Source of the DNA: Cytophagales bacterium
Lineage (GTDB): Bacteria > Bacteroidota > Bacteroidia > Cytophagales > VRUD01
Direction of reading: 5' to 3'
Assembly: GCA_019456305.1 (NCBI GenBank)
Contig: VRUD01000022.1
Coordinates: 1-51,578 of the forward strand
Length of the DNA: 51,578 bases
Position numbers and translations under genes: made by a program. Position 1 is the stretch's first letter, and each line of letters starts with the position of its first letter. Positions 1 to 51,578 of the stretch are shown in pieces. The notes under the pieces are model-generated. The model did no database searches. It saw only the letters and a program-made list of their open reading frames with translations, and was not told the DNA's origin.

Positions 1-444
1 AAAAAAATGTAGTTGATAATCAAACAATTACAACTTTGCGTCTTTGTGTCTTTGCGGTTAAATTTTTATTTTTTGACTTTTTGGAGTGGACTCAATAGTT
101 GAAAAGTTTAAAAAGTTAACCGTAAATCATGGATATGACATTCTGTCATAATTAGATTATAATATACTAAAAATCAGCTATTTATACTAATTTAGATAAA
201 CATTTAGTTTAAATAAAAAGTAAATTGGCTATCATCGGATGACTGGATGATTATGATAGGAGGGGTCGTCCGATGAATAAGCTGGAGAAACTACCTACCC
301 ATTCATCGGATGACGCCAAACCTCATCCCAGCCAGTCATCCGATGATGGCTTATTTTATAATCATAAATCTTTAACCATAATTCTTCAATCGTAATTGGC
401 ACTTCAGCCCATACATTCGTCATTTGTACTTCGTCATTCGTAAT
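1..444. repeat. Intergenic region with nested inverted repeats
   Basis: No gene is visible here. Positions 34-57 hold three tandem octamers of the type CTTTGCGT. Positions 228-246 and 332-350 are 19-bp inverted arms with one mismatch, and inside them 265-278 pairs with 301-314, also with one mismatch. All four carry the core ATCCGATGA or its complement. A partial second copy of this family lies near 38180-38230. Positions 419-446 are four heptamers (GTCATTT, GTACTTC, GTCATTC, GTAATTC) that run into the stop codon of the next gene. The region could form a large cruciform or act as a terminator; no function is shown. Confidence 0.6.
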
Positions 445-2397
445 TCAAAAAGCGTATCCTGCCATAAACCCTGCACGGATAGGAATGGTAATACTATTTT
501 CACCAACAAAGTTTTCAAACAATTCATCATAATATTGGTCATCCGTATAGTTTTTGTTGAAGATACTATAGCCGAGCCCTATTCCTAAAAATACATCCAT
601 CGTAAAACCTGGTTTTGTATAATCTTTCATAAATCGTTCTCCAAATATTAAAGAGAGTTCATAACGGCTTTCGTTAATAGTTGCTGTTAATGGAGGCGGT
701 ATTTCTGAATTGGTAGAATCCATAATATTGAAATTAAGATCAATGGATGTAAATCTAAATTCCCAGGCGGAGTATCTCATAAAAGTGTGCCGGGGTTTAT
801 TGTAAAACTTCTGCTTCAGATCAATAGAAATTCCTTTTTTGTATATCTCATTTTCTGATAAATTTTTCAAGTTTCTCAGAAAAGGGTTCCGGTAGAGTGT
901 GAATTTAATTTCATACCCCAAACGCCCCTGAATATAATATTCAAACGAAAACGGGATATGGCCTGTAAGCGTAGATGCAAGCCGGAATTTATCAATAACA
1001 GAGACAGCAGGGGCAAACGGATTGGTACTTAGAATTACGGTGCTGTATTCATTGGACCTGGCAACAAAATAATTCATCCATTTATGTTTATTGCGAGCCG
1101 GTGATGGGTTATAGGTGGGAGGCGAAGCAATCCCTTCATTTGTAGCACTGTCTCCTTTATCAGGAGATTGCTTCGCTCCATCCCCCAAATTCTTCTCCTG
1201 GCTCGCAATGCCACGTCTTTTTTCTTTGTAGTAATATGTTTTATAATATCCTGCAAGGCCACCCTCATCAAGGTATAATTTCCATAATCCAACTCTTTTT
1301 CCATTTTGCAGGAAACCCTCCATTTTAATATTACCATTCTGATAGAAACCGGTATAAGGCCCCTTACTTTCTTTATATAAACATTTACCTTCCAAAGCGC
1401 CAGTTTCATAATAATATTTCCAGATGCTGTCGTTTTCCCCGTTTTTTACAAATCCTTCTATTTTCAACTTTCCACTCTCATAATATTCGTTATATTGACC
1501 AGTCCCCTCTCTAAAAGTACCGCTGGCTTTAAACCCTCCGTTATTATAAAACAATTTCCAGTCACCATCTTTTTGCTCGTTTCTATGATTTCCTTCAGCG
1601 CTTAAATTTCCGTTATCATAATAATATTTCCACGCTCCCTTTTTTATTCCTTCCGAATAGTTGCCTTCACTTGCCAATGCACCATTTGAGTGATAGAATT
1701 TCCAGTATCCATGCTTTAACCCTTCTTTTTCGACTCCTTCTGCACGGATCGGGCCATTTTCATAATAGTATTTCCATAAGCTATCGCTTTTACCATTTAC
1801 TATCAGCCCTTCCATCTTAATTTGACCTGACAAATAATACTCTTTATATATTCCCTTCCCTTCTACAAATAATGCCTGAGCCATCAGGGTTCCATCTTCA
1901 TAATAATAATCCCAATGGCCATGCTTTTTACCATTCAAGAAATTGCCGTTTTTCTTCAAATCTCCATTTTCATAATAAAATTTCCATTCACGTTCACGGA
2001 TACCATTGTCAAAGGTACCTTGCATTGACAACTTGCCATTTTCATAATAGTATTTCCAAACCCCTTGGTTTTTATCTTTCAAAATTTCTCCCTGCATCTT
2101 TAATCTTCCGCTTTCATAGTAATATTTCCATAAATCTATAGCAAAGCCATTGCTATAGTTTCCTTTAGATTTTATATTCTGATTTTGGTGATATGAAGTG
2201 TAAAGCCCGTCTAACAGGATGTTTGATAGGTGGTTTAAGACATGGTATTCTTCTTTTCTTAATTTTTTTTCATCATCATACCAGATTTCAATTTTTACTG
2301 ATTGAGAATAACTATATGAACAAATAGATAAGAGAATTAATATAGAAAGCAATAGAAATGCATAGGTTGCTATGGTTTGATGGTTACTTGGCTGCAT
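445..2397 (-). CDS. MORN-repeat (YwqK-like) protein with C-terminal outer-membrane beta-barrel
   Basis: The 650-residue product starts with a hydrophobic signal sequence (about residues 10-31, ending SYSYSQ). Residues about 60-390 are some 14 repeats with the signature WKYYYENGxLxxxG, matching the MORN_2/YwqK-antitoxin-like repeat family. Residues about 437-650 contain alternating polar and hydrophobic strands and end in an aromatic residue (GYAF), as expected for an outer-membrane beta-barrel. The N-terminal repeats would then lie in the periplasm or at the surface. The two parts are joined by a linker (about 397-435) encoded by a palindromic repeat that appears to have inserted in frame. 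No partner or substrate can be assigned. It appears to be transcribed alone; the neighbouring dioxygenase gene is on the same strand but has its own start 38 bp upstream. Confidence 0.75.
   Translation of the reverse strand: MQPSNHQTIATYAFLLLSILILLSICSYSYSQSVKIEIWYDDEKKLRKEEYHVLNHLSNILLDGLYTSYHQNQNIKSKGNYSNGFAIDLWKYYYESGRLKMQGEILKDKNQGVWKYYYENGKLSMQGTFDNGIREREWKFYYENGDLKKNGNFLNGKKHGHWDYYYEDGTLMAQALFVEGKGIYKEYYLSGQIKMEGLIVNGKSDSLWKYYYENGPIRAEGVEKEGLKHGYWKFYHSNGALASEGNYSEGIKKGAWKYYYDNGNLSAEGNHRNEQKDGDWKLFYNNGGFKASGTFREGTGQYNEYYESGKLKIEGFVKNGENDSIWKYYYETGALEGKCLYKESKGPYTGFYQNGNIKMEGFLQNGKRVGLWKLYLDEGGLAGYYKTYYYKEKRRGIASQEKNLGDGAKQSPDKGDSATNEGIASPPTYNPSPARNKHKWMNYFVARSNEYSTVILSTNPFAPAVSVIDKFRLASTLTGHIPFSFEYYIQGRLGYEIKFTLYRNPFLRNLKNLSENEIYKKGISIDLKQKFYNKPRHTFMRYSAWEFRFTSIDLNFNIMDSTNSEIPPPLTATINESRYELSLIFGERFMKDYTKPGFTMDVFLGIGLGYSIFNKNYTDDQYYDELFENFVGENSITIPIRAGFMAGYAF
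1091..1208. repeat. Palindromic repeat inserted in frame in the MORN-barrel gene
   Basis: Outer arms TTGCGAGCC (1091-1099) and GGCTCGCAA (1200-1208) and inner arms GCGAAGCAATC (1122-1132) and GATTGCTTCGC (1166-1176) form a nested palindrome. The motif of ATTGCGAG followed by GCGAAGCAATC resembles a dispersed intergenic repeat I know from Bacteroidota genomes. Here it is read in frame as a Gly/Ser/Asp/Pro-rich linker between the MORN repeats and the barrel. Confidence 0.6.
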
Positions 2398-2434
2398 GGT
2401 TTCATGGATTCTTACCGACTCTGCTTACTGCCTG

Positions 2435-3451
2435 CTAAAGACTGCTACTGCTAATTGTCATCTTTCCCCAGCTTTTCAGCTCTTCCTCTGTCCACAAGTC
2501 TGGAAAAAAAACAATTTTTTGAAAACGGGGCGGCAGGTATTTTTGCCAGTTTGTTCCGCCAGTAGCTGCGATGACATCTGGTTTTTGGTCCAAATACCTG
2601 ACAGCAGATTTATAATGAACCAAAGACCAATTGATATTTGCATTCATATCTAATTGACGCAATGCTTTAATTAAATCTTTGTTCTTTTGGTCCTTCTTAG
2701 GTAAAGTTTTATACTTAGCCCATAAATTTATATTTTTATATTCTTTTGCCAGCTTTATAAGCCGGTTGGAATATTTTTTTTCGAAATTCAACAAGGTTAA
2801 GGTTTTCTTACCACTGGCCAGCTCGGAGGAGCCCTTCTTCCAATATCTGTGGATGAACAATTCTTCAATAGAAATAGCTGATCTTGTTTCAAATTTTTCC
2901 CTGACTTTTGGATCAACCAACCTGATAAGGTCTGTTGAACAAATCTCGATCATTCTGTATTGAGCTGACTGAAAACCGCTCGCAGGTAATAATGCCATTC
3001 TGAATTTTAAAAATTGATCTTTTTCCATTCCGTTGATCATAATTTCAAATGACCGTGTTAAGTTTTCAAAATATTTATTGATACGGTTGACTCTTTCAAT
3101 GAAAAAATCAACAGGCAGTTTATTGCCCCAACCCTCATCCTGTCCGGAGGATTTAACATTTTTTTTGTTATGTGCGATTTGATCAATTTCATGAAGTATG
3201 AGCTTAAAGTATAGTTCGGTGATCTGGTGATATATGATAAAAACTATTTCATCAGGAAAATCCGTCTGAGGATTTTGCAGGGTTAGCAAAGTATCAAGAT
3301 GAATATATTCCCAGTATTTCAGAAAATTGGAATAAAGCAGACCGTCCAGGTAGGAGGTCATATCCTGCCCCATTACCTCATATTTTTGAGCTAATTTTTT
3401 TAGCAGCTCTTTATTTTTGTTGTCGGATTTAGATTTATTTCTATTTTTCAT
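2435..3451 (-). CDS. Tryptophan 2,3-dioxygenase family protein
   Basis: Heme-dependent oxidation of L-tryptophan to N-formylkynurenine, the first step of the kynurenine pathway, is the expected reaction. Family motifs are in order: YLxLDxLLxLQ-like segment (YIHLDTLLTLQ), FIIYHQITELYFKLILHEI with the substrate-side histidine, FRMALLPASGFQSAQYRMIEI with the conserved arginine, and near the C-terminus HYKSAVRYLD with the candidate heme-ligand histidine followed by ATGGTNWQKYLPPRFQ. Length (about 338 residues) is somewhat longer than the compact bacterial enzymes of about 280-300. I prefer the start at 3451 (MKNRNKSK); the in-frame ATG at 3475 lies in a repeat remnant. It is divergent from the glutaryl-CoA dehydrogenase gene, which acts later in tryptophan and lysine breakdown. 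Confidence 0.85.
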   Translation of the reverse strand: MKNRNKSKSDNKNKELLKKLAQKYEVMGQDMTSYLDGLLYSNFLKYWEYIHLDTLLTLQNPQTDFPDEIVFIIYHQITELYFKLILHEIDQIAHNKKNVKSSGQDEGWGNKLPVDFFIERVNRINKYFENLTRSFEIMINGMEKDQFLKFRMALLPASGFQSAQYRMIEICSTDLIRLVDPKVREKFETRSAISIEELFIHRYWKKGSSELASGKKTLTLLNFEKKYSNRLIKLAKEYKNINLWAKYKTLPKKDQKNKDLIKALRQLDMNANINWSLVHYKSAVRYLDQKPDVIAATGGTNWQKYLPPRFQKIVFFPDLWTEEELKSWGKMTISSSSL

Positions 3452-3707
3452 TTTTCTTTTGCCACTAAGTACCAAGGCACATATGAATCACAAAGATAAT
3501 TTTAACCACAGATTACATAGATTTTTTTAAAAAAACTTTGTGTCTTCGCGTCTTTGTGGCAAGGTTTTTTTAAATCAATTTACGAAGTTATGTTAATTTA
3601 CGTAAATTTGGGGATTAATCTGAAAATTAACAAAAAATGAACTAAGTTTTTAACTTCTAAAAGATAAATATCTCAAGAAAACCTGAGAATTGTAAATAAA
3701 GAATACT
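3452..3707. other. Divergent intergenic region between dioxygenase and dehydrogenase genes
   Basis: This 256-bp region must hold the promoters of both flanking genes. It contains a degenerate copy of the CTTTGCGT-type octamer repeat at about 3536-3563. A TAAATTTG at 3603-3610 fits the Bacteroidota -7 box reading toward the plus-strand gene, but I see no TTG at the proper distance upstream, so I do not call a promoter. Confidence 0.4.
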
Positions 3708-4886
3708 ATGCCAATAGATAAATTCAAAGCCCCGGACTTTTATCAATTAGACGACCTGCTAACCGAAGAGCAGAAGCTCATCAGAAGCGCTATCAGGGAG
3801 TTTGTAAATAAAGAGATCTCTCCGATCATAGAAGATTGTTGCCAGAAAGCGGAGTTTCCCGTACAAATTGTAAAGAAATTTGGCAAGATCGGGGCTTTTG
3901 GCCCCACGATACCGGCTAAATATGGAGGCGGAGGATTAGATCATATCTCCTATGGATTGATCATGCAGGAATTAGAACGGGGGGATTCGGGTATGCGCTC
4001 TACTGCCTCTGTGCAGGGTTCTCTTGTAATGTTCCCTATTTTTACTTTTGGTGATGAAGAACAGAAAAAGAAGTATCTGCCTAAACTTGCATCCGGGGAT
4101 CTGTTCGGTTGTTTCGGATTGACAGAGCCTGATCATGGTTCTGACCCTGCAGGGATGGTTACCAATTTCAAAGACAAGGGAGATCACTATTTACTGAACG
4201 GAGCAAAAATGTGGATATCTAATTCGCCTTATGCTGATATTGCCATTGTATGGGCTAAAAATGAAGAAGGAAGGATCAAAGGGCTGATCGTTGAGAAAGG
4301 AATAGAAGGCTATTCTGCACCTGTGACACATAACAAATGGTCATTAAGGGCAAGCTCTACGGGTGAACTGGTGTTTGACAATGTAAAGGTGCCAAAGGAA
4401 AATTTATTGCCCAATGCTGATGGTTTGGCCGCCCCACTCAAATGTCTTGACTCGGCAAGATACGGCATTGCCTGGGGAGTAGTTGGAGCAGCTATGGATT
4501 GCTATGATACGGCCAGGAGATATTCGCTGGAAAGAATTCAATTTGACCGGCCTATTGCGTCTTTTCAACTCATACAAAAAAAGCTTGCTGACATGCTTAC
4601 TGAGATCACCAAAGCCCAATTGTTAGCATGGCGATTAGGTGTTTTAAAAAATGAGGGTAAAGCAACCTCCGTACAGGTTTCTATGGCTAAGCGTAACAAT
4701 GTAGAGATAGCGTTAAATATTGCAAGAGAAGCAAGGCAAATACTCGGGGGTATGGGCATTACGGGAGAATTCCCTATCATGAGGCATATAATGAACTTAG
4801 AAACGGTGATCACTTACGAGGGAACCCATGAGATCCATACGCTTATTTTGGGGAATGAAATTACAGGGATCCAGGCGTTTAAATAA
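3708..4886 (+). CDS. gcdH: Glutaryl-CoA dehydrogenase (acyl-CoA dehydrogenase family)
   Basis: FAD enzyme that oxidatively decarboxylates glutaryl-CoA to crotonyl-CoA in lysine and tryptophan catabolism. The 392-residue protein has the full acyl-CoA dehydrogenase fold. Family-specific signs are ERGDSGMRSTASVQGSLVM, in which Arg97 matches the glutarate-binding arginine of human GCDH, GCFGLTEPDHGSDP in the middle domain, SLRASSTGE, and the C-terminal TYEGTHEIH in which Glu371 is the expected catalytic base. The C-terminus (ITGIQAF) is also typical of this subfamily rather than of short-chain dehydrogenases. It is divergent from the tryptophan dioxygenase gene. The electron acceptor is presumably ETF, not encoded here. 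Confidence 0.88.
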   Translation: MPIDKFKAPDFYQLDDLLTEEQKLIRSAIREFVNKEISPIIEDCCQKAEFPVQIVKKFGKIGAFGPTIPAKYGGGGLDHISYGLIMQELERGDSGMRSTASVQGSLVMFPIFTFGDEEQKKKYLPKLASGDLFGCFGLTEPDHGSDPAGMVTNFKDKGDHYLLNGAKMWISNSPYADIAIVWAKNEEGRIKGLIVEKGIEGYSAPVTHNKWSLRASSTGELVFDNVKVPKENLLPNADGLAAPLKCLDSARYGIAWGVVGAAMDCYDTARRYSLERIQFDRPIASFQLIQKKLADMLTEITKAQLLAWRLGVLKNEGKATSVQVSMAKRNNVEIALNIAREARQILGGMGITGEFPIMRHIMNLETVITYEGTHEIHTLILGNEITGIQAFK

Positions 4887-5322
4887 AAAGTTGGCAATTG
4901 GCAGTTGGCAGTTGGCAATTAGCAAGGAATATTAGTAATAAGTCCATAGTCATTGGTTATTTGCCCTCCCCTACCCCTATAGCTACCCGTGTCATTAGTC
5001 TTTAGGTCATTCGTCATAGTCATAGTCATTCGTCACTCGTCATTTGCCCTGTAGAAGTAGCTGTTTTATTATATATTGTCCCAAATACGGGACCATATAC
5101 CCTGTTATCGGCAAGTGAACTTTTTGGGTACAATAAAGAATTTGGGTTTTTTATTTGAAAAAGTTTATCTAATTTTGACACTAAACAAATTTGAAAAAGT
5201 TTGTAGAATTTTATTGTCTTTGTGTAGAAGGAAAAAGACGTATAAGGCAAACCCGTACACTATTTGCTTGCAAAGCGTTGGTACAAATACTAAAAAAATA
5301 AGAAAACTTAAAAATTATAATC
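4887..5322. repeat. Intergenic region with heptamer tandem repeats
   Basis: No gene is supported. Positions 4891-4925 are five phased heptamers (TTGGCAA, TTGGCAG, TTGGCAG, TTGGCAA, TTAGCAA). Positions about 5001-5046 contain imperfect GTCATTC-type units of 6-7 bp. GTCCC and GGGAC form a small inverted repeat near 5079-5094. GTTATCGGC at 5104-5112 resembles GTTATCTGC at 6526-6534 downstream of the next gene, which could mark the two ends of a cassette. Confidence 0.55.
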
Positions 5323-6327
5323 ATGGACGAATTAATAAAAAAGACAATCAATAAAGTACAGAAAAACAGAGACCTTTACGAAAAAGGAAAAGCGGAATTT
5401 GCTGTTAGAGACCATCTTATAAACCCGATACTAAAACAGTTAGGGTGGGACACATCCGACCCTGATTTTGTAATTCCTAATTATCGGACGGGAGAGAATG
5501 ACGAACCTGACTATACATTATTAAAAGATGGACAAGTTGTAACATATATTGAAGCAAAAAAACTTACTCCAAATTTAATTGAACACATTGGACAATTAGC
5601 AAGATATTGTACAAATCAGGGAATTGAATACGGAATATTAACCGATGGTATTAGGTGGATACTTTTAAAATCATTTGAAAAGGGAAAAACTATACATGAA
5701 AGAATAATCTGGAAAATAGATTTAGAAGATTACAAAAAAGAAGATATAATAGCAAAATTAAACACTATATCTTATCAAAACTTTGACGACCTAAAAGAGC
5801 TCACAAGGAAATTAGAAGTAAAAGATGACATTTGGGAAAGTATCATAAATAACCCATTAGCAATAGAAAATACAATAATTGAAATTATGCAAAAAGAAAT
5901 GCATAAAACGGATTGTGAATTTGAACATTCAGAAATTAAAGAATATGTTTCACGAAAATTAAAAGGAATTAACAAATTATTTGATGTCTCGACAGAAATT
6001 GACAAAGAAGAAGACACAACTTTTTTATTAAAAACAGAATCTTCAAGTCAGAAAAAGAAAGCATGGTCATTTGAAACGTGTATCAAACGCCTCAATAACC
6101 AAAACACCCTAATATATAAACTTTATCATTACATCAAGGACAAGAAAACAGTATCAAGAGAACGACTTGAAAAATTTATTACAACTGAATGCCGAAAATC
6201 AAATGGAGAATTTTATTCATTATCAGGAACTGTCAACAGAAGTATAGAATCTTTGGAACATTATAAATACATCATAAGAGAAGATTGGATAAGTGGAAAA
6301 TGGAATCAAATACGGATATTAAAATAA
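5323..6327 (+). CDS. Lone HsdR N-terminal-type nuclease domain protein
   Basis: The 334-residue protein has a PD-(D/E)xK nuclease core like that at the N-terminus of type I restriction R subunits (HSDR_N): Glu25 in KAEFAVRDHLINPIL, Asp63 in EPDYTLL, and Glu77/Lys79 in YIEAKK, followed by LARYCTNQGIEYGILTDG. It lacks the helicase domains of a true HsdR, which is about 1000 residues, and no HsdM or HsdS lies nearby. The C-terminal 80 residues (about 255-334) form a separate alpha/beta domain I do not recognise. It is probably a standalone DNA-cleaving or defence protein. It is flanked on the 3' side by an attC-like palindrome, so it may be a gene-cassette passenger. The start ATG follows an A-rich stretch with no clear Shine-Dalgarno, which is normal for the phylum. 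Confidence 0.72.
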   Translation: MDELIKKTINKVQKNRDLYEKGKAEFAVRDHLINPILKQLGWDTSDPDFVIPNYRTGENDEPDYTLLKDGQVVTYIEAKKLTPNLIEHIGQLARYCTNQGIEYGILTDGIRWILLKSFEKGKTIHERIIWKIDLEDYKKEDIIAKLNTISYQNFDDLKELTRKLEVKDDIWESIINNPLAIENTIIEIMQKEMHKTDCEFEHSEIKEYVSRKLKGINKLFDVSTEIDKEEDTTFLLKTESSSQKKKAWSFETCIKRLNNQNTLIYKLYHYIKDKKTVSRERLEKFITTECRKSNGEFYSLSGTVNRSIESLEHYKYIIREDWISGKWNQIRILK

Positions 6328-6402
6328 CAATATTTAAACAAATTAAAATAGACGAGCCGGAACAAATTAATACTCGGTGGAAAGAAAAAAGTTCACCTGC
6401 CC

Positions 6403-6530
6403 ATAACAGCGCATATATTTCATTGCGGTTGACGAGAATATTCATACCTTAGCACTATCAATAATCGTTAGGTTTCGGAGACGGAGACGTAGTTCTTGAA
6501 CCGCAACGAAACATATGCGCGTCCCGTTAT
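6403..6530. repeat. attC-like imperfect palindrome downstream of the nuclease gene
   Basis: Arms 6409-6430 and 6499-6520 are 22-bp inverted repeats with two mismatches. They are bounded by ATAAC (6403-6407) on the left and GTTAT (6526-6530) on the right, enclosing a 68-nt loop. Overall length about 128 bp, the outer AAC/GTT boxes and the position just after a stop codon are as in integron attC sites. The terminal boxes do not fit the RYYYAAC/GTTRRRY consensus fully, so this is tentative. Confidence 0.4.
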
Positions 6531-6579
6531 CTGCTTGTGGCGGGCTGAGCTGATCATTTTCATCAAATTTATTTTTACC

Positions 6580-6609
6580 TTTGATTTTTGGAAATTTTTT
6601 GTATTTTTG
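6580..6609 (+). promoter_or_regulatory. Predicted promoter of the rpsF operon
   Basis: TTTG at 6580-6583 and TATTTTTG at 6602-6609, separated by 18 nt, fit the Bacteroidota -33/-7 consensus (TTTG ... TAnnTTTG). The start codon of rpsF lies about 135 nt further on, leaving a leader long enough for autoregulation by S6:S18, though I cannot confirm that RNA motif. Confidence 0.5.
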
Positions 6610-6706
6610 GAACGATCAAAAATTTAATATACAGTAATGTATATATTACAACAAAAAAGATGTAACTTGCGGGCTGTTATTTTTTATTTGAAATTTCATT
6701 ATTTTA

Positions 6707-6722
6707 TAGAGACAAGTCTCTA
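6707..6722 (+). repeat. Small hairpin in the rpsF leader
   Basis: TAGAGAC (6707-6713) and GTCTCTA (6716-6722) form a 7-bp stem with a 2-nt loop, 22 nt before the GTG start. The same TAGAGACG/CGTCTCTA core forms the long hairpin at 37562-37604, so it may be a dispersed repeat rather than a dedicated regulator. Confidence 0.45.
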
Positions 6723-6744
6723 CAAAAAACCAACTTAATTAACT

Positions 6745-7227
6745 GTGGATTTAAAAGACTACGAAACCGTATTTATTTTATCCCCTGTTCTATCTGAAAA
6801 TCAGTTGAAAGACGCCATTGGTAAATACAAAAAAACTATCAAAGACAATGGCGCTGACATTATTCATGAAGAAAACTGGGGGATGAAAAAGCTTGCTTAT
6901 CCGATACAACATAAATCAACCGGCTTTTATCAGCTTTTTCAGTATAAAGCGCCTTCTAAAATCGTATCTACCCTGGCTATTGAATTCAGGCGGGATGATA
7001 AAATATTGAGATTCCAGACTGTTTCACTCGATAAATACGCATTGGAATTCAACGAAAAAAGAAAAAAAGGATTGTTAAAATCTCAAAAAGAAGCCGCTGC
7101 AAATAAAGAACCTGACAAAACCCCGAAGGAAACGGGACAGGTAAAGCCGGAGGGGAAAAAAACCCCGGTACCCACGAAAGAGGTAAAAGAAACCGTTAAA
7201 AAACCCGAAACTATAAATTCTAATTAA
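6745..7227 (+). CDS. rpsF: 30S ribosomal protein S6
   Basis: S6 binds S18 and 16S rRNA in the platform of the small subunit. The first about 100 residues are a clear S6 fold (YETVFILSPVLSENQL, WGMKKLAYPI, GFYQLFQYKA, EFRRDDKILRFQTV). Residues about 110-160 are a Lys/Glu/Pro-rich, presumably disordered tail, longer than in E. coli S6 trimmed forms. The only in-frame start is GTG at 6745, because a stop lies 9 nt upstream. It is followed 25 nt later by rpsR and then rplI, the usual order. Confidence 0.93.
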   Translation: MDLKDYETVFILSPVLSENQLKDAIGKYKKTIKDNGADIIHEENWGMKKLAYPIQHKSTGFYQLFQYKAPSKIVSTLAIEFRRDDKILRFQTVSLDKYALEFNEKRKKGLLKSQKEAAANKEPDKTPKETGQVKPEGKKTPVPTKEVKETVKKPETINSN

Positions 7228-7252
7228 ACTATAAAAAAAGGAAATAATTACT

Positions 7253-7504
7253 ATGGCTTTAATGAACGAACCCATTCATCAAAATGAAAAAAGGAAAAAG
7301 TATTGCCGTTTTAAGAAGTATCGTATCAGGTATATTGATTATAAAGACCCGGGATTCCTTTTAAGATTTATTAATGAACAGGGAAAAATTCTTCCCAGAA
7401 GGTTGACTGGTACAAGCGTCAAATACCAAAGAAAGCTGGCTGTTGCTATTAAAAGAGCCAGGCATCTTTCACTGCTGCCTTATCTGGCTGATGAGCTTAA
7501 ATAA
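7253..7504 (+). CDS. rpsR: 30S ribosomal protein S18
   Basis: 83 residues with the typical [38 protein letters not shown] and [20 protein letters not shown] segments. It pairs with S6 in the 30S platform. It lies 25 nt after rpsF and is surely cotranscribed with it. Confidence 0.95.
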
Positions 7505-7732
7505 TAAATACCTAAGCTGGCGTAGCCAGAACCAAACAAGTTATTAATCAACAGTCATCAGTCGGCAGTCAGCAACATTGGCGACTGTGGACTGCCGACT
7601 GTGGACTTGTTTCAGAATGTATAAAAATATTTTGCCAAAAAGTGTCAAGATTTAAGAATTTAGTTACTAATTTTGTCATTGGTTGGGTGGTTGGTTGGTC
7701 ATAGTTAATTAGTTTTTAGTTTTGGTTTTATT
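7505..7732. repeat. rpsR-rplI spacer with inverted repeats
   Basis: The 228-bp spacer is unusually long for this operon. AGTCGGCAGTC (7560-7570) and GACTGCCGACT (7590-7600) form a perfect 11-bp stem with a 19-nt loop. A smaller CTGGC/GCCAG hairpin lies at 7517-7529. The spacer probably holds an inserted repeat; it could attenuate transcription into rplI. Confidence 0.55.
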
Positions 7733-8176
7733 ATGGAAGTAATACTAAAAGAAGATATAAAAAGTCTTGGCTACAAAAACGATCTTGTAAAGGTTAAGGG
7801 TGGCTATGGCAGGAATTATTTGATTCCAAATGGTCTGGCAATTATTGCACATGAATCAAATAAAAAAGTACGTGCCGAGAATATAAAACAAGCCGCACAT
7901 ATTGCTGAAAAGATCAAAGATGAAGCTGATGCTTTGGCGAAAGGTATTGGCGAAATTATTCTGGAAATTCCTGCCAAGGTTAGTGAAAGCGGAAAGATTT
8001 TTGGCGCAATTACTACTTTACAAATATCAGACGCACTTAAAGCCCGGGGATTTAATATAGACAGAAAAAAGATCATCTTTGAGGCAAAAATAAAAGAATT
8101 AGGTGTTTACACTGCCGTTTTAGACATACACAAAGAGGTGCAGCATGAGGTGAAATTCAAAGTAATAGCGGATTAA
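7733..8176 (+). CDS. rplI: 50S ribosomal protein L9
   Basis: 147 residues. The N-terminal domain has the family signature (MEVILKEDIKSLGYKNDLVKVKGGYGRNYLIPNGLA), followed by the connecting helix and the C-terminal domain with GKIFGAITTLQISDAL. L9 binds 23S rRNA near the L1 stalk base. It belongs to the rpsF-rpsR-rplI group, although a 228-bp repeat-containing spacer separates it from rpsR. Confidence 0.95.
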   Translation: MEVILKEDIKSLGYKNDLVKVKGGYGRNYLIPNGLAIIAHESNKKVRAENIKQAAHIAEKIKDEADALAKGIGEIILEIPAKVSESGKIFGAITTLQISDALKARGFNIDRKKIIFEAKIKELGVYTAVLDIHKEVQHEVKFKVIAD

Positions 8177-8212
8177 ACAATACGAATAGTATATTAGCAT
8201 TATACGTAACTC

Positions 8213-10336
8213 ATGAAATCACCTATCTACGTTTTAGTATTCATTCTCACCTTTTTCACAAATTGTAATTCACAAAACCAAAATGAAAAACAGGACAATA
8301 TGCACCAGGATCGTAAACCCAACAAATTAATTGATCAAACCAGCCCCTACCTGCTTCAACACGCATATAATCCCGTAAACTGGTACCCGTGGGGCAAAGA
8401 AGCGCTCAATAAAGCAAAACAGGAAGATAAGCCCATCATCGTCAGTATTGGGTATTCTGCATGCCATTGGTGCCACGTGATGGAGCGGGAGTCGTTTGAA
8501 AATGAAGAGATCGCGCAAATCATGAATGAGCATTTTGTATGCATCAAGGTTGACAGGGAAGAAAGGCCTGATGTGGATCAAATATATATGGATGCGGTTC
8601 ATTCGATGGGTCAACGTGGAGGCTGGCCGCTTAATGTATTCCTCACCTCAGACGCGTTACCTTTTTATGGAGGCACTTATTTCCCTCCTCAAAATTGGTC
8701 TAAAGTGTTGCTCAACATTGCTCAAATGTATGACAAGAACAGGGATAAATTAGTTTCCTCAGCAAAGCAAATAACAGAGGCGCTTAATTCAAGCGATATA
8801 GAGAAATATAACTTAATTTATTCAGATAGTGATTATGCAAAAGAAGAGTTAATATCTTTTTATTCCATTTTTGAAAAAGGTTATGATAAAAAAAATGGCG
8901 GATTTAAAGGCGCTCCCAAATTCCCCATGCCAAACATTTACCTGTTTTTATTAAGATATTACCAGATAATAAAGCTTCAACCTGTATTGGAACATGTCAA
9001 ATTCACATTAGATAAAATGGCGCTTGGTGGCATCTATGACCAGGTAGGCGGTGGATTTGCAAGATACTCGACCGATGAGGTATGGTTTGCACCTCATTTT
9101 GAAAAAATGCTTTATGATAATGCCCAGTTAGTCAGCTTATATGCCGAAGTTTATAATATTACCAAAACCGATCTTTATAAAAATGTGATATATGAAACGC
9201 TGGAATTTATTGAAAGGGAAATGCTTGATAAAGAAGGCGGGTTTTATTCCGCTCTTGACGCTGACAGCGAAGGTGAAGAAGGGAAATATTATGTATGGTC
9301 TCAAAGTGAAATAGAGGAGCTGTTAAAACAGGACGCAACACTTTTTATAGAATACTACAATGTTGACCCAAAAGGTAACTGGGAACATGATAAGAATATA
9401 TTGTTCATCAAAGAGGCTGACACTGTTTTTGCCAAAAAGCACGACATAAAACTGGCTGAACTTCAGAAAAAAGTTTCCGACTGGAAAAAGACACTTTTAA
9501 ATCAAAGGATTAAACGTATCCCGCCCGGGCTGGATGACAAGATACTCACCTCCTGGAATGGACTGATGCTCAAAGGGTACATTGATGCATACAGGAGCTT
9601 TGATGACGAAAAATTCCTTACAATTGCCCTGAAAAATGCTGAATTCCTGAAAAACAAAATGAGCAAGGGAAATAAATTATTCCACAGCTACAAAAATGGA
9701 AAAGCTACCATAGACGGCTACCTTGAGGATTATGCTTTTGTAATTGACGCCTATATTGCACTCTACCAGGCCACTTTTGATGAAACCTGGCTAAAAGAAG
9801 CTAAAGATCTTGCTGACTATGTAATAGCGCATTTTTATGATGAAAAAGAAGGATTTTTCTTTTTTACCGCAGACAATTCAGAAAAGCTTATTGCCCGGAA
9901 AAAGGAGCTTTTTGACAATGTAATTCCTGCCTCAAATTCACAAATGGCCATCAACCTTTATTTCCTGGGGTTGCTCTATGATAATAAACGGTATAGTGAG
10001 GTATCTCAAAAAATGTTGGCTAAGATGAAAAAACTAATCACAACCCAGCCTCGTTTTTTATCAAACTGGGCGTGTCTTTATACCTACCAATTATCTCCCA
10101 CTGCTGAAATCGTTATAATAGGGAAAGATTATATAGATTTCAGAAAGAAATTTGACGATCACTATTTCCCCAATATGCTGCTCATGGGCGCCAAATCAAA
10201 AAGCAACCTGCCTCTTTTTGAAAACAGAACAACCGTTGATGGTAAAACTACTATTTATGTCTGCTATGATAAAACCTGTAAGCTGCCGGTGACTAATGTG
10301 GAGGAGGCTATTAAGCAGTTGAACAGTGGGCAGTAA
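8213..10336 (+). CDS. DUF255/thioredoxin-fold protein (YyaL/SSP411 family)
   Basis: The 707-residue protein has an N-terminal signal with Cys18 (TFFTNC), which may be a loose lipobox, so it may be a lipoprotein. The thioredoxin-like domain starts with the family hallmark (residues about 37-60, [22 protein letters not shown]) and carries CHWC at residues 84-87 ([15 protein letters not shown]). The rest is an (alpha/alpha)6-barrel-like region with [25 protein letters not shown] and [12 protein letters not shown], typical of the family (about 650-750 residues). The biochemical role is not established. The start codon lies 36 nt after rplI, but the spacer contains a GTATATTAGCATT repeat also found before two other genes here. 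Confidence 0.85.
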
Positions 10337-10357
10337 TTAATGTAGCTCAACATGTAG

Positions 10358-10375
10358 CTCAACATTTATGTTGAG
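10358..10375 (+). terminator. Hairpin after the DUF255 gene
   Basis: CTCAACAT (10358-10365) and ATGTTGAG (10368-10375) pair perfectly with a 2-nt loop; the left arm is part of a 12-bp direct repeat (TGTAGCTCAACA) just before it. There is no U-run, so termination is only possible. Confidence 0.35.
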
Positions 10376-10541
10376 TAGCCCGCACCAAATAGCAGGCAGT
10401 TTGTAAACAGAAAATCAAGGAATAGGGGAATAGGGGAATAAAGGAAAGTTCGTTTACTCAAATGTTGTGCCCAATTTTACGAGGGGACTGTGCCAAATGA
10501 ACAGATAATCATTTAATACAAACCATTAAAACCATACAATT

Positions 10542-12356
10542 ATGCCAATAGACGATAGTATTCAAAACAGGACATTTGAAGACCTGTTTCAAGGAAATAT
10601 CAGATATGAAGTTCCGTTCTTTCAGAGAGCTTATTCCTGGGAAAGGGCACAGTGGAAACAACTTTTTGAGGACATTTGGGATCAAATTATTATTGATGTT
10701 ATTGATAGGATTAAAGAGGTAAATGGAGACCAAAAAATAACGACAAAAGTATTAGGAGAACATCTGCTTGAACACGAACACTATTTTGGTGCTATTGTTG
10801 TCCTTGAAAAAAGAACATCAGAACCATCCTTTCAATGTTTTACTATCATAGACGGACAACAACGAATAACAACTGTGTATTTGCTTTTGGGTGTTATTTC
10901 TAAAATTCTGAAATCGCAGCCCAACTTAACTGAACATACAAGGAATTACATTGAAATTCTTGAAAAATTTCTCAAAAACAGTATTGATACAAAGGGGGAC
11001 GATTACAGAAAATTAAAAGTATTCAGCAATAAAGGAGACCGTCTACCAACCTATCTTAAAATATTTGGGAATAACCCGATAAGTGTATCATTACCTATTG
11101 ACCAGCAATTGTATATTCCAAGAGATAATCAGATAGAAAGATTTTGGGAGTATACCTACAAAAAATTTAAAAATGAAAGTGTAGGAACGCTCTATGCTAT
11201 CTCTCAAGCAGTGTTAAAGAGTTTAAAAATTGTTTGGATACCCCTTGATGAAAAAAAGGATAATCCACAAGCAATTTTTGAAGGACTTAATGATAAAGGA
11301 ATGGTTTTATCCGCAGTAGAACTGCTGTGCAGTTACTTATTTAAACCATTGATTAACGAAATAACAAGACAACACGAAGTGATTCATAATGAAAAATGGC
11401 TAACGAGTATTAAGAAATTGGGTGGAGAGAAAGAGTTTGAATTTTACATAAGAAATTTATTTTCCATAGATAAGCCCAAAAAAATTGGAATAGGAAGAAA
11501 ACTATACTCACATTTCAAAAACACCAATAAAAACATAAATGAAGAAACAGCATACAGCACTATAGAGGAAATCGCTGTAAATGTTGATACATTTAATCAT
11601 ATTTATAATCCGCAAGAATACCCTCATCAAAACCAACAAATAAGAGAATTACTTATTAAGATTAAGCAGACAGGGATGGATTCATCCATCCCTTTTACTC
11701 TTTCTTTATTGATAGCAAACAGAAAAAGGAAAATTTCCGAAAACGATACAGAGACAATTTTAAAATCCTTACTTGTCCTACTTGTAAGGAGAAAAATATG
11801 CGGTGTATCAGTTACAAAATATGATGTTTTCTTTCCAACACTTTTGGCAAAAATTATCAATGAACGAGACAAAGCAAAAGCGTTTAAAGACCAAGTTATA
11901 AAAGCAGACCTTCATATTTCAGACCAAGATTTTGAAGATGCTTTTATTAACAGAGCACTTTACAATCAAAGAGAGTTAGAATTCACACGCTTAATACTTC
12001 GAGAAATTGACAAAACTCTACAATCACACGGACAACTTCCAGATTATTCAACAATAAATACCATTGAGCATATAATGCCACAGACACTTGATGACGAATG
12101 GATAGAATATTTAGACCAAGAAGCCACGGACATAAATTTAGAAAGGTATAAAAACTCTATTGGGAATCTTTGTTTAATCAGTGGACCTGCAAACAGTTCA
12201 CTTGGACAAGACCCATTTGAAAAGAAAAAAAATAGTTACACGGATGTCAGCGGCTTGACAAGAGATATAAAAACGAGGACAGGTAAGTGGGACATAGAAG
12301 CTATAAATAAACGCTCAAAAGATTTAGCAGACAAAGGACTGACTATATGGGCTTGA
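10542..12356 (+). CDS. Single-chain GmrSD-type DUF262/DUF1524 restriction protein
   Basis: 604 residues. The N-terminal DUF262 domain has the ParB-like DGQQR motif (residues 104-108, in FTIIDGQQRITTVYLLLGV) and the typical VPFFQRAYSWERAQW start. The C-terminal DUF1524 domain has an HNH-type centre: EHIMPQ (His510, Pro513) followed by NSIGNLCLISGPANSSLG (about 538-555) and FxxKK. In GmrSD, these two domains form a type IV enzyme that cuts modified (glucosylated hydroxymethylcytosine) phage DNA using NTPs; the fused arrangement is common in bacterial genomes. The modification recognised here is unknown. It stands alone, preceded by a 205-bp spacer, and its 3' end overlaps an unrelated reading-frame fragment. 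Confidence 0.82.
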   Translation: MPIDDSIQNRTFEDLFQGNIRYEVPFFQRAYSWERAQWKQLFEDIWDQIIIDVIDRIKEVNGDQKITTKVLGEHLLEHEHYFGAIVVLEKRTSEPSFQCFTIIDGQQRITTVYLLLGVISKILKSQPNLTEHTRNYIEILEKFLKNSIDTKGDDYRKLKVFSNKGDRLPTYLKIFGNNPISVSLPIDQQLYIPRDNQIERFWEYTYKKFKNESVGTLYAISQAVLKSLKIVWIPLDEKKDNPQAIFEGLNDKGMVLSAVELLCSYLFKPLINEITRQHEVIHNEKWLTSIKKLGGEKEFEFYIRNLFSIDKPKKIGIGRKLYSHFKNTNKNINEETAYSTIEEIAVNVDTFNHIYNPQEYPHQNQQIRELLIKIKQTGMDSSIPFTLSLLIANRKRKISENDTETILKSLLVLLVRRKICGVSVTKYDVFFPTLLAKIINERDKAKAFKDQVIKADLHISDQDFEDAFINRALYNQRELEFTRLILREIDKTLQSHGQLPDYSTINTIEHIMPQTLDDEWIEYLDQEATDINLERYKNSIGNLCLISGPANSSLGQDPFEKKKNSYTDVSGLTRDIKTRTGKWDIEAINKRSKDLADKGLTIWA

Positions 12357-12564
12357 AATTGAAAAACTGGGTACAACATTGGGTATAGGTAATGGCAGTT
12401 GGGTAAAAGCACAGGCAATTCCAGTTGCAGTAAATCAGATTCAGAATTTGTTTACTGGCGATACAACACCGCAAAAAATTACACCCGAACAAAAGAAGTT
12501 GGAAGATAAATTCAGGAGTGAAAATTTTGATTTAATAAACTGGTTCATTATTTCTAACAAATAA
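12343..12564 (+). pseudogene. 3' fragment of an unidentified gene
   Basis: From 12343 a reading frame without a proper start runs to a stop at 12564. It encodes about 73 residues (LYGLEIEKLGTTLG ... ENFDLINWFIISNK). The only possible internal start is TTG at 12379. It overlaps the last 14 nt of the DUF262 gene in another frame and ends 8 nt before the Bro-N gene. It looks like the C-terminal remnant of a gene whose 5' part was replaced when the DUF262 gene arrived. I do not recognise the family. Confidence 0.45.
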
Positions 12565-12571
12565 ATTTATA

Positions 12572-13417
12572 TTGATGAAACGAGATGCTGTAAAAATATT
12601 TGAAGACAAAAAAGTAAGAACTCTCTGGGATGGAGAACAGGAGAAATGGTATTTGTCAATTATTGATGTAATTGCAATACTCACTGGCAGCCCAAGACCA
12701 AGGAAATACTGGAACGCTTTAAAAACAAAACTTAAAGCAGAGGGAAGTGAGTTGTCCCATAATTTGGGACAACTGAAAATGCGGTCGGATGATGGCAAAT
12801 TTTACCTGACCGATGTTGCTGATACCAAACAACTTTTTCGCCTCATACAATCTATCCCATCTCCCAAAGCCGAACCATTTAAACTTTGGCTGGCACAGAT
12901 AGCCGCAGAAAGATTAGACGAAATGCAAGACCCTGAACTGACTATTGACAGGGCTTTAGAACAATATCTGCAATTGGGCTATTCAGAAAATTGGATTAAC
13001 CAACGGCTGAAAAGTATTGAGATACGAAAAGAACTGACAGATGAGTGGAAAAAAAGAGGATTAAAAGAAGGCGTTCAATTTGCAACCCTTACCGATATTA
13101 TTACCCAAGTATGGGCTGATAAAACCACCAAAGAATACAAAGTATTGAAAGGTTTGAAAAAAGAAAACCTGAGGGATAATATGACCAACACCGAATTGAT
13201 TTTGAATATGCTTGCCGAAGCATCTACCAAAGATATTTCGCAAGCGGTTAACCCCGAAACTTTTGAACAAAGCAAGAAAGTGGCAAAACAAGGTGGCAAT
13301 GTAGCCAAAGTAGCAAGGCGGGAATTGGAAGCACGAACAAGTAAAAAAGTAGTTACAGCATTAAATGCAAAATCTGCATTGCAATTGAAAAAAGGTAAGG
13401 ACAAAACAAAAAAATAA
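12572..13417 (+). CDS. Bro-N domain protein (phage antirepressor / DinD-like)
   Basis: 281 residues. Residues about 5-115 match the Bro-N (prophage antirepressor) domain: KVRTLWDGEQEKWYLSIIDVIAILTGS, RKYWNALKTKL, KMRSDDGKFYLTDVADTKQLFRLIQSIPSPKAEPFKLWLAQIAAERLDE. The C-terminal half (about 120-281) resembles the helical region of DinD-type chromosomal proteins, with a Lys-rich tail. Such genes often sit in restriction or defence neighbourhoods in Bacteroidota. Function is unproven. The start could be ATG at 12572 or 12575. It lies 8 nt after the fragment above, which suggests the two were once one transcription unit. Confidence 0.75.
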   Translation: MMKRDAVKIFEDKKVRTLWDGEQEKWYLSIIDVIAILTGSPRPRKYWNALKTKLKAEGSELSHNLGQLKMRSDDGKFYLTDVADTKQLFRLIQSIPSPKAEPFKLWLAQIAAERLDEMQDPELTIDRALEQYLQLGYSENWINQRLKSIEIRKELTDEWKKRGLKEGVQFATLTDIITQVWADKTTKEYKVLKGLKKENLRDNMTNTELILNMLAEASTKDISQAVNPETFEQSKKVAKQGGNVAKVARRELEARTSKKVVTALNAKSALQLKKGKDKTKK

Positions 13418-13420
13418 AAA

Positions 13421-13570
13421 ATGAATCTCTCACCATTCAACCGCATCAGTCAGAAAATGCCTGTGGCCTTGTTGGCAAACGATGCCATCGCTTTGAGCGA
13501 TGGCATCGTTAAGCAAAAAGGTAAAGTTAGCGTAAAAACTCATTCCAGGGATATTTCAAAAGGTCGATAA
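13421..13570 (+). CDS. Possible 49-residue small protein
   Basis: An ATG 4 nt after the Bro-N stop opens a 49-codon frame (MNLSPFNRISQKMP ... SRDISKGR). It is interrupted by no stop although it runs through the perfect 15-bp hairpin at 13478-13510, whose arms encode ANDAIALSDGIV. It may be a genuine small gene carrying an inserted palindrome, the start of a lost gene, or chance. I do not recognise it. Confidence 0.25.
   Translation: MNLSPFNRISQKMPVALLANDAIALSDGIVKQKGKVSVKTHSRDISKGR
13478..13510. terminator. Perfect 15-bp hairpin (first of two)
   Basis: Arms 13478-13492 (core GATGCCATCGCT) and 13496-13510 pair perfectly with a 3-nt loop. It lies between convergent genes and may help end transcription, though there is no U-run. 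The form suggests a dispersed palindromic repeat. Confidence 0.55.
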
Positions 13571-13601
13571 CTTTACTAAACCTCGAAGGTTTAGTAAAGT
13601 T
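13569..13601. terminator. Perfect 15-bp hairpin (second of two)
   Basis: Arms 13569-13583 (AACTTTACTAAACCT) and 13587-13601 pair perfectly around CGA. It sits 8 bp from the 3' end of the minus-strand phospholipase-D-like gene and could act as a bidirectional terminator for both convergent genes. Confidence 0.6.
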
Positions 13602-13608
13602 AATCCAA

Positions 13609-16600
13609 TTAGTAAACAATTATCTTCTCCGTCCTTGTACCAAAAGAGCTGCTTACATTTATAAAATACACTCCCTTGTCGTGATTGGAAAAGTCAACTT
13701 GCTTTTGAAAATTACCTGACATATTATTAAACTCTTGTGTATAGATGAGCTTACCGATAATATTTCTGACTTCAAGCAGGTAATTTCCATTTGTAGAGAC
13801 GTTTGTAGAAAATTGAATAATAAATTGACTGTTATTAGGATTTGGGTAAATACTGAATGGTATTCCCATATCATTTGCGGATATTCCCGTAGTCCAGGGT
13901 ATGTTCACTGTTAAAGAAGCGGTGCAACCATTAGCATCTGTAACGGTTACAGTATAATTACCAATAGGAAGACTATCTGCCTTTGCGGAGGTTTGCGCTA
14001 AGGGATCATTCCATGAAAATGAATAAGCTCCGGTACCTCCGGCAACAACGGCAATAGCAACGCCATCGCTCACTGCAGGGCCGCTTGCAGGCGTTACAAA
14101 TACAGTATCAACATTAAGGGGGGAAACAGGTTCTGTGATCGTTATATTAGTAATTGAATCAACACAACCATTGGCGTCAGTCACTGTAGCCGTATAAGTT
14201 CCTGCAAACAATCCTGTTGCCGTTGAATCAGTTTGCACAGGCGTTGTATTCCACGACCAGGTATAAGGGAACGTACCGCCAGTTGTAGAGACAGTCGCAG
14301 CGCCATCATTACCACCATTACACAAGACATTGGTGGAAGCCATTGAAAGGGTAAGCGGTAAAGCAGGTTCTGTAATTGCAATATTAACAATTGAATCACT
14401 GCAACCATTGGTATCAATCACTGTAACCGTATAAGTTCCTGCAGACAATCCTGTTGCTGTTGAATCGGTTTGCGCTGGTGTTGTATTCCAGGAATAGGTA
14501 TAAGGCGGGGTACTGCCTGTTGCAGAGACAGTTGCATCACCATCGTTGCCGTTTTTGCATGAAACATTTGTAACGGTATTTGAGAGTAAAAGTTCAGAGG
14601 GCTGAGTTACAACCACACTTGCAGAATCCACACAAAAGTTAGTATCTGTGACAAGTACTGTATAAGTTCCGGCAGATAAGCCGGTGGCTGTAGGAGTTAT
14701 TTGAGGAGGCGTAGTATTCCATAAATAAGTGTAACCGGGAGTACCACCACCGGCAGTTACACTTACCGAACCGTTAGTATCATTAAAACAAGACACATTT
14801 GCAGCGCTTGAATTGAGCGTAATTGAATTGGGTTGTGTTATATCTACCGTGATGAAAGATATACATACACCACCGGAATCTGTAACGCTAACTGTATAAC
14901 TACCCACAGCCAATCCGGTTACAATAGAATCAGTTTGAACAGGGAATGTGTTCCATAAATAAGAATAGGGAGGTGTTGCGCCTGAAGGAGTCACAGTAGC
15001 TGATCCATTGCTGTCACCGAAACAAGAGACCATTGCAGTGTCTGTTATGCTTAAAACAGCGCCTCCTGCACTATTGACAACAGCGTTGCCTGAATCAACA
15101 CATCCGTAAGCATCAGTAACGACAACAGTGTAAACACCGGACCCCAAGCTATCTGCTATTGAGTCAGTCTGCAGCAATGGATCATCCCACTGCCAGGTAA
15201 AAGGCGCCTGTCCGGCTGTAATAATTGCATCTGCAGAGCCGTCACCACTCCCGCAAGTTGTTTCATTTGTAATAATTATTGTTGTTATTGACAAACCGGT
15301 TGTAAAATTGTTTACAGCAATAGTATCATAGGTAGTACAACCAATTGAATCAGTAACCATAACAGAATAGTTTCCTACGATCAGGTTGGATATACTATTG
15401 GTAGTGTCTCCTCCGGGAGTCCATAAATAAGTGTATGGGGATGTACCACCTGCCGCTGAAACGCCAGCCATTCCGACACCCATATCACAGGTATCCTGCG
15501 CTGTACTCATTGTCAATGCCAAAGCTGCCGGTTCATTGACATTTACAGCTATGGTATCAGTGCATCCGGTAGAATCAGTTACAATTACTGTATAAATTCC
15601 TGCTGATATTCCGCTGATGTCCTGGGTTATTGCACTCCCCGGAGACCAGTTGTAACTATAAGGTGGTGTCCCTCCGGAAACTGTGATGTATGCAGCGCCA
15701 TCTGTCCCGCCATTGCAGCTTACTTCAGTCGTTGAATCCAAAGTATTTACAATAGCAGTGGGTTGGCCAATAGTAACGGTTGCAAAAACAGAATCTCCGG
15801 CTGCATCGGTTACTTTCACGGTATAGGTGCCTGCACAAAGTCCGGTTGCCGTATCATTCGTTTGGTTAGCCGAATCGTTCCATAAATAAGTAAAAGGTTG
15901 TGTACCGTTGGCTGCGGAAACAGCAGCCCAGCCGTCACAACTGCCAAAACAGGCAGCATCCACCGAGTCTGCTATGGCAGATGAAACCAGGCAGGCAGTA
16001 AGCTCACAATACCGTGCCATAAATTCCTCCAGGTACATGTTGGCAACGACCTCATCATGAATAAAAAGTGTGTTCTCATCATTTTTTGTTTCTGCTGAAG
16101 TTGACCAGTTATGCGAGCCGGTGATAAGAGTAGGGTCTGAAGCTGAATTGGTAGCGTCAATTACAGCGTATTTGTGATGCAGCATAAAGGGGACTGACAT
16201 ATGAGACAGTAGATTTACGCCATTGGTCGTGAGATAAGTATACTCAGAACCCAGGTCGTTTTGATTTTCCATGATGCCTTTTACATTCACACCCCCATTA
16301 TGAGCATTTAAAACTGCCGTACCCAGGTCATTTCTTGTAAATGATAACAAGGCAAACTCCAAATCGTTGTTTGATGATGAAATTGCATTTAGAATATTGC
16401 TGGTGGTATTGTCACTTGGTGAAAAATATAATTCTACCAGTCTTCCGCCAATAATGAATTCATGAGGTGTATTATTAGTTTTGTCAGGCCCGAACTTAGC
16501 ATTTCCCGAATTTGGGGTAGCTGATGTATCGCCCCACATCTCTTCAAACTCCAGTGTATATGCTTTTGCCAGGGCTTGATCCTGTATGACGATCAAATTG

Positions 16601-18000
16601 TTATAGTCGTCAAAAAGGTTGTTAGGCGTCCAGTTAACAGACCCGCCTAATACCCATGAATTGTTAACATCATTGGCGTCAATGACCACAAACTTATGGT
16701 GCATAATGCCAGCGGTATTCCCTTTCAGTACCTGAATACCCGCATCTAAGCTGCTTAAAGCAAGGTTAAATGTAGTTAAATCAGTAACGTAACGCACTGT
16801 TACGCCCCTGTTAAGATAAGCATCATTTATTGCGCTGACGATATTGAGATTATTGTTATTATACATGCAAATATCAAGCGTACTTTGGGCTTTATCTATG
16901 TAGGCAATGATCGTATCAGGAAAATTAATTGATCCAAACGCATCTGTAACCGGTGAAGCGGTATTATCAACAGATTTATTGAAGTAAACTTTAATTTCAC
17001 CGCTTGAATTGGATGCAGTTGAATAGAGGTTAATACCTGAAAATCCAGTATCCGGTGCTGCTACTGTATATGCCTGAACATAATAGAATGTTGCAGGGCT
17101 CAAACCGGTTAAAGGTAAAATATGTGCTGTGGTATTCCCACCAGGGTTAATATCTCCCAGTTCTAATGCATAGGTTAATCCATAACGAATATTTGTACTA
17201 CCGGCAATGTTAGTATTCCAATTCAAATCAAATCCTGTAGAGGTAATATTTGTTTGTGTTACGCAAGAGCTAAAATTGACAGGGGAGGAAGATCCGAGGT
17301 CGCTTAAATCTCTTGGAAGAACCTGGTAACCGCCAGTAGTGAAGGTGAATTGTGATGATATGCCAACCATTGTAATTGCTCCAACCGGGATCAAGGCGCC
17401 TACAAACGGTGAACCGGTCCTTACATAAATATCTCCCTGTTCTCCATTACTTACAAATGAATATTGGTTATTGCCGGCAAAATTTGTACATCCCGCACTA
17501 AAGACCACGTTGTTGATCTGTATTAATTCACTTTCAGTTGCCTCTCCTACTTGAATGGGAGTTACTAACTGTGGTGTTGGCAGTGTGTTGCCGGTAGAGA
17601 TTGTAGTAAGAGCGGTAATGGGGTCAATTTCCAATAAACCGTTATAATCTTTTAATGTTCCCGTAACTGTAATGCTGTCTCCCCTATTTGGAGTAAAAGG
17701 GACAGAACCCGCTCCCGGATAGCAGGCAACACCTGCGGTGGCGTCTTCCAAATAACGGATAATTCCGAGTTCTGTCCCATTAGTAACTATACCGGTTACC
17801 GTAACGGTGGATCCTAATCCAAAAGTTCTCGCATCAGCGATGTCTGTTTGCCCCGCACATAAATTTACTGTAAGTAATAAAGTCAGGACGCTTATCAGTC
17901 GCCTTGATCTCCGCCCAAACCAATTGTTGTGCGGGGTTTGCGCCTTTGCTGTATATAACAGCAGGCACGTAAGGGCGATAAATTGTGTGATCTTTTTCAT
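13609..18000 (-). CDS. T9SS-secreted phospholipase-D-like protein with SprB repeats
   Basis: 1463 residues. Residues 1-21 are a signal peptide (MKKITQF...TAKAQ) and 35-51 look like a second one (LISVLTLLLTVNLCAGQ). Residues about 52-135 and 160-235 are OB-fold/DUF5689-like, about 240-330 is a fibronectin III-like domain, and 335-665 holds two HKD modules: MHHKFVVID (His434, Lys436, Asp441) and LHHKYAVID (His608, Lys610, Asp615), each followed by GSxNW. This is the PLD/Nuc endonuclease pattern, so it probably cleaves phosphodiesters outside the cell. Nine SprB-type repeats (SCxGxxDGxAxVxxxGGxxPYxYxW) fill about 673-1370. The end (about 1372-1463, IYPNPNNSQFIIQF ... GVYFINV) is a type A T9SS sorting domain. 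Length compared with simple Nuc enzymes (about 150-200 residues) shows this is a surface-displayed, multi-domain version. Confidence 0.85.
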   Translation of the reverse strand: MKKITQFIALTCLLLYTAKAQTPHNNWFGRRSRRLISVLTLLLTVNLCAGQTDIADARTFGLGSTVTVTGIVTNGTELGIIRYLEDATAGVACYPGAGSVPFTPNRGDSITVTGTLKDYNGLLEIDPITALTTISTGNTLPTPQLVTPIQVGEATESELIQINNVVFSAGCTNFAGNNQYSFVSNGEQGDIYVRTGSPFVGALIPVGAITMVGISSQFTFTTGGYQVLPRDLSDLGSSSPVNFSSCVTQTNITSTGFDLNWNTNIAGSTNIRYGLTYALELGDINPGGNTTAHILPLTGLSPATFYYVQAYTVAAPDTGFSGINLYSTASNSSGEIKVYFNKSVDNTASPVTDAFGSINFPDTIIAYIDKAQSTLDICMYNNNNLNIVSAINDAYLNRGVTVRYVTDLTTFNLALSSLDAGIQVLKGNTAGIMHHKFVVIDANDVNNSWVLGGSVNWTPNNLFDDYNNLIVIQDQALAKAYTLEFEEMWGDTSATPNSGNAKFGPDKTNNTPHEFIIGGRLVELYFSPSDNTTSNILNAISSSNNDLEFALLSFTRNDLGTAVLNAHNGGVNVKGIMENQNDLGSEYTYLTTNGVNLLSHMSVPFMLHHKYAVIDATNSASDPTLITGSHNWSTSAETKNDENTLFIHDEVVANMYLEEFMARYCELTACLVSSAIADSVDAACFGSCDGWAAVSAANGTQPFTYLWNDSANQTNDTATGLCAGTYTVKVTDAAGDSVFATVTIGQPTAIVNTLDSTTEVSCNGGTDGAAYITVSGGTPPYSYNWSPGSAITQDISGISAGIYTVIVTDSTGCTDTIAVNVNEPAALALTMSTAQDTCDMGVGMAGVSAAGGTSPYTYLWTPGGDTTNSISNLIVGNYSVMVTDSIGCTTYDTIAVNNFTTGLSITTIIITNETTCGSGDGSADAIITAGQAPFTWQWDDPLLQTDSIADSLGSGVYTVVVTDAYGCVDSGNAVVNSAGGAVLSITDTAMVSCFGDSNGSATVTPSGATPPYSYLWNTFPVQTDSIVTGLAVGSYTVSVTDSGGVCISFITVDITQPNSITLNSSAANVSCFNDTNGSVSVTAGGGTPGYTYLWNTTPPQITPTATGLSAGTYTVLVTDTNFCVDSASVVVTQPSELLLSNTVTNVSCKNGNDGDATVSATGSTPPYTYSWNTTPAQTDSTATGLSAGTYTVTVIDTNGCSDSIVNIAITEPALPLTLSMASTNVLCNGGNDGAATVSTTGGTFPYTWSWNTTPVQTDSTATGLFAGTYTATVTDANGCVDSITNITITEPVSPLNVDTVFVTPASGPAVSDGVAIAVVAGGTGAYSFSWNDPLAQTSAKADSLPIGNYTVTVTDANGCTASLTVNIPWTTGISANDMGIPFSIYPNPNNSQFIIQFSTNVSTNGNYLLEVRNIIGKLIYTQEFNNMSGNFQKQVDFSNHDKGVYFINVSSSFGTRTEKIIVY

Positions 18001-18063
18001 GGTTGTGGTGATTTAGGTTAGTTTTAGTATCCACTTAACTCAAGATACAAGAATCGAAACCAC

Positions 18064-18206
18064 TAATTAGTGTCTGTCTATAAAGTGCTTATTTCTCGCA
18101 AAGTCGCAAAGCTCGCAAAGAAAAACTTGGCGTTCTTGGCGTCTTTGCGAGAAAACAACATTGGGCAAATAGAAAATACTCTGACTTTAAAGACAGACAC
18201 TAATTA
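18064..18206. mobile_element. 143-bp inverted-repeat (MITE-like) element
   Basis: Terminal arms 18064-18085 and 18185-18206 are 22-bp inverted repeats with one mismatch (outer core TAATTAGTGTCTGTCT). Inside, TTCTCGCAAAG and CTTTGCGAGAA pair again near 18094-18104 and 18142-18152. CAC flanks both ends, a possible 3-bp duplication. There is no coding capacity. The adjacent 18196-18235 also carries the AATTCGTGTAATT repeat. Confidence 0.55.
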
Positions 18207-18291
18207 CACGAATTTCACTAATTAATTCGTGTAATTGGTTGAGATATTAAATGCAAATATACTAAATTTATCTGAATGATCATAAATTAGT

Positions 18292-18909
18292 TTAAAATGG
18301 TTGCGTAGCAGCTTCTTCTAAAAAGGCTTCTATTTCCTTATCAGCTACTTTGGTTTTTAAAAATTCTATTGGTTCGCTTCGGTCAATGTGTTTGAAATAG
18401 CCTAATTGTTCACGAAATAGTTTTTCATTAAAAAGGTTTTTAAATATTTGTTTCGTTCTTGAAGAAATTTCAAAAAAACTATAATGGTCTTTTATAATAA
18501 AATATATATCAACATAATCCCTCCATTTTGCTCTGTAACTAAGAACAAATGCCTTCATAGCCGCGAGATCCAATATATTGGGCATATTGATAATGTCATT
18601 AAATTTTACTTTTGCTTCAATCTTGTGAGGAAAATTAAAGAATGTGATCTTAACTTTATTAACTTTGATCGTAAATTCTCCTTCTTCTGAATAAACTATT
18701 TCATCAATTGTATAATTATTCTTATGGATCTTTTGTTTTACATTGCTAATTCTGAATTCTTTATCTCTGAACAGGTCAAAATCAACCGATCTTCTGTGGC
18801 CTATCTGTAATGCTATTGCTGTGCCGCCTACCAGGTAGAATTGGTTTGAGAAAGATTTGATCAAAGGTAATAGTTCAACCTGCTCTTTTGTGAGGATCTC
18901 TTCGTGCAT
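18292..18909 (-). CDS. AbiEii-type nucleotidyltransferase toxin
   Basis: 205 residues. FYLVGGTAIALQIGHRRSVDFDLF (about 28-51) is the GG(T/S)xL...HR.S.DxDLF nucleotidyltransferase core of the AbiEii/AbiGii toxin family; the two aspartates of VDFDLF should bind metal. The later LDLAAMKAFVLSYRAKWRDYVDIYFI segment is also typical. AbiEii-like enzymes are thought to modify RNA (or tRNA) by transferring nucleotides, arresting growth or aborting phage infection. The gene overlaps by 35 nt the upstream small gene, as in bicistronic toxin-antitoxin pairs. Confidence 0.78.
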   Translation of the reverse strand: MHEEILTKEQVELLPLIKSFSNQFYLVGGTAIALQIGHRRSVDFDLFRDKEFRISNVKQKIHKNNYTIDEIVYSEEGEFTIKVNKVKITFFNFPHKIEAKVKFNDIINMPNILDLAAMKAFVLSYRAKWRDYVDIYFIIKDHYSFFEISSRTKQIFKNLFNEKLFREQLGYFKHIDRSEPIEFLKTKVADKEIEAFLEEAATQPF

Positions 18910-19174
18910 GTCTTTTGAAATACAAATTAAAGAAATTGATCGTTCGTTTGTGGTAATTCAAGCGTTTATGTGATGTTTGTTCATAAAATATCTCAGCCGC
19001 TTTATCAATCCCAACCAGCTCAAAAAGTTTCTTCACGCTTTTTTCATCGCCATAGTTCAGGATAGTCTCAACTAATAAGCCGAGACTTATTTCATGCAGT
19101 CTTTTCGGGTCTGCCGACCAGAAGATGGTTTTGTTTTCTTTGATGAAGTTTATTATTTTGGGGGAATGGGGCAT
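18875..19174 (-). CDS. Probable antitoxin partner of the AbiEii-type toxin
   Basis: 99 residues with FWSADPKRLHEISLGLLVETILNYGDEKSVKKLFELVGIDKAAEIF, which recalls the short DUF6922-like proteins found upstream of AbiEii-type nucleotidyltransferases. It overlaps the toxin gene by 35 nt and would be translated first, as expected of an antitoxin. The basic C-terminal tail comes from the overlap. The assignment rests mainly on gene order and this resemblance. Confidence 0.6.
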   Translation of the reverse strand: MPHSPKIINFIKENKTIFWSADPKRLHEISLGLLVETILNYGDEKSVKKLFELVGIDKAAEIFYEQTSHKRLNYHKRTINFFNLYFKRHARRDPHKRAG

Positions 19175-19338
19175 AATATAAATTATTGATAACGTAAAGT
19201 ATAAAAAACGTAAGGCATTAGAAATACTAATCTGTCAACCAAACAGTAACCTGAAATATAAACACAAACTGTTCTGAAAGCACTAGTTTAGTTACCCTAT
19301 ATTTTTTATACAATGTTGCAAAAGTGCTTTTCTGTCGG

Positions 19339-19497
19339 TCAAGTAGTTTCTAGTGTCTGCGGTTTTATATTATACTTCTTGCGGATTGCTTTCATTTCTT
19401 TTTTTAAAATGTCGGGTTGTTTCCAATATTTTTCACTTAACTTTTCCCGAATTTCCCGCATCATTTGAACTGCGTCAAATTTTTTATTCTTTTTCAT
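19339..19497 (-). CDS. Small antitoxin-like protein paired with PIN protein
   Basis: 52 residues (MKKNKKFDAVQMMREIREKL ... KKYNIKPQTLETT). The FDAVxMMREIREKLS motif resembles small proteins found next to PIN toxins in Bacteroidota, cyanobacteria and others. Its ATG lies inside the last codons of the PIN gene (14-nt overlap), which indicates translational coupling. Here it is downstream of the toxin, the reverse of the classic vapBC order. No DNA-binding domain is visible. Confidence 0.55.
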   Translation of the reverse strand: MKKNKKFDAVQMMREIREKLSEKYWKQPDILKKEMKAIRKKYNIKPQTLETT

Positions 19498-19951
19498 TGT
19501 CTTTTGATTTTAGAATTTCTCTCGGTGTTCTTATTTCAATAATTCTGTAACCTAGTCGCAGGTTAATAGAATTGTAAAGTCGTATACGTTCAAGATTTAC
19601 AATGTGTTTGAAATTCCAGCTCGCCAACACATCTGTATTGTATATTGTTCCAAGTGCAATGTGCAAAGCATCATTGTAACTTTTATTGGTTAACGCACCT
19701 TCTTCAATGTATGTTTCTGCAAGTTGGATTGCTTCATCTACAATGCTGATGTTGATTATGTTTGTTTTGGGGATTTCCTTAACTTTATTTCTTACCTTTG
19801 GCCTTGCAAGTTCCAATTCTTGTAAAGTCAAGTCAGAAAGCATTAACAGTTTTGTTCCTTTCTTGAATTCATCAAAAAGTTCGTTTGACCATTTTTTAAA
19901 CTCTTCGTCAAAGCAACCGCCAATTACTGAAGTGTCTGCGTAAATTTCCAT
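19484..19951 (-). CDS. PIN-domain RNase toxin
   Basis: 155 residues from the ATG at 19951 (MEIYADTSVIGGCFDEEF). The upstream GTG at 19993 would add 14 residues encoded partly by an inverted-repeat element, so I reject it. Acidic PIN residues are visible: Asp6 in YADTSV, Glu in LTLQELE, Asp in YNDALHIALG and the final TDVLASWNFKHIVN. PIN toxins cleave RNA. It overlaps the small gene that follows by 14 nt. Confidence 0.72.
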   Translation of the reverse strand: MEIYADTSVIGGCFDEEFKKWSNELFDEFKKGTKLLMLSDLTLQELELARPKVRNKVKEIPKTNIINISIVDEAIQLAETYIEEGALTNKSYNDALHIALGTIYNTDVLASWNFKHIVNLERIRLYNSINLRLGYRIIEIRTPREILKSKDNEKE

Positions 19952-19991
19952 TAGTCCAAAACAGATAACTTTCAGGTTTATGTGGTATTTC

Positions 19992-20153
19992 ACCTAAAAA
20001 TCTAAATTAAAAAGAAAGAAAAGTGATGTAAATATTATGATACTTCCTTAATTTAGTACAATAAAAGTAAAAAATTAAAACTTTAAACCATCACTTTTTG
20101 GGTGAAAAAATCAACACTAGGTAATTCCGGTTTTTCAATTTAGATTTTTAGGT
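19992..20153. mobile_element. 162-bp inverted-repeat (MITE-like) element
   Basis: Termini 19992-20013 and 20132-20153 are 22-bp inverted repeats with one mismatch (core ACCTAAAAATCTAAATT). Inside, AAAAGTGATG (20019-20028) and CATCACTTTT (20089-20098) pair perfectly. There is no coding capacity. One end forms the last codons and stop of a truncated vapC; the other lies just upstream of the PIN gene. No clear target-site duplication is seen. Confidence 0.6.
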
Positions 20154-20251
20154 ATACTACCAAGCGGTAGCTTTTTAAATTTTTCAAACAGAGAAAGAGG
20201 TTTTTTCTTTATAATATAAATGCAGATATTTGTATCAAGTAAGTACTCCAT
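20135..20251 (-). pseudogene. vapC: Truncated vapC toxin gene
   Basis: The ATG overlaps the vapB stop (TAATG), the classic vapBC coupling. Only 38 residues remain: MEYLLDTNICIYIIKKKPLS is a clear VapC N-terminus with the first PIN aspartate, but the frame ends within the terminal repeat of the adjacent element (last codons PKNLN, then stop). The remaining about 90-100 residues, with the other acidic residues, are absent on the far side of the element, so the toxin must be inactive. Confidence 0.75.
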
Positions 20252-20487
20252 TAGTCAATGTTTTCTCTGTTTTGTTCATCTGGCTGATCTCTATCATTCA
20301 TAAAGTCTTCAGTAAAAAGACTCAGACTATCAATCATACTTTGCCAAGGCTTGTTGTAGGGTATTATATACAAGGTATTTCCAATTTTCTTTAGATAAAC
20401 CTTATTATCTTTAATTTCCAGTTGCTTTGGGATTTGTATTGCCTGAAATCCCTCATTATTCTGTATATCTATTGTTTCGAATGCCAT
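20251..20487 (-). CDS. vapB: VapB-type AbrB-like antitoxin (orphan)
   Basis: 78 residues from the ATG at 20487 (MAFETIDIQNNEGFQAIQIP); an in-frame ATG at 20511 would add eight residues. The sequence GFQAIQIPKQLEIKDNKVYLKKIGNTLYIIPYNKPWQSM is the swapped-hairpin AbrB/MazE fold of VapB antitoxins, and the acidic C-terminus would bind VapC. Its partner is truncated, so the antitoxin is now an orphan unless it cross-neutralises another PIN protein. Confidence 0.8.
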   Translation of the reverse strand: MAFETIDIQNNEGFQAIQIPKQLEIKDNKVYLKKIGNTLYIIPYNKPWQSMIDSLSLFTEDFMNDRDQPDEQNRENID

Positions 20488-20580
20488 GTCATTTTTTTTT
20501 GAGTTGTACAAATTTAAAAAATAATATTGAGTTGCTTATTTTTTTTTCAAATATACGATTTTTTAGAAAACAAAGCAGGT

Positions 20581-23454
20581 TCAGATTGTAATTTTTAGTG
20601 ATAAATTATATCTCCTCGGAAGTCCGAAAAATACGGCTGCTGATTTGGCGTCAAAGTCGTCATAGCTTTGAGTATATGAGTCGTTATTTTGGGCATCAGA
20701 AATATAAACATTATTAAGTGCATTCAGAACACTAAACCTTAAATTCATACTAACTTTATTGAATTGAAAGCGATAACCTGCATGAAAATCAACCAGGGAG
20801 TAATAGGGAATCTTCCAGGATTCCTTCGGATTGCCATTTTCGTCAGTCGCATTACTGCTGCCATCCAGCGATAAGGGATTGAAGTCTGCATAATGATTTC
20901 CAAAATAAGTAAATCTTCCTTTAATATACAAACCTGCAACGGGTTCATATCTGAGCGTAGCTGCATATTGGATTTGTGCCGCGTCTCCTACGTGAATACC
21001 TTTGGCATTAAAATAATCTTTATAGATAACCTGCCCCTGGTCATCAAAAACTCTTACCGTATCTCCCGAATCCCATTTCCAGTCACCAACTGATAGAAGT
21101 CCCTCCAGATCAAGATTTTTTGAGAGATTATAAATAAAATCAAATTCAATACCTTTGTGTAAGGCATCAATGCCATTTACGTTGGCTGTGAAGGCTTCAT
21201 CATCTATTATTACCGTGATCCCACGATCAACAGGTTTATTTTTCCATTTAGTAATATATCCATTGATATTTGCTGCATAGTTTGAATGTTTATAACTATA
21301 GCCGATTTCTATTGCTTTGATCAATTCATTTTCAATGTTCCTGAAGAATTTATTATTATAGTCAATAACATTATTAAATCGCTGCGCTTTGGAAATGTAG
21401 CCAAGATTCAAAAACACGTTCATATTTTCATTGAGGTTGTAATTAACTCCGCCTTTTACAGTAACACCCGGTATCCATTTCCAATCAGTTTGAGCATATC
21501 TGGCTTCGGGTGAGTGATTTGTGTATCCCTGCGCGTTAAGAATGTAGCTGGTGTCAAGTTTACCACTAAAATTATTAACAACAAAAGTAGTGTCGTATGA
21601 TGTATAGAAATTAGCTCCCCTGAAAGCCTGAATATAGTTTGTTCCGTTATAAAAGAACATTTCTTCATTTCCTACAATCTGTTCAAATACCTGCCCAACA
21701 ATTACAAGGTCTTTTCTTTTGAAATAATCAACACGTTTATAGCCGGTATATGCTCCCGAGATATTAATAAATGCACTTATTAATCCTGCTTTATACTCTG
21801 CTTGAGCAAACAATCCACCCCATTTCACTAAACCATCATTGTGATAATCTATGATATCATCTTTTCTTTTATACACAGTCTTTTGATTTAGGTTAGTAGG
21901 ATCGCGATATACATCACCCCCTAATAAGTCGTAAACAACACGGTAATGTTCACCTTTGTAATACCTAAAATCTGTACCACCGGATAAGGTAATGACATCA
22001 TTGAGTTTATAATTTAATGTAGACAAAAAACCATACCACGTGTGGTTGTTAATGCTGCTGCGTAAGATACCCGTTGATCTTCGTTCACCGCTGGGGGTCA
22101 CATTGGCAGGTCCATAAACATTTTCATCATAAGCTGCCTGGTAATTCCAACGTCCATTAGTAGATTCTCTGGGAATATCTTTATTACCCGTTCCACCACC
22201 TCTCCCAACAGACATATACAAAATATTTGAAAGATAGAGTTTATCATTTATACTCCAAAAATCCTTTAGACTAAATTGTGGTTTATGGTAATAATTCAGT
22301 TTTTCGTTCACAACTTCCATTTTTGCAGGGATAGTATCACCGTTTGGTGCGATTGTATATCTTTCAAGATATCCCCAGTTCTGGTTATAGGTTACCCCAA
22401 AATCCTTTCCCGGATTATCGTAGCTCAGTGTATCAATAGACACATCCTGGATAACCTTAGAAGCAAACTTTTTATCGAAAACGGTAATTGGATGCTTAAA
22501 TGAACGCTGTCCATGTTTCTGAGGCGCTCCCATCGCTGTTAGACTGATTAGGTGATTCCCAACCATTTTTTCTAATTTTCCAAAATAAAACCAGGCTTTT
22601 GAGAAGGTATGTTCAGCCCAACCATCTCTTTTTTTATAAGAGCCGGCAAATGTATAGCCCCAACCATTGTTCAATCTGCCTGAATTGAATGCAAATGATG
22701 TTCTGGATAAACCGAAACTACCCACTTCCTGTTTCACACTGAAATTTCTTTTGTTGTCAATACCCTTTGTAAGTATATTTAATGTTCCTCCAACGGATGG
22801 TATGGCAATTTTGGAAGCGCCAAGCCCGCGCTGCACCTGGATGACCCTGGTAACAGCATCCAAACCAAACCAGTTAGACCAATAGACCCATCCGTTTTCC
22901 ATGTCATTGACCGGGATGCCGTCAATCATTACGGCTACATTTCGCTGGTTGAAACCTCTTATGGTGATCCTTGCATCCCCGTCTCCCCCACCCTGTTGTG
23001 TAGCATAAACCCCCGGAGTAGAATTAAGTATCATTGGAATATCTTGTGACGCAAGCTCTTCTTGAATTTTCGCAATGGAAATATTTGAAAAAGCAACCGG
23101 AGTTTCCCGCTCTATGGCAAAATCAGCCACTACCTCAACTTCCGAAAGGATAATGGTTTGAAGTTTAAAATCTTTTACATACAGTAATTTTTTATCAAGT
23201 ATAATTTTTCGTGATATGGCTTGATAGCCGACATAGGATACGTCTAAAGTATATTCACCGTAATCTGCTTTAATAAAGAATTTACCATCCAGGTCAGTGA
23301 CAGTTCCAACACCTTCACCAATCAATACAGTCGCTCCTATCAGAGTCTCTCCTGTAGTTTTATCCTTAACAACTCCTTTGATTACACCTTTTTGAGCAAA
23401 GGAGTAAAAAGAAAATAATATATAAAAAAAAATAAAGAGTATATATTTAAGCAT
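20581..23454 (-). CDS. TonB-dependent outer-membrane receptor
   Basis: 957 residues. Signal peptide 1-20 (ends SFAQ), CarboxypepD_reg-like domain about 22-105 (GVIKGVVKDKTTGETLIGAT ... YVGYQ), plug about 115-230 (IPMILNSTPGVYATQQGGGDGDARITIRGFNQRNVAVMIDGIPVND, VQVQRGLGAS), and a 22-strand barrel to the end. The order is that of large Bacteroidota TonB-dependent transporters. No SusD partner lies nearby, so a glycan substrate is not indicated; the cargo is unknown. It is the last gene of a minus-strand operon beginning at 25399, 10 nt after the retropepsin-like protease gene. Confidence 0.88.
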   Translation of the reverse strand: MLKYILFIFFYILFSFYSFAQKGVIKGVVKDKTTGETLIGATVLIGEGVGTVTDLDGKFFIKADYGEYTLDVSYVGYQAISRKIILDKKLLYVKDFKLQTIILSEVEVVADFAIERETPVAFSNISIAKIQEELASQDIPMILNSTPGVYATQQGGGDGDARITIRGFNQRNVAVMIDGIPVNDMENGWVYWSNWFGLDAVTRVIQVQRGLGASKIAIPSVGGTLNILTKGIDNKRNFSVKQEVGSFGLSRTSFAFNSGRLNNGWGYTFAGSYKKRDGWAEHTFSKAWFYFGKLEKMVGNHLISLTAMGAPQKHGQRSFKHPITVFDKKFASKVIQDVSIDTLSYDNPGKDFGVTYNQNWGYLERYTIAPNGDTIPAKMEVVNEKLNYYHKPQFSLKDFWSINDKLYLSNILYMSVGRGGGTGNKDIPRESTNGRWNYQAAYDENVYGPANVTPSGERRSTGILRSSINNHTWYGFLSTLNYKLNDVITLSGGTDFRYYKGEHYRVVYDLLGGDVYRDPTNLNQKTVYKRKDDIIDYHNDGLVKWGGLFAQAEYKAGLISAFINISGAYTGYKRVDYFKRKDLVIVGQVFEQIVGNEEMFFYNGTNYIQAFRGANFYTSYDTTFVVNNFSGKLDTSYILNAQGYTNHSPEARYAQTDWKWIPGVTVKGGVNYNLNENMNVFLNLGYISKAQRFNNVIDYNNKFFRNIENELIKAIEIGYSYKHSNYAANINGYITKWKNKPVDRGITVIIDDEAFTANVNGIDALHKGIEFDFIYNLSKNLDLEGLLSVGDWKWDSGDTVRVFDDQGQVIYKDYFNAKGIHVGDAAQIQYAATLRYEPVAGLYIKGRFTYFGNHYADFNPLSLDGSSNATDENGNPKESWKIPYYSLVDFHAGYRFQFNKVSMNLRFSVLNALNNVYISDAQNNDSYTQSYDDFDAKSAAVFFGLPRRYNLSLKITI

Positions 23455-23464
23455 TGTGACGCTA

Positions 23465-23851
23465 TTATATTAATTCGAAGTATCCTTTTTTGAAATTGAT
23501 ATGTAGGTTAAAATTTTTCAAAAAACTTAACCCCAGCAAACCATCTACATGGCTTTTGGGAGGAAGGTCGTGCACTATTGCTATTACATTTTTAACCTCA
23601 TTTCCTGCGACACTAATTGATTCTAAAGTTACAAGAGGTGTTATTTCCATTCCAGAAGCAGTAATCATTTCTATTTTTTCTTTAGACAATTCCGGCTTTA
23701 ATCCTAAAGATTCTGCAATATTCCATGGTATCATTACATAAGATGCCCCTGTATCTAAAGCCATTTTGGGTCTCACTTTCTGGTCGCCTACTTGTAGTGA
23801 AACATGAGCAATAATAACTCCTGATTTATTATTAAAATTTATTTTTGCCAT
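23465..23851 (-). CDS. Retropepsin-like aspartic protease
   Basis: 128 residues, one retropepsin-type lobe: catalytic DTGAS (MALDTGASYVMIPWNIAESLG), then hydrophobic-hydrophobic-Gly HVDGLLGLSFLKNFNLHINF. As in retroviral proteases it should act as a dimer. No signal peptide is visible, so it is probably cytoplasmic. The start overlaps the preceding small gene by 13 nt, and the stop is 10 nt from the TonB receptor gene. Substrate unknown. Confidence 0.8.
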   Translation of the reverse strand: MAKINFNNKSGVIIAHVSLQVGDQKVRPKMALDTGASYVMIPWNIAESLGLKPELSKEKIEMITASGMEITPLVTLESISVAGNEVKNVIAIVHDLPPKSHVDGLLGLSFLKNFNLHINFKKGYFELI

Positions 23852-24069
23852 ATAAAAGCAACCGCATAGCCCTTTGTAGGAATTTCACCTGTATAAAAGT
23901 GAGCGATATCTTTAGCTTTAGTTTGTTTCATTGCTTCATAAGTGTCATCCCTGTTCTTGCTATGGGCTATAACTTTTCCCACGATAGGTTGTTCCAATTC
24001 ATTGACCTTGGTAACTTCAACCAACACCCATTCATCCCTATACTTTTTTGTAATTTCTTTAATGCTCAT
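23839..24069 (-). CDS. Small DUF5678-like protein A
   Basis: 76 residues (MSIKEITKKYRDEWVLVEVT ... GYAVAFIWQK). It resembles the short DUF5678-like proteins that often precede retropepsin-like protease genes, here with a 13-nt overlap to such a gene. It shares the pattern YxDEWVLVEV, AHxKNRDDT, HFYTGEIPxKGYAVA with the next gene upstream, so the two are tandem paralogues. It might be a substrate or inhibitor of the protease; this is a guess from context. Confidence 0.6.
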   Translation of the reverse strand: MSIKEITKKYRDEWVLVEVTKVNELEQPIVGKVIAHSKNRDDTYEAMKQTKAKDIAHFYTGEIPTKGYAVAFIWQK

Positions 24070-24138
24070 GTTATTTTAATATTTTTTGCTTCTTTGTTCC
24101 CAAAATAATTACATTTGTGTCTGGTGCGAAATTTACTT

Positions 24139-24363
24139 TTACCATCGGTAAGCCACGGCATAACCTTTTTTAGGAATTTCCCCCGTGTAAAAATGATATG
24201 TATATTTTTCTGCATATTTTATCATTGCAGAAGAAGTATCATCCCTATTTTTGTTATGAGCTAATAATCGCACTTTTACAGGATTGAAACCCTTGTCCTC
24301 CTGAAGGACTTCTACGAGTACCCATTCATCCTTATACTTTATCGTAATTTCTTTAATGTTCAT
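24139..24363 (-). CDS. Small DUF5678-like protein B (tandem paralogue)
   Basis: 74 residues (MNIKEITIKYKDEWVLVEVL ... GYAVAYRW), a paralogue of the 23839-24069 gene. Its ATG is one base after the stop of the lamin-tail T9SS gene, which shows they are co-translated. A 69-nt spacer follows. No known function. Confidence 0.6.
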   Translation of the reverse strand: MNIKEITIKYKDEWVLVEVLQEDKGFNPVKVRLLAHNKNRDDTSSAMIKYAEKYTYHFYTGEIPKKGYAVAYRW

Positions 24364-24364
24364 A

Positions 24365-25399
24365 TTATTTTACTATTTTTTTTGTGATTATTGTTCCATC
24401 CTTAAAATGTACCTTCAAAAAATAAACCCCGGAGTTTATTTCATTGAGAGTTATCACAAACTGTTTTTGGTTCTCAATTAATCCTGATTGATAAACTTTT
24501 TGTCCCAGCAAATCGTAAACCTCAGTAGATTTTAATACTTTGCCGGAGGTGATTGTTACTCGATTGTTTGATGAGGGATTGGGATAGATTATAAATGTAT
24601 TTTTATTAGTTAATTCATCTATTGAAGTTACTGTACAACTGGAAACAATAGATGAGCTACAAAAGCAATTGTGAAAACCCAAACTATCAAAGGTGTTTCT
24701 TGGAAGCGAATCCCACTCTATAGTAGGATTAAAAGCGCCCGGAACGCCGTATGGAATTCCCGGATTTGTAGTAACTCCTGCCCCAATATTATATTTACGG
24801 ATTAATGTCTGGTCTTTTGTCCAGTAAGCACCGATGCCGTCCCAATAGTTGGGCGCATTGGTCCAACCGGCACCGGTTCCTCCGAGAGCAGTCTGGGGCC
24901 TTTCACCAATCAACCCGAACAGGTCAATCATGATCCAATTATTTACTGCCGTGTCTTTTTCAAGTGATATAGCATCATCACCATTAAAAGGCAATACTCT
25001 ATCACCACCATTGGAGCAGAGATAACAGGGGGAATAGAAACCGGCATTGCAGGTATTTCCAAAATTCAACAGCTCGGCAAAAAGAATCGTATCAAACCCG
25101 GTTCCTAAAGGGTCCCGTCTATCAAGAATTGCAACAAAAGTGCCATTAGAAGGAATACTGTCTGCTGCTGATAAAGACTGAACATACCGGATGTCCTGGT
25201 CTGAAGTTGTGCTGCCATTTGACCATCTGATTATCCTGTAATTTCCAAGATAAATGGTTTGTGACGTTGGATTGTATATCTCCAGCGCTTTGTTATTATG
25301 GCTGCCTTCTACGTACTCTGAAAAGAACAGTTCTGTACATTGTGCGTTTGCACTGTAAGCCGCTAATATGGCTGCGATTGGTAGTAATAGCTTTTTCAT
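24365..25399 (-). CDS. T9SS-sorted lamin-tail-domain protein
   Basis: 344 residues. Signal peptide 1-19 (ends YSANAQ). Residues about 20-245 are a lamin-tail-like domain (LFFSEYVEGSHNNKALEIYNPT is the standard start; DRVLPFNGDDAISLEKD follows). Residues about 262-344 (IYPNPSSNNRVTI ... SGVYFLKVHFKDGTIITKKIVK) are a type A T9SS sorting domain, so the protein goes to the surface or medium. Lamin-tail domains in secreted bacterial proteins often accompany nucleases; here it stands alone. It is the first gene of a five-gene minus-strand operon and overlaps nothing. Confidence 0.82.
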   Translation of the reverse strand: MKKLLLPIAAILAAYSANAQCTELFFSEYVEGSHNNKALEIYNPTSQTIYLGNYRIIRWSNGSTTSDQDIRYVQSLSAADSIPSNGTFVAILDRRDPLGTGFDTILFAELLNFGNTCNAGFYSPCYLCSNGGDRVLPFNGDDAISLEKDTAVNNWIMIDLFGLIGERPQTALGGTGAGWTNAPNYWDGIGAYWTKDQTLIRKYNIGAGVTTNPGIPYGVPGAFNPTIEWDSLPRNTFDSLGFHNCFCSSSIVSSCTVTSIDELTNKNTFIIYPNPSSNNRVTITSGKVLKSTEVYDLLGQKVYQSGLIENQKQFVITLNEINSGVYFLKVHFKDGTIITKKIVK

Positions 25400-25464
25400 A
25401 ATTATAAAATTAAAAAGTTGCTTTGCTTACAAAGGTAAGAAATATTACTTTTTTTAAAAAAATT

Positions 25465-25493
25465 TTGTACTAAATATAATATCACTATCTTTG
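25465..25493 (+). promoter_or_regulatory. Predicted promoter of the nuclease-SprB gene
   Basis: TTG at 25465-25467 and TATCTTTG at 25486-25493, with 18 nt between, fit the Bacteroidota consensus. Transcription would begin near 25500, which makes the GTG at 25498 unlikely as a start and supports the ATG at 25615. The about 115-nt leader contains a CCTGTC/GACAGG hairpin near 25540-25555. Confidence 0.5.
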
Positions 25494-25614
25494 AGTTGTG
25501 AAAAAAAGTATAAAAATGTGTTCATGTGTTCACGCCTGCCTGTCGGCAGACAGGTATTCAAGTGTTCCGGAGAAACTTAACATCAATACATGTATATATG
25601 AATATTATTTTGGT

Positions 25615-28600
25615 ATGAAAATAGCATATATAACTTTTTTTTTACTATTATCACTGTTTGGTTTATCTTATGGACAGGATACCTTAACGGTAATGTTTTA
25701 TAACCTGCTGAATTTTCCTGACGGCCGGGATGATTGTACCCCAAATATGGTGATCGCAGGAAGATATGACACTTTGAGAAAAATTGTCCAGTATGTAAAA
25801 CCTGATCTTTTTTTGATCTGTGAACTTCAAAATGAAAAAGGAGCAGATAGTATTTTAAATCGCTCTTTAAACCAATTTGGAAATTATCAGCGCGCAAACT
25901 TTGTAACCAATCAATCTGGCGGGCCTTTTTTAAATAACATGCTATTTTATAATAGCAATAAAGTTTCCCTTTATAGCCAGGATGAAATAATTACTGATCT
26001 GCGTGATGTGAATCGCTATATTGTGTATGGAAATGATCCCAACCTGTCTGCACATAATGATACCACCTTTATAGACCTATACGTTACTCATTTAAAAGCA
26101 GGAAGCAGCCCATCTGATGAATCACGAAGGCAGCTTGAATGTGATTCTATAAGAAGCTACATAGATGCCTTACCTGCCGGCAGAAATCATATATTAACAG
26201 GAGATTTGAACCTGAAAACAAGCAATGAAACCGCTTATCAAACTTTAATAAACACAGGAACCTATCCTTTTAATGACCCCATAAACAGCCCGGGCAACTG
26301 GTATAATAATTTTGCTTTTACTGATATCCATACGCAATCAAGCAGACGAACTATTAGTATGGATTGCGGGGCATTAGGAGGAATGAATGACAGGTTTGAC
26401 TTCATCCTGGTAACAGATAATGTGCTGACCGGAGCTGACCGTGTCCAGTATCTTTCTAATTCATATGCAAATTTAGGTAATGATGGAAACCATTTCAATT
26501 CATCTATTATAGCTTCTCCCCCAAATTTGTCTGCTCCTGACAGCGTGATCAACGCACTTTACTACATGAGTGATCATTTACCTGTTTTTATGAAAATAAT
26601 TATTACTTATCCGCCTGATACTGTATTGAATTCAAACTTTACAATAACGCTCCCTTCTTGTCCGGGGTTTGCTGATGCTGCCATTGATCTAACAGTTTCC
26701 GGAGGTACTTCTCCATATACTTACCTTTGGTCTACTGGTGACACCATACAGGATATTACAGGGCTTGCAGCAGGTACTTATTCAGTGATAATAACAGATT
26801 CAATCAATAATACTTTGAATGATACTATTAATATAAGTGATCCAATTCTATTGACTACAAATATTATTGGCATTGATGTTTGTGGAGGCGGCAATGATGG
26901 AGGAGCTGATATGACCGTTTCGGGAGGAACATCACCATATAGTTATAGCTGGTCCACTAGTGATACCACAGAAGATATTGCAGGCATACCGGCAGGGACT
27001 TATACTGTTATCGTTACAGACTCTTTTGGCTGTACTACCAGCGATTCTGTAACAATTTCAACAACAGCAGCATTAACTGTAAATATAACAGATTATACCA
27101 ATGTATCGTGCAATGGAAGTACTGACGGAAGCGCTACTGCTACCCCATCAGGAGGTACTCAACCCTATACTTATTCCTGGTCTCCAACTGGCGGGACAGA
27201 TTCAATAGCTACAGGCTTGTTGGCTGATACTTTTTTCGTTGATGTTACAGATGTGAATAGCTGCACAGGTACCGACACAGTTATCATAACCGAACCCGCT
27301 GTTTTTACTGCAACAATAACAGATAGTACAAATGTTTCCTGCAAAGGAGGCAGCAACGGAACTGCCATTGTTACGGCATCGGGGGGAGCGCCACCTTATA
27401 GCTATTTATGGTCAAATGGTGGTACTGATTCAATTGCCATTGGCTTAGGAGCAGGGACTTATACTGTAACAGTAACTGATGCAAACTCATGTAAAGCCAA
27501 CGGAGGAACGCCTCTGTCAAAGTGTCTTGAAATAACAAGTATTCTGATAGATGCATGCGCACCGGGTGGTGGCTGGGAAGGGGAAAATGAGATGGTGCGA
27601 TTTGAAGTTGGTTCTATAGATTTAGACACCGCTGATATTTTTATTGACTGGCCAAATAATCCATGGAGGGGAATTTGTCAGAATTCTACTACTTCTGCTA
27701 TTGTTGATAGCATTAATGCTAACATTACTGCCGGAGGCACTGTTCTTGAGCCGGTGGGTGGTGTTCTTCCTGCCGGAGCAATCGTTATGATCGCAACCAG
27801 TACAAACTTCGATTGGGCCACACATGACTGGTCTGGCCTGGACTATACCATTTATTTGATCTTTCAATGTCCCGGAAATACAAATGGACATTTTAAAAAT
27901 GCTGATTGTGCATGTGGAACCTGTGCGAATGATCGTACCTTAATAATCCAATTTGGGCCATCATGTGCCGATACCGTAGCGTATGTGCCTTGTGATTTGC
28001 AAAATGCAGGAGTTGGTGGTAATGGGGCTGCAGTTGACTTTGATGCACCCGGCAATCCCACTTATTTAAACATCGGATGTAAGCCACCGGTAGTTTTATC
28101 TACTCCACCAATGAGTGTTACTATATCAGAACCGGCAACTTCCTTGATTGTTTCAATAATCGACTCTGTAAATATTGTCTGTAATGGAGATTCTACAGGG
28201 TCAGCAACGGTAACTACATCTGGTGGAACGCCACCCTACACCTGGTTGTGGGATGATCTTGCTGCACAGACCGATTCCATTGCCACAGGATTAACAGCAG
28301 GATTGTATGCAGTTTTTGTAACCGATTCGAATGGTTGTACGGGAAATGATGTCGTTGAGATCACAGAACCCGCTGCAATCTCTTCAATTATTTCCGATTC
28401 AACTATGGTGTTATGTTTTGGTGACTTGACTGGCTCAGCAACAGTATCAGTAACCGGGGGTACAGTTTCATACAATTATTTATGGAATGATCCGCTTTCA
28501 CAAACAGATTCCACAGCTACCAATTTACCAACAGGCGCTTATACAGTATTAATAACAGATAGTAATAATTGTGTTGATTCAGCTTCTGTAACAATTACTC

Positions 28601-31068
28601 AACCCGCAACTGCCTTATCTGTTAATATTTCAGATTCAAATGATGCCTTATGTTATGGGGATTCCAGCGGGTCAGCTACCGTTGTTGTAATATCAGGCGG
28701 GGCACCTTCCTATTCTTATCTTTGGAATGATCCCACCTTGCAGACAGATTCTAATGCGACCGGCTTAGCTGCGGGAACATATACTGCAGTTGTCACTGAT
28801 GCCAATGCATGTACTGATTCTGTTTCTGTTACCATCAACCAGCCGATGGCTTTAACCTTAGTGATAACAGATACAAATTATGCAAACTGTGGATTATCTA
28901 ACGGCTCCGCAACTGTAACACCTTCAGGAGCTACAGCTCCCTATACATATTTGTGGAGCGATCCTTTATCTCAAACTGATTCGGTTGCAACCGGTTTATC
29001 TTCCGGTCCTTATACGGTTACAGTAACAGACACTAATCTATGCACTGATTCAGTATCTGTCAACATTAATGATATAGGAGCGCCTCTTATTAACATTTCT
29101 GATACTACGCACATTGCCTGTTTTGGTGATTCAGTGGGTTCTGCTACTGTATCGGCTACCGGTGGAGCACCACCTTATTCTATTTTATGGAATGATCCTA
29201 AAGCACAAACAGACTCAATAGCTGACAGTCTGACTGCGGGTAGTTACACAGTTAGTGTCACAGATAGCGCTGGCTGCACTACCTTAGCTGCCGTTATAAT
29301 TACTCAACCACTTGCTTTAACTTTATCATTTTCTAATATTATACTGGTTGGATGTTTTGGAGATAGCTCCGGCTCAGCCACTGTTTCAACTACAGGAGGT
29401 ATTCAACCATACAATTATTTATGGGACGACCCTAATGGTCAAACCGATTACATTGCAACTGGTCTGGTTGCAGGAACTTATACAGTAAATGTTACAGATT
29501 CCAATAGCTGTATTGACTCAATTTCTGTAACGATCACTCAGCCTGCTGCTGCCTTGTCGCTCAGCATTACTGATACCACAAACGTTGCCTGCAATGGTGA
29601 TTCTACCGGGCTGGCTACTGTTACCCCAACCGGAGGAACTACACCATACACGTATTTGTGGGATGATCCTAACGGTCAAACCGATGCTACTGCAACTGGT
29701 TTATCGGCAGGAAACCATACAGTAATTGTTACTGATACGAATAATTGTATTGACTCAATCTCTATAACGATCACGCAGCCTGCTGCTGCCTTGTCGCTCA
29801 GCATTACTGATACCACAAACGTTGCCTGCAATGGTAATTCTACCGGGCTGGCTACTGTTACCCCAACCGGAGGAACTGCACCATACACGTATTTGTGGGA
29901 TGATCCTAACGGTCAAACCGATGCTGCTGCAACTGGTTTATCGGCAGGAAACTATACAGTAATTGTTACGGATACGAATAATTGTATTGACTCAATTTCT
30001 ATAACGATCATTCAGCCTGCTGCTGCCTTGTCGCTCAGCATTACTAATACCACAAACGTTGCCTGCAATGGTGATTCTACCGGGTTGGCTACTGTTACCC
30101 CAACCGGAGGAACTGCACCATACACGTATTTGTGGGATGATCCTAATGGCCAAACAGATTCTACAGCAACAGCGTTATCTGCGGGAACTTATCAGGTTAT
30201 TATAAATGATGCTAATAATTGTAGTGATTCTGCTGTGGTAAATATTAGTCAACCGCCTCCAATTTCTATTACGGAAACAGAAATTATTTGCAACAATGAC
30301 AGTATCTTTTTGCAGGGTGCCTGGCAAAACAATGCCGGAACATACCTGGACACCTTTTTATCTGTGTTTGGTTGTGATAGTTTAATTACAACTACGTTAA
30401 TAGTTACTCAAGTATTTACTATTGCAAAATCATCAAAAATCTGTTCTTATGATAGTATCTTCCTTCAAGGCGCCTGGCAAAACACTGCAGGGGATTATTA
30501 TGATACTGTTGCATCAGTTAGCGGCTGTGATACTGTTATTGTAATGACTTTAACAGTAAATCAGGTACCGACAATATTATCATTTTCTACTATCAATGAA
30601 AGCGGACCAAATTTCGCTGATGGTTCTGCAAATGTACAAGTGAGTGGTGGCACTCCATCTTATTCATATCTATGGGATGATTCTCTTTCTCAAACAACAG
30701 ACGCTGCAACGGGTTTGTCTGCTGGCTTATATATTGTAACTGTAACGGATGCTAATGGTTGTATTGATACTGCTATGGTACAAATAAGCTTAGAACCTGG
30801 AGAAGAATGGCACATATTTACCGGAATAACGCCTAACAGCGATGATGAAAATAATACCTGGAAAATAATTAAAGGAAGCTTTAAAGATGTAAAGTTAAAA
30901 GCAACCATCTACAACAGGTGGGGTGACCTGGTATGGAAATCTGCTGATTATAATAATGATTGGGAGGGAACAAATACGAAAGGTGATCCATTGCCGGATG
31001 GTACCTATTTTTATATAGTGGACAGAGGGGATAAAGTTTTTCCTGGCTGGGTTATTATTACAAGGTAA
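25615..31068 (+). CDS. Secreted endonuclease/exonuclease/phosphatase protein with SprB repeats, T9SS type B
   Basis: 1817 residues from ATG 25615, which begins a good signal peptide (MKIAYITFFLLLSLFGLSYG). A GTG at 25498 opens the frame earlier, but the extra 39 residues read through a hairpin repeat. Residues about 22-330 are an EEP nuclease/phosphatase domain: Glu70 in CELQNE, His159 in THLK, GDLNLK (Asp197, Asn199), SDHLP (Asp320, His321). Fourteen SprB-type repeats follow from about 347. A lamin-tail-like domain (about 628-828; CLEITSILIDAC, ENEMVRFEV) interrupts the fourth repeat. Two DSIFLQGAWQ repeats precede the last SprB unit. Residues about 1729-1817 (WHIFTGITPN ... IYNRWGDLVWKS) form a CHU_C/type B sorting domain. 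It should act at the cell surface on nucleic acid or other phosphoesters. Confidence 0.85.
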   Translation: MKIAYITFFLLLSLFGLSYGQDTLTVMFYNLLNFPDGRDDCTPNMVIAGRYDTLRKIVQYVKPDLFLICELQNEKGADSILNRSLNQFGNYQRANFVTNQSGGPFLNNMLFYNSNKVSLYSQDEIITDLRDVNRYIVYGNDPNLSAHNDTTFIDLYVTHLKAGSSPSDESRRQLECDSIRSYIDALPAGRNHILTGDLNLKTSNETAYQTLINTGTYPFNDPINSPGNWYNNFAFTDIHTQSSRRTISMDCGALGGMNDRFDFILVTDNVLTGADRVQYLSNSYANLGNDGNHFNSSIIASPPNLSAPDSVINALYYMSDHLPVFMKIIITYPPDTVLNSNFTITLPSCPGFADAAIDLTVSGGTSPYTYLWSTGDTIQDITGLAAGTYSVIITDSINNTLNDTINISDPILLTTNIIGIDVCGGGNDGGADMTVSGGTSPYSYSWSTSDTTEDIAGIPAGTYTVIVTDSFGCTTSDSVTISTTAALTVNITDYTNVSCNGSTDGSATATPSGGTQPYTYSWSPTGGTDSIATGLLADTFFVDVTDVNSCTGTDTVIITEPAVFTATITDSTNVSCKGGSNGTAIVTASGGAPPYSYLWSNGGTDSIAIGLGAGTYTVTVTDANSCKANGGTPLSKCLEITSILIDACAPGGGWEGENEMVRFEVGSIDLDTADIFIDWPNNPWRGICQNSTTSAIVDSINANITAGGTVLEPVGGVLPAGAIVMIATSTNFDWATHDWSGLDYTIYLIFQCPGNTNGHFKNADCACGTCANDRTLIIQFGPSCADTVAYVPCDLQNAGVGGNGAAVDFDAPGNPTYLNIGCKPPVVLSTPPMSVTISEPATSLIVSIIDSVNIVCNGDSTGSATVTTSGGTPPYTWLWDDLAAQTDSIATGLTAGLYAVFVTDSNGCTGNDVVEITEPAAISSIISDSTMVLCFGDLTGSATVSVTGGTVSYNYLWNDPLSQTDSTATNLPTGAYTVLITDSNNCVDSASVTITQPATALSVNISDSNDALCYGDSSGSATVVVISGGAPSYSYLWNDPTLQTDSNATGLAAGTYTAVVTDANACTDSVSVTINQPMALTLVITDTNYANCGLSNGSATVTPSGATAPYTYLWSDPLSQTDSVATGLSSGPYTVTVTDTNLCTDSVSVNINDIGAPLINISDTTHIACFGDSVGSATVSATGGAPPYSILWNDPKAQTDSIADSLTAGSYTVSVTDSAGCTTLAAVIITQPLALTLSFSNIILVGCFGDSSGSATVSTTGGIQPYNYLWDDPNGQTDYIATGLVAGTYTVNVTDSNSCIDSISVTITQPAAALSLSITDTTNVACNGDSTGLATVTPTGGTTPYTYLWDDPNGQTDATATGLSAGNHTVIVTDTNNCIDSISITITQPAAALSLSITDTTNVACNGNSTGLATVTPTGGTAPYTYLWDDPNGQTDAAATGLSAGNYTVIVTDTNNCIDSISITIIQPAAALSLSITNTTNVACNGDSTGLATVTPTGGTAPYTYLWDDPNGQTDSTATALSAGTYQVIINDANNCSDSAVVNISQPPPISITETEIICNNDSIFLQGAWQNNAGTYLDTFLSVFGCDSLITTTLIVTQVFTIAKSSKICSYDSIFLQGAWQNTAGDYYDTVASVSGCDTVIVMTLTVNQVPTILSFSTINESGPNFADGSANVQVSGGTPSYSYLWDDSLSQTTDAATGLSAGLYIVTVTDANGCIDTAMVQISLEPGEEWHIFTGITPNSDDENNTWKIIKGSFKDVKLKATIYNRWGDLVWKSADYNNDWEGTNTKGDPLPDGTYFYIVDRGDKVFPGWVIITR
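29541..30251 (+). repeat. Three nearly identical 237-bp coding tandem repeats
   Basis: Copies start at 29541, 29778 and 30015, each 237 bp (79 codons, one SprB unit). The first two and most of the third are almost identical at DNA level, while neighbouring SprB units in the same gene are clearly diverged. This marks recent duplication. The third copy diverges after about 30148. Confidence 0.85.
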
Positions 31069-31110
31069 AATAAAAATTATTTAAAGTTGAAAAAAGTATT
31101 AACAGCAACT

Positions 31111-31170
31111 ATTTTATTATTCGTATATTAGCATTTTATTATTCGTATATTAGCATTTTATTATTCGTAT
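31111..31170 (+). repeat. 22-bp tandem repeats upstream of a T9SS cargo gene
   Basis: Two full copies and one partial copy of a 22-bp unit (ATTTTATTATTCGTATATTA, then GC) begin at 31111, 31133 and 31155 and stop one base before the ribosome binding site. The part CGTATATTAGCATT also occurs before the genes at 8213 and 35231. Confidence 0.7.
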
Positions 31171-31178
31171 AAAGGAGG
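31171..31178 (+). promoter_or_regulatory. Consensus Shine-Dalgarno AAAGGAGG
   Basis: AAAGGAGG lies 5 nt before the ATG at 31184. Most genes here, as usual in Bacteroidota, lack one, so a near-perfect site is unusual and fixes this start. Confidence 0.7.
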
Positions 31179-31183
31179 TAATT

Positions 31184-32134
31184 ATGAAATTCAAAATCAC
31201 TGTTTTAAGCCTTATCTTGTCGTTATGCTTTTGTAAAGTAACAAAAGCACAGCTTACGCTTACAATAGATACTGTTATCCAAAATCCAAATAATTTATGT
31301 GCAGGAGTTGCGATCATTTATACAGTTTCAGGTGGAAGCTACAACTTTGGCAACGTTTTTACGGCACAGTTATCCGGATCTATAGATTTTGATTGTTTTT
31401 TATCTATATTTCCTCCAATGTTTTCTAATCCAATTGATATAGGAACATTACCCTTTTGGGGCAGCAGTTTCATGTTAGGAACTATTCCAGACAGTACAAC
31501 TTTTGGTACCTACAGAGTTCGGATAATTGCAAGCAATCCTCCTGATACGAGTAATTTAAGCCCTAATTGTGTTATCGTTACCAATTTACCACAAGAAATA
31601 GATTTCACTTCAATTATTCCCAATGATACTATTTGCCAGGGAGATACTATAAACTTATCAGTTATTGATCCGTTTGCATTATATAGCTATTTATGGTCAA
31701 ACGAAGAGACCACCCAGAGCATCGCTGTAACCCAGTCAGGATCATATACAGTAACGATAAAGGATACCTTCAGTTGTGAAAGCACTTCCGACACAATGGT
31801 TGTAACGGTTGAAAATTGTCCCGTGGGAATTACACAAACTCAAAACCAGGGCAACATAAAAATCTATCCCAACCCTGCACAAGGTACTTTAACGATAGAA
31901 AGTGAAGGTGGTCAAAATGTCACCCTGGCAGGCGACTCCCGAGTACTCGGGATGGAAAATATGACTATATTGATGAAGAATATTTTAGGAGAAAGCCTTT
32001 TTGTATCTGATAATAAACTATTGCCAGGAAGGTATCGCAAACTAATAGATATTGGGCATTTGCCTCCGGGGATGTATTTCTTATATATAAATAGTAGAGA
32101 TCTTCACGTGGTTAAAAGGATAATAAAAGAATAA
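31184..32134 (+). CDS. T9SS-sorted secreted protein with Ig-like domain
   Basis: 316 residues. Signal peptide 1-22 (ends KVTKAQ). Residues about 23-130 are a beta-rich domain with no clear family; about 145-210 is an Ig/PKD-like domain (YLWSNEETTQSIAVTQSGSYTVTIKDTFSCESTSD). Residues about 225-316 (IKIYPNPAQGTLTIES ... GMYFLYINSRDLHVVKRIIKE) form a type A T9SS sorting domain. Within that domain a GDSRVLGMEN segment looks inserted: it is encoded by the palindrome TCCCGAGTACTCGGGA and separates two halves that fit the family when it is removed. Follows the nuclease-SprB gene by 115 bp. Confidence 0.75.
   Translation: MKFKITVLSLILSLCFCKVTKAQLTLTIDTVIQNPNNLCAGVAIIYTVSGGSYNFGNVFTAQLSGSIDFDCFLSIFPPMFSNPIDIGTLPFWGSSFMLGTIPDSTTFGTYRVRIIASNPPDTSNLSPNCVIVTNLPQEIDFTSIIPNDTICQGDTINLSVIDPFALYSYLWSNEETTQSIAVTQSGSYTVTIKDTFSCESTSDTMVVTVENCPVGITQTQNQGNIKIYPNPAQGTLTIESEGGQNVTLAGDSRVLGMENMTILMKNILGESLFVSDNKLLPGRYRKLIDIGHLPPGMYFLYINSRDLHVVKRIIKE
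31937..31952. repeat. Perfect 16-bp palindrome inside a T9SS sorting domain
   Basis: TCCCGAGTACTCGGGA, read in frame. A copy of its core is intergenic at 37612-37625 and a diverged copy is inside the gene at 39705 (39987-40004). Confidence 0.75.
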
Positions 32135-32235
32135 CTAAATTTTTTCAAGACTCCGCCCTTAATTTAGTACGTTCACAGTAGATTTCCCCGAAGGGCTTTT
32201 TTATCCCGACAAGGCGGGAGAAAAAATTTAGGGAC

Positions 32236-32466
32236 TTATTCGGGTGAGATAGAATTTTCGATTTTTTTGGAAGCAGAATTGGCAATTATTATCTGTTTTA
32301 AGGGGTCTGGAGTTTTATAGCTCGAAAAAACTTCGTTGCTAATTTCTTTAACAGGCTCATTGCGGGATCTAATCTTATGATCAATAAAACCCACCGCTAT
32401 AAGCACCATTAAGCTCATTATCTTTAAGGGGAATGGAAATGTTTTATGTATATCACTTCTGGCCAT
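32236..32466 (-). CDS. Possible small membrane protein
   Basis: 76 residues (MARSDIHKTFPFPLKIMSLM ... IENSISPE) with one likely membrane segment (about 15-29, IMSLMVLIAVGFIDH) and a polar tail. I do not recognise it. It is divergent from the TPR gene, whose promoter lies between them. It could also be chance, since the region contains small repeats. Confidence 0.35.
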   Translation of the reverse strand: MARSDIHKTFPFPLKIMSLMVLIAVGFIDHKIRSRNEPVKEISNEVFSSYKTPDPLKQIIIANSASKKIENSISPE

Positions 32467-32500
32467 TTTAAATTTTTTTTGATTGACTTTTATTTAATAC

Positions 32501-32531
32501 TTGTTTATGTGAACAGGTAACCTTAAATTTG
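32501..32531 (+). promoter_or_regulatory. Predicted promoter of the TPR gene
   Basis: TTG at 32501-32503 and TAAATTTG at 32524-32531 with 20 nt between fit the Bacteroidota consensus closely. The ATG follows 19 nt after the -7 box. Confidence 0.55.
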
Positions 32532-32550
32532 GGCGTTTTACTTCTCTCTG

Positions 32551-33183
32551 ATGAAAAATTTGTTATTTTCAATTATCCTAATTCTTAACACTGTATCACT
32601 ATACTCACAGGAGACAGCAGAGGATTATTATAAAAGAGGTATGGAGAAATATGATCAGCAGGATTACAATGGTGCAATAAAGGATTATTATACGGCAATC
32701 AAGTTGAACCCTGAGTATATTGAGGCATTTTATAGCCGGGGAATTGCTAAATTTTATATGCGAGATTACAAAGGGGCGATCGAAAATTACAATAAGGCAA
32801 TAGAGTTGAACCCTGAAAATGCTGATCTATATCTTAGCAGGGGTGTTGCCAAAGATCATTTAAGAAGATATAAAGAAGCTATACAGGATTACAATAAGAC
32901 AATAAAGATAGACCCTTATGATGCAGAGGCCTGGTATAATAGAGGTGTTGCCAAATATAATTCAAAAGACTACAATGGCGCCATATATGATTATGATATG
33001 GCCATAGAGTTAAGACCCGATGATGCCTGGGCACATAATAACAGGGGAACGGTTAAATATTTATCTGGTGATAAAGCGGGCGCCTGTGAAGATTGGAATA
33101 AGGCGGGGGAACTTGGGCATGAAAAGGCTTATGAAGAGTTAAAAAGGTATTGTAAATCCAAAAAGCAAACATATTTGGATTAA
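32551..33183 (+). CDS. Periplasmic TPR protein
   Basis: 210 residues with a signal peptide (MKNLLFSIILILNTVSLYSQ) and five tetratricopeptide repeats from about 24 to 195 (AEDYYKRGMEKYDQQDYNGAIKDY, then AIENYNKAIELNPENA, and so on). The last repeat ends GDKAGACEDWNKAGELGHEKAYEELKRYC, a common ending of short Bacteroidota TPR proteins. It should be exported and act as a protein-protein adaptor. Partner unknown. A 16-bp hairpin follows at 33284-33344. Confidence 0.8.
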   Translation: MKNLLFSIILILNTVSLYSQETAEDYYKRGMEKYDQQDYNGAIKDYYTAIKLNPEYIEAFYSRGIAKFYMRDYKGAIENYNKAIELNPENADLYLSRGVAKDHLRRYKEAIQDYNKTIKIDPYDAEAWYNRGVAKYNSKDYNGAIYDYDMAIELRPDDAWAHNNRGTVKYLSGDKAGACEDWNKAGELGHEKAYEELKRYCKSKKQTYLD

Positions 33184-33283
33184 AAGTTTCTTTATACCAA
33201 ATATCAAATATCCGGCATCCAGCCTCATCACCACACATTGTCTATCATCTAAGATTAACCCTGATTTCATCCAGACATAAAGG

Positions 33284-33344
33284 AAACCACGAATTACACT
33301 AATTTCACTAATTTTTTTCGTGTAATTCGTGTAATTCGTGGTTT
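33284..33344. terminator. 16-bp stem-loop after the TPR gene
   Basis: Arms 33284-33299 and 33329-33344 pair perfectly (AAACCACGAATTACAC and complement) around a loop that contains further ACTAATTTC-type units. The sequence belongs to the AATTCGTGTAATT dispersed repeat also present near 18196-18235. It lies between convergent genes. Confidence 0.5.
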
Positions 33345-33431
33345 ATTTTTTATTTAGGTATATTTGAGGTTGGAGTAACCCGGGATCAACCCCAATTTCA
33401 TCGGGATTTCGCTGAAGCTCAACAATCCGTG

Positions 33432-42016: not shown

Positions 42017-44047
42017 ATGAAATTACATATAACAATATTATTGCTATACTCATTGAGTTTTTTGAACGCCCAGGACGAAAAACTAATAAAACGTCTGGAA
42101 AAAGATGCAAAGGAATACTTCCGTATTGAAGAATATCATAATGCACTGCCCCTCTACTTAAAGCTCGATAGCATATCCCCGGATAATCCTGAATACAATT
42201 ACAGAATAGGGGTTTGCTACCTGCACTCAAATAATGAACCGTTTTCGTTGACTTATTTACAACGGGCAGAAAAGATGAATTATAAAGATGAGAAGCTAAA
42301 TTATCGTCTGGGCAAAGCGCTGCATTTTAATCATCAGTTTGACGCAGCAATAGAAGCGTTTCATAAATACCTGAGAACCTTGAAATCTGATGACACTGGC
42401 GACAGGAAATTGATGGAAGAAGTAAACCGCTACATTGGCCAGTGCCATATAGGAAGAAAATTATTAACGAAACCATTGGATATTCGCATTGAAAATCTAG
42501 GCCCTGTAATTAACAGCCGTTTCCCCGATTATGCACCGGTAATATCGGCTGATGAAACAGTACTTATTTTCACATCAAGGAGAGATAATACCACTGGCGG
42601 CTATATTGACGAAGAAGGTAAATATTTTGAAGATATTTACATTTCCTATAAAGAAAAAATTTATATAGACAATGAAAAACAATATAAATACTCAGATCTA
42701 CTCAAAAAATTTGGTATAAAAAAGACTGATACATTGATAAACCAGGGTACCTTTAAGGTAACGGAGCAATGGACAAAACCACAAAACATGAAGATCAATA
42801 CCGAAACGCATGATGCCTGCGTTGCAATTTCTCCTGACGGGCAAAAGCTTTTTACCTACAAAACCAACAGAAGCGCTATCAGGTCTGGCGATATTTATGT
42901 AAGCGAATTGACCGGCAATGAATGGTCAATCCCCCAAAGACTACCCGATGAGATCAACACCAAAGGATGGGAACCAAGCTGCAGTATTTCTGCTGATGAA
43001 AAAAAACTCTTCTTTTCTTCCGATAGAGAAGGCGGATTTGGTGGAACCGATATCTATATGTCTGTAAAACTACCAAATGGTAAGTGGTCAGTAGCCAAAA
43101 ATATAGGCCCGAAAATCAATACACCCTATGACGAAGATGCTCCTTTCATTCATCCGGACGGAAAAACACTCTATTTTAGCTCAAAAGGCCATGAAAGCAT
43201 CGGGGGATTTGATATTTTTACAAGCGTTTATGTTGAGGAAATGGATGACTGGTTTGCAGCAAAAAACATTGGCTATCCTATCAATACTTCCGGGGATGAC
43301 ATTTTTTTTGTGTGGTCAGCCGATGGAAAAAGAGGGTATTTTTCATCAGTCAGAGATGACAGTTATGGAGATAAGGATATCTATGTTGTTTACAGACCTG
43401 AATCAGAAATTTCACTTGTGGTATTAAAAGGGCATGTATTAAATTCCAAAACGAATGAACCAATAGGTGCTACTATTGTATTTATGAATAATACCGATAC
43501 TAAATTAATTGGATATTATAATTCAAACAGCTTTACCGGTAAATACACCATCATATTACCACCCGGCAAAAATTACGGAATCACTGTAGAAGCGCCTGGT
43601 TATTTATTTCATTCGGAAAATTTTGACCTCCCTGATCTTCAAGATTATAAAGAAATAGAAAAGGATATTTTATTAGACCCTATTGAAATCGGGAAAAAAA
43701 GCATACTCAGGAATGTATTTTTCGATTATGCAAAAGCGCACTTAAGAGATGAATCCAAACCGGAATTAGAAAGATTATATGTGCTTCTAAAAAGAAATTC
43801 TACCTTGAAAATAAAGATCTCCGGCCATACTGATAACCATGGATCCCATGAATACAATATACAGCTTTCCCAGTCAAGAGCTCAATCGGTAGTTGACTGG
43901 CTCATTAACAGAGGCACGGAAAAAGAAAGATTAACTGCGGTAGGACAGGGTGAAACACAACCAATGACTCCAAACGAGAACGCTGACGGAAGCGATAATC
44001 CCGAAGGCAGGCAACTGAATCGCAGAACGGAGTTTGAGATAATCTAA
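42017..44047 (+). CDS. PorE-like TPR-PD40-CRD-OmpA protein 2
   Basis: 676 residues from ATG 42017 (MKLHITILLLYSLSFLNAQ is the signal peptide). A TTG at 41990 would add nine residues encoded by a repeat, so it is rejected. Same architecture as protein 1 and the closest paralogue in the array: TPRs, PD40 propeller (ISADETVLIFTSRRDNTTGG, CVAISPDGQKLF, CSISADEKKLFFSSDREGGFGG, PFIHPDGKTLYFSSKGHESIGG), regulatory-like domain, OmpA domain (FFDYAKAHLRDES, ISGHTDNHGSHEYNIQLSQSRAQSVV). An extra about 33-residue segment (EKIYIDNEKQYKYSDLL ... FKVTEQ) interrupts the propeller relative to protein 1. Likely anchored to peptidoglycan under the outer membrane. Confidence 0.85.
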   Translation: MKLHITILLLYSLSFLNAQDEKLIKRLEKDAKEYFRIEEYHNALPLYLKLDSISPDNPEYNYRIGVCYLHSNNEPFSLTYLQRAEKMNYKDEKLNYRLGKALHFNHQFDAAIEAFHKYLRTLKSDDTGDRKLMEEVNRYIGQCHIGRKLLTKPLDIRIENLGPVINSRFPDYAPVISADETVLIFTSRRDNTTGGYIDEEGKYFEDIYISYKEKIYIDNEKQYKYSDLLKKFGIKKTDTLINQGTFKVTEQWTKPQNMKINTETHDACVAISPDGQKLFTYKTNRSAIRSGDIYVSELTGNEWSIPQRLPDEINTKGWEPSCSISADEKKLFFSSDREGGFGGTDIYMSVKLPNGKWSVAKNIGPKINTPYDEDAPFIHPDGKTLYFSSKGHESIGGFDIFTSVYVEEMDDWFAAKNIGYPINTSGDDIFFVWSADGKRGYFSSVRDDSYGDKDIYVVYRPESEISLVVLKGHVLNSKTNEPIGATIVFMNNTDTKLIGYYNSNSFTGKYTIILPPGKNYGITVEAPGYLFHSENFDLPDLQDYKEIEKDILLDPIEIGKKSILRNVFFDYAKAHLRDESKPELERLYVLLKRNSTLKIKISGHTDNHGSHEYNIQLSQSRAQSVVDWLINRGTEKERLTAVGQGETQPMTPNENADGSDNPEGRQLNRRTEFEII

Positions 44048-44048
44048 A

Positions 44049-44228
44049 GCGCATGGCCCCGCCAGTTGGCGGGGCTATGCAAAATAAATTTAGAATATAA
44101 TTTGGATTAAACATTTTCGTTAACTAATTTTGAACTCATTAACTAAAAAACTAATAACTAAACTAATACTATGAAAAACATCAAGTCTCTATATACACTA
44201 TGCCCCGCCAACTGGCGGGGCCATGCGC
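44049..44228. repeat. Perfect 27-bp inverted repeat across a gene start
   Basis: 44049-44075 and 44202-44228 are exact reverse complements (each with the internal palindrome GCCCCGCCA.../TGGCGGGGC). The first begins just after the stop of gene 2; the second lies inside the first codons of gene 3 (coding CPANWRGHAL). The 126-nt between them holds the spacer and the ATG at 44171. Confidence 0.8.
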
Positions 44229-46249
44229 TATGCACCATGCGTTTATTTACAACAGGGCTGGCTTTAATAGTTTTTACAAATGCTTATGCCCAGAATATAA
44301 AAAAAATCATGCAAAAGGCAGATTATTTTTTCGAAGAAAGTGATTATAAGGCTGCTATACCGTTATATCTTGAGGCATTGGAATTAGACCCTCAAGGGGT
44401 AAACAAATATTACAAAAAAACTTTTGCCGGTGTAGCTACTACGCAATACAGGTTAGGACTTTGTTATTTACAAACCACCTTCAAAACAAAATCTATCCCG
44501 CATCTTAAAAAAGCGTTTAAAATGAATCCTTTAGTGCATGCCGAGGTACAATACCATTTAGGGTTGGCCTATCAATTAAACCATAGATTTGATGAAGCAA
44601 TCGCTTCTTTCAGATCATTCAAAGGAACTTTGAGTGAAAAAGAGCAGATAAAAATTCAGGAATTAAACCGGAAAATACTAGAATGTAAAAATGGGATTGA
44701 GATGGTCAAAAATCCTGTAAAAGCAAAATTAGATAATTTAGGGCCAGTTGTCAACTCTAAATATAATGATTTTGCACCTGTTATTTCAGCAGATGAATCA
44801 ATATTAATGTTTACTTCAAGGAGACCGGGTTCAATAGGGGGCGATCAAGATGAATTTGGAGAACATTATGAAGACATTTACACTTCATACAATATTGATG
44901 GCAACTGGACAGAACCCCGTAATATGGGAAAACCCATCAATACTAATGACCATGATGCCACGATAGCGCTTTCTCCTGATGGTAAACGGCTATTTATTTA
45001 TAATAGTGATAATGGAGGCGATATCTTTTATTCAGAACTTAAGGGAGATATATGGTCGAAACCCCAAGGCTTTGGTAAGAATATTAATAGCAAAAATACA
45101 GAACCATCAGTATCTATGACTTCTGATCATAAGACAATTTATTTTTCATCTAATAAACCTGGCGGTTATGGGGGATTAGATATTTATATGAGTAAGCTAG
45201 ATGCAAAAGGTAAATGGGGGCAAGCAATTAACCTTGGCCCGGTTATCAATACTAAATACGATGACGATGCACCTTTCATACAAGTAAATGGCAGAGATTT
45301 GTATTTTAGCTCAAGGGGACTTAAAGGAATGGGAGATTATGATATTTACAGGTCTACCTTGAAAGGAGGCGTATGGTCAGAACCGGAAAACCTGGGTTAT
45401 CCTATTAATACTGCAGGCGCTGACATATATTTCGTTCTTTCTGCTGATAATAAACATGGTTATTATGCTTCTGATAAAGAAGACGGGATAGGTGCAAAAG
45501 ATATCTATATGATATCAATGCCTGAAAGAAAAAAAATTGCAGCGGTTACTACCAAACGAAAAACGATCAAAACAAACCCCAAAAAGAAAATTATAGCGCC
45601 CGTAAAGAAAGTCAAAACAGTCACTGCGATTACTATACTTAAAGGCACAATCAGGGATGATTTTACCAAGAAACCTTTGGATGCAAAGGTCGTGGTAATT
45701 GATAATGCAAAGAATCAAACGATCTTTCAAGAAACAGCAGATCCACTTACCGGTAAATACCAGGTTGATCTGCCTTCAGGGAAAAACTACGGCATTCGTG
45801 CTGAAAAAAAAGACTATATGTTCCATTCAGAAAATGTTAACATTCCTGCAAGCGAAGGTTTCCAGGAAATCACCAAAGATATATATCTGAAGAAAATCGC
45901 TATAGGCACCAAAGTAGTGCTTAAAAATATATTCTTCGATCTCGGTAAAGCTAACCTGAGACCTGAATCAGGAGCAGAGCTGGTAAAATTGGCAACGCTT
46001 CTTCAGGAAAACCCTACGATAAAAATAGAAATTTCAGGACATACAGATAACGCAAGCTCCTGGGCATATAATAAAAAACTTTCAGAGAACCGGGCAAAGT
46101 CGGTAGTTGATTATTTAAGGTTTGAAGGCATTGAAGAATGGAGGTTGAGATATGCGGGTTACTCTTTCGACAAGCCCATCGCTTCTAATGATACTAAAGC
46201 AGGCAGACAGTTGAATCGCAGGGTGGAATTTGAGATTATTGGAAACTAA
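44171..46249 (+). CDS. PorE-like TPR-PD40-CRD-OmpA protein 3
   Basis: 692 residues from ATG 44171; a second ATG at 44237 begins an ordinary signal peptide (MRLFTTGLALIVFTNAYAQN). Which one is used is unclear: codons 11-23 come from an inserted repeat (CPANWRGHALCTM), and removing it would join MKNIKS to LFTTGLALIV. TPRs follow, then PD40 (ISADESILMFTSRRPGS, TIALSPDGKRLF, VSMTSDHKTIYFSSNKPGGYGG, YFVLSADNKHGYYASD), a Lys-rich linker (about 456-490), regulatory-like domain and OmpA (FFDLGKANLRPES, ISGHTDNASSWAYNKKLSENRAKSVV). Function as for proteins 1 and 2. Confidence 0.83.
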   Translation: MKNIKSLYTLCPANWRGHALCTMRLFTTGLALIVFTNAYAQNIKKIMQKADYFFEESDYKAAIPLYLEALELDPQGVNKYYKKTFAGVATTQYRLGLCYLQTTFKTKSIPHLKKAFKMNPLVHAEVQYHLGLAYQLNHRFDEAIASFRSFKGTLSEKEQIKIQELNRKILECKNGIEMVKNPVKAKLDNLGPVVNSKYNDFAPVISADESILMFTSRRPGSIGGDQDEFGEHYEDIYTSYNIDGNWTEPRNMGKPINTNDHDATIALSPDGKRLFIYNSDNGGDIFYSELKGDIWSKPQGFGKNINSKNTEPSVSMTSDHKTIYFSSNKPGGYGGLDIYMSKLDAKGKWGQAINLGPVINTKYDDDAPFIQVNGRDLYFSSRGLKGMGDYDIYRSTLKGGVWSEPENLGYPINTAGADIYFVLSADNKHGYYASDKEDGIGAKDIYMISMPERKKIAAVTTKRKTIKTNPKKKIIAPVKKVKTVTAITILKGTIRDDFTKKPLDAKVVVIDNAKNQTIFQETADPLTGKYQVDLPSGKNYGIRAEKKDYMFHSENVNIPASEGFQEITKDIYLKKIAIGTKVVLKNIFFDLGKANLRPESGAELVKLATLLQENPTIKIEISGHTDNASSWAYNKKLSENRAKSVVDYLRFEGIEEWRLRYAGYSFDKPIASNDTKAGRQLNRRVEFEIIGN

Positions 46250-46262
46250 TCACAAACCATTT

Positions 46263-46318
46263 AACCATATAGCCATATAACCATTTGTTGATTAATAACG
46301 AAAGAATCTATTTATTAC
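46263..46318. repeat. Partial inverted copy of the 36232-36510 element
   Basis: This stretch is close to the reverse complement of 36269-36322 (GAAAGAATCTATTTATTAC end), and the bases just before it (46249-46280) match 36391-36425 directly. It fills most of the 81-bp spacer between PorE-like genes 3 and 4. Confidence 0.65.
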
Positions 46319-46330
46319 TAAATTTACGCC

Positions 46331-48010
46331 ATGAGACATGGGTATGTGTTTATCATATTATGTTCTATATCATTTTCTTCTGCACTTAAAGCCCAGGTTG
46401 AAGGTGATTTGGTTGCTCTTGCAGATGAGATGTATTCATTTGGAGATAAAAGAGGCGCCCAGGGAGTATATCTGGAAGCGCTTACTACTAACCCGGACAA
46501 TGCGAGAGCCAACCTGATGGTAGGCGTAAGTTATCTTGAAACCATCTACAAAAATAAAGCTGCCCCCTATTTAGAAAAAGCCTATCAACTTAACCCTGGT
46601 ATTCAGGCGGATATACTCTTACTGCTCGGAAGTGCGTTCCAATATCAATATAAATTTGACAAGGCTATAGAATTTTACAATAATTATAAGTCTAAATTCA
46701 CTGACGATGATACGGATTATGACCATGGTGATGATATCATCAGGCTGATAGATCGAAAGGTCTATGAATGCAATAACGGGAAAGAATTTATAGCTAATCC
46801 CGTTGATATAGCAATTCATAATCTCGGACATATGAACAGCCCGGAACCAGATTATGCTCCCCTCATCTCTGCCGGAGACGATATACTGATCTTTACATCA
46901 AGAAGAGAGGGCAGCACAGGTGAAAATAAGGATATAGACAATATGTTTTTCGAAGATATATACATTTGCCATAAAAAAGGCCATCGTTGGTCTAACCCTG
47001 AAAATATCGGGCCGCCAATAAATACCAAATTCCACGATGCCAGCGTAGGATTATCAGCTGACGGTAAACGACTTTATATTTACCAGGATAATGAGTTTGG
47101 AAGCGGGGGTATTTTTTATTGTAATCAGAACAGCAGTGGCAAATGGTCCAAACCCAAACCTGTCATGGCAATTAATTCTGAATATATTGAAAATTCTGCA
47201 ACTCTATCGGCAGATTTCAAAAGCTTATACTTTTCAAGCAACAGGCCAGGTGGATATGGTGGATTGGATTTATACGTGTGTAAAAGAAATGAAAAACATA
47301 AGTGGGGAAAGCCCATAAATCTTGGACCAACAATAAATACGGAATACGATGAAGACAACCCTGTTCCTGATATTGATAACAAAACCTTATATTTCAGCTC
47401 CACAGGCCATAAGGGAATGGGAGATTATGATATATACAAAACTATTTTTATAAACGAGGATGAAGGATGGACAGAGCCTGAAAATATGGGTTATCCCGTT
47501 AATTCTCCTGATGCTGATATACACTTTGTGCTTTCCGGTGATGGAAGGTTTGCTTATTATTCTTCAATTAAAGATTATGGTGTTGGGGAGCAAGACCTGT
47601 TTATTATGAAAATGCCTGAAAGAGCATACCAGGATGAAGTGTTGATTAATTTAGCTAATATTACGGGAAAAACAGTAGTTGAACTCAAAGAAGATCAAAA
47701 AATTCATAATCAATCATTTGTTTATACAGCAAAGGTTGACGAAAAAGTCAGAGTAAAACAGGATCTTTTAGCACGGATGGATACATATGATGAAGATACT
47801 CAAGGATTACCGCAAATATTAGCTGATGCTTTAGCAGGTGTATCATTTGATCAGAGTCCTTTGTTCAAAGATACAGATTCGGACAATAATCACTGTATTA
47901 CTACCTTTGAGATATATTCTATGATTGACATTTTTTTTGAGGGAAAAACAAATTATTCGGTCAAACAAATATATAGACTGATTGATTTTTACTTTGAACA
48001 AGACTGTTGA
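46331..48010 (+). CDS. PorE-like TPR-PD40 protein 4 with dockerin/EF-hand-like C-terminus
   Basis: 559 residues. Signal peptide 1-22 (ends ALKAQ), TPRs about 25-150, PD40 propeller about 165-440 (LISAGDDILIFTSRREGSTGE, VGLSADGKRLYIYQD, ATLSADFKSLYFSSNRPGGYGG, YFSSTGHKGMGDYDIYKT). It has neither the regulatory-like nor the OmpA domain of proteins 1-3. Instead residues about 505-559 carry DSDNNHCITTFE (516-527), a DxDxN..I...E calcium-loop pattern, followed by a helix EIYSMIDIFFE and a second copy-like helix KQIYRLIDFYFEQ. The end resembles a degenerate dockerin with one intact loop. With no visible anchor, it may be free in the periplasm or held by another protein. Confidence 0.78.
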   Translation: MRHGYVFIILCSISFSSALKAQVEGDLVALADEMYSFGDKRGAQGVYLEALTTNPDNARANLMVGVSYLETIYKNKAAPYLEKAYQLNPGIQADILLLLGSAFQYQYKFDKAIEFYNNYKSKFTDDDTDYDHGDDIIRLIDRKVYECNNGKEFIANPVDIAIHNLGHMNSPEPDYAPLISAGDDILIFTSRREGSTGENKDIDNMFFEDIYICHKKGHRWSNPENIGPPINTKFHDASVGLSADGKRLYIYQDNEFGSGGIFYCNQNSSGKWSKPKPVMAINSEYIENSATLSADFKSLYFSSNRPGGYGGLDLYVCKRNEKHKWGKPINLGPTINTEYDEDNPVPDIDNKTLYFSSTGHKGMGDYDIYKTIFINEDEGWTEPENMGYPVNSPDADIHFVLSGDGRFAYYSSIKDYGVGEQDLFIMKMPERAYQDEVLINLANITGKTVVELKEDQKIHNQSFVYTAKVDEKVRVKQDLLARMDTYDEDTQGLPQILADALAGVSFDQSPLFKDTDSDNNHCITTFEIYSMIDIFFEGKTNYSVKQIYRLIDFYFEQDC

Positions 48011-48315
48011 AAAATAAAGTAAAAAGTAAAAAGTAAAAAGTAAAAATATGGAGGCAGTTTTTTTTATTTATGAATAAATTGAGTATTTTTTTTCTTGGGA
48101 CTTGGAACTTGGAATTTGGAACTTGGGATTTGGAATTTGGGACTTCGAGTTTCGGATTTCGAATTTCGGATTTTGGATTTGGAATTTGGGACTTGGGACT
48201 TCGTGATTTTTACTTTTTACTTTTTACTTGGAATTTGGGACTTGGGACTTAAATTTAATTATATAGATTATTTATACAATTAGACAGTAGTATTTCGTAC
48301 TTCTTACAACTAAAT
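48011..48315. repeat. Phased heptamer array between PorE-like genes 4 and 5
   Basis: 48016-48066 is an inverted 5' part of the dispersed repeat (GTAAAAA heptamers, then TATGGAGGCAGTTT). 48094-48247 is an unbroken series of 22 heptamers (CTTGGGA, TTTGGAA, TTTCGGA, CTTTTTA and variants) in one phase. Its tail (AATTATATAGATTATTTAT, 48256-48275) is the 3' end of the dispersed repeat. Two overlapping ORFs here are products of low complexity, not genes. Confidence 0.75.
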
Positions 48316-49974
48316 ATGTATAGATTATTAACAATATCGCTTATTCTGTGTTTAATAGTGATCTCTAATAATAGTCTTATGGCTCAGGATGAGACAGAAT
48401 TGATAGAGCTGGCGCATGAGATGTATAATTTTGGTGATAAGCAGGGTGCTATGGAAATATATTTACAGGCATTAGAAATAAATCCGGATAAACCCATTGC
48501 TAACCTGATGGCAGGCATCTGTTATCTTGCAACAGCAGATAAAGCAAAAGCTATACCTTTGCTTGAAAAGATATATCCGGTTGAGCAACAGGTTATTGAA
48601 GAGCTCTTTTATTTTGTCGAATTCCCGGACGATGTATATGATCTGTGGGAAGAAACAGATTATATATTATATTTAATTGGTGAGGCATATCAATTTGACT
48701 ATCAATTTGATACAGCTATAGTATATTATCAACGGTACAAACAAGATATTGTGGATAAGGAGGTAAAGCGCAAAAAAGGTTATAAAGAAAATACGCTGGA
48801 ACTTCTGTTTAATAAAATTGACAGAAGAATCTATGAGTGTAATAATGGAAAAGAGTTCGTAGAATTTCCTATTGGTGTGATCATTCAAAATGTTGGTAAA
48901 GATGTTAATTCGTCTTATTCCGAATACGTCCCTTTGGTTTCAGCAGACCAGAGTAAATTAATTTTTACATCAAGACGAGAAGGGTCTACAGGCGGAAGAA
49001 TGTATATAGATAATCAATATTACGAAGATATTTATATTTCTCATAAAGATGGCCACCGCTGGACTCCCGCTCACAATATTGGTTCTAATATCAATACCGA
49101 TCTACATGATGCCTGTATAGGTTTATCACCGGACGGCTCGCAATTGTTTGTGTATAACACCTCTAATGGAGGAGATATTTATACGTCAGCGCTGGAAGAC
49201 AATAACTGGACAGTTCCTAAAAGCTTTTATAAGCCAATAAACTCTAAGTTTTTAGAAGCATCTGCTTCTATTACTGCTGACGGCAATACGTTATATTTTA
49301 CAAGCACCAGGCCGGATTATAAAGACCTGGATATTTATATGTCTGTCAAAGATCAATACGGGATTTGGAGTGAACCTGTTAATCTTGGAACTAAAATAAA
49401 TACCGAATATGATGATGACGCACCATTTATATTATCCGATAATGTTACCCTCACCTTTAGTTCAAAAGGCCATAAAGGTATGGGAGGATATGATATATTC
49501 CGCACAACTTTAAATGAAGACAGCTCCTGGTCAGAACCTGTAAATATGGGATTTCCTATCAACACTACCGGTGATGATGTGTATATGGTATTTTCAGGCG
49601 ATGGCAGTACAGGTTATTTTTCTTCTGTAAGAGAAAGCGGGTTTGGAGACCAGGATATTTATAAAGTAACATTACCCAGGATGATGTCTGTATCAGAATC
49701 CGGAGAAGAAGGAGGACTTTTGGATTATATTTCAACGTATGATGTGAAAAAAAAGAAATCTCTGGATAGCAAAGTATTAAAAGAGGTATTAGCTGGTGCT
49801 CCGCAAACTAAAACTTCTAACTTACCGGCAGAATTCAGGGAAGCAGACCTGGATCGTGATAATTATATTTCTACAGAAGAAATTTTTAATATAATTGACG
49901 CTTTTTTTGAAGATGAAACAGATTTTACCGTTGACCGGATCTATGCGTTGATAGACTATTTTTTTGAGCAATGA
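48316..49974 (+). CDS. PorE-like TPR-PD40 protein 5 with dockerin/EF-hand-like C-terminus
   Basis: 552 residues. Signal peptide 1-24 (ends NSLMAQ), TPRs about 27-170 with an insertion relative to protein 4, PD40 propeller about 185-455 (LVSADQSKLIFTSRREGSTGG, IGLSPDGSQLFVYNTSNGGD, ASITADGNTLYFTSTRPDYKD, TFSSKGHKGMGGYDIFRT, MVFSGDGSTGYFSS). Like protein 4 it has no OmpA domain. The end holds DLDRDNYISTEE (511-522), a canonical 12-residue EF-hand loop, then EIFNIIDAFFE and DRIYALIDYFFEQ, again a loop-helix plus helix. Closest relative in the array is protein 4. Confidence 0.78.
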   Translation: MYRLLTISLILCLIVISNNSLMAQDETELIELAHEMYNFGDKQGAMEIYLQALEINPDKPIANLMAGICYLATADKAKAIPLLEKIYPVEQQVIEELFYFVEFPDDVYDLWEETDYILYLIGEAYQFDYQFDTAIVYYQRYKQDIVDKEVKRKKGYKENTLELLFNKIDRRIYECNNGKEFVEFPIGVIIQNVGKDVNSSYSEYVPLVSADQSKLIFTSRREGSTGGRMYIDNQYYEDIYISHKDGHRWTPAHNIGSNINTDLHDACIGLSPDGSQLFVYNTSNGGDIYTSALEDNNWTVPKSFYKPINSKFLEASASITADGNTLYFTSTRPDYKDLDIYMSVKDQYGIWSEPVNLGTKINTEYDDDAPFILSDNVTLTFSSKGHKGMGGYDIFRTTLNEDSSWSEPVNMGFPINTTGDDVYMVFSGDGSTGYFSSVRESGFGDQDIYKVTLPRMMSVSESGEEGGLLDYISTYDVKKKKSLDSKVLKEVLAGAPQTKTSNLPAEFREADLDRDNYISTEEIFNIIDAFFEDETDFTVDRIYALIDYFFEQ

Positions 49975-50345
49975 TCTTTAGTTATTAGTTAGTTGGTTTA
50001 CCCGCCTGCCATAGGCCTTTGGCGGGCAGGTAGTTATAGTTTAATTTTTAAGTTTTGAAGTGGCAAATGAAATAGCAAATCGCTACACTATATTAATGAA
50101 AGGGATCAATGGTTATACAAGATTTCTTAAAGGGCATCTCTAAAAACTACATATTTTTTAAAACACACCCCTTGCCCCTCTTGATAGAGGGGAATGTATG
50201 GTGTAGTTTTTAGAGATGCCCTAAATTAAATGACTTAACAAACCATAAACCCAAGAAACCAAAACAAGTAACTAAAAAACCATAACCCCGCACATAAATT
50301 TATATGCGGGGTAACTAACCAACTAACCAACTTAAAACTAATTAT
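49975..50345. repeat. Intergenic region with three inverted repeats
   Basis: No gene. CCCGCCTGCC ... GGCGGGCAGG (about 50000-50031) is an imperfect palindrome. 50131-50151 and 50202-50222 are perfect 21-bp inverted arms (core GGCATCTCTAAAAACTAC) with an inner CCCCTCT/AGAGGGG pair, a 92-bp MITE-like unit. CCCCGCA (50286-50292) and TGCGGGG (50305-50311) form a hairpin 34 nt before the next start, possibly a terminator of the upstream unit or an attenuator. Confidence 0.6.
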
Positions 50346-51473
50346 ATGCTAAAAAACATCATTATACTCTTAAACATCGTTATTCTAATAACCCGTCACG
50401 CATATAGTGATAATCGCTATGCGCTATGCACTATGCGCTATGCGCCAGATGACGTAAAAGCAACGACCTACCTGCCTGCCTCTGCAAGTCCGGGCAGTGA
50501 ATTCAATGTACAGGTAATCATCAACAAAGGCGCCACATCGGGTTTTGGAAAGCTTCAGCAAGAGTTACCTCAAGGTTTTACAGCAACAGCCATGGAAATA
50601 AAAGGAGGAAACTTTTCATTCAAAGACCAGACACTGAAAATAATCTGGATGTCATTACCTCCTGAGCCTGAATTTACAGCATCCTATAAGGTTTCAGTTG
50701 CCCCTGATGTATCGGGTGAACAGACGATAGGCGGTAAATTTCAATACCTTAAAGATAATCAACGGACAACTTTTAATATTAATCCTGTCAGCATTTCTAT
50801 TAAGGTGGTAACAACTGTAGTCTCAGCAGAACAAACTGCCTCTGCAAGCACCAATAAAGTATCTAGCGAGCCCGCAACTAAAAAATTTGTTAAAAAAAGT
50901 GTAGGAGCATTACCAATGACCGGGTCAAAAATAATTTTGAAAAATGTATATTTTGATTTTGGTAAATATATAATAAAATCCGGGTCTAACCCGGCTTTGA
51001 ACAAGCTAATTGACTTTATGGGCAAAAATTCCACACTAAAAATTGAAATTGCCGGCCATACTGACAATGTAGGTTCGAGAACAGTTAATTTAAGATTATC
51101 TCAAAAAAGAGCTGAAGCAGTGGTGAATTATTTAGTTGGTAGAGGAATTGCCAAAAACAGGCTTTTCCCGAAAGGTTACGGCCCTGATTCTCCTATGGCA
51201 TCCAATGATGATGATGATGATGGCCGGGAGCTCAACAGGCGTGTTGAATTTCAAAGACTCAGCGATGATTACACCCAAAGCGCCTATGCCAATCAAAGCT
51301 ATAGTGGGGGCCAAAAAAGCAATGAAGGAATTACTTACCATATCGTCAAACCGCTGAATACTCTATACTCCCTTTCTAAAATGTATGGCCTATCAACACG
51401 TGAATTAAAACGGCTCAATGGATTGACCTCCAATAAAATACGGATCGGGCAGAAGTTGAGGATTTCGAAATGA
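50346..51473 (+). CDS. OmpA-LysM envelope protein with cohesin-like N-terminal domain
   Basis: 375 residues. Signal peptide about 1-21 (ends RHAYS). Residues 22-34 come from an inserted heptamer repeat. Residues about 37-153 form a beta-sandwich: ASPGSEFNVQVIINKG, FSFKDQTLKIIWMS, EFTASYKVSVAPDVSGEQTIGGKFQY; the strand order and the LKIIW and YKV elements recall cohesin or related Ig-like domains, but I cannot confirm this. After a Ser/Lys linker, OmpA spans 196-305 (FDFGKYIIKSGSNPALNKL, IAGHTDNVGSRTVNLRLSQKRAEAVV, with peptidoglycan-binding Asp240 and Arg255), then LysM 331-374 (YHIVKPLNTLYSLSKMYGLSTRELKRLNGL). Two peptidoglycan-binding domains in one protein suggest a strong wall anchor. It is last in the PorE-like cluster. 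Confidence 0.75.
   Translation: MLKNIIILLNIVILITRHAYSDNRYALCTMRYAPDDVKATTYLPASASPGSEFNVQVIINKGATSGFGKLQQELPQGFTATAMEIKGGNFSFKDQTLKIIWMSLPPEPEFTASYKVSVAPDVSGEQTIGGKFQYLKDNQRTTFNINPVSISIKVVTTVVSAEQTASASTNKVSSEPATKKFVKKSVGALPMTGSKIILKNVYFDFGKYIIKSGSNPALNKLIDFMGKNSTLKIEIAGHTDNVGSRTVNLRLSQKRAEAVVNYLVGRGIAKNRLFPKGYGPDSPMASNDDDDDGRELNRRVEFQRLSDDYTQSAYANQSYSGGQKSNEGITYHIVKPLNTLYSLSKMYGLSTRELKRLNGLTSNKIRIGQKLRISK
50417..50444 (+). repeat. CTATGCG heptamers inside the OmpA-LysM gene
   Basis: Four phased units (CTATGCG, CTATGCA, CTATGCG, CTATGCG) code for RYALCTMRYA. The 19-mer ATGCGCTATGCACTATGCG recurs with one mismatch at 44223-44241 in PorE-like gene 3, read in the same frame (ALCTMR in both proteins). 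Confidence 0.75.
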
Positions 51474-51493
51474 AATATGAAGAATGACTAATC

Positions 51494-51578
51494 CGTTAGC
51501 TGTTAGCTGTTAGCTGTTAGCTGTTAGCTGTTAGCTGTTAGCTGTTAGCTGTTAGCTGTTAGCTGTTAGCTGTTAGCT
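51494..51578. repeat. GTTAGCT heptamer array reaching the window end
   Basis: Twelve consecutive identical GTTAGCT units plus one base begin 21 bp after the stop at 51473 and continue past the window, so the full length is unknown. Confidence 0.9.

Follow-up and report, generated by a model that had tools for sequence, protein, structure and literature searches.

To our knowledge, the tethers described between the outer membrane and the cell wall consist either of one chain (OmpA, Lpp) or of a fixed pair (TolB-Pal), in which TolB binds Pal. SPOR domains bind peptidoglycan, and the sorting domains of the T9SS are beta-sandwiches.

PorE of the T9SS is a lipoprotein with the architecture TPR-propeller-CRD-OmpA and has been proposed to link PorP, a barrel of the outer membrane, with peptidoglycan (PMC9143113). 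The same article cites a crystal structure of the PorE C-terminal domain together with a fragment of peptidoglycan (PMC7192894, cited in PMC9143113).

Here we compare these systems with a locus from a Cytophagales bacterium (GenBank assembly GCA_019456305.1, contig VRUD01000022.1, forward strand). The window, that is the whole stretch of DNA that was analysed, has a length of 51,578 nucleotides. The initial annotation had proposed that two PD40 proteins encoded there lost the OmpA domain of their paralogues, end instead in dockerin-like tails, and are anchored in trans through a cohesin-like sandwich on the product of the next gene.

Results

Proteins 4 and 5 are encoded on the forward strand at 46331-48010 (559 residues) and 48316-49974 (552 residues), and both comprise a signal peptide, TPR, a PD40 propeller and a C-terminal EF-hand tail. 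For comparison we used paralogues 1, 2 and 3, which are TPR-PD40 proteins encoded on the same strand at 39705-41741, 41990-44047 and 44171-46249. Pfam finds a C-terminal OmpA domain in cis in each of these three paralogues and none in proteins 4 and 5. Protein 4 matches positions 24-422 of the 648 in the PorE profile (NF052230) and positions 10-447 of the 639 in the CHU_0125 profile, in both cases the front part only, and the match of protein 5 is limited in the same way. The PorE scores of 164 bits (protein 4) and 145 bits (protein 5) are below the cut-off of 600 bits. Both Pfam and the profile coverage hence bear out the proposal that OmpA is missing from proteins 4 and 5 and present in paralogues 1-3.

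The anchor gene downstream of protein 5 (50346-51473, forward strand, 375 residues) encodes an N-terminal hydrophobic signal region followed by three domains on that strand, namely a beta-sandwich with a cohesin-type nine-stranded fold, as modelled on a relative (residues 35-155, 50448-50810), an OmpA peptidoglycan-binding domain (residues 202-292, 50949-51221; PF00691, 70 bits, cut-off 27) and a LysM domain (residues 332-373, 51339-51464; PF01476, 44 bits, cut-off 21). Measured against the same two profiles as proteins 4 and 5, the anchor matches the OmpA end only (PorE 508-600, CHU_0125 526-635). Since protein 4 corresponds to the front of the PorE profile and the anchor to its OmpA end, the PorE architecture is split over two genes.

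The tails make up the last 56 residues of protein 4 (47840-48007) and the last 54 residues of protein 5 (49810-49971), with calcium loops at D516-E527 (47876-47911) and D511-E522 (49846-49881), respectively, all on the forward strand. This confirms the calcium loop and helix end that had been noticed on both proteins, including the exact loop of protein 5. Across 38 tails the 12-residue EF-hand loop has D at position 1 in 38, D or N at position 3 in 37 and at position 5 in 37, I at position 8 in 38, and E at position 12 in 37. The calcium loop of the protein 5 tail is followed in the predicted structure by two helices, which represent a tandem duplication of loop and helix (ISTEEIFNIIDAFFED and FTVDRIYALIDYFFEQ, 19 residues apart). 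When tail residues 20-35 were compared with residues 39-54, the permutation p value for 20 of 30 tails fell under 0.001, and the other 10 gave values of 0.003-0.03. The loop preceding the second repeat is shorter and its calcium ligand residues are gone, leaving one canonical loop, the first, in each tail.

The dockerin type I family PF00404 was listed for none of 27 tails at E values up to 1, and EF-hand profiles matched weakly. A comparison of the tail model with PDB structures gave few matches, these being weak EF-hands with Z of about 2-3 and no dockerin among them, and a PDB sequence search with the tail returned generic EF-hands only. The tail is thus no Pfam dockerin. The tail resembles dockerins in its tandem loop-helix duplication, but differs in its single calcium loop and in not matching PF00404. 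It occurs on barrel-TSP3, TPR-PD40, PD40-OmpA, CarboxypepD_reg and OmpA proteins, at the C-terminus in every case, and is a portable module.

The sandwich of a relative was modelled by AlphaFold2 as a confident nine-stranded beta-sandwich. The structure search suggested in the initial annotation did align it with the cohesins 2vo8, 2jh2 and 2w1n along about 118 residues (Z 12.6-12.8, rmsd 2.9), but a CLIPPER domain, pilins and integrin domains scored equally well or better (Z 13-14). The cohesin family PF00963 matched one of 33 sandwiches, at an E value of 0.011, and other Ig-like families matched as weakly and as often or more. Neither Pfam nor NCBIfam holds a named family for the sandwich, a PDB sequence search found no relative of it, and strand-by-strand conservation made no single binding face stand out. 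As modelled, the fold is compatible with cohesins and with other Ig-like folds, and no more than that. The description of the anchor as a cohesin-like sandwich joined to two peptidoglycan-binding domains therefore stands for the sandwich (in the model of the relative) and for OmpA and LysM (by Pfam), whereas the cohesin likeness is compatible rather than diagnostic. We do not claim membership of the dockerin or cohesin families for the tail and the sandwich.

Profile searches of the window's whole genome found exactly four places with a tail and five with a sandwich. On contig C15 a PorG-like outer-membrane barrel (65 bits against PorG, NF052316, cut-off 130) carries a tail, and the next gene encodes a sandwich with a SPOR domain. 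Between the window contig and C15, sequence identity is 69% for the tails and 71% for the sandwiches, so that tail and sandwich appear, from their sequences, to have been duplicated together onto different host proteins. Another TPR-PD40-tail protein is encoded on contig C96 and a sandwich-OmpA-OmpA-SPOR protein on C50. Contig C67 encodes two sandwich proteins near a PorP/SprF gene; one of the two also has PKD-like repeats and matches a T9SS type B sorting domain below cut-off. GldK scores above cut-off, showing that T9SS parts exist in this genome.

The sandwich alone was used to scan about 85,000 species genomes, which yielded 31 loci in MAGs of Bacteroidota. These loci were searched with a tail HMM built from the four tails of the window's genome alone. 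At 25 of the 31 an adjacent gene ends in a tail at its extreme C-terminus (E 1e-9 to 1e-20). In each pair both genes are on the same strand, 9-209 nt apart; the tail gene is the first of the two in 15 pairs and the second in 10. The flanking genes, named by eye from sequence, vary among groups of loci (uvrA, miaA/smpB, lpd/hemH), which argues that conservation of the pair exceeds that of its surroundings. Sampling conceals two further cases: the genome of locus L040 has an adjacent tail-sandwich pair at another locus (L129), and at L047 a contig edge falls inside a barrel gene, while the genome does contain a tail. In whole-genome searches a tail was present in 27 of the 30 other sandwich genomes, in contrast to no full-length tail among 394 other Bacteroidota genomes. 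The tail and the sandwich hence co-occur with a Fisher p of about 1e-39, a value uncorrected for phylogeny, as related genomes are not independent. With four places in its own genome and no full copy in the 394 others, the tail is no chance occurrence. The same 394 genomes gave three weak partial matches, below 28 bits; they fall in three proteins, of which one is small and has a pair of ordinary EF-hand loops, one resembles peptidases and one is unrelated.

The tail-sandwich family is rare. An order-wide search of the sampled genomes, in which the window's genome is the sole representative of its family, found neither a full tail nor a sandwich beyond that genome. Three sandwich genomes have no tail, and two of these keep a sandwich-SPOR gene beside a barrel with SPOR in cis; the sandwich may therefore have another partner or role as well. 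Two other genomes have four tails each, which together with the PD40-OmpA, OmpA and CarboxypepD_reg hosts fits several cargo proteins per anchor. At locus L123 the tail host retains OmpA in cis, so the tail is not always a replacement for OmpA.

In the commonest form, a PorG-like outer-membrane barrel followed by TSP3 repeats and a tail is encoded beside a protein with two sandwiches and SPOR. All 26 barrel-tail proteins match the PorG profile (NF052316), the one score shown being 54 bits and thus below the cut-off of 130. The initial annotation had described the arrangement as one of T9SS-related PorE proteins; it is not specific to these, most tails being on PorG-like barrels. Most partner proteins contain a pair of sandwiches and end in a SPOR-like domain, recognised as SPOR by Pfam in 9 of 31 and aligning with these in the others. 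A hydrophobic N-terminal segment was also seen in the sandwich-SPOR proteins, where it may be cleaved off or may hold the protein in the inner membrane.

At all 15 loci where the tail gene comes first, the next gene encodes a paralogous barrel with SPOR-like domains in cis (Pfam recognised SPOR in each of three that were scanned). The tether thus occurs in split and in unsplit form side by side, as it does in the window, and from these cis paralogues it follows that the tail occupies the position of a wall-binding domain and that the sandwich bears that kind of domain. In a partial Mantel test with the barrel signal removed, tail distances followed sandwich distances (partial r of 0.46 for the first sandwich and 0.44 for the second) but not SPOR distances (r of 0.10), a result from 18 loci that is indicative only.

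At 13 loci the tail and sandwich genes share one reading frame with in-frame stops between them. We modelled the read-through chain of tail, signal-peptide linker and sandwich with AlphaFold2, using 44 aligned sequences. Both parts were well folded, and the signal peptide in the linker folded as a helix. The pTM of 0.59 for the linked chain is about the value expected for unrelated placement, hence the relative placement of tail and sandwich is not confident. Operon linkage alone is no proof of contact between them. Scans for promoters and terminators yielded nothing informative.

Discussion

Collectively, the 25 adjacent pairs, the second pair in the window's genome, the co-occurrence and the cis paralogues make it very likely that the tail and sandwich proteins are a functional pair. 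The same observations strongly uphold the initial reading of a trans tether in place of a lost OmpA domain on two points, namely the association of tail and sandwich and their substitution for a wall-binding domain in cis. As for its dockerin-like and cohesin-like labels, the tail is no Pfam dockerin, and the fold of the sandwich is compatible with a cohesin but not diagnostic.

We propose, with a probability of roughly 0.6, that the tail docks on the sandwich in trans, as a plug in a socket, and thereby joins two envelope proteins. The tail forms the C-terminal end either of a barrel of the outer membrane or of a propeller protein associated with that membrane, where homologues hold a wall-binding domain of their own, and the sandwich is fused to wall-binding domains, OmpA and LysM in the window and SPOR in other cases. 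A tail docked on the sandwich would then re-establish the link from outer membrane to peptidoglycan, and several tail-bearing proteins could share one or few wall anchors. We infer that the pairing may depend on calcium and may allow partners to be exchanged. The direct trans tether is preferred since no other reading accounts both for the tail in place of cis wall-binding domains and for a domain of the same sort on the sandwich.

The best surviving alternative is that both proteins serve the same pathway without touching, as parts of one PorG/PorE-like T9SS accessory assembly encoded in a co-inherited operon, each part binding another component. Such an assembly would be consistent with the PorG matches of the barrels (26 of 26, below cut-off), the PorE-like hosts, GldK in the genome, the PorP-family gene near another sandwich gene and a linked model without confident docking. 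However, it leaves unexplained the position of the tail where a cis wall domain would be and the matching kind of domain on the sandwich. It also leaves unexplained the return of the pair on unrelated hosts in one genome, with a propeller and OmpA-LysM in one case and a barrel and SPOR in the other, and we consider it rather unlikely.

It is improbable that the tail is instead a calcium sensor or a sorting signal, lying near sandwich genes through shared locus ancestry. A canonical EF-hand loop, seen in almost every tail, and the strictly C-terminal position would suit such a role, but the pair persists through flips in gene order and changed flanks, no tails were found in the sampled genomes that lack the sandwich, and the tail fold is helical, unlike the beta-sandwich of T9SS sorting domains. 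A contact of the TolB-Pal kind, in which the PD40 propellers of proteins 4 and 5 bind the Pal-like OmpA domain of the next gene product directly and the tail does something else, has a very low probability, as the 25 outside loci and C15 keep the tail-sandwich pairing with no propeller and with SPOR instead of OmpA.

A direct trans tether may be one instance of a general plug-and-socket system in the Bacteroidota envelope, a possibility that we put forward tentatively. Interchangeable calcium-loop tails on many outer-membrane and periplasmic proteins would fit one or few sandwich anchors with OmpA, LysM or SPOR, giving an exchangeable and perhaps calcium-gated tether. This would be a counterpart of the cellulosomal cohesin-dockerin system, of separate origin or diverged past sequence recognition. 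Our searches of the open-access literature found no description of such a tail-sandwich pair. If the direct tether is true, an envelope tether can be modular and shared, the OmpA-less PorE-like and PorG-like proteins are explained, and a new protein-docking pair is on offer. In at least 28 Bacteroidota genomes, genes so far uncharacterised would also gain a directly testable role.

By analogy, the best reading is that the trans tether would function like cohesin and dockerin. Shared with the cellulosomes and with the C. perfringens glycoside hydrolase cohesins (2vo8, 2jh2, 2w1n) are a small C-terminal calcium module of tandem loop-helix units, a sandwich of nine strands, here predicted, that is borne by a scaffold or anchor, and modular hosts. 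The present system differs in having one calcium loop, no Pfam dockerin or cohesin match above cut-off, hosts in the outer membrane or periplasm and an anchor with peptidoglycan-binding domains, and in that binding is predicted.

With TolB-Pal it has in common a PD40 propeller and an OmpA-type wall binder as separate proteins, but here it is the tail and the sandwich that the pairing tracks, not the propeller and OmpA. OmpA and OprF likewise join an outer-membrane barrel to a peptidoglycan-binding domain, and a TSP3-type linker can follow the barrel; here, in contrast, the tail terminates the barrel-TSP3 protein and a second protein bears SPOR. PorE shares its TPR-PD40 front half with proteins 4 and 5, which differ from it in scoring below the NCBIfam cut-off, in the absence of a CRD, and in having the wall-binding end on a separate gene, reached through tail and sandwich. 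A bridge of the kind proposed between PorP and the wall would be built in the present arrangement from two chains.

Heptamer repeats and the probable start of protein 3

Tandem heptamers (AAAGTAA, CTTGGAA, CGCTATG and GTTAGCT) occur at window positions 48016-48198, 50415-50445 and 51495-51578. The anchor gene contains the CGCTATG array, translated as RYALCTMRYA, which is placed after the signal peptide and before the sandwich. At window 44171-44240, protein 3, a TPR-PD40 paralogue with OmpA in cis, probably starts at Met23, where MRLFTTGLALIVFTNAYAQ makes a good signal peptide; the residues upstream of Met23 (HALCT) resemble this same CGCTATG-type repeat.

Further sandwich proteins

Contig C67 of the same genome carries a pair of adjoining further sandwich genes (L010:6499-8900), one of which encodes PKD-like repeats and a T9SS type B sorting domain, the latter below the cut-off, and a PorP/SprF gene lies near the pair. 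Hence, the sandwich may also be hosted by secreted proteins. On contig C50 a single fused protein has the architecture sandwich-OmpA-OmpA-SPOR (L011:5964-8342); none of the neighbouring genes encodes the EF-hand-plus-helix tail. Its gene adjoins that of a very long, highly regular repeat protein of at least 1812 aa (L011:1-5436), whose units have motifs resembling GGVAPYTYKWSNGATTQDI.

At L038 and L041, in other Bacteroidota, the sandwich-SPOR gene adjoins a gene joining a barrel to SPOR in cis, and searches of both whole genomes found no tail. The sandwich-SPOR proteins of L026-L056 start with a conserved N-terminus, e.g. MLKFVALLFNTVALLIYQFFF, that leads directly into the sandwich with no clear cleavage site between them. 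This N-terminus could be an inner-membrane signal anchor like that of FtsN or DedD.
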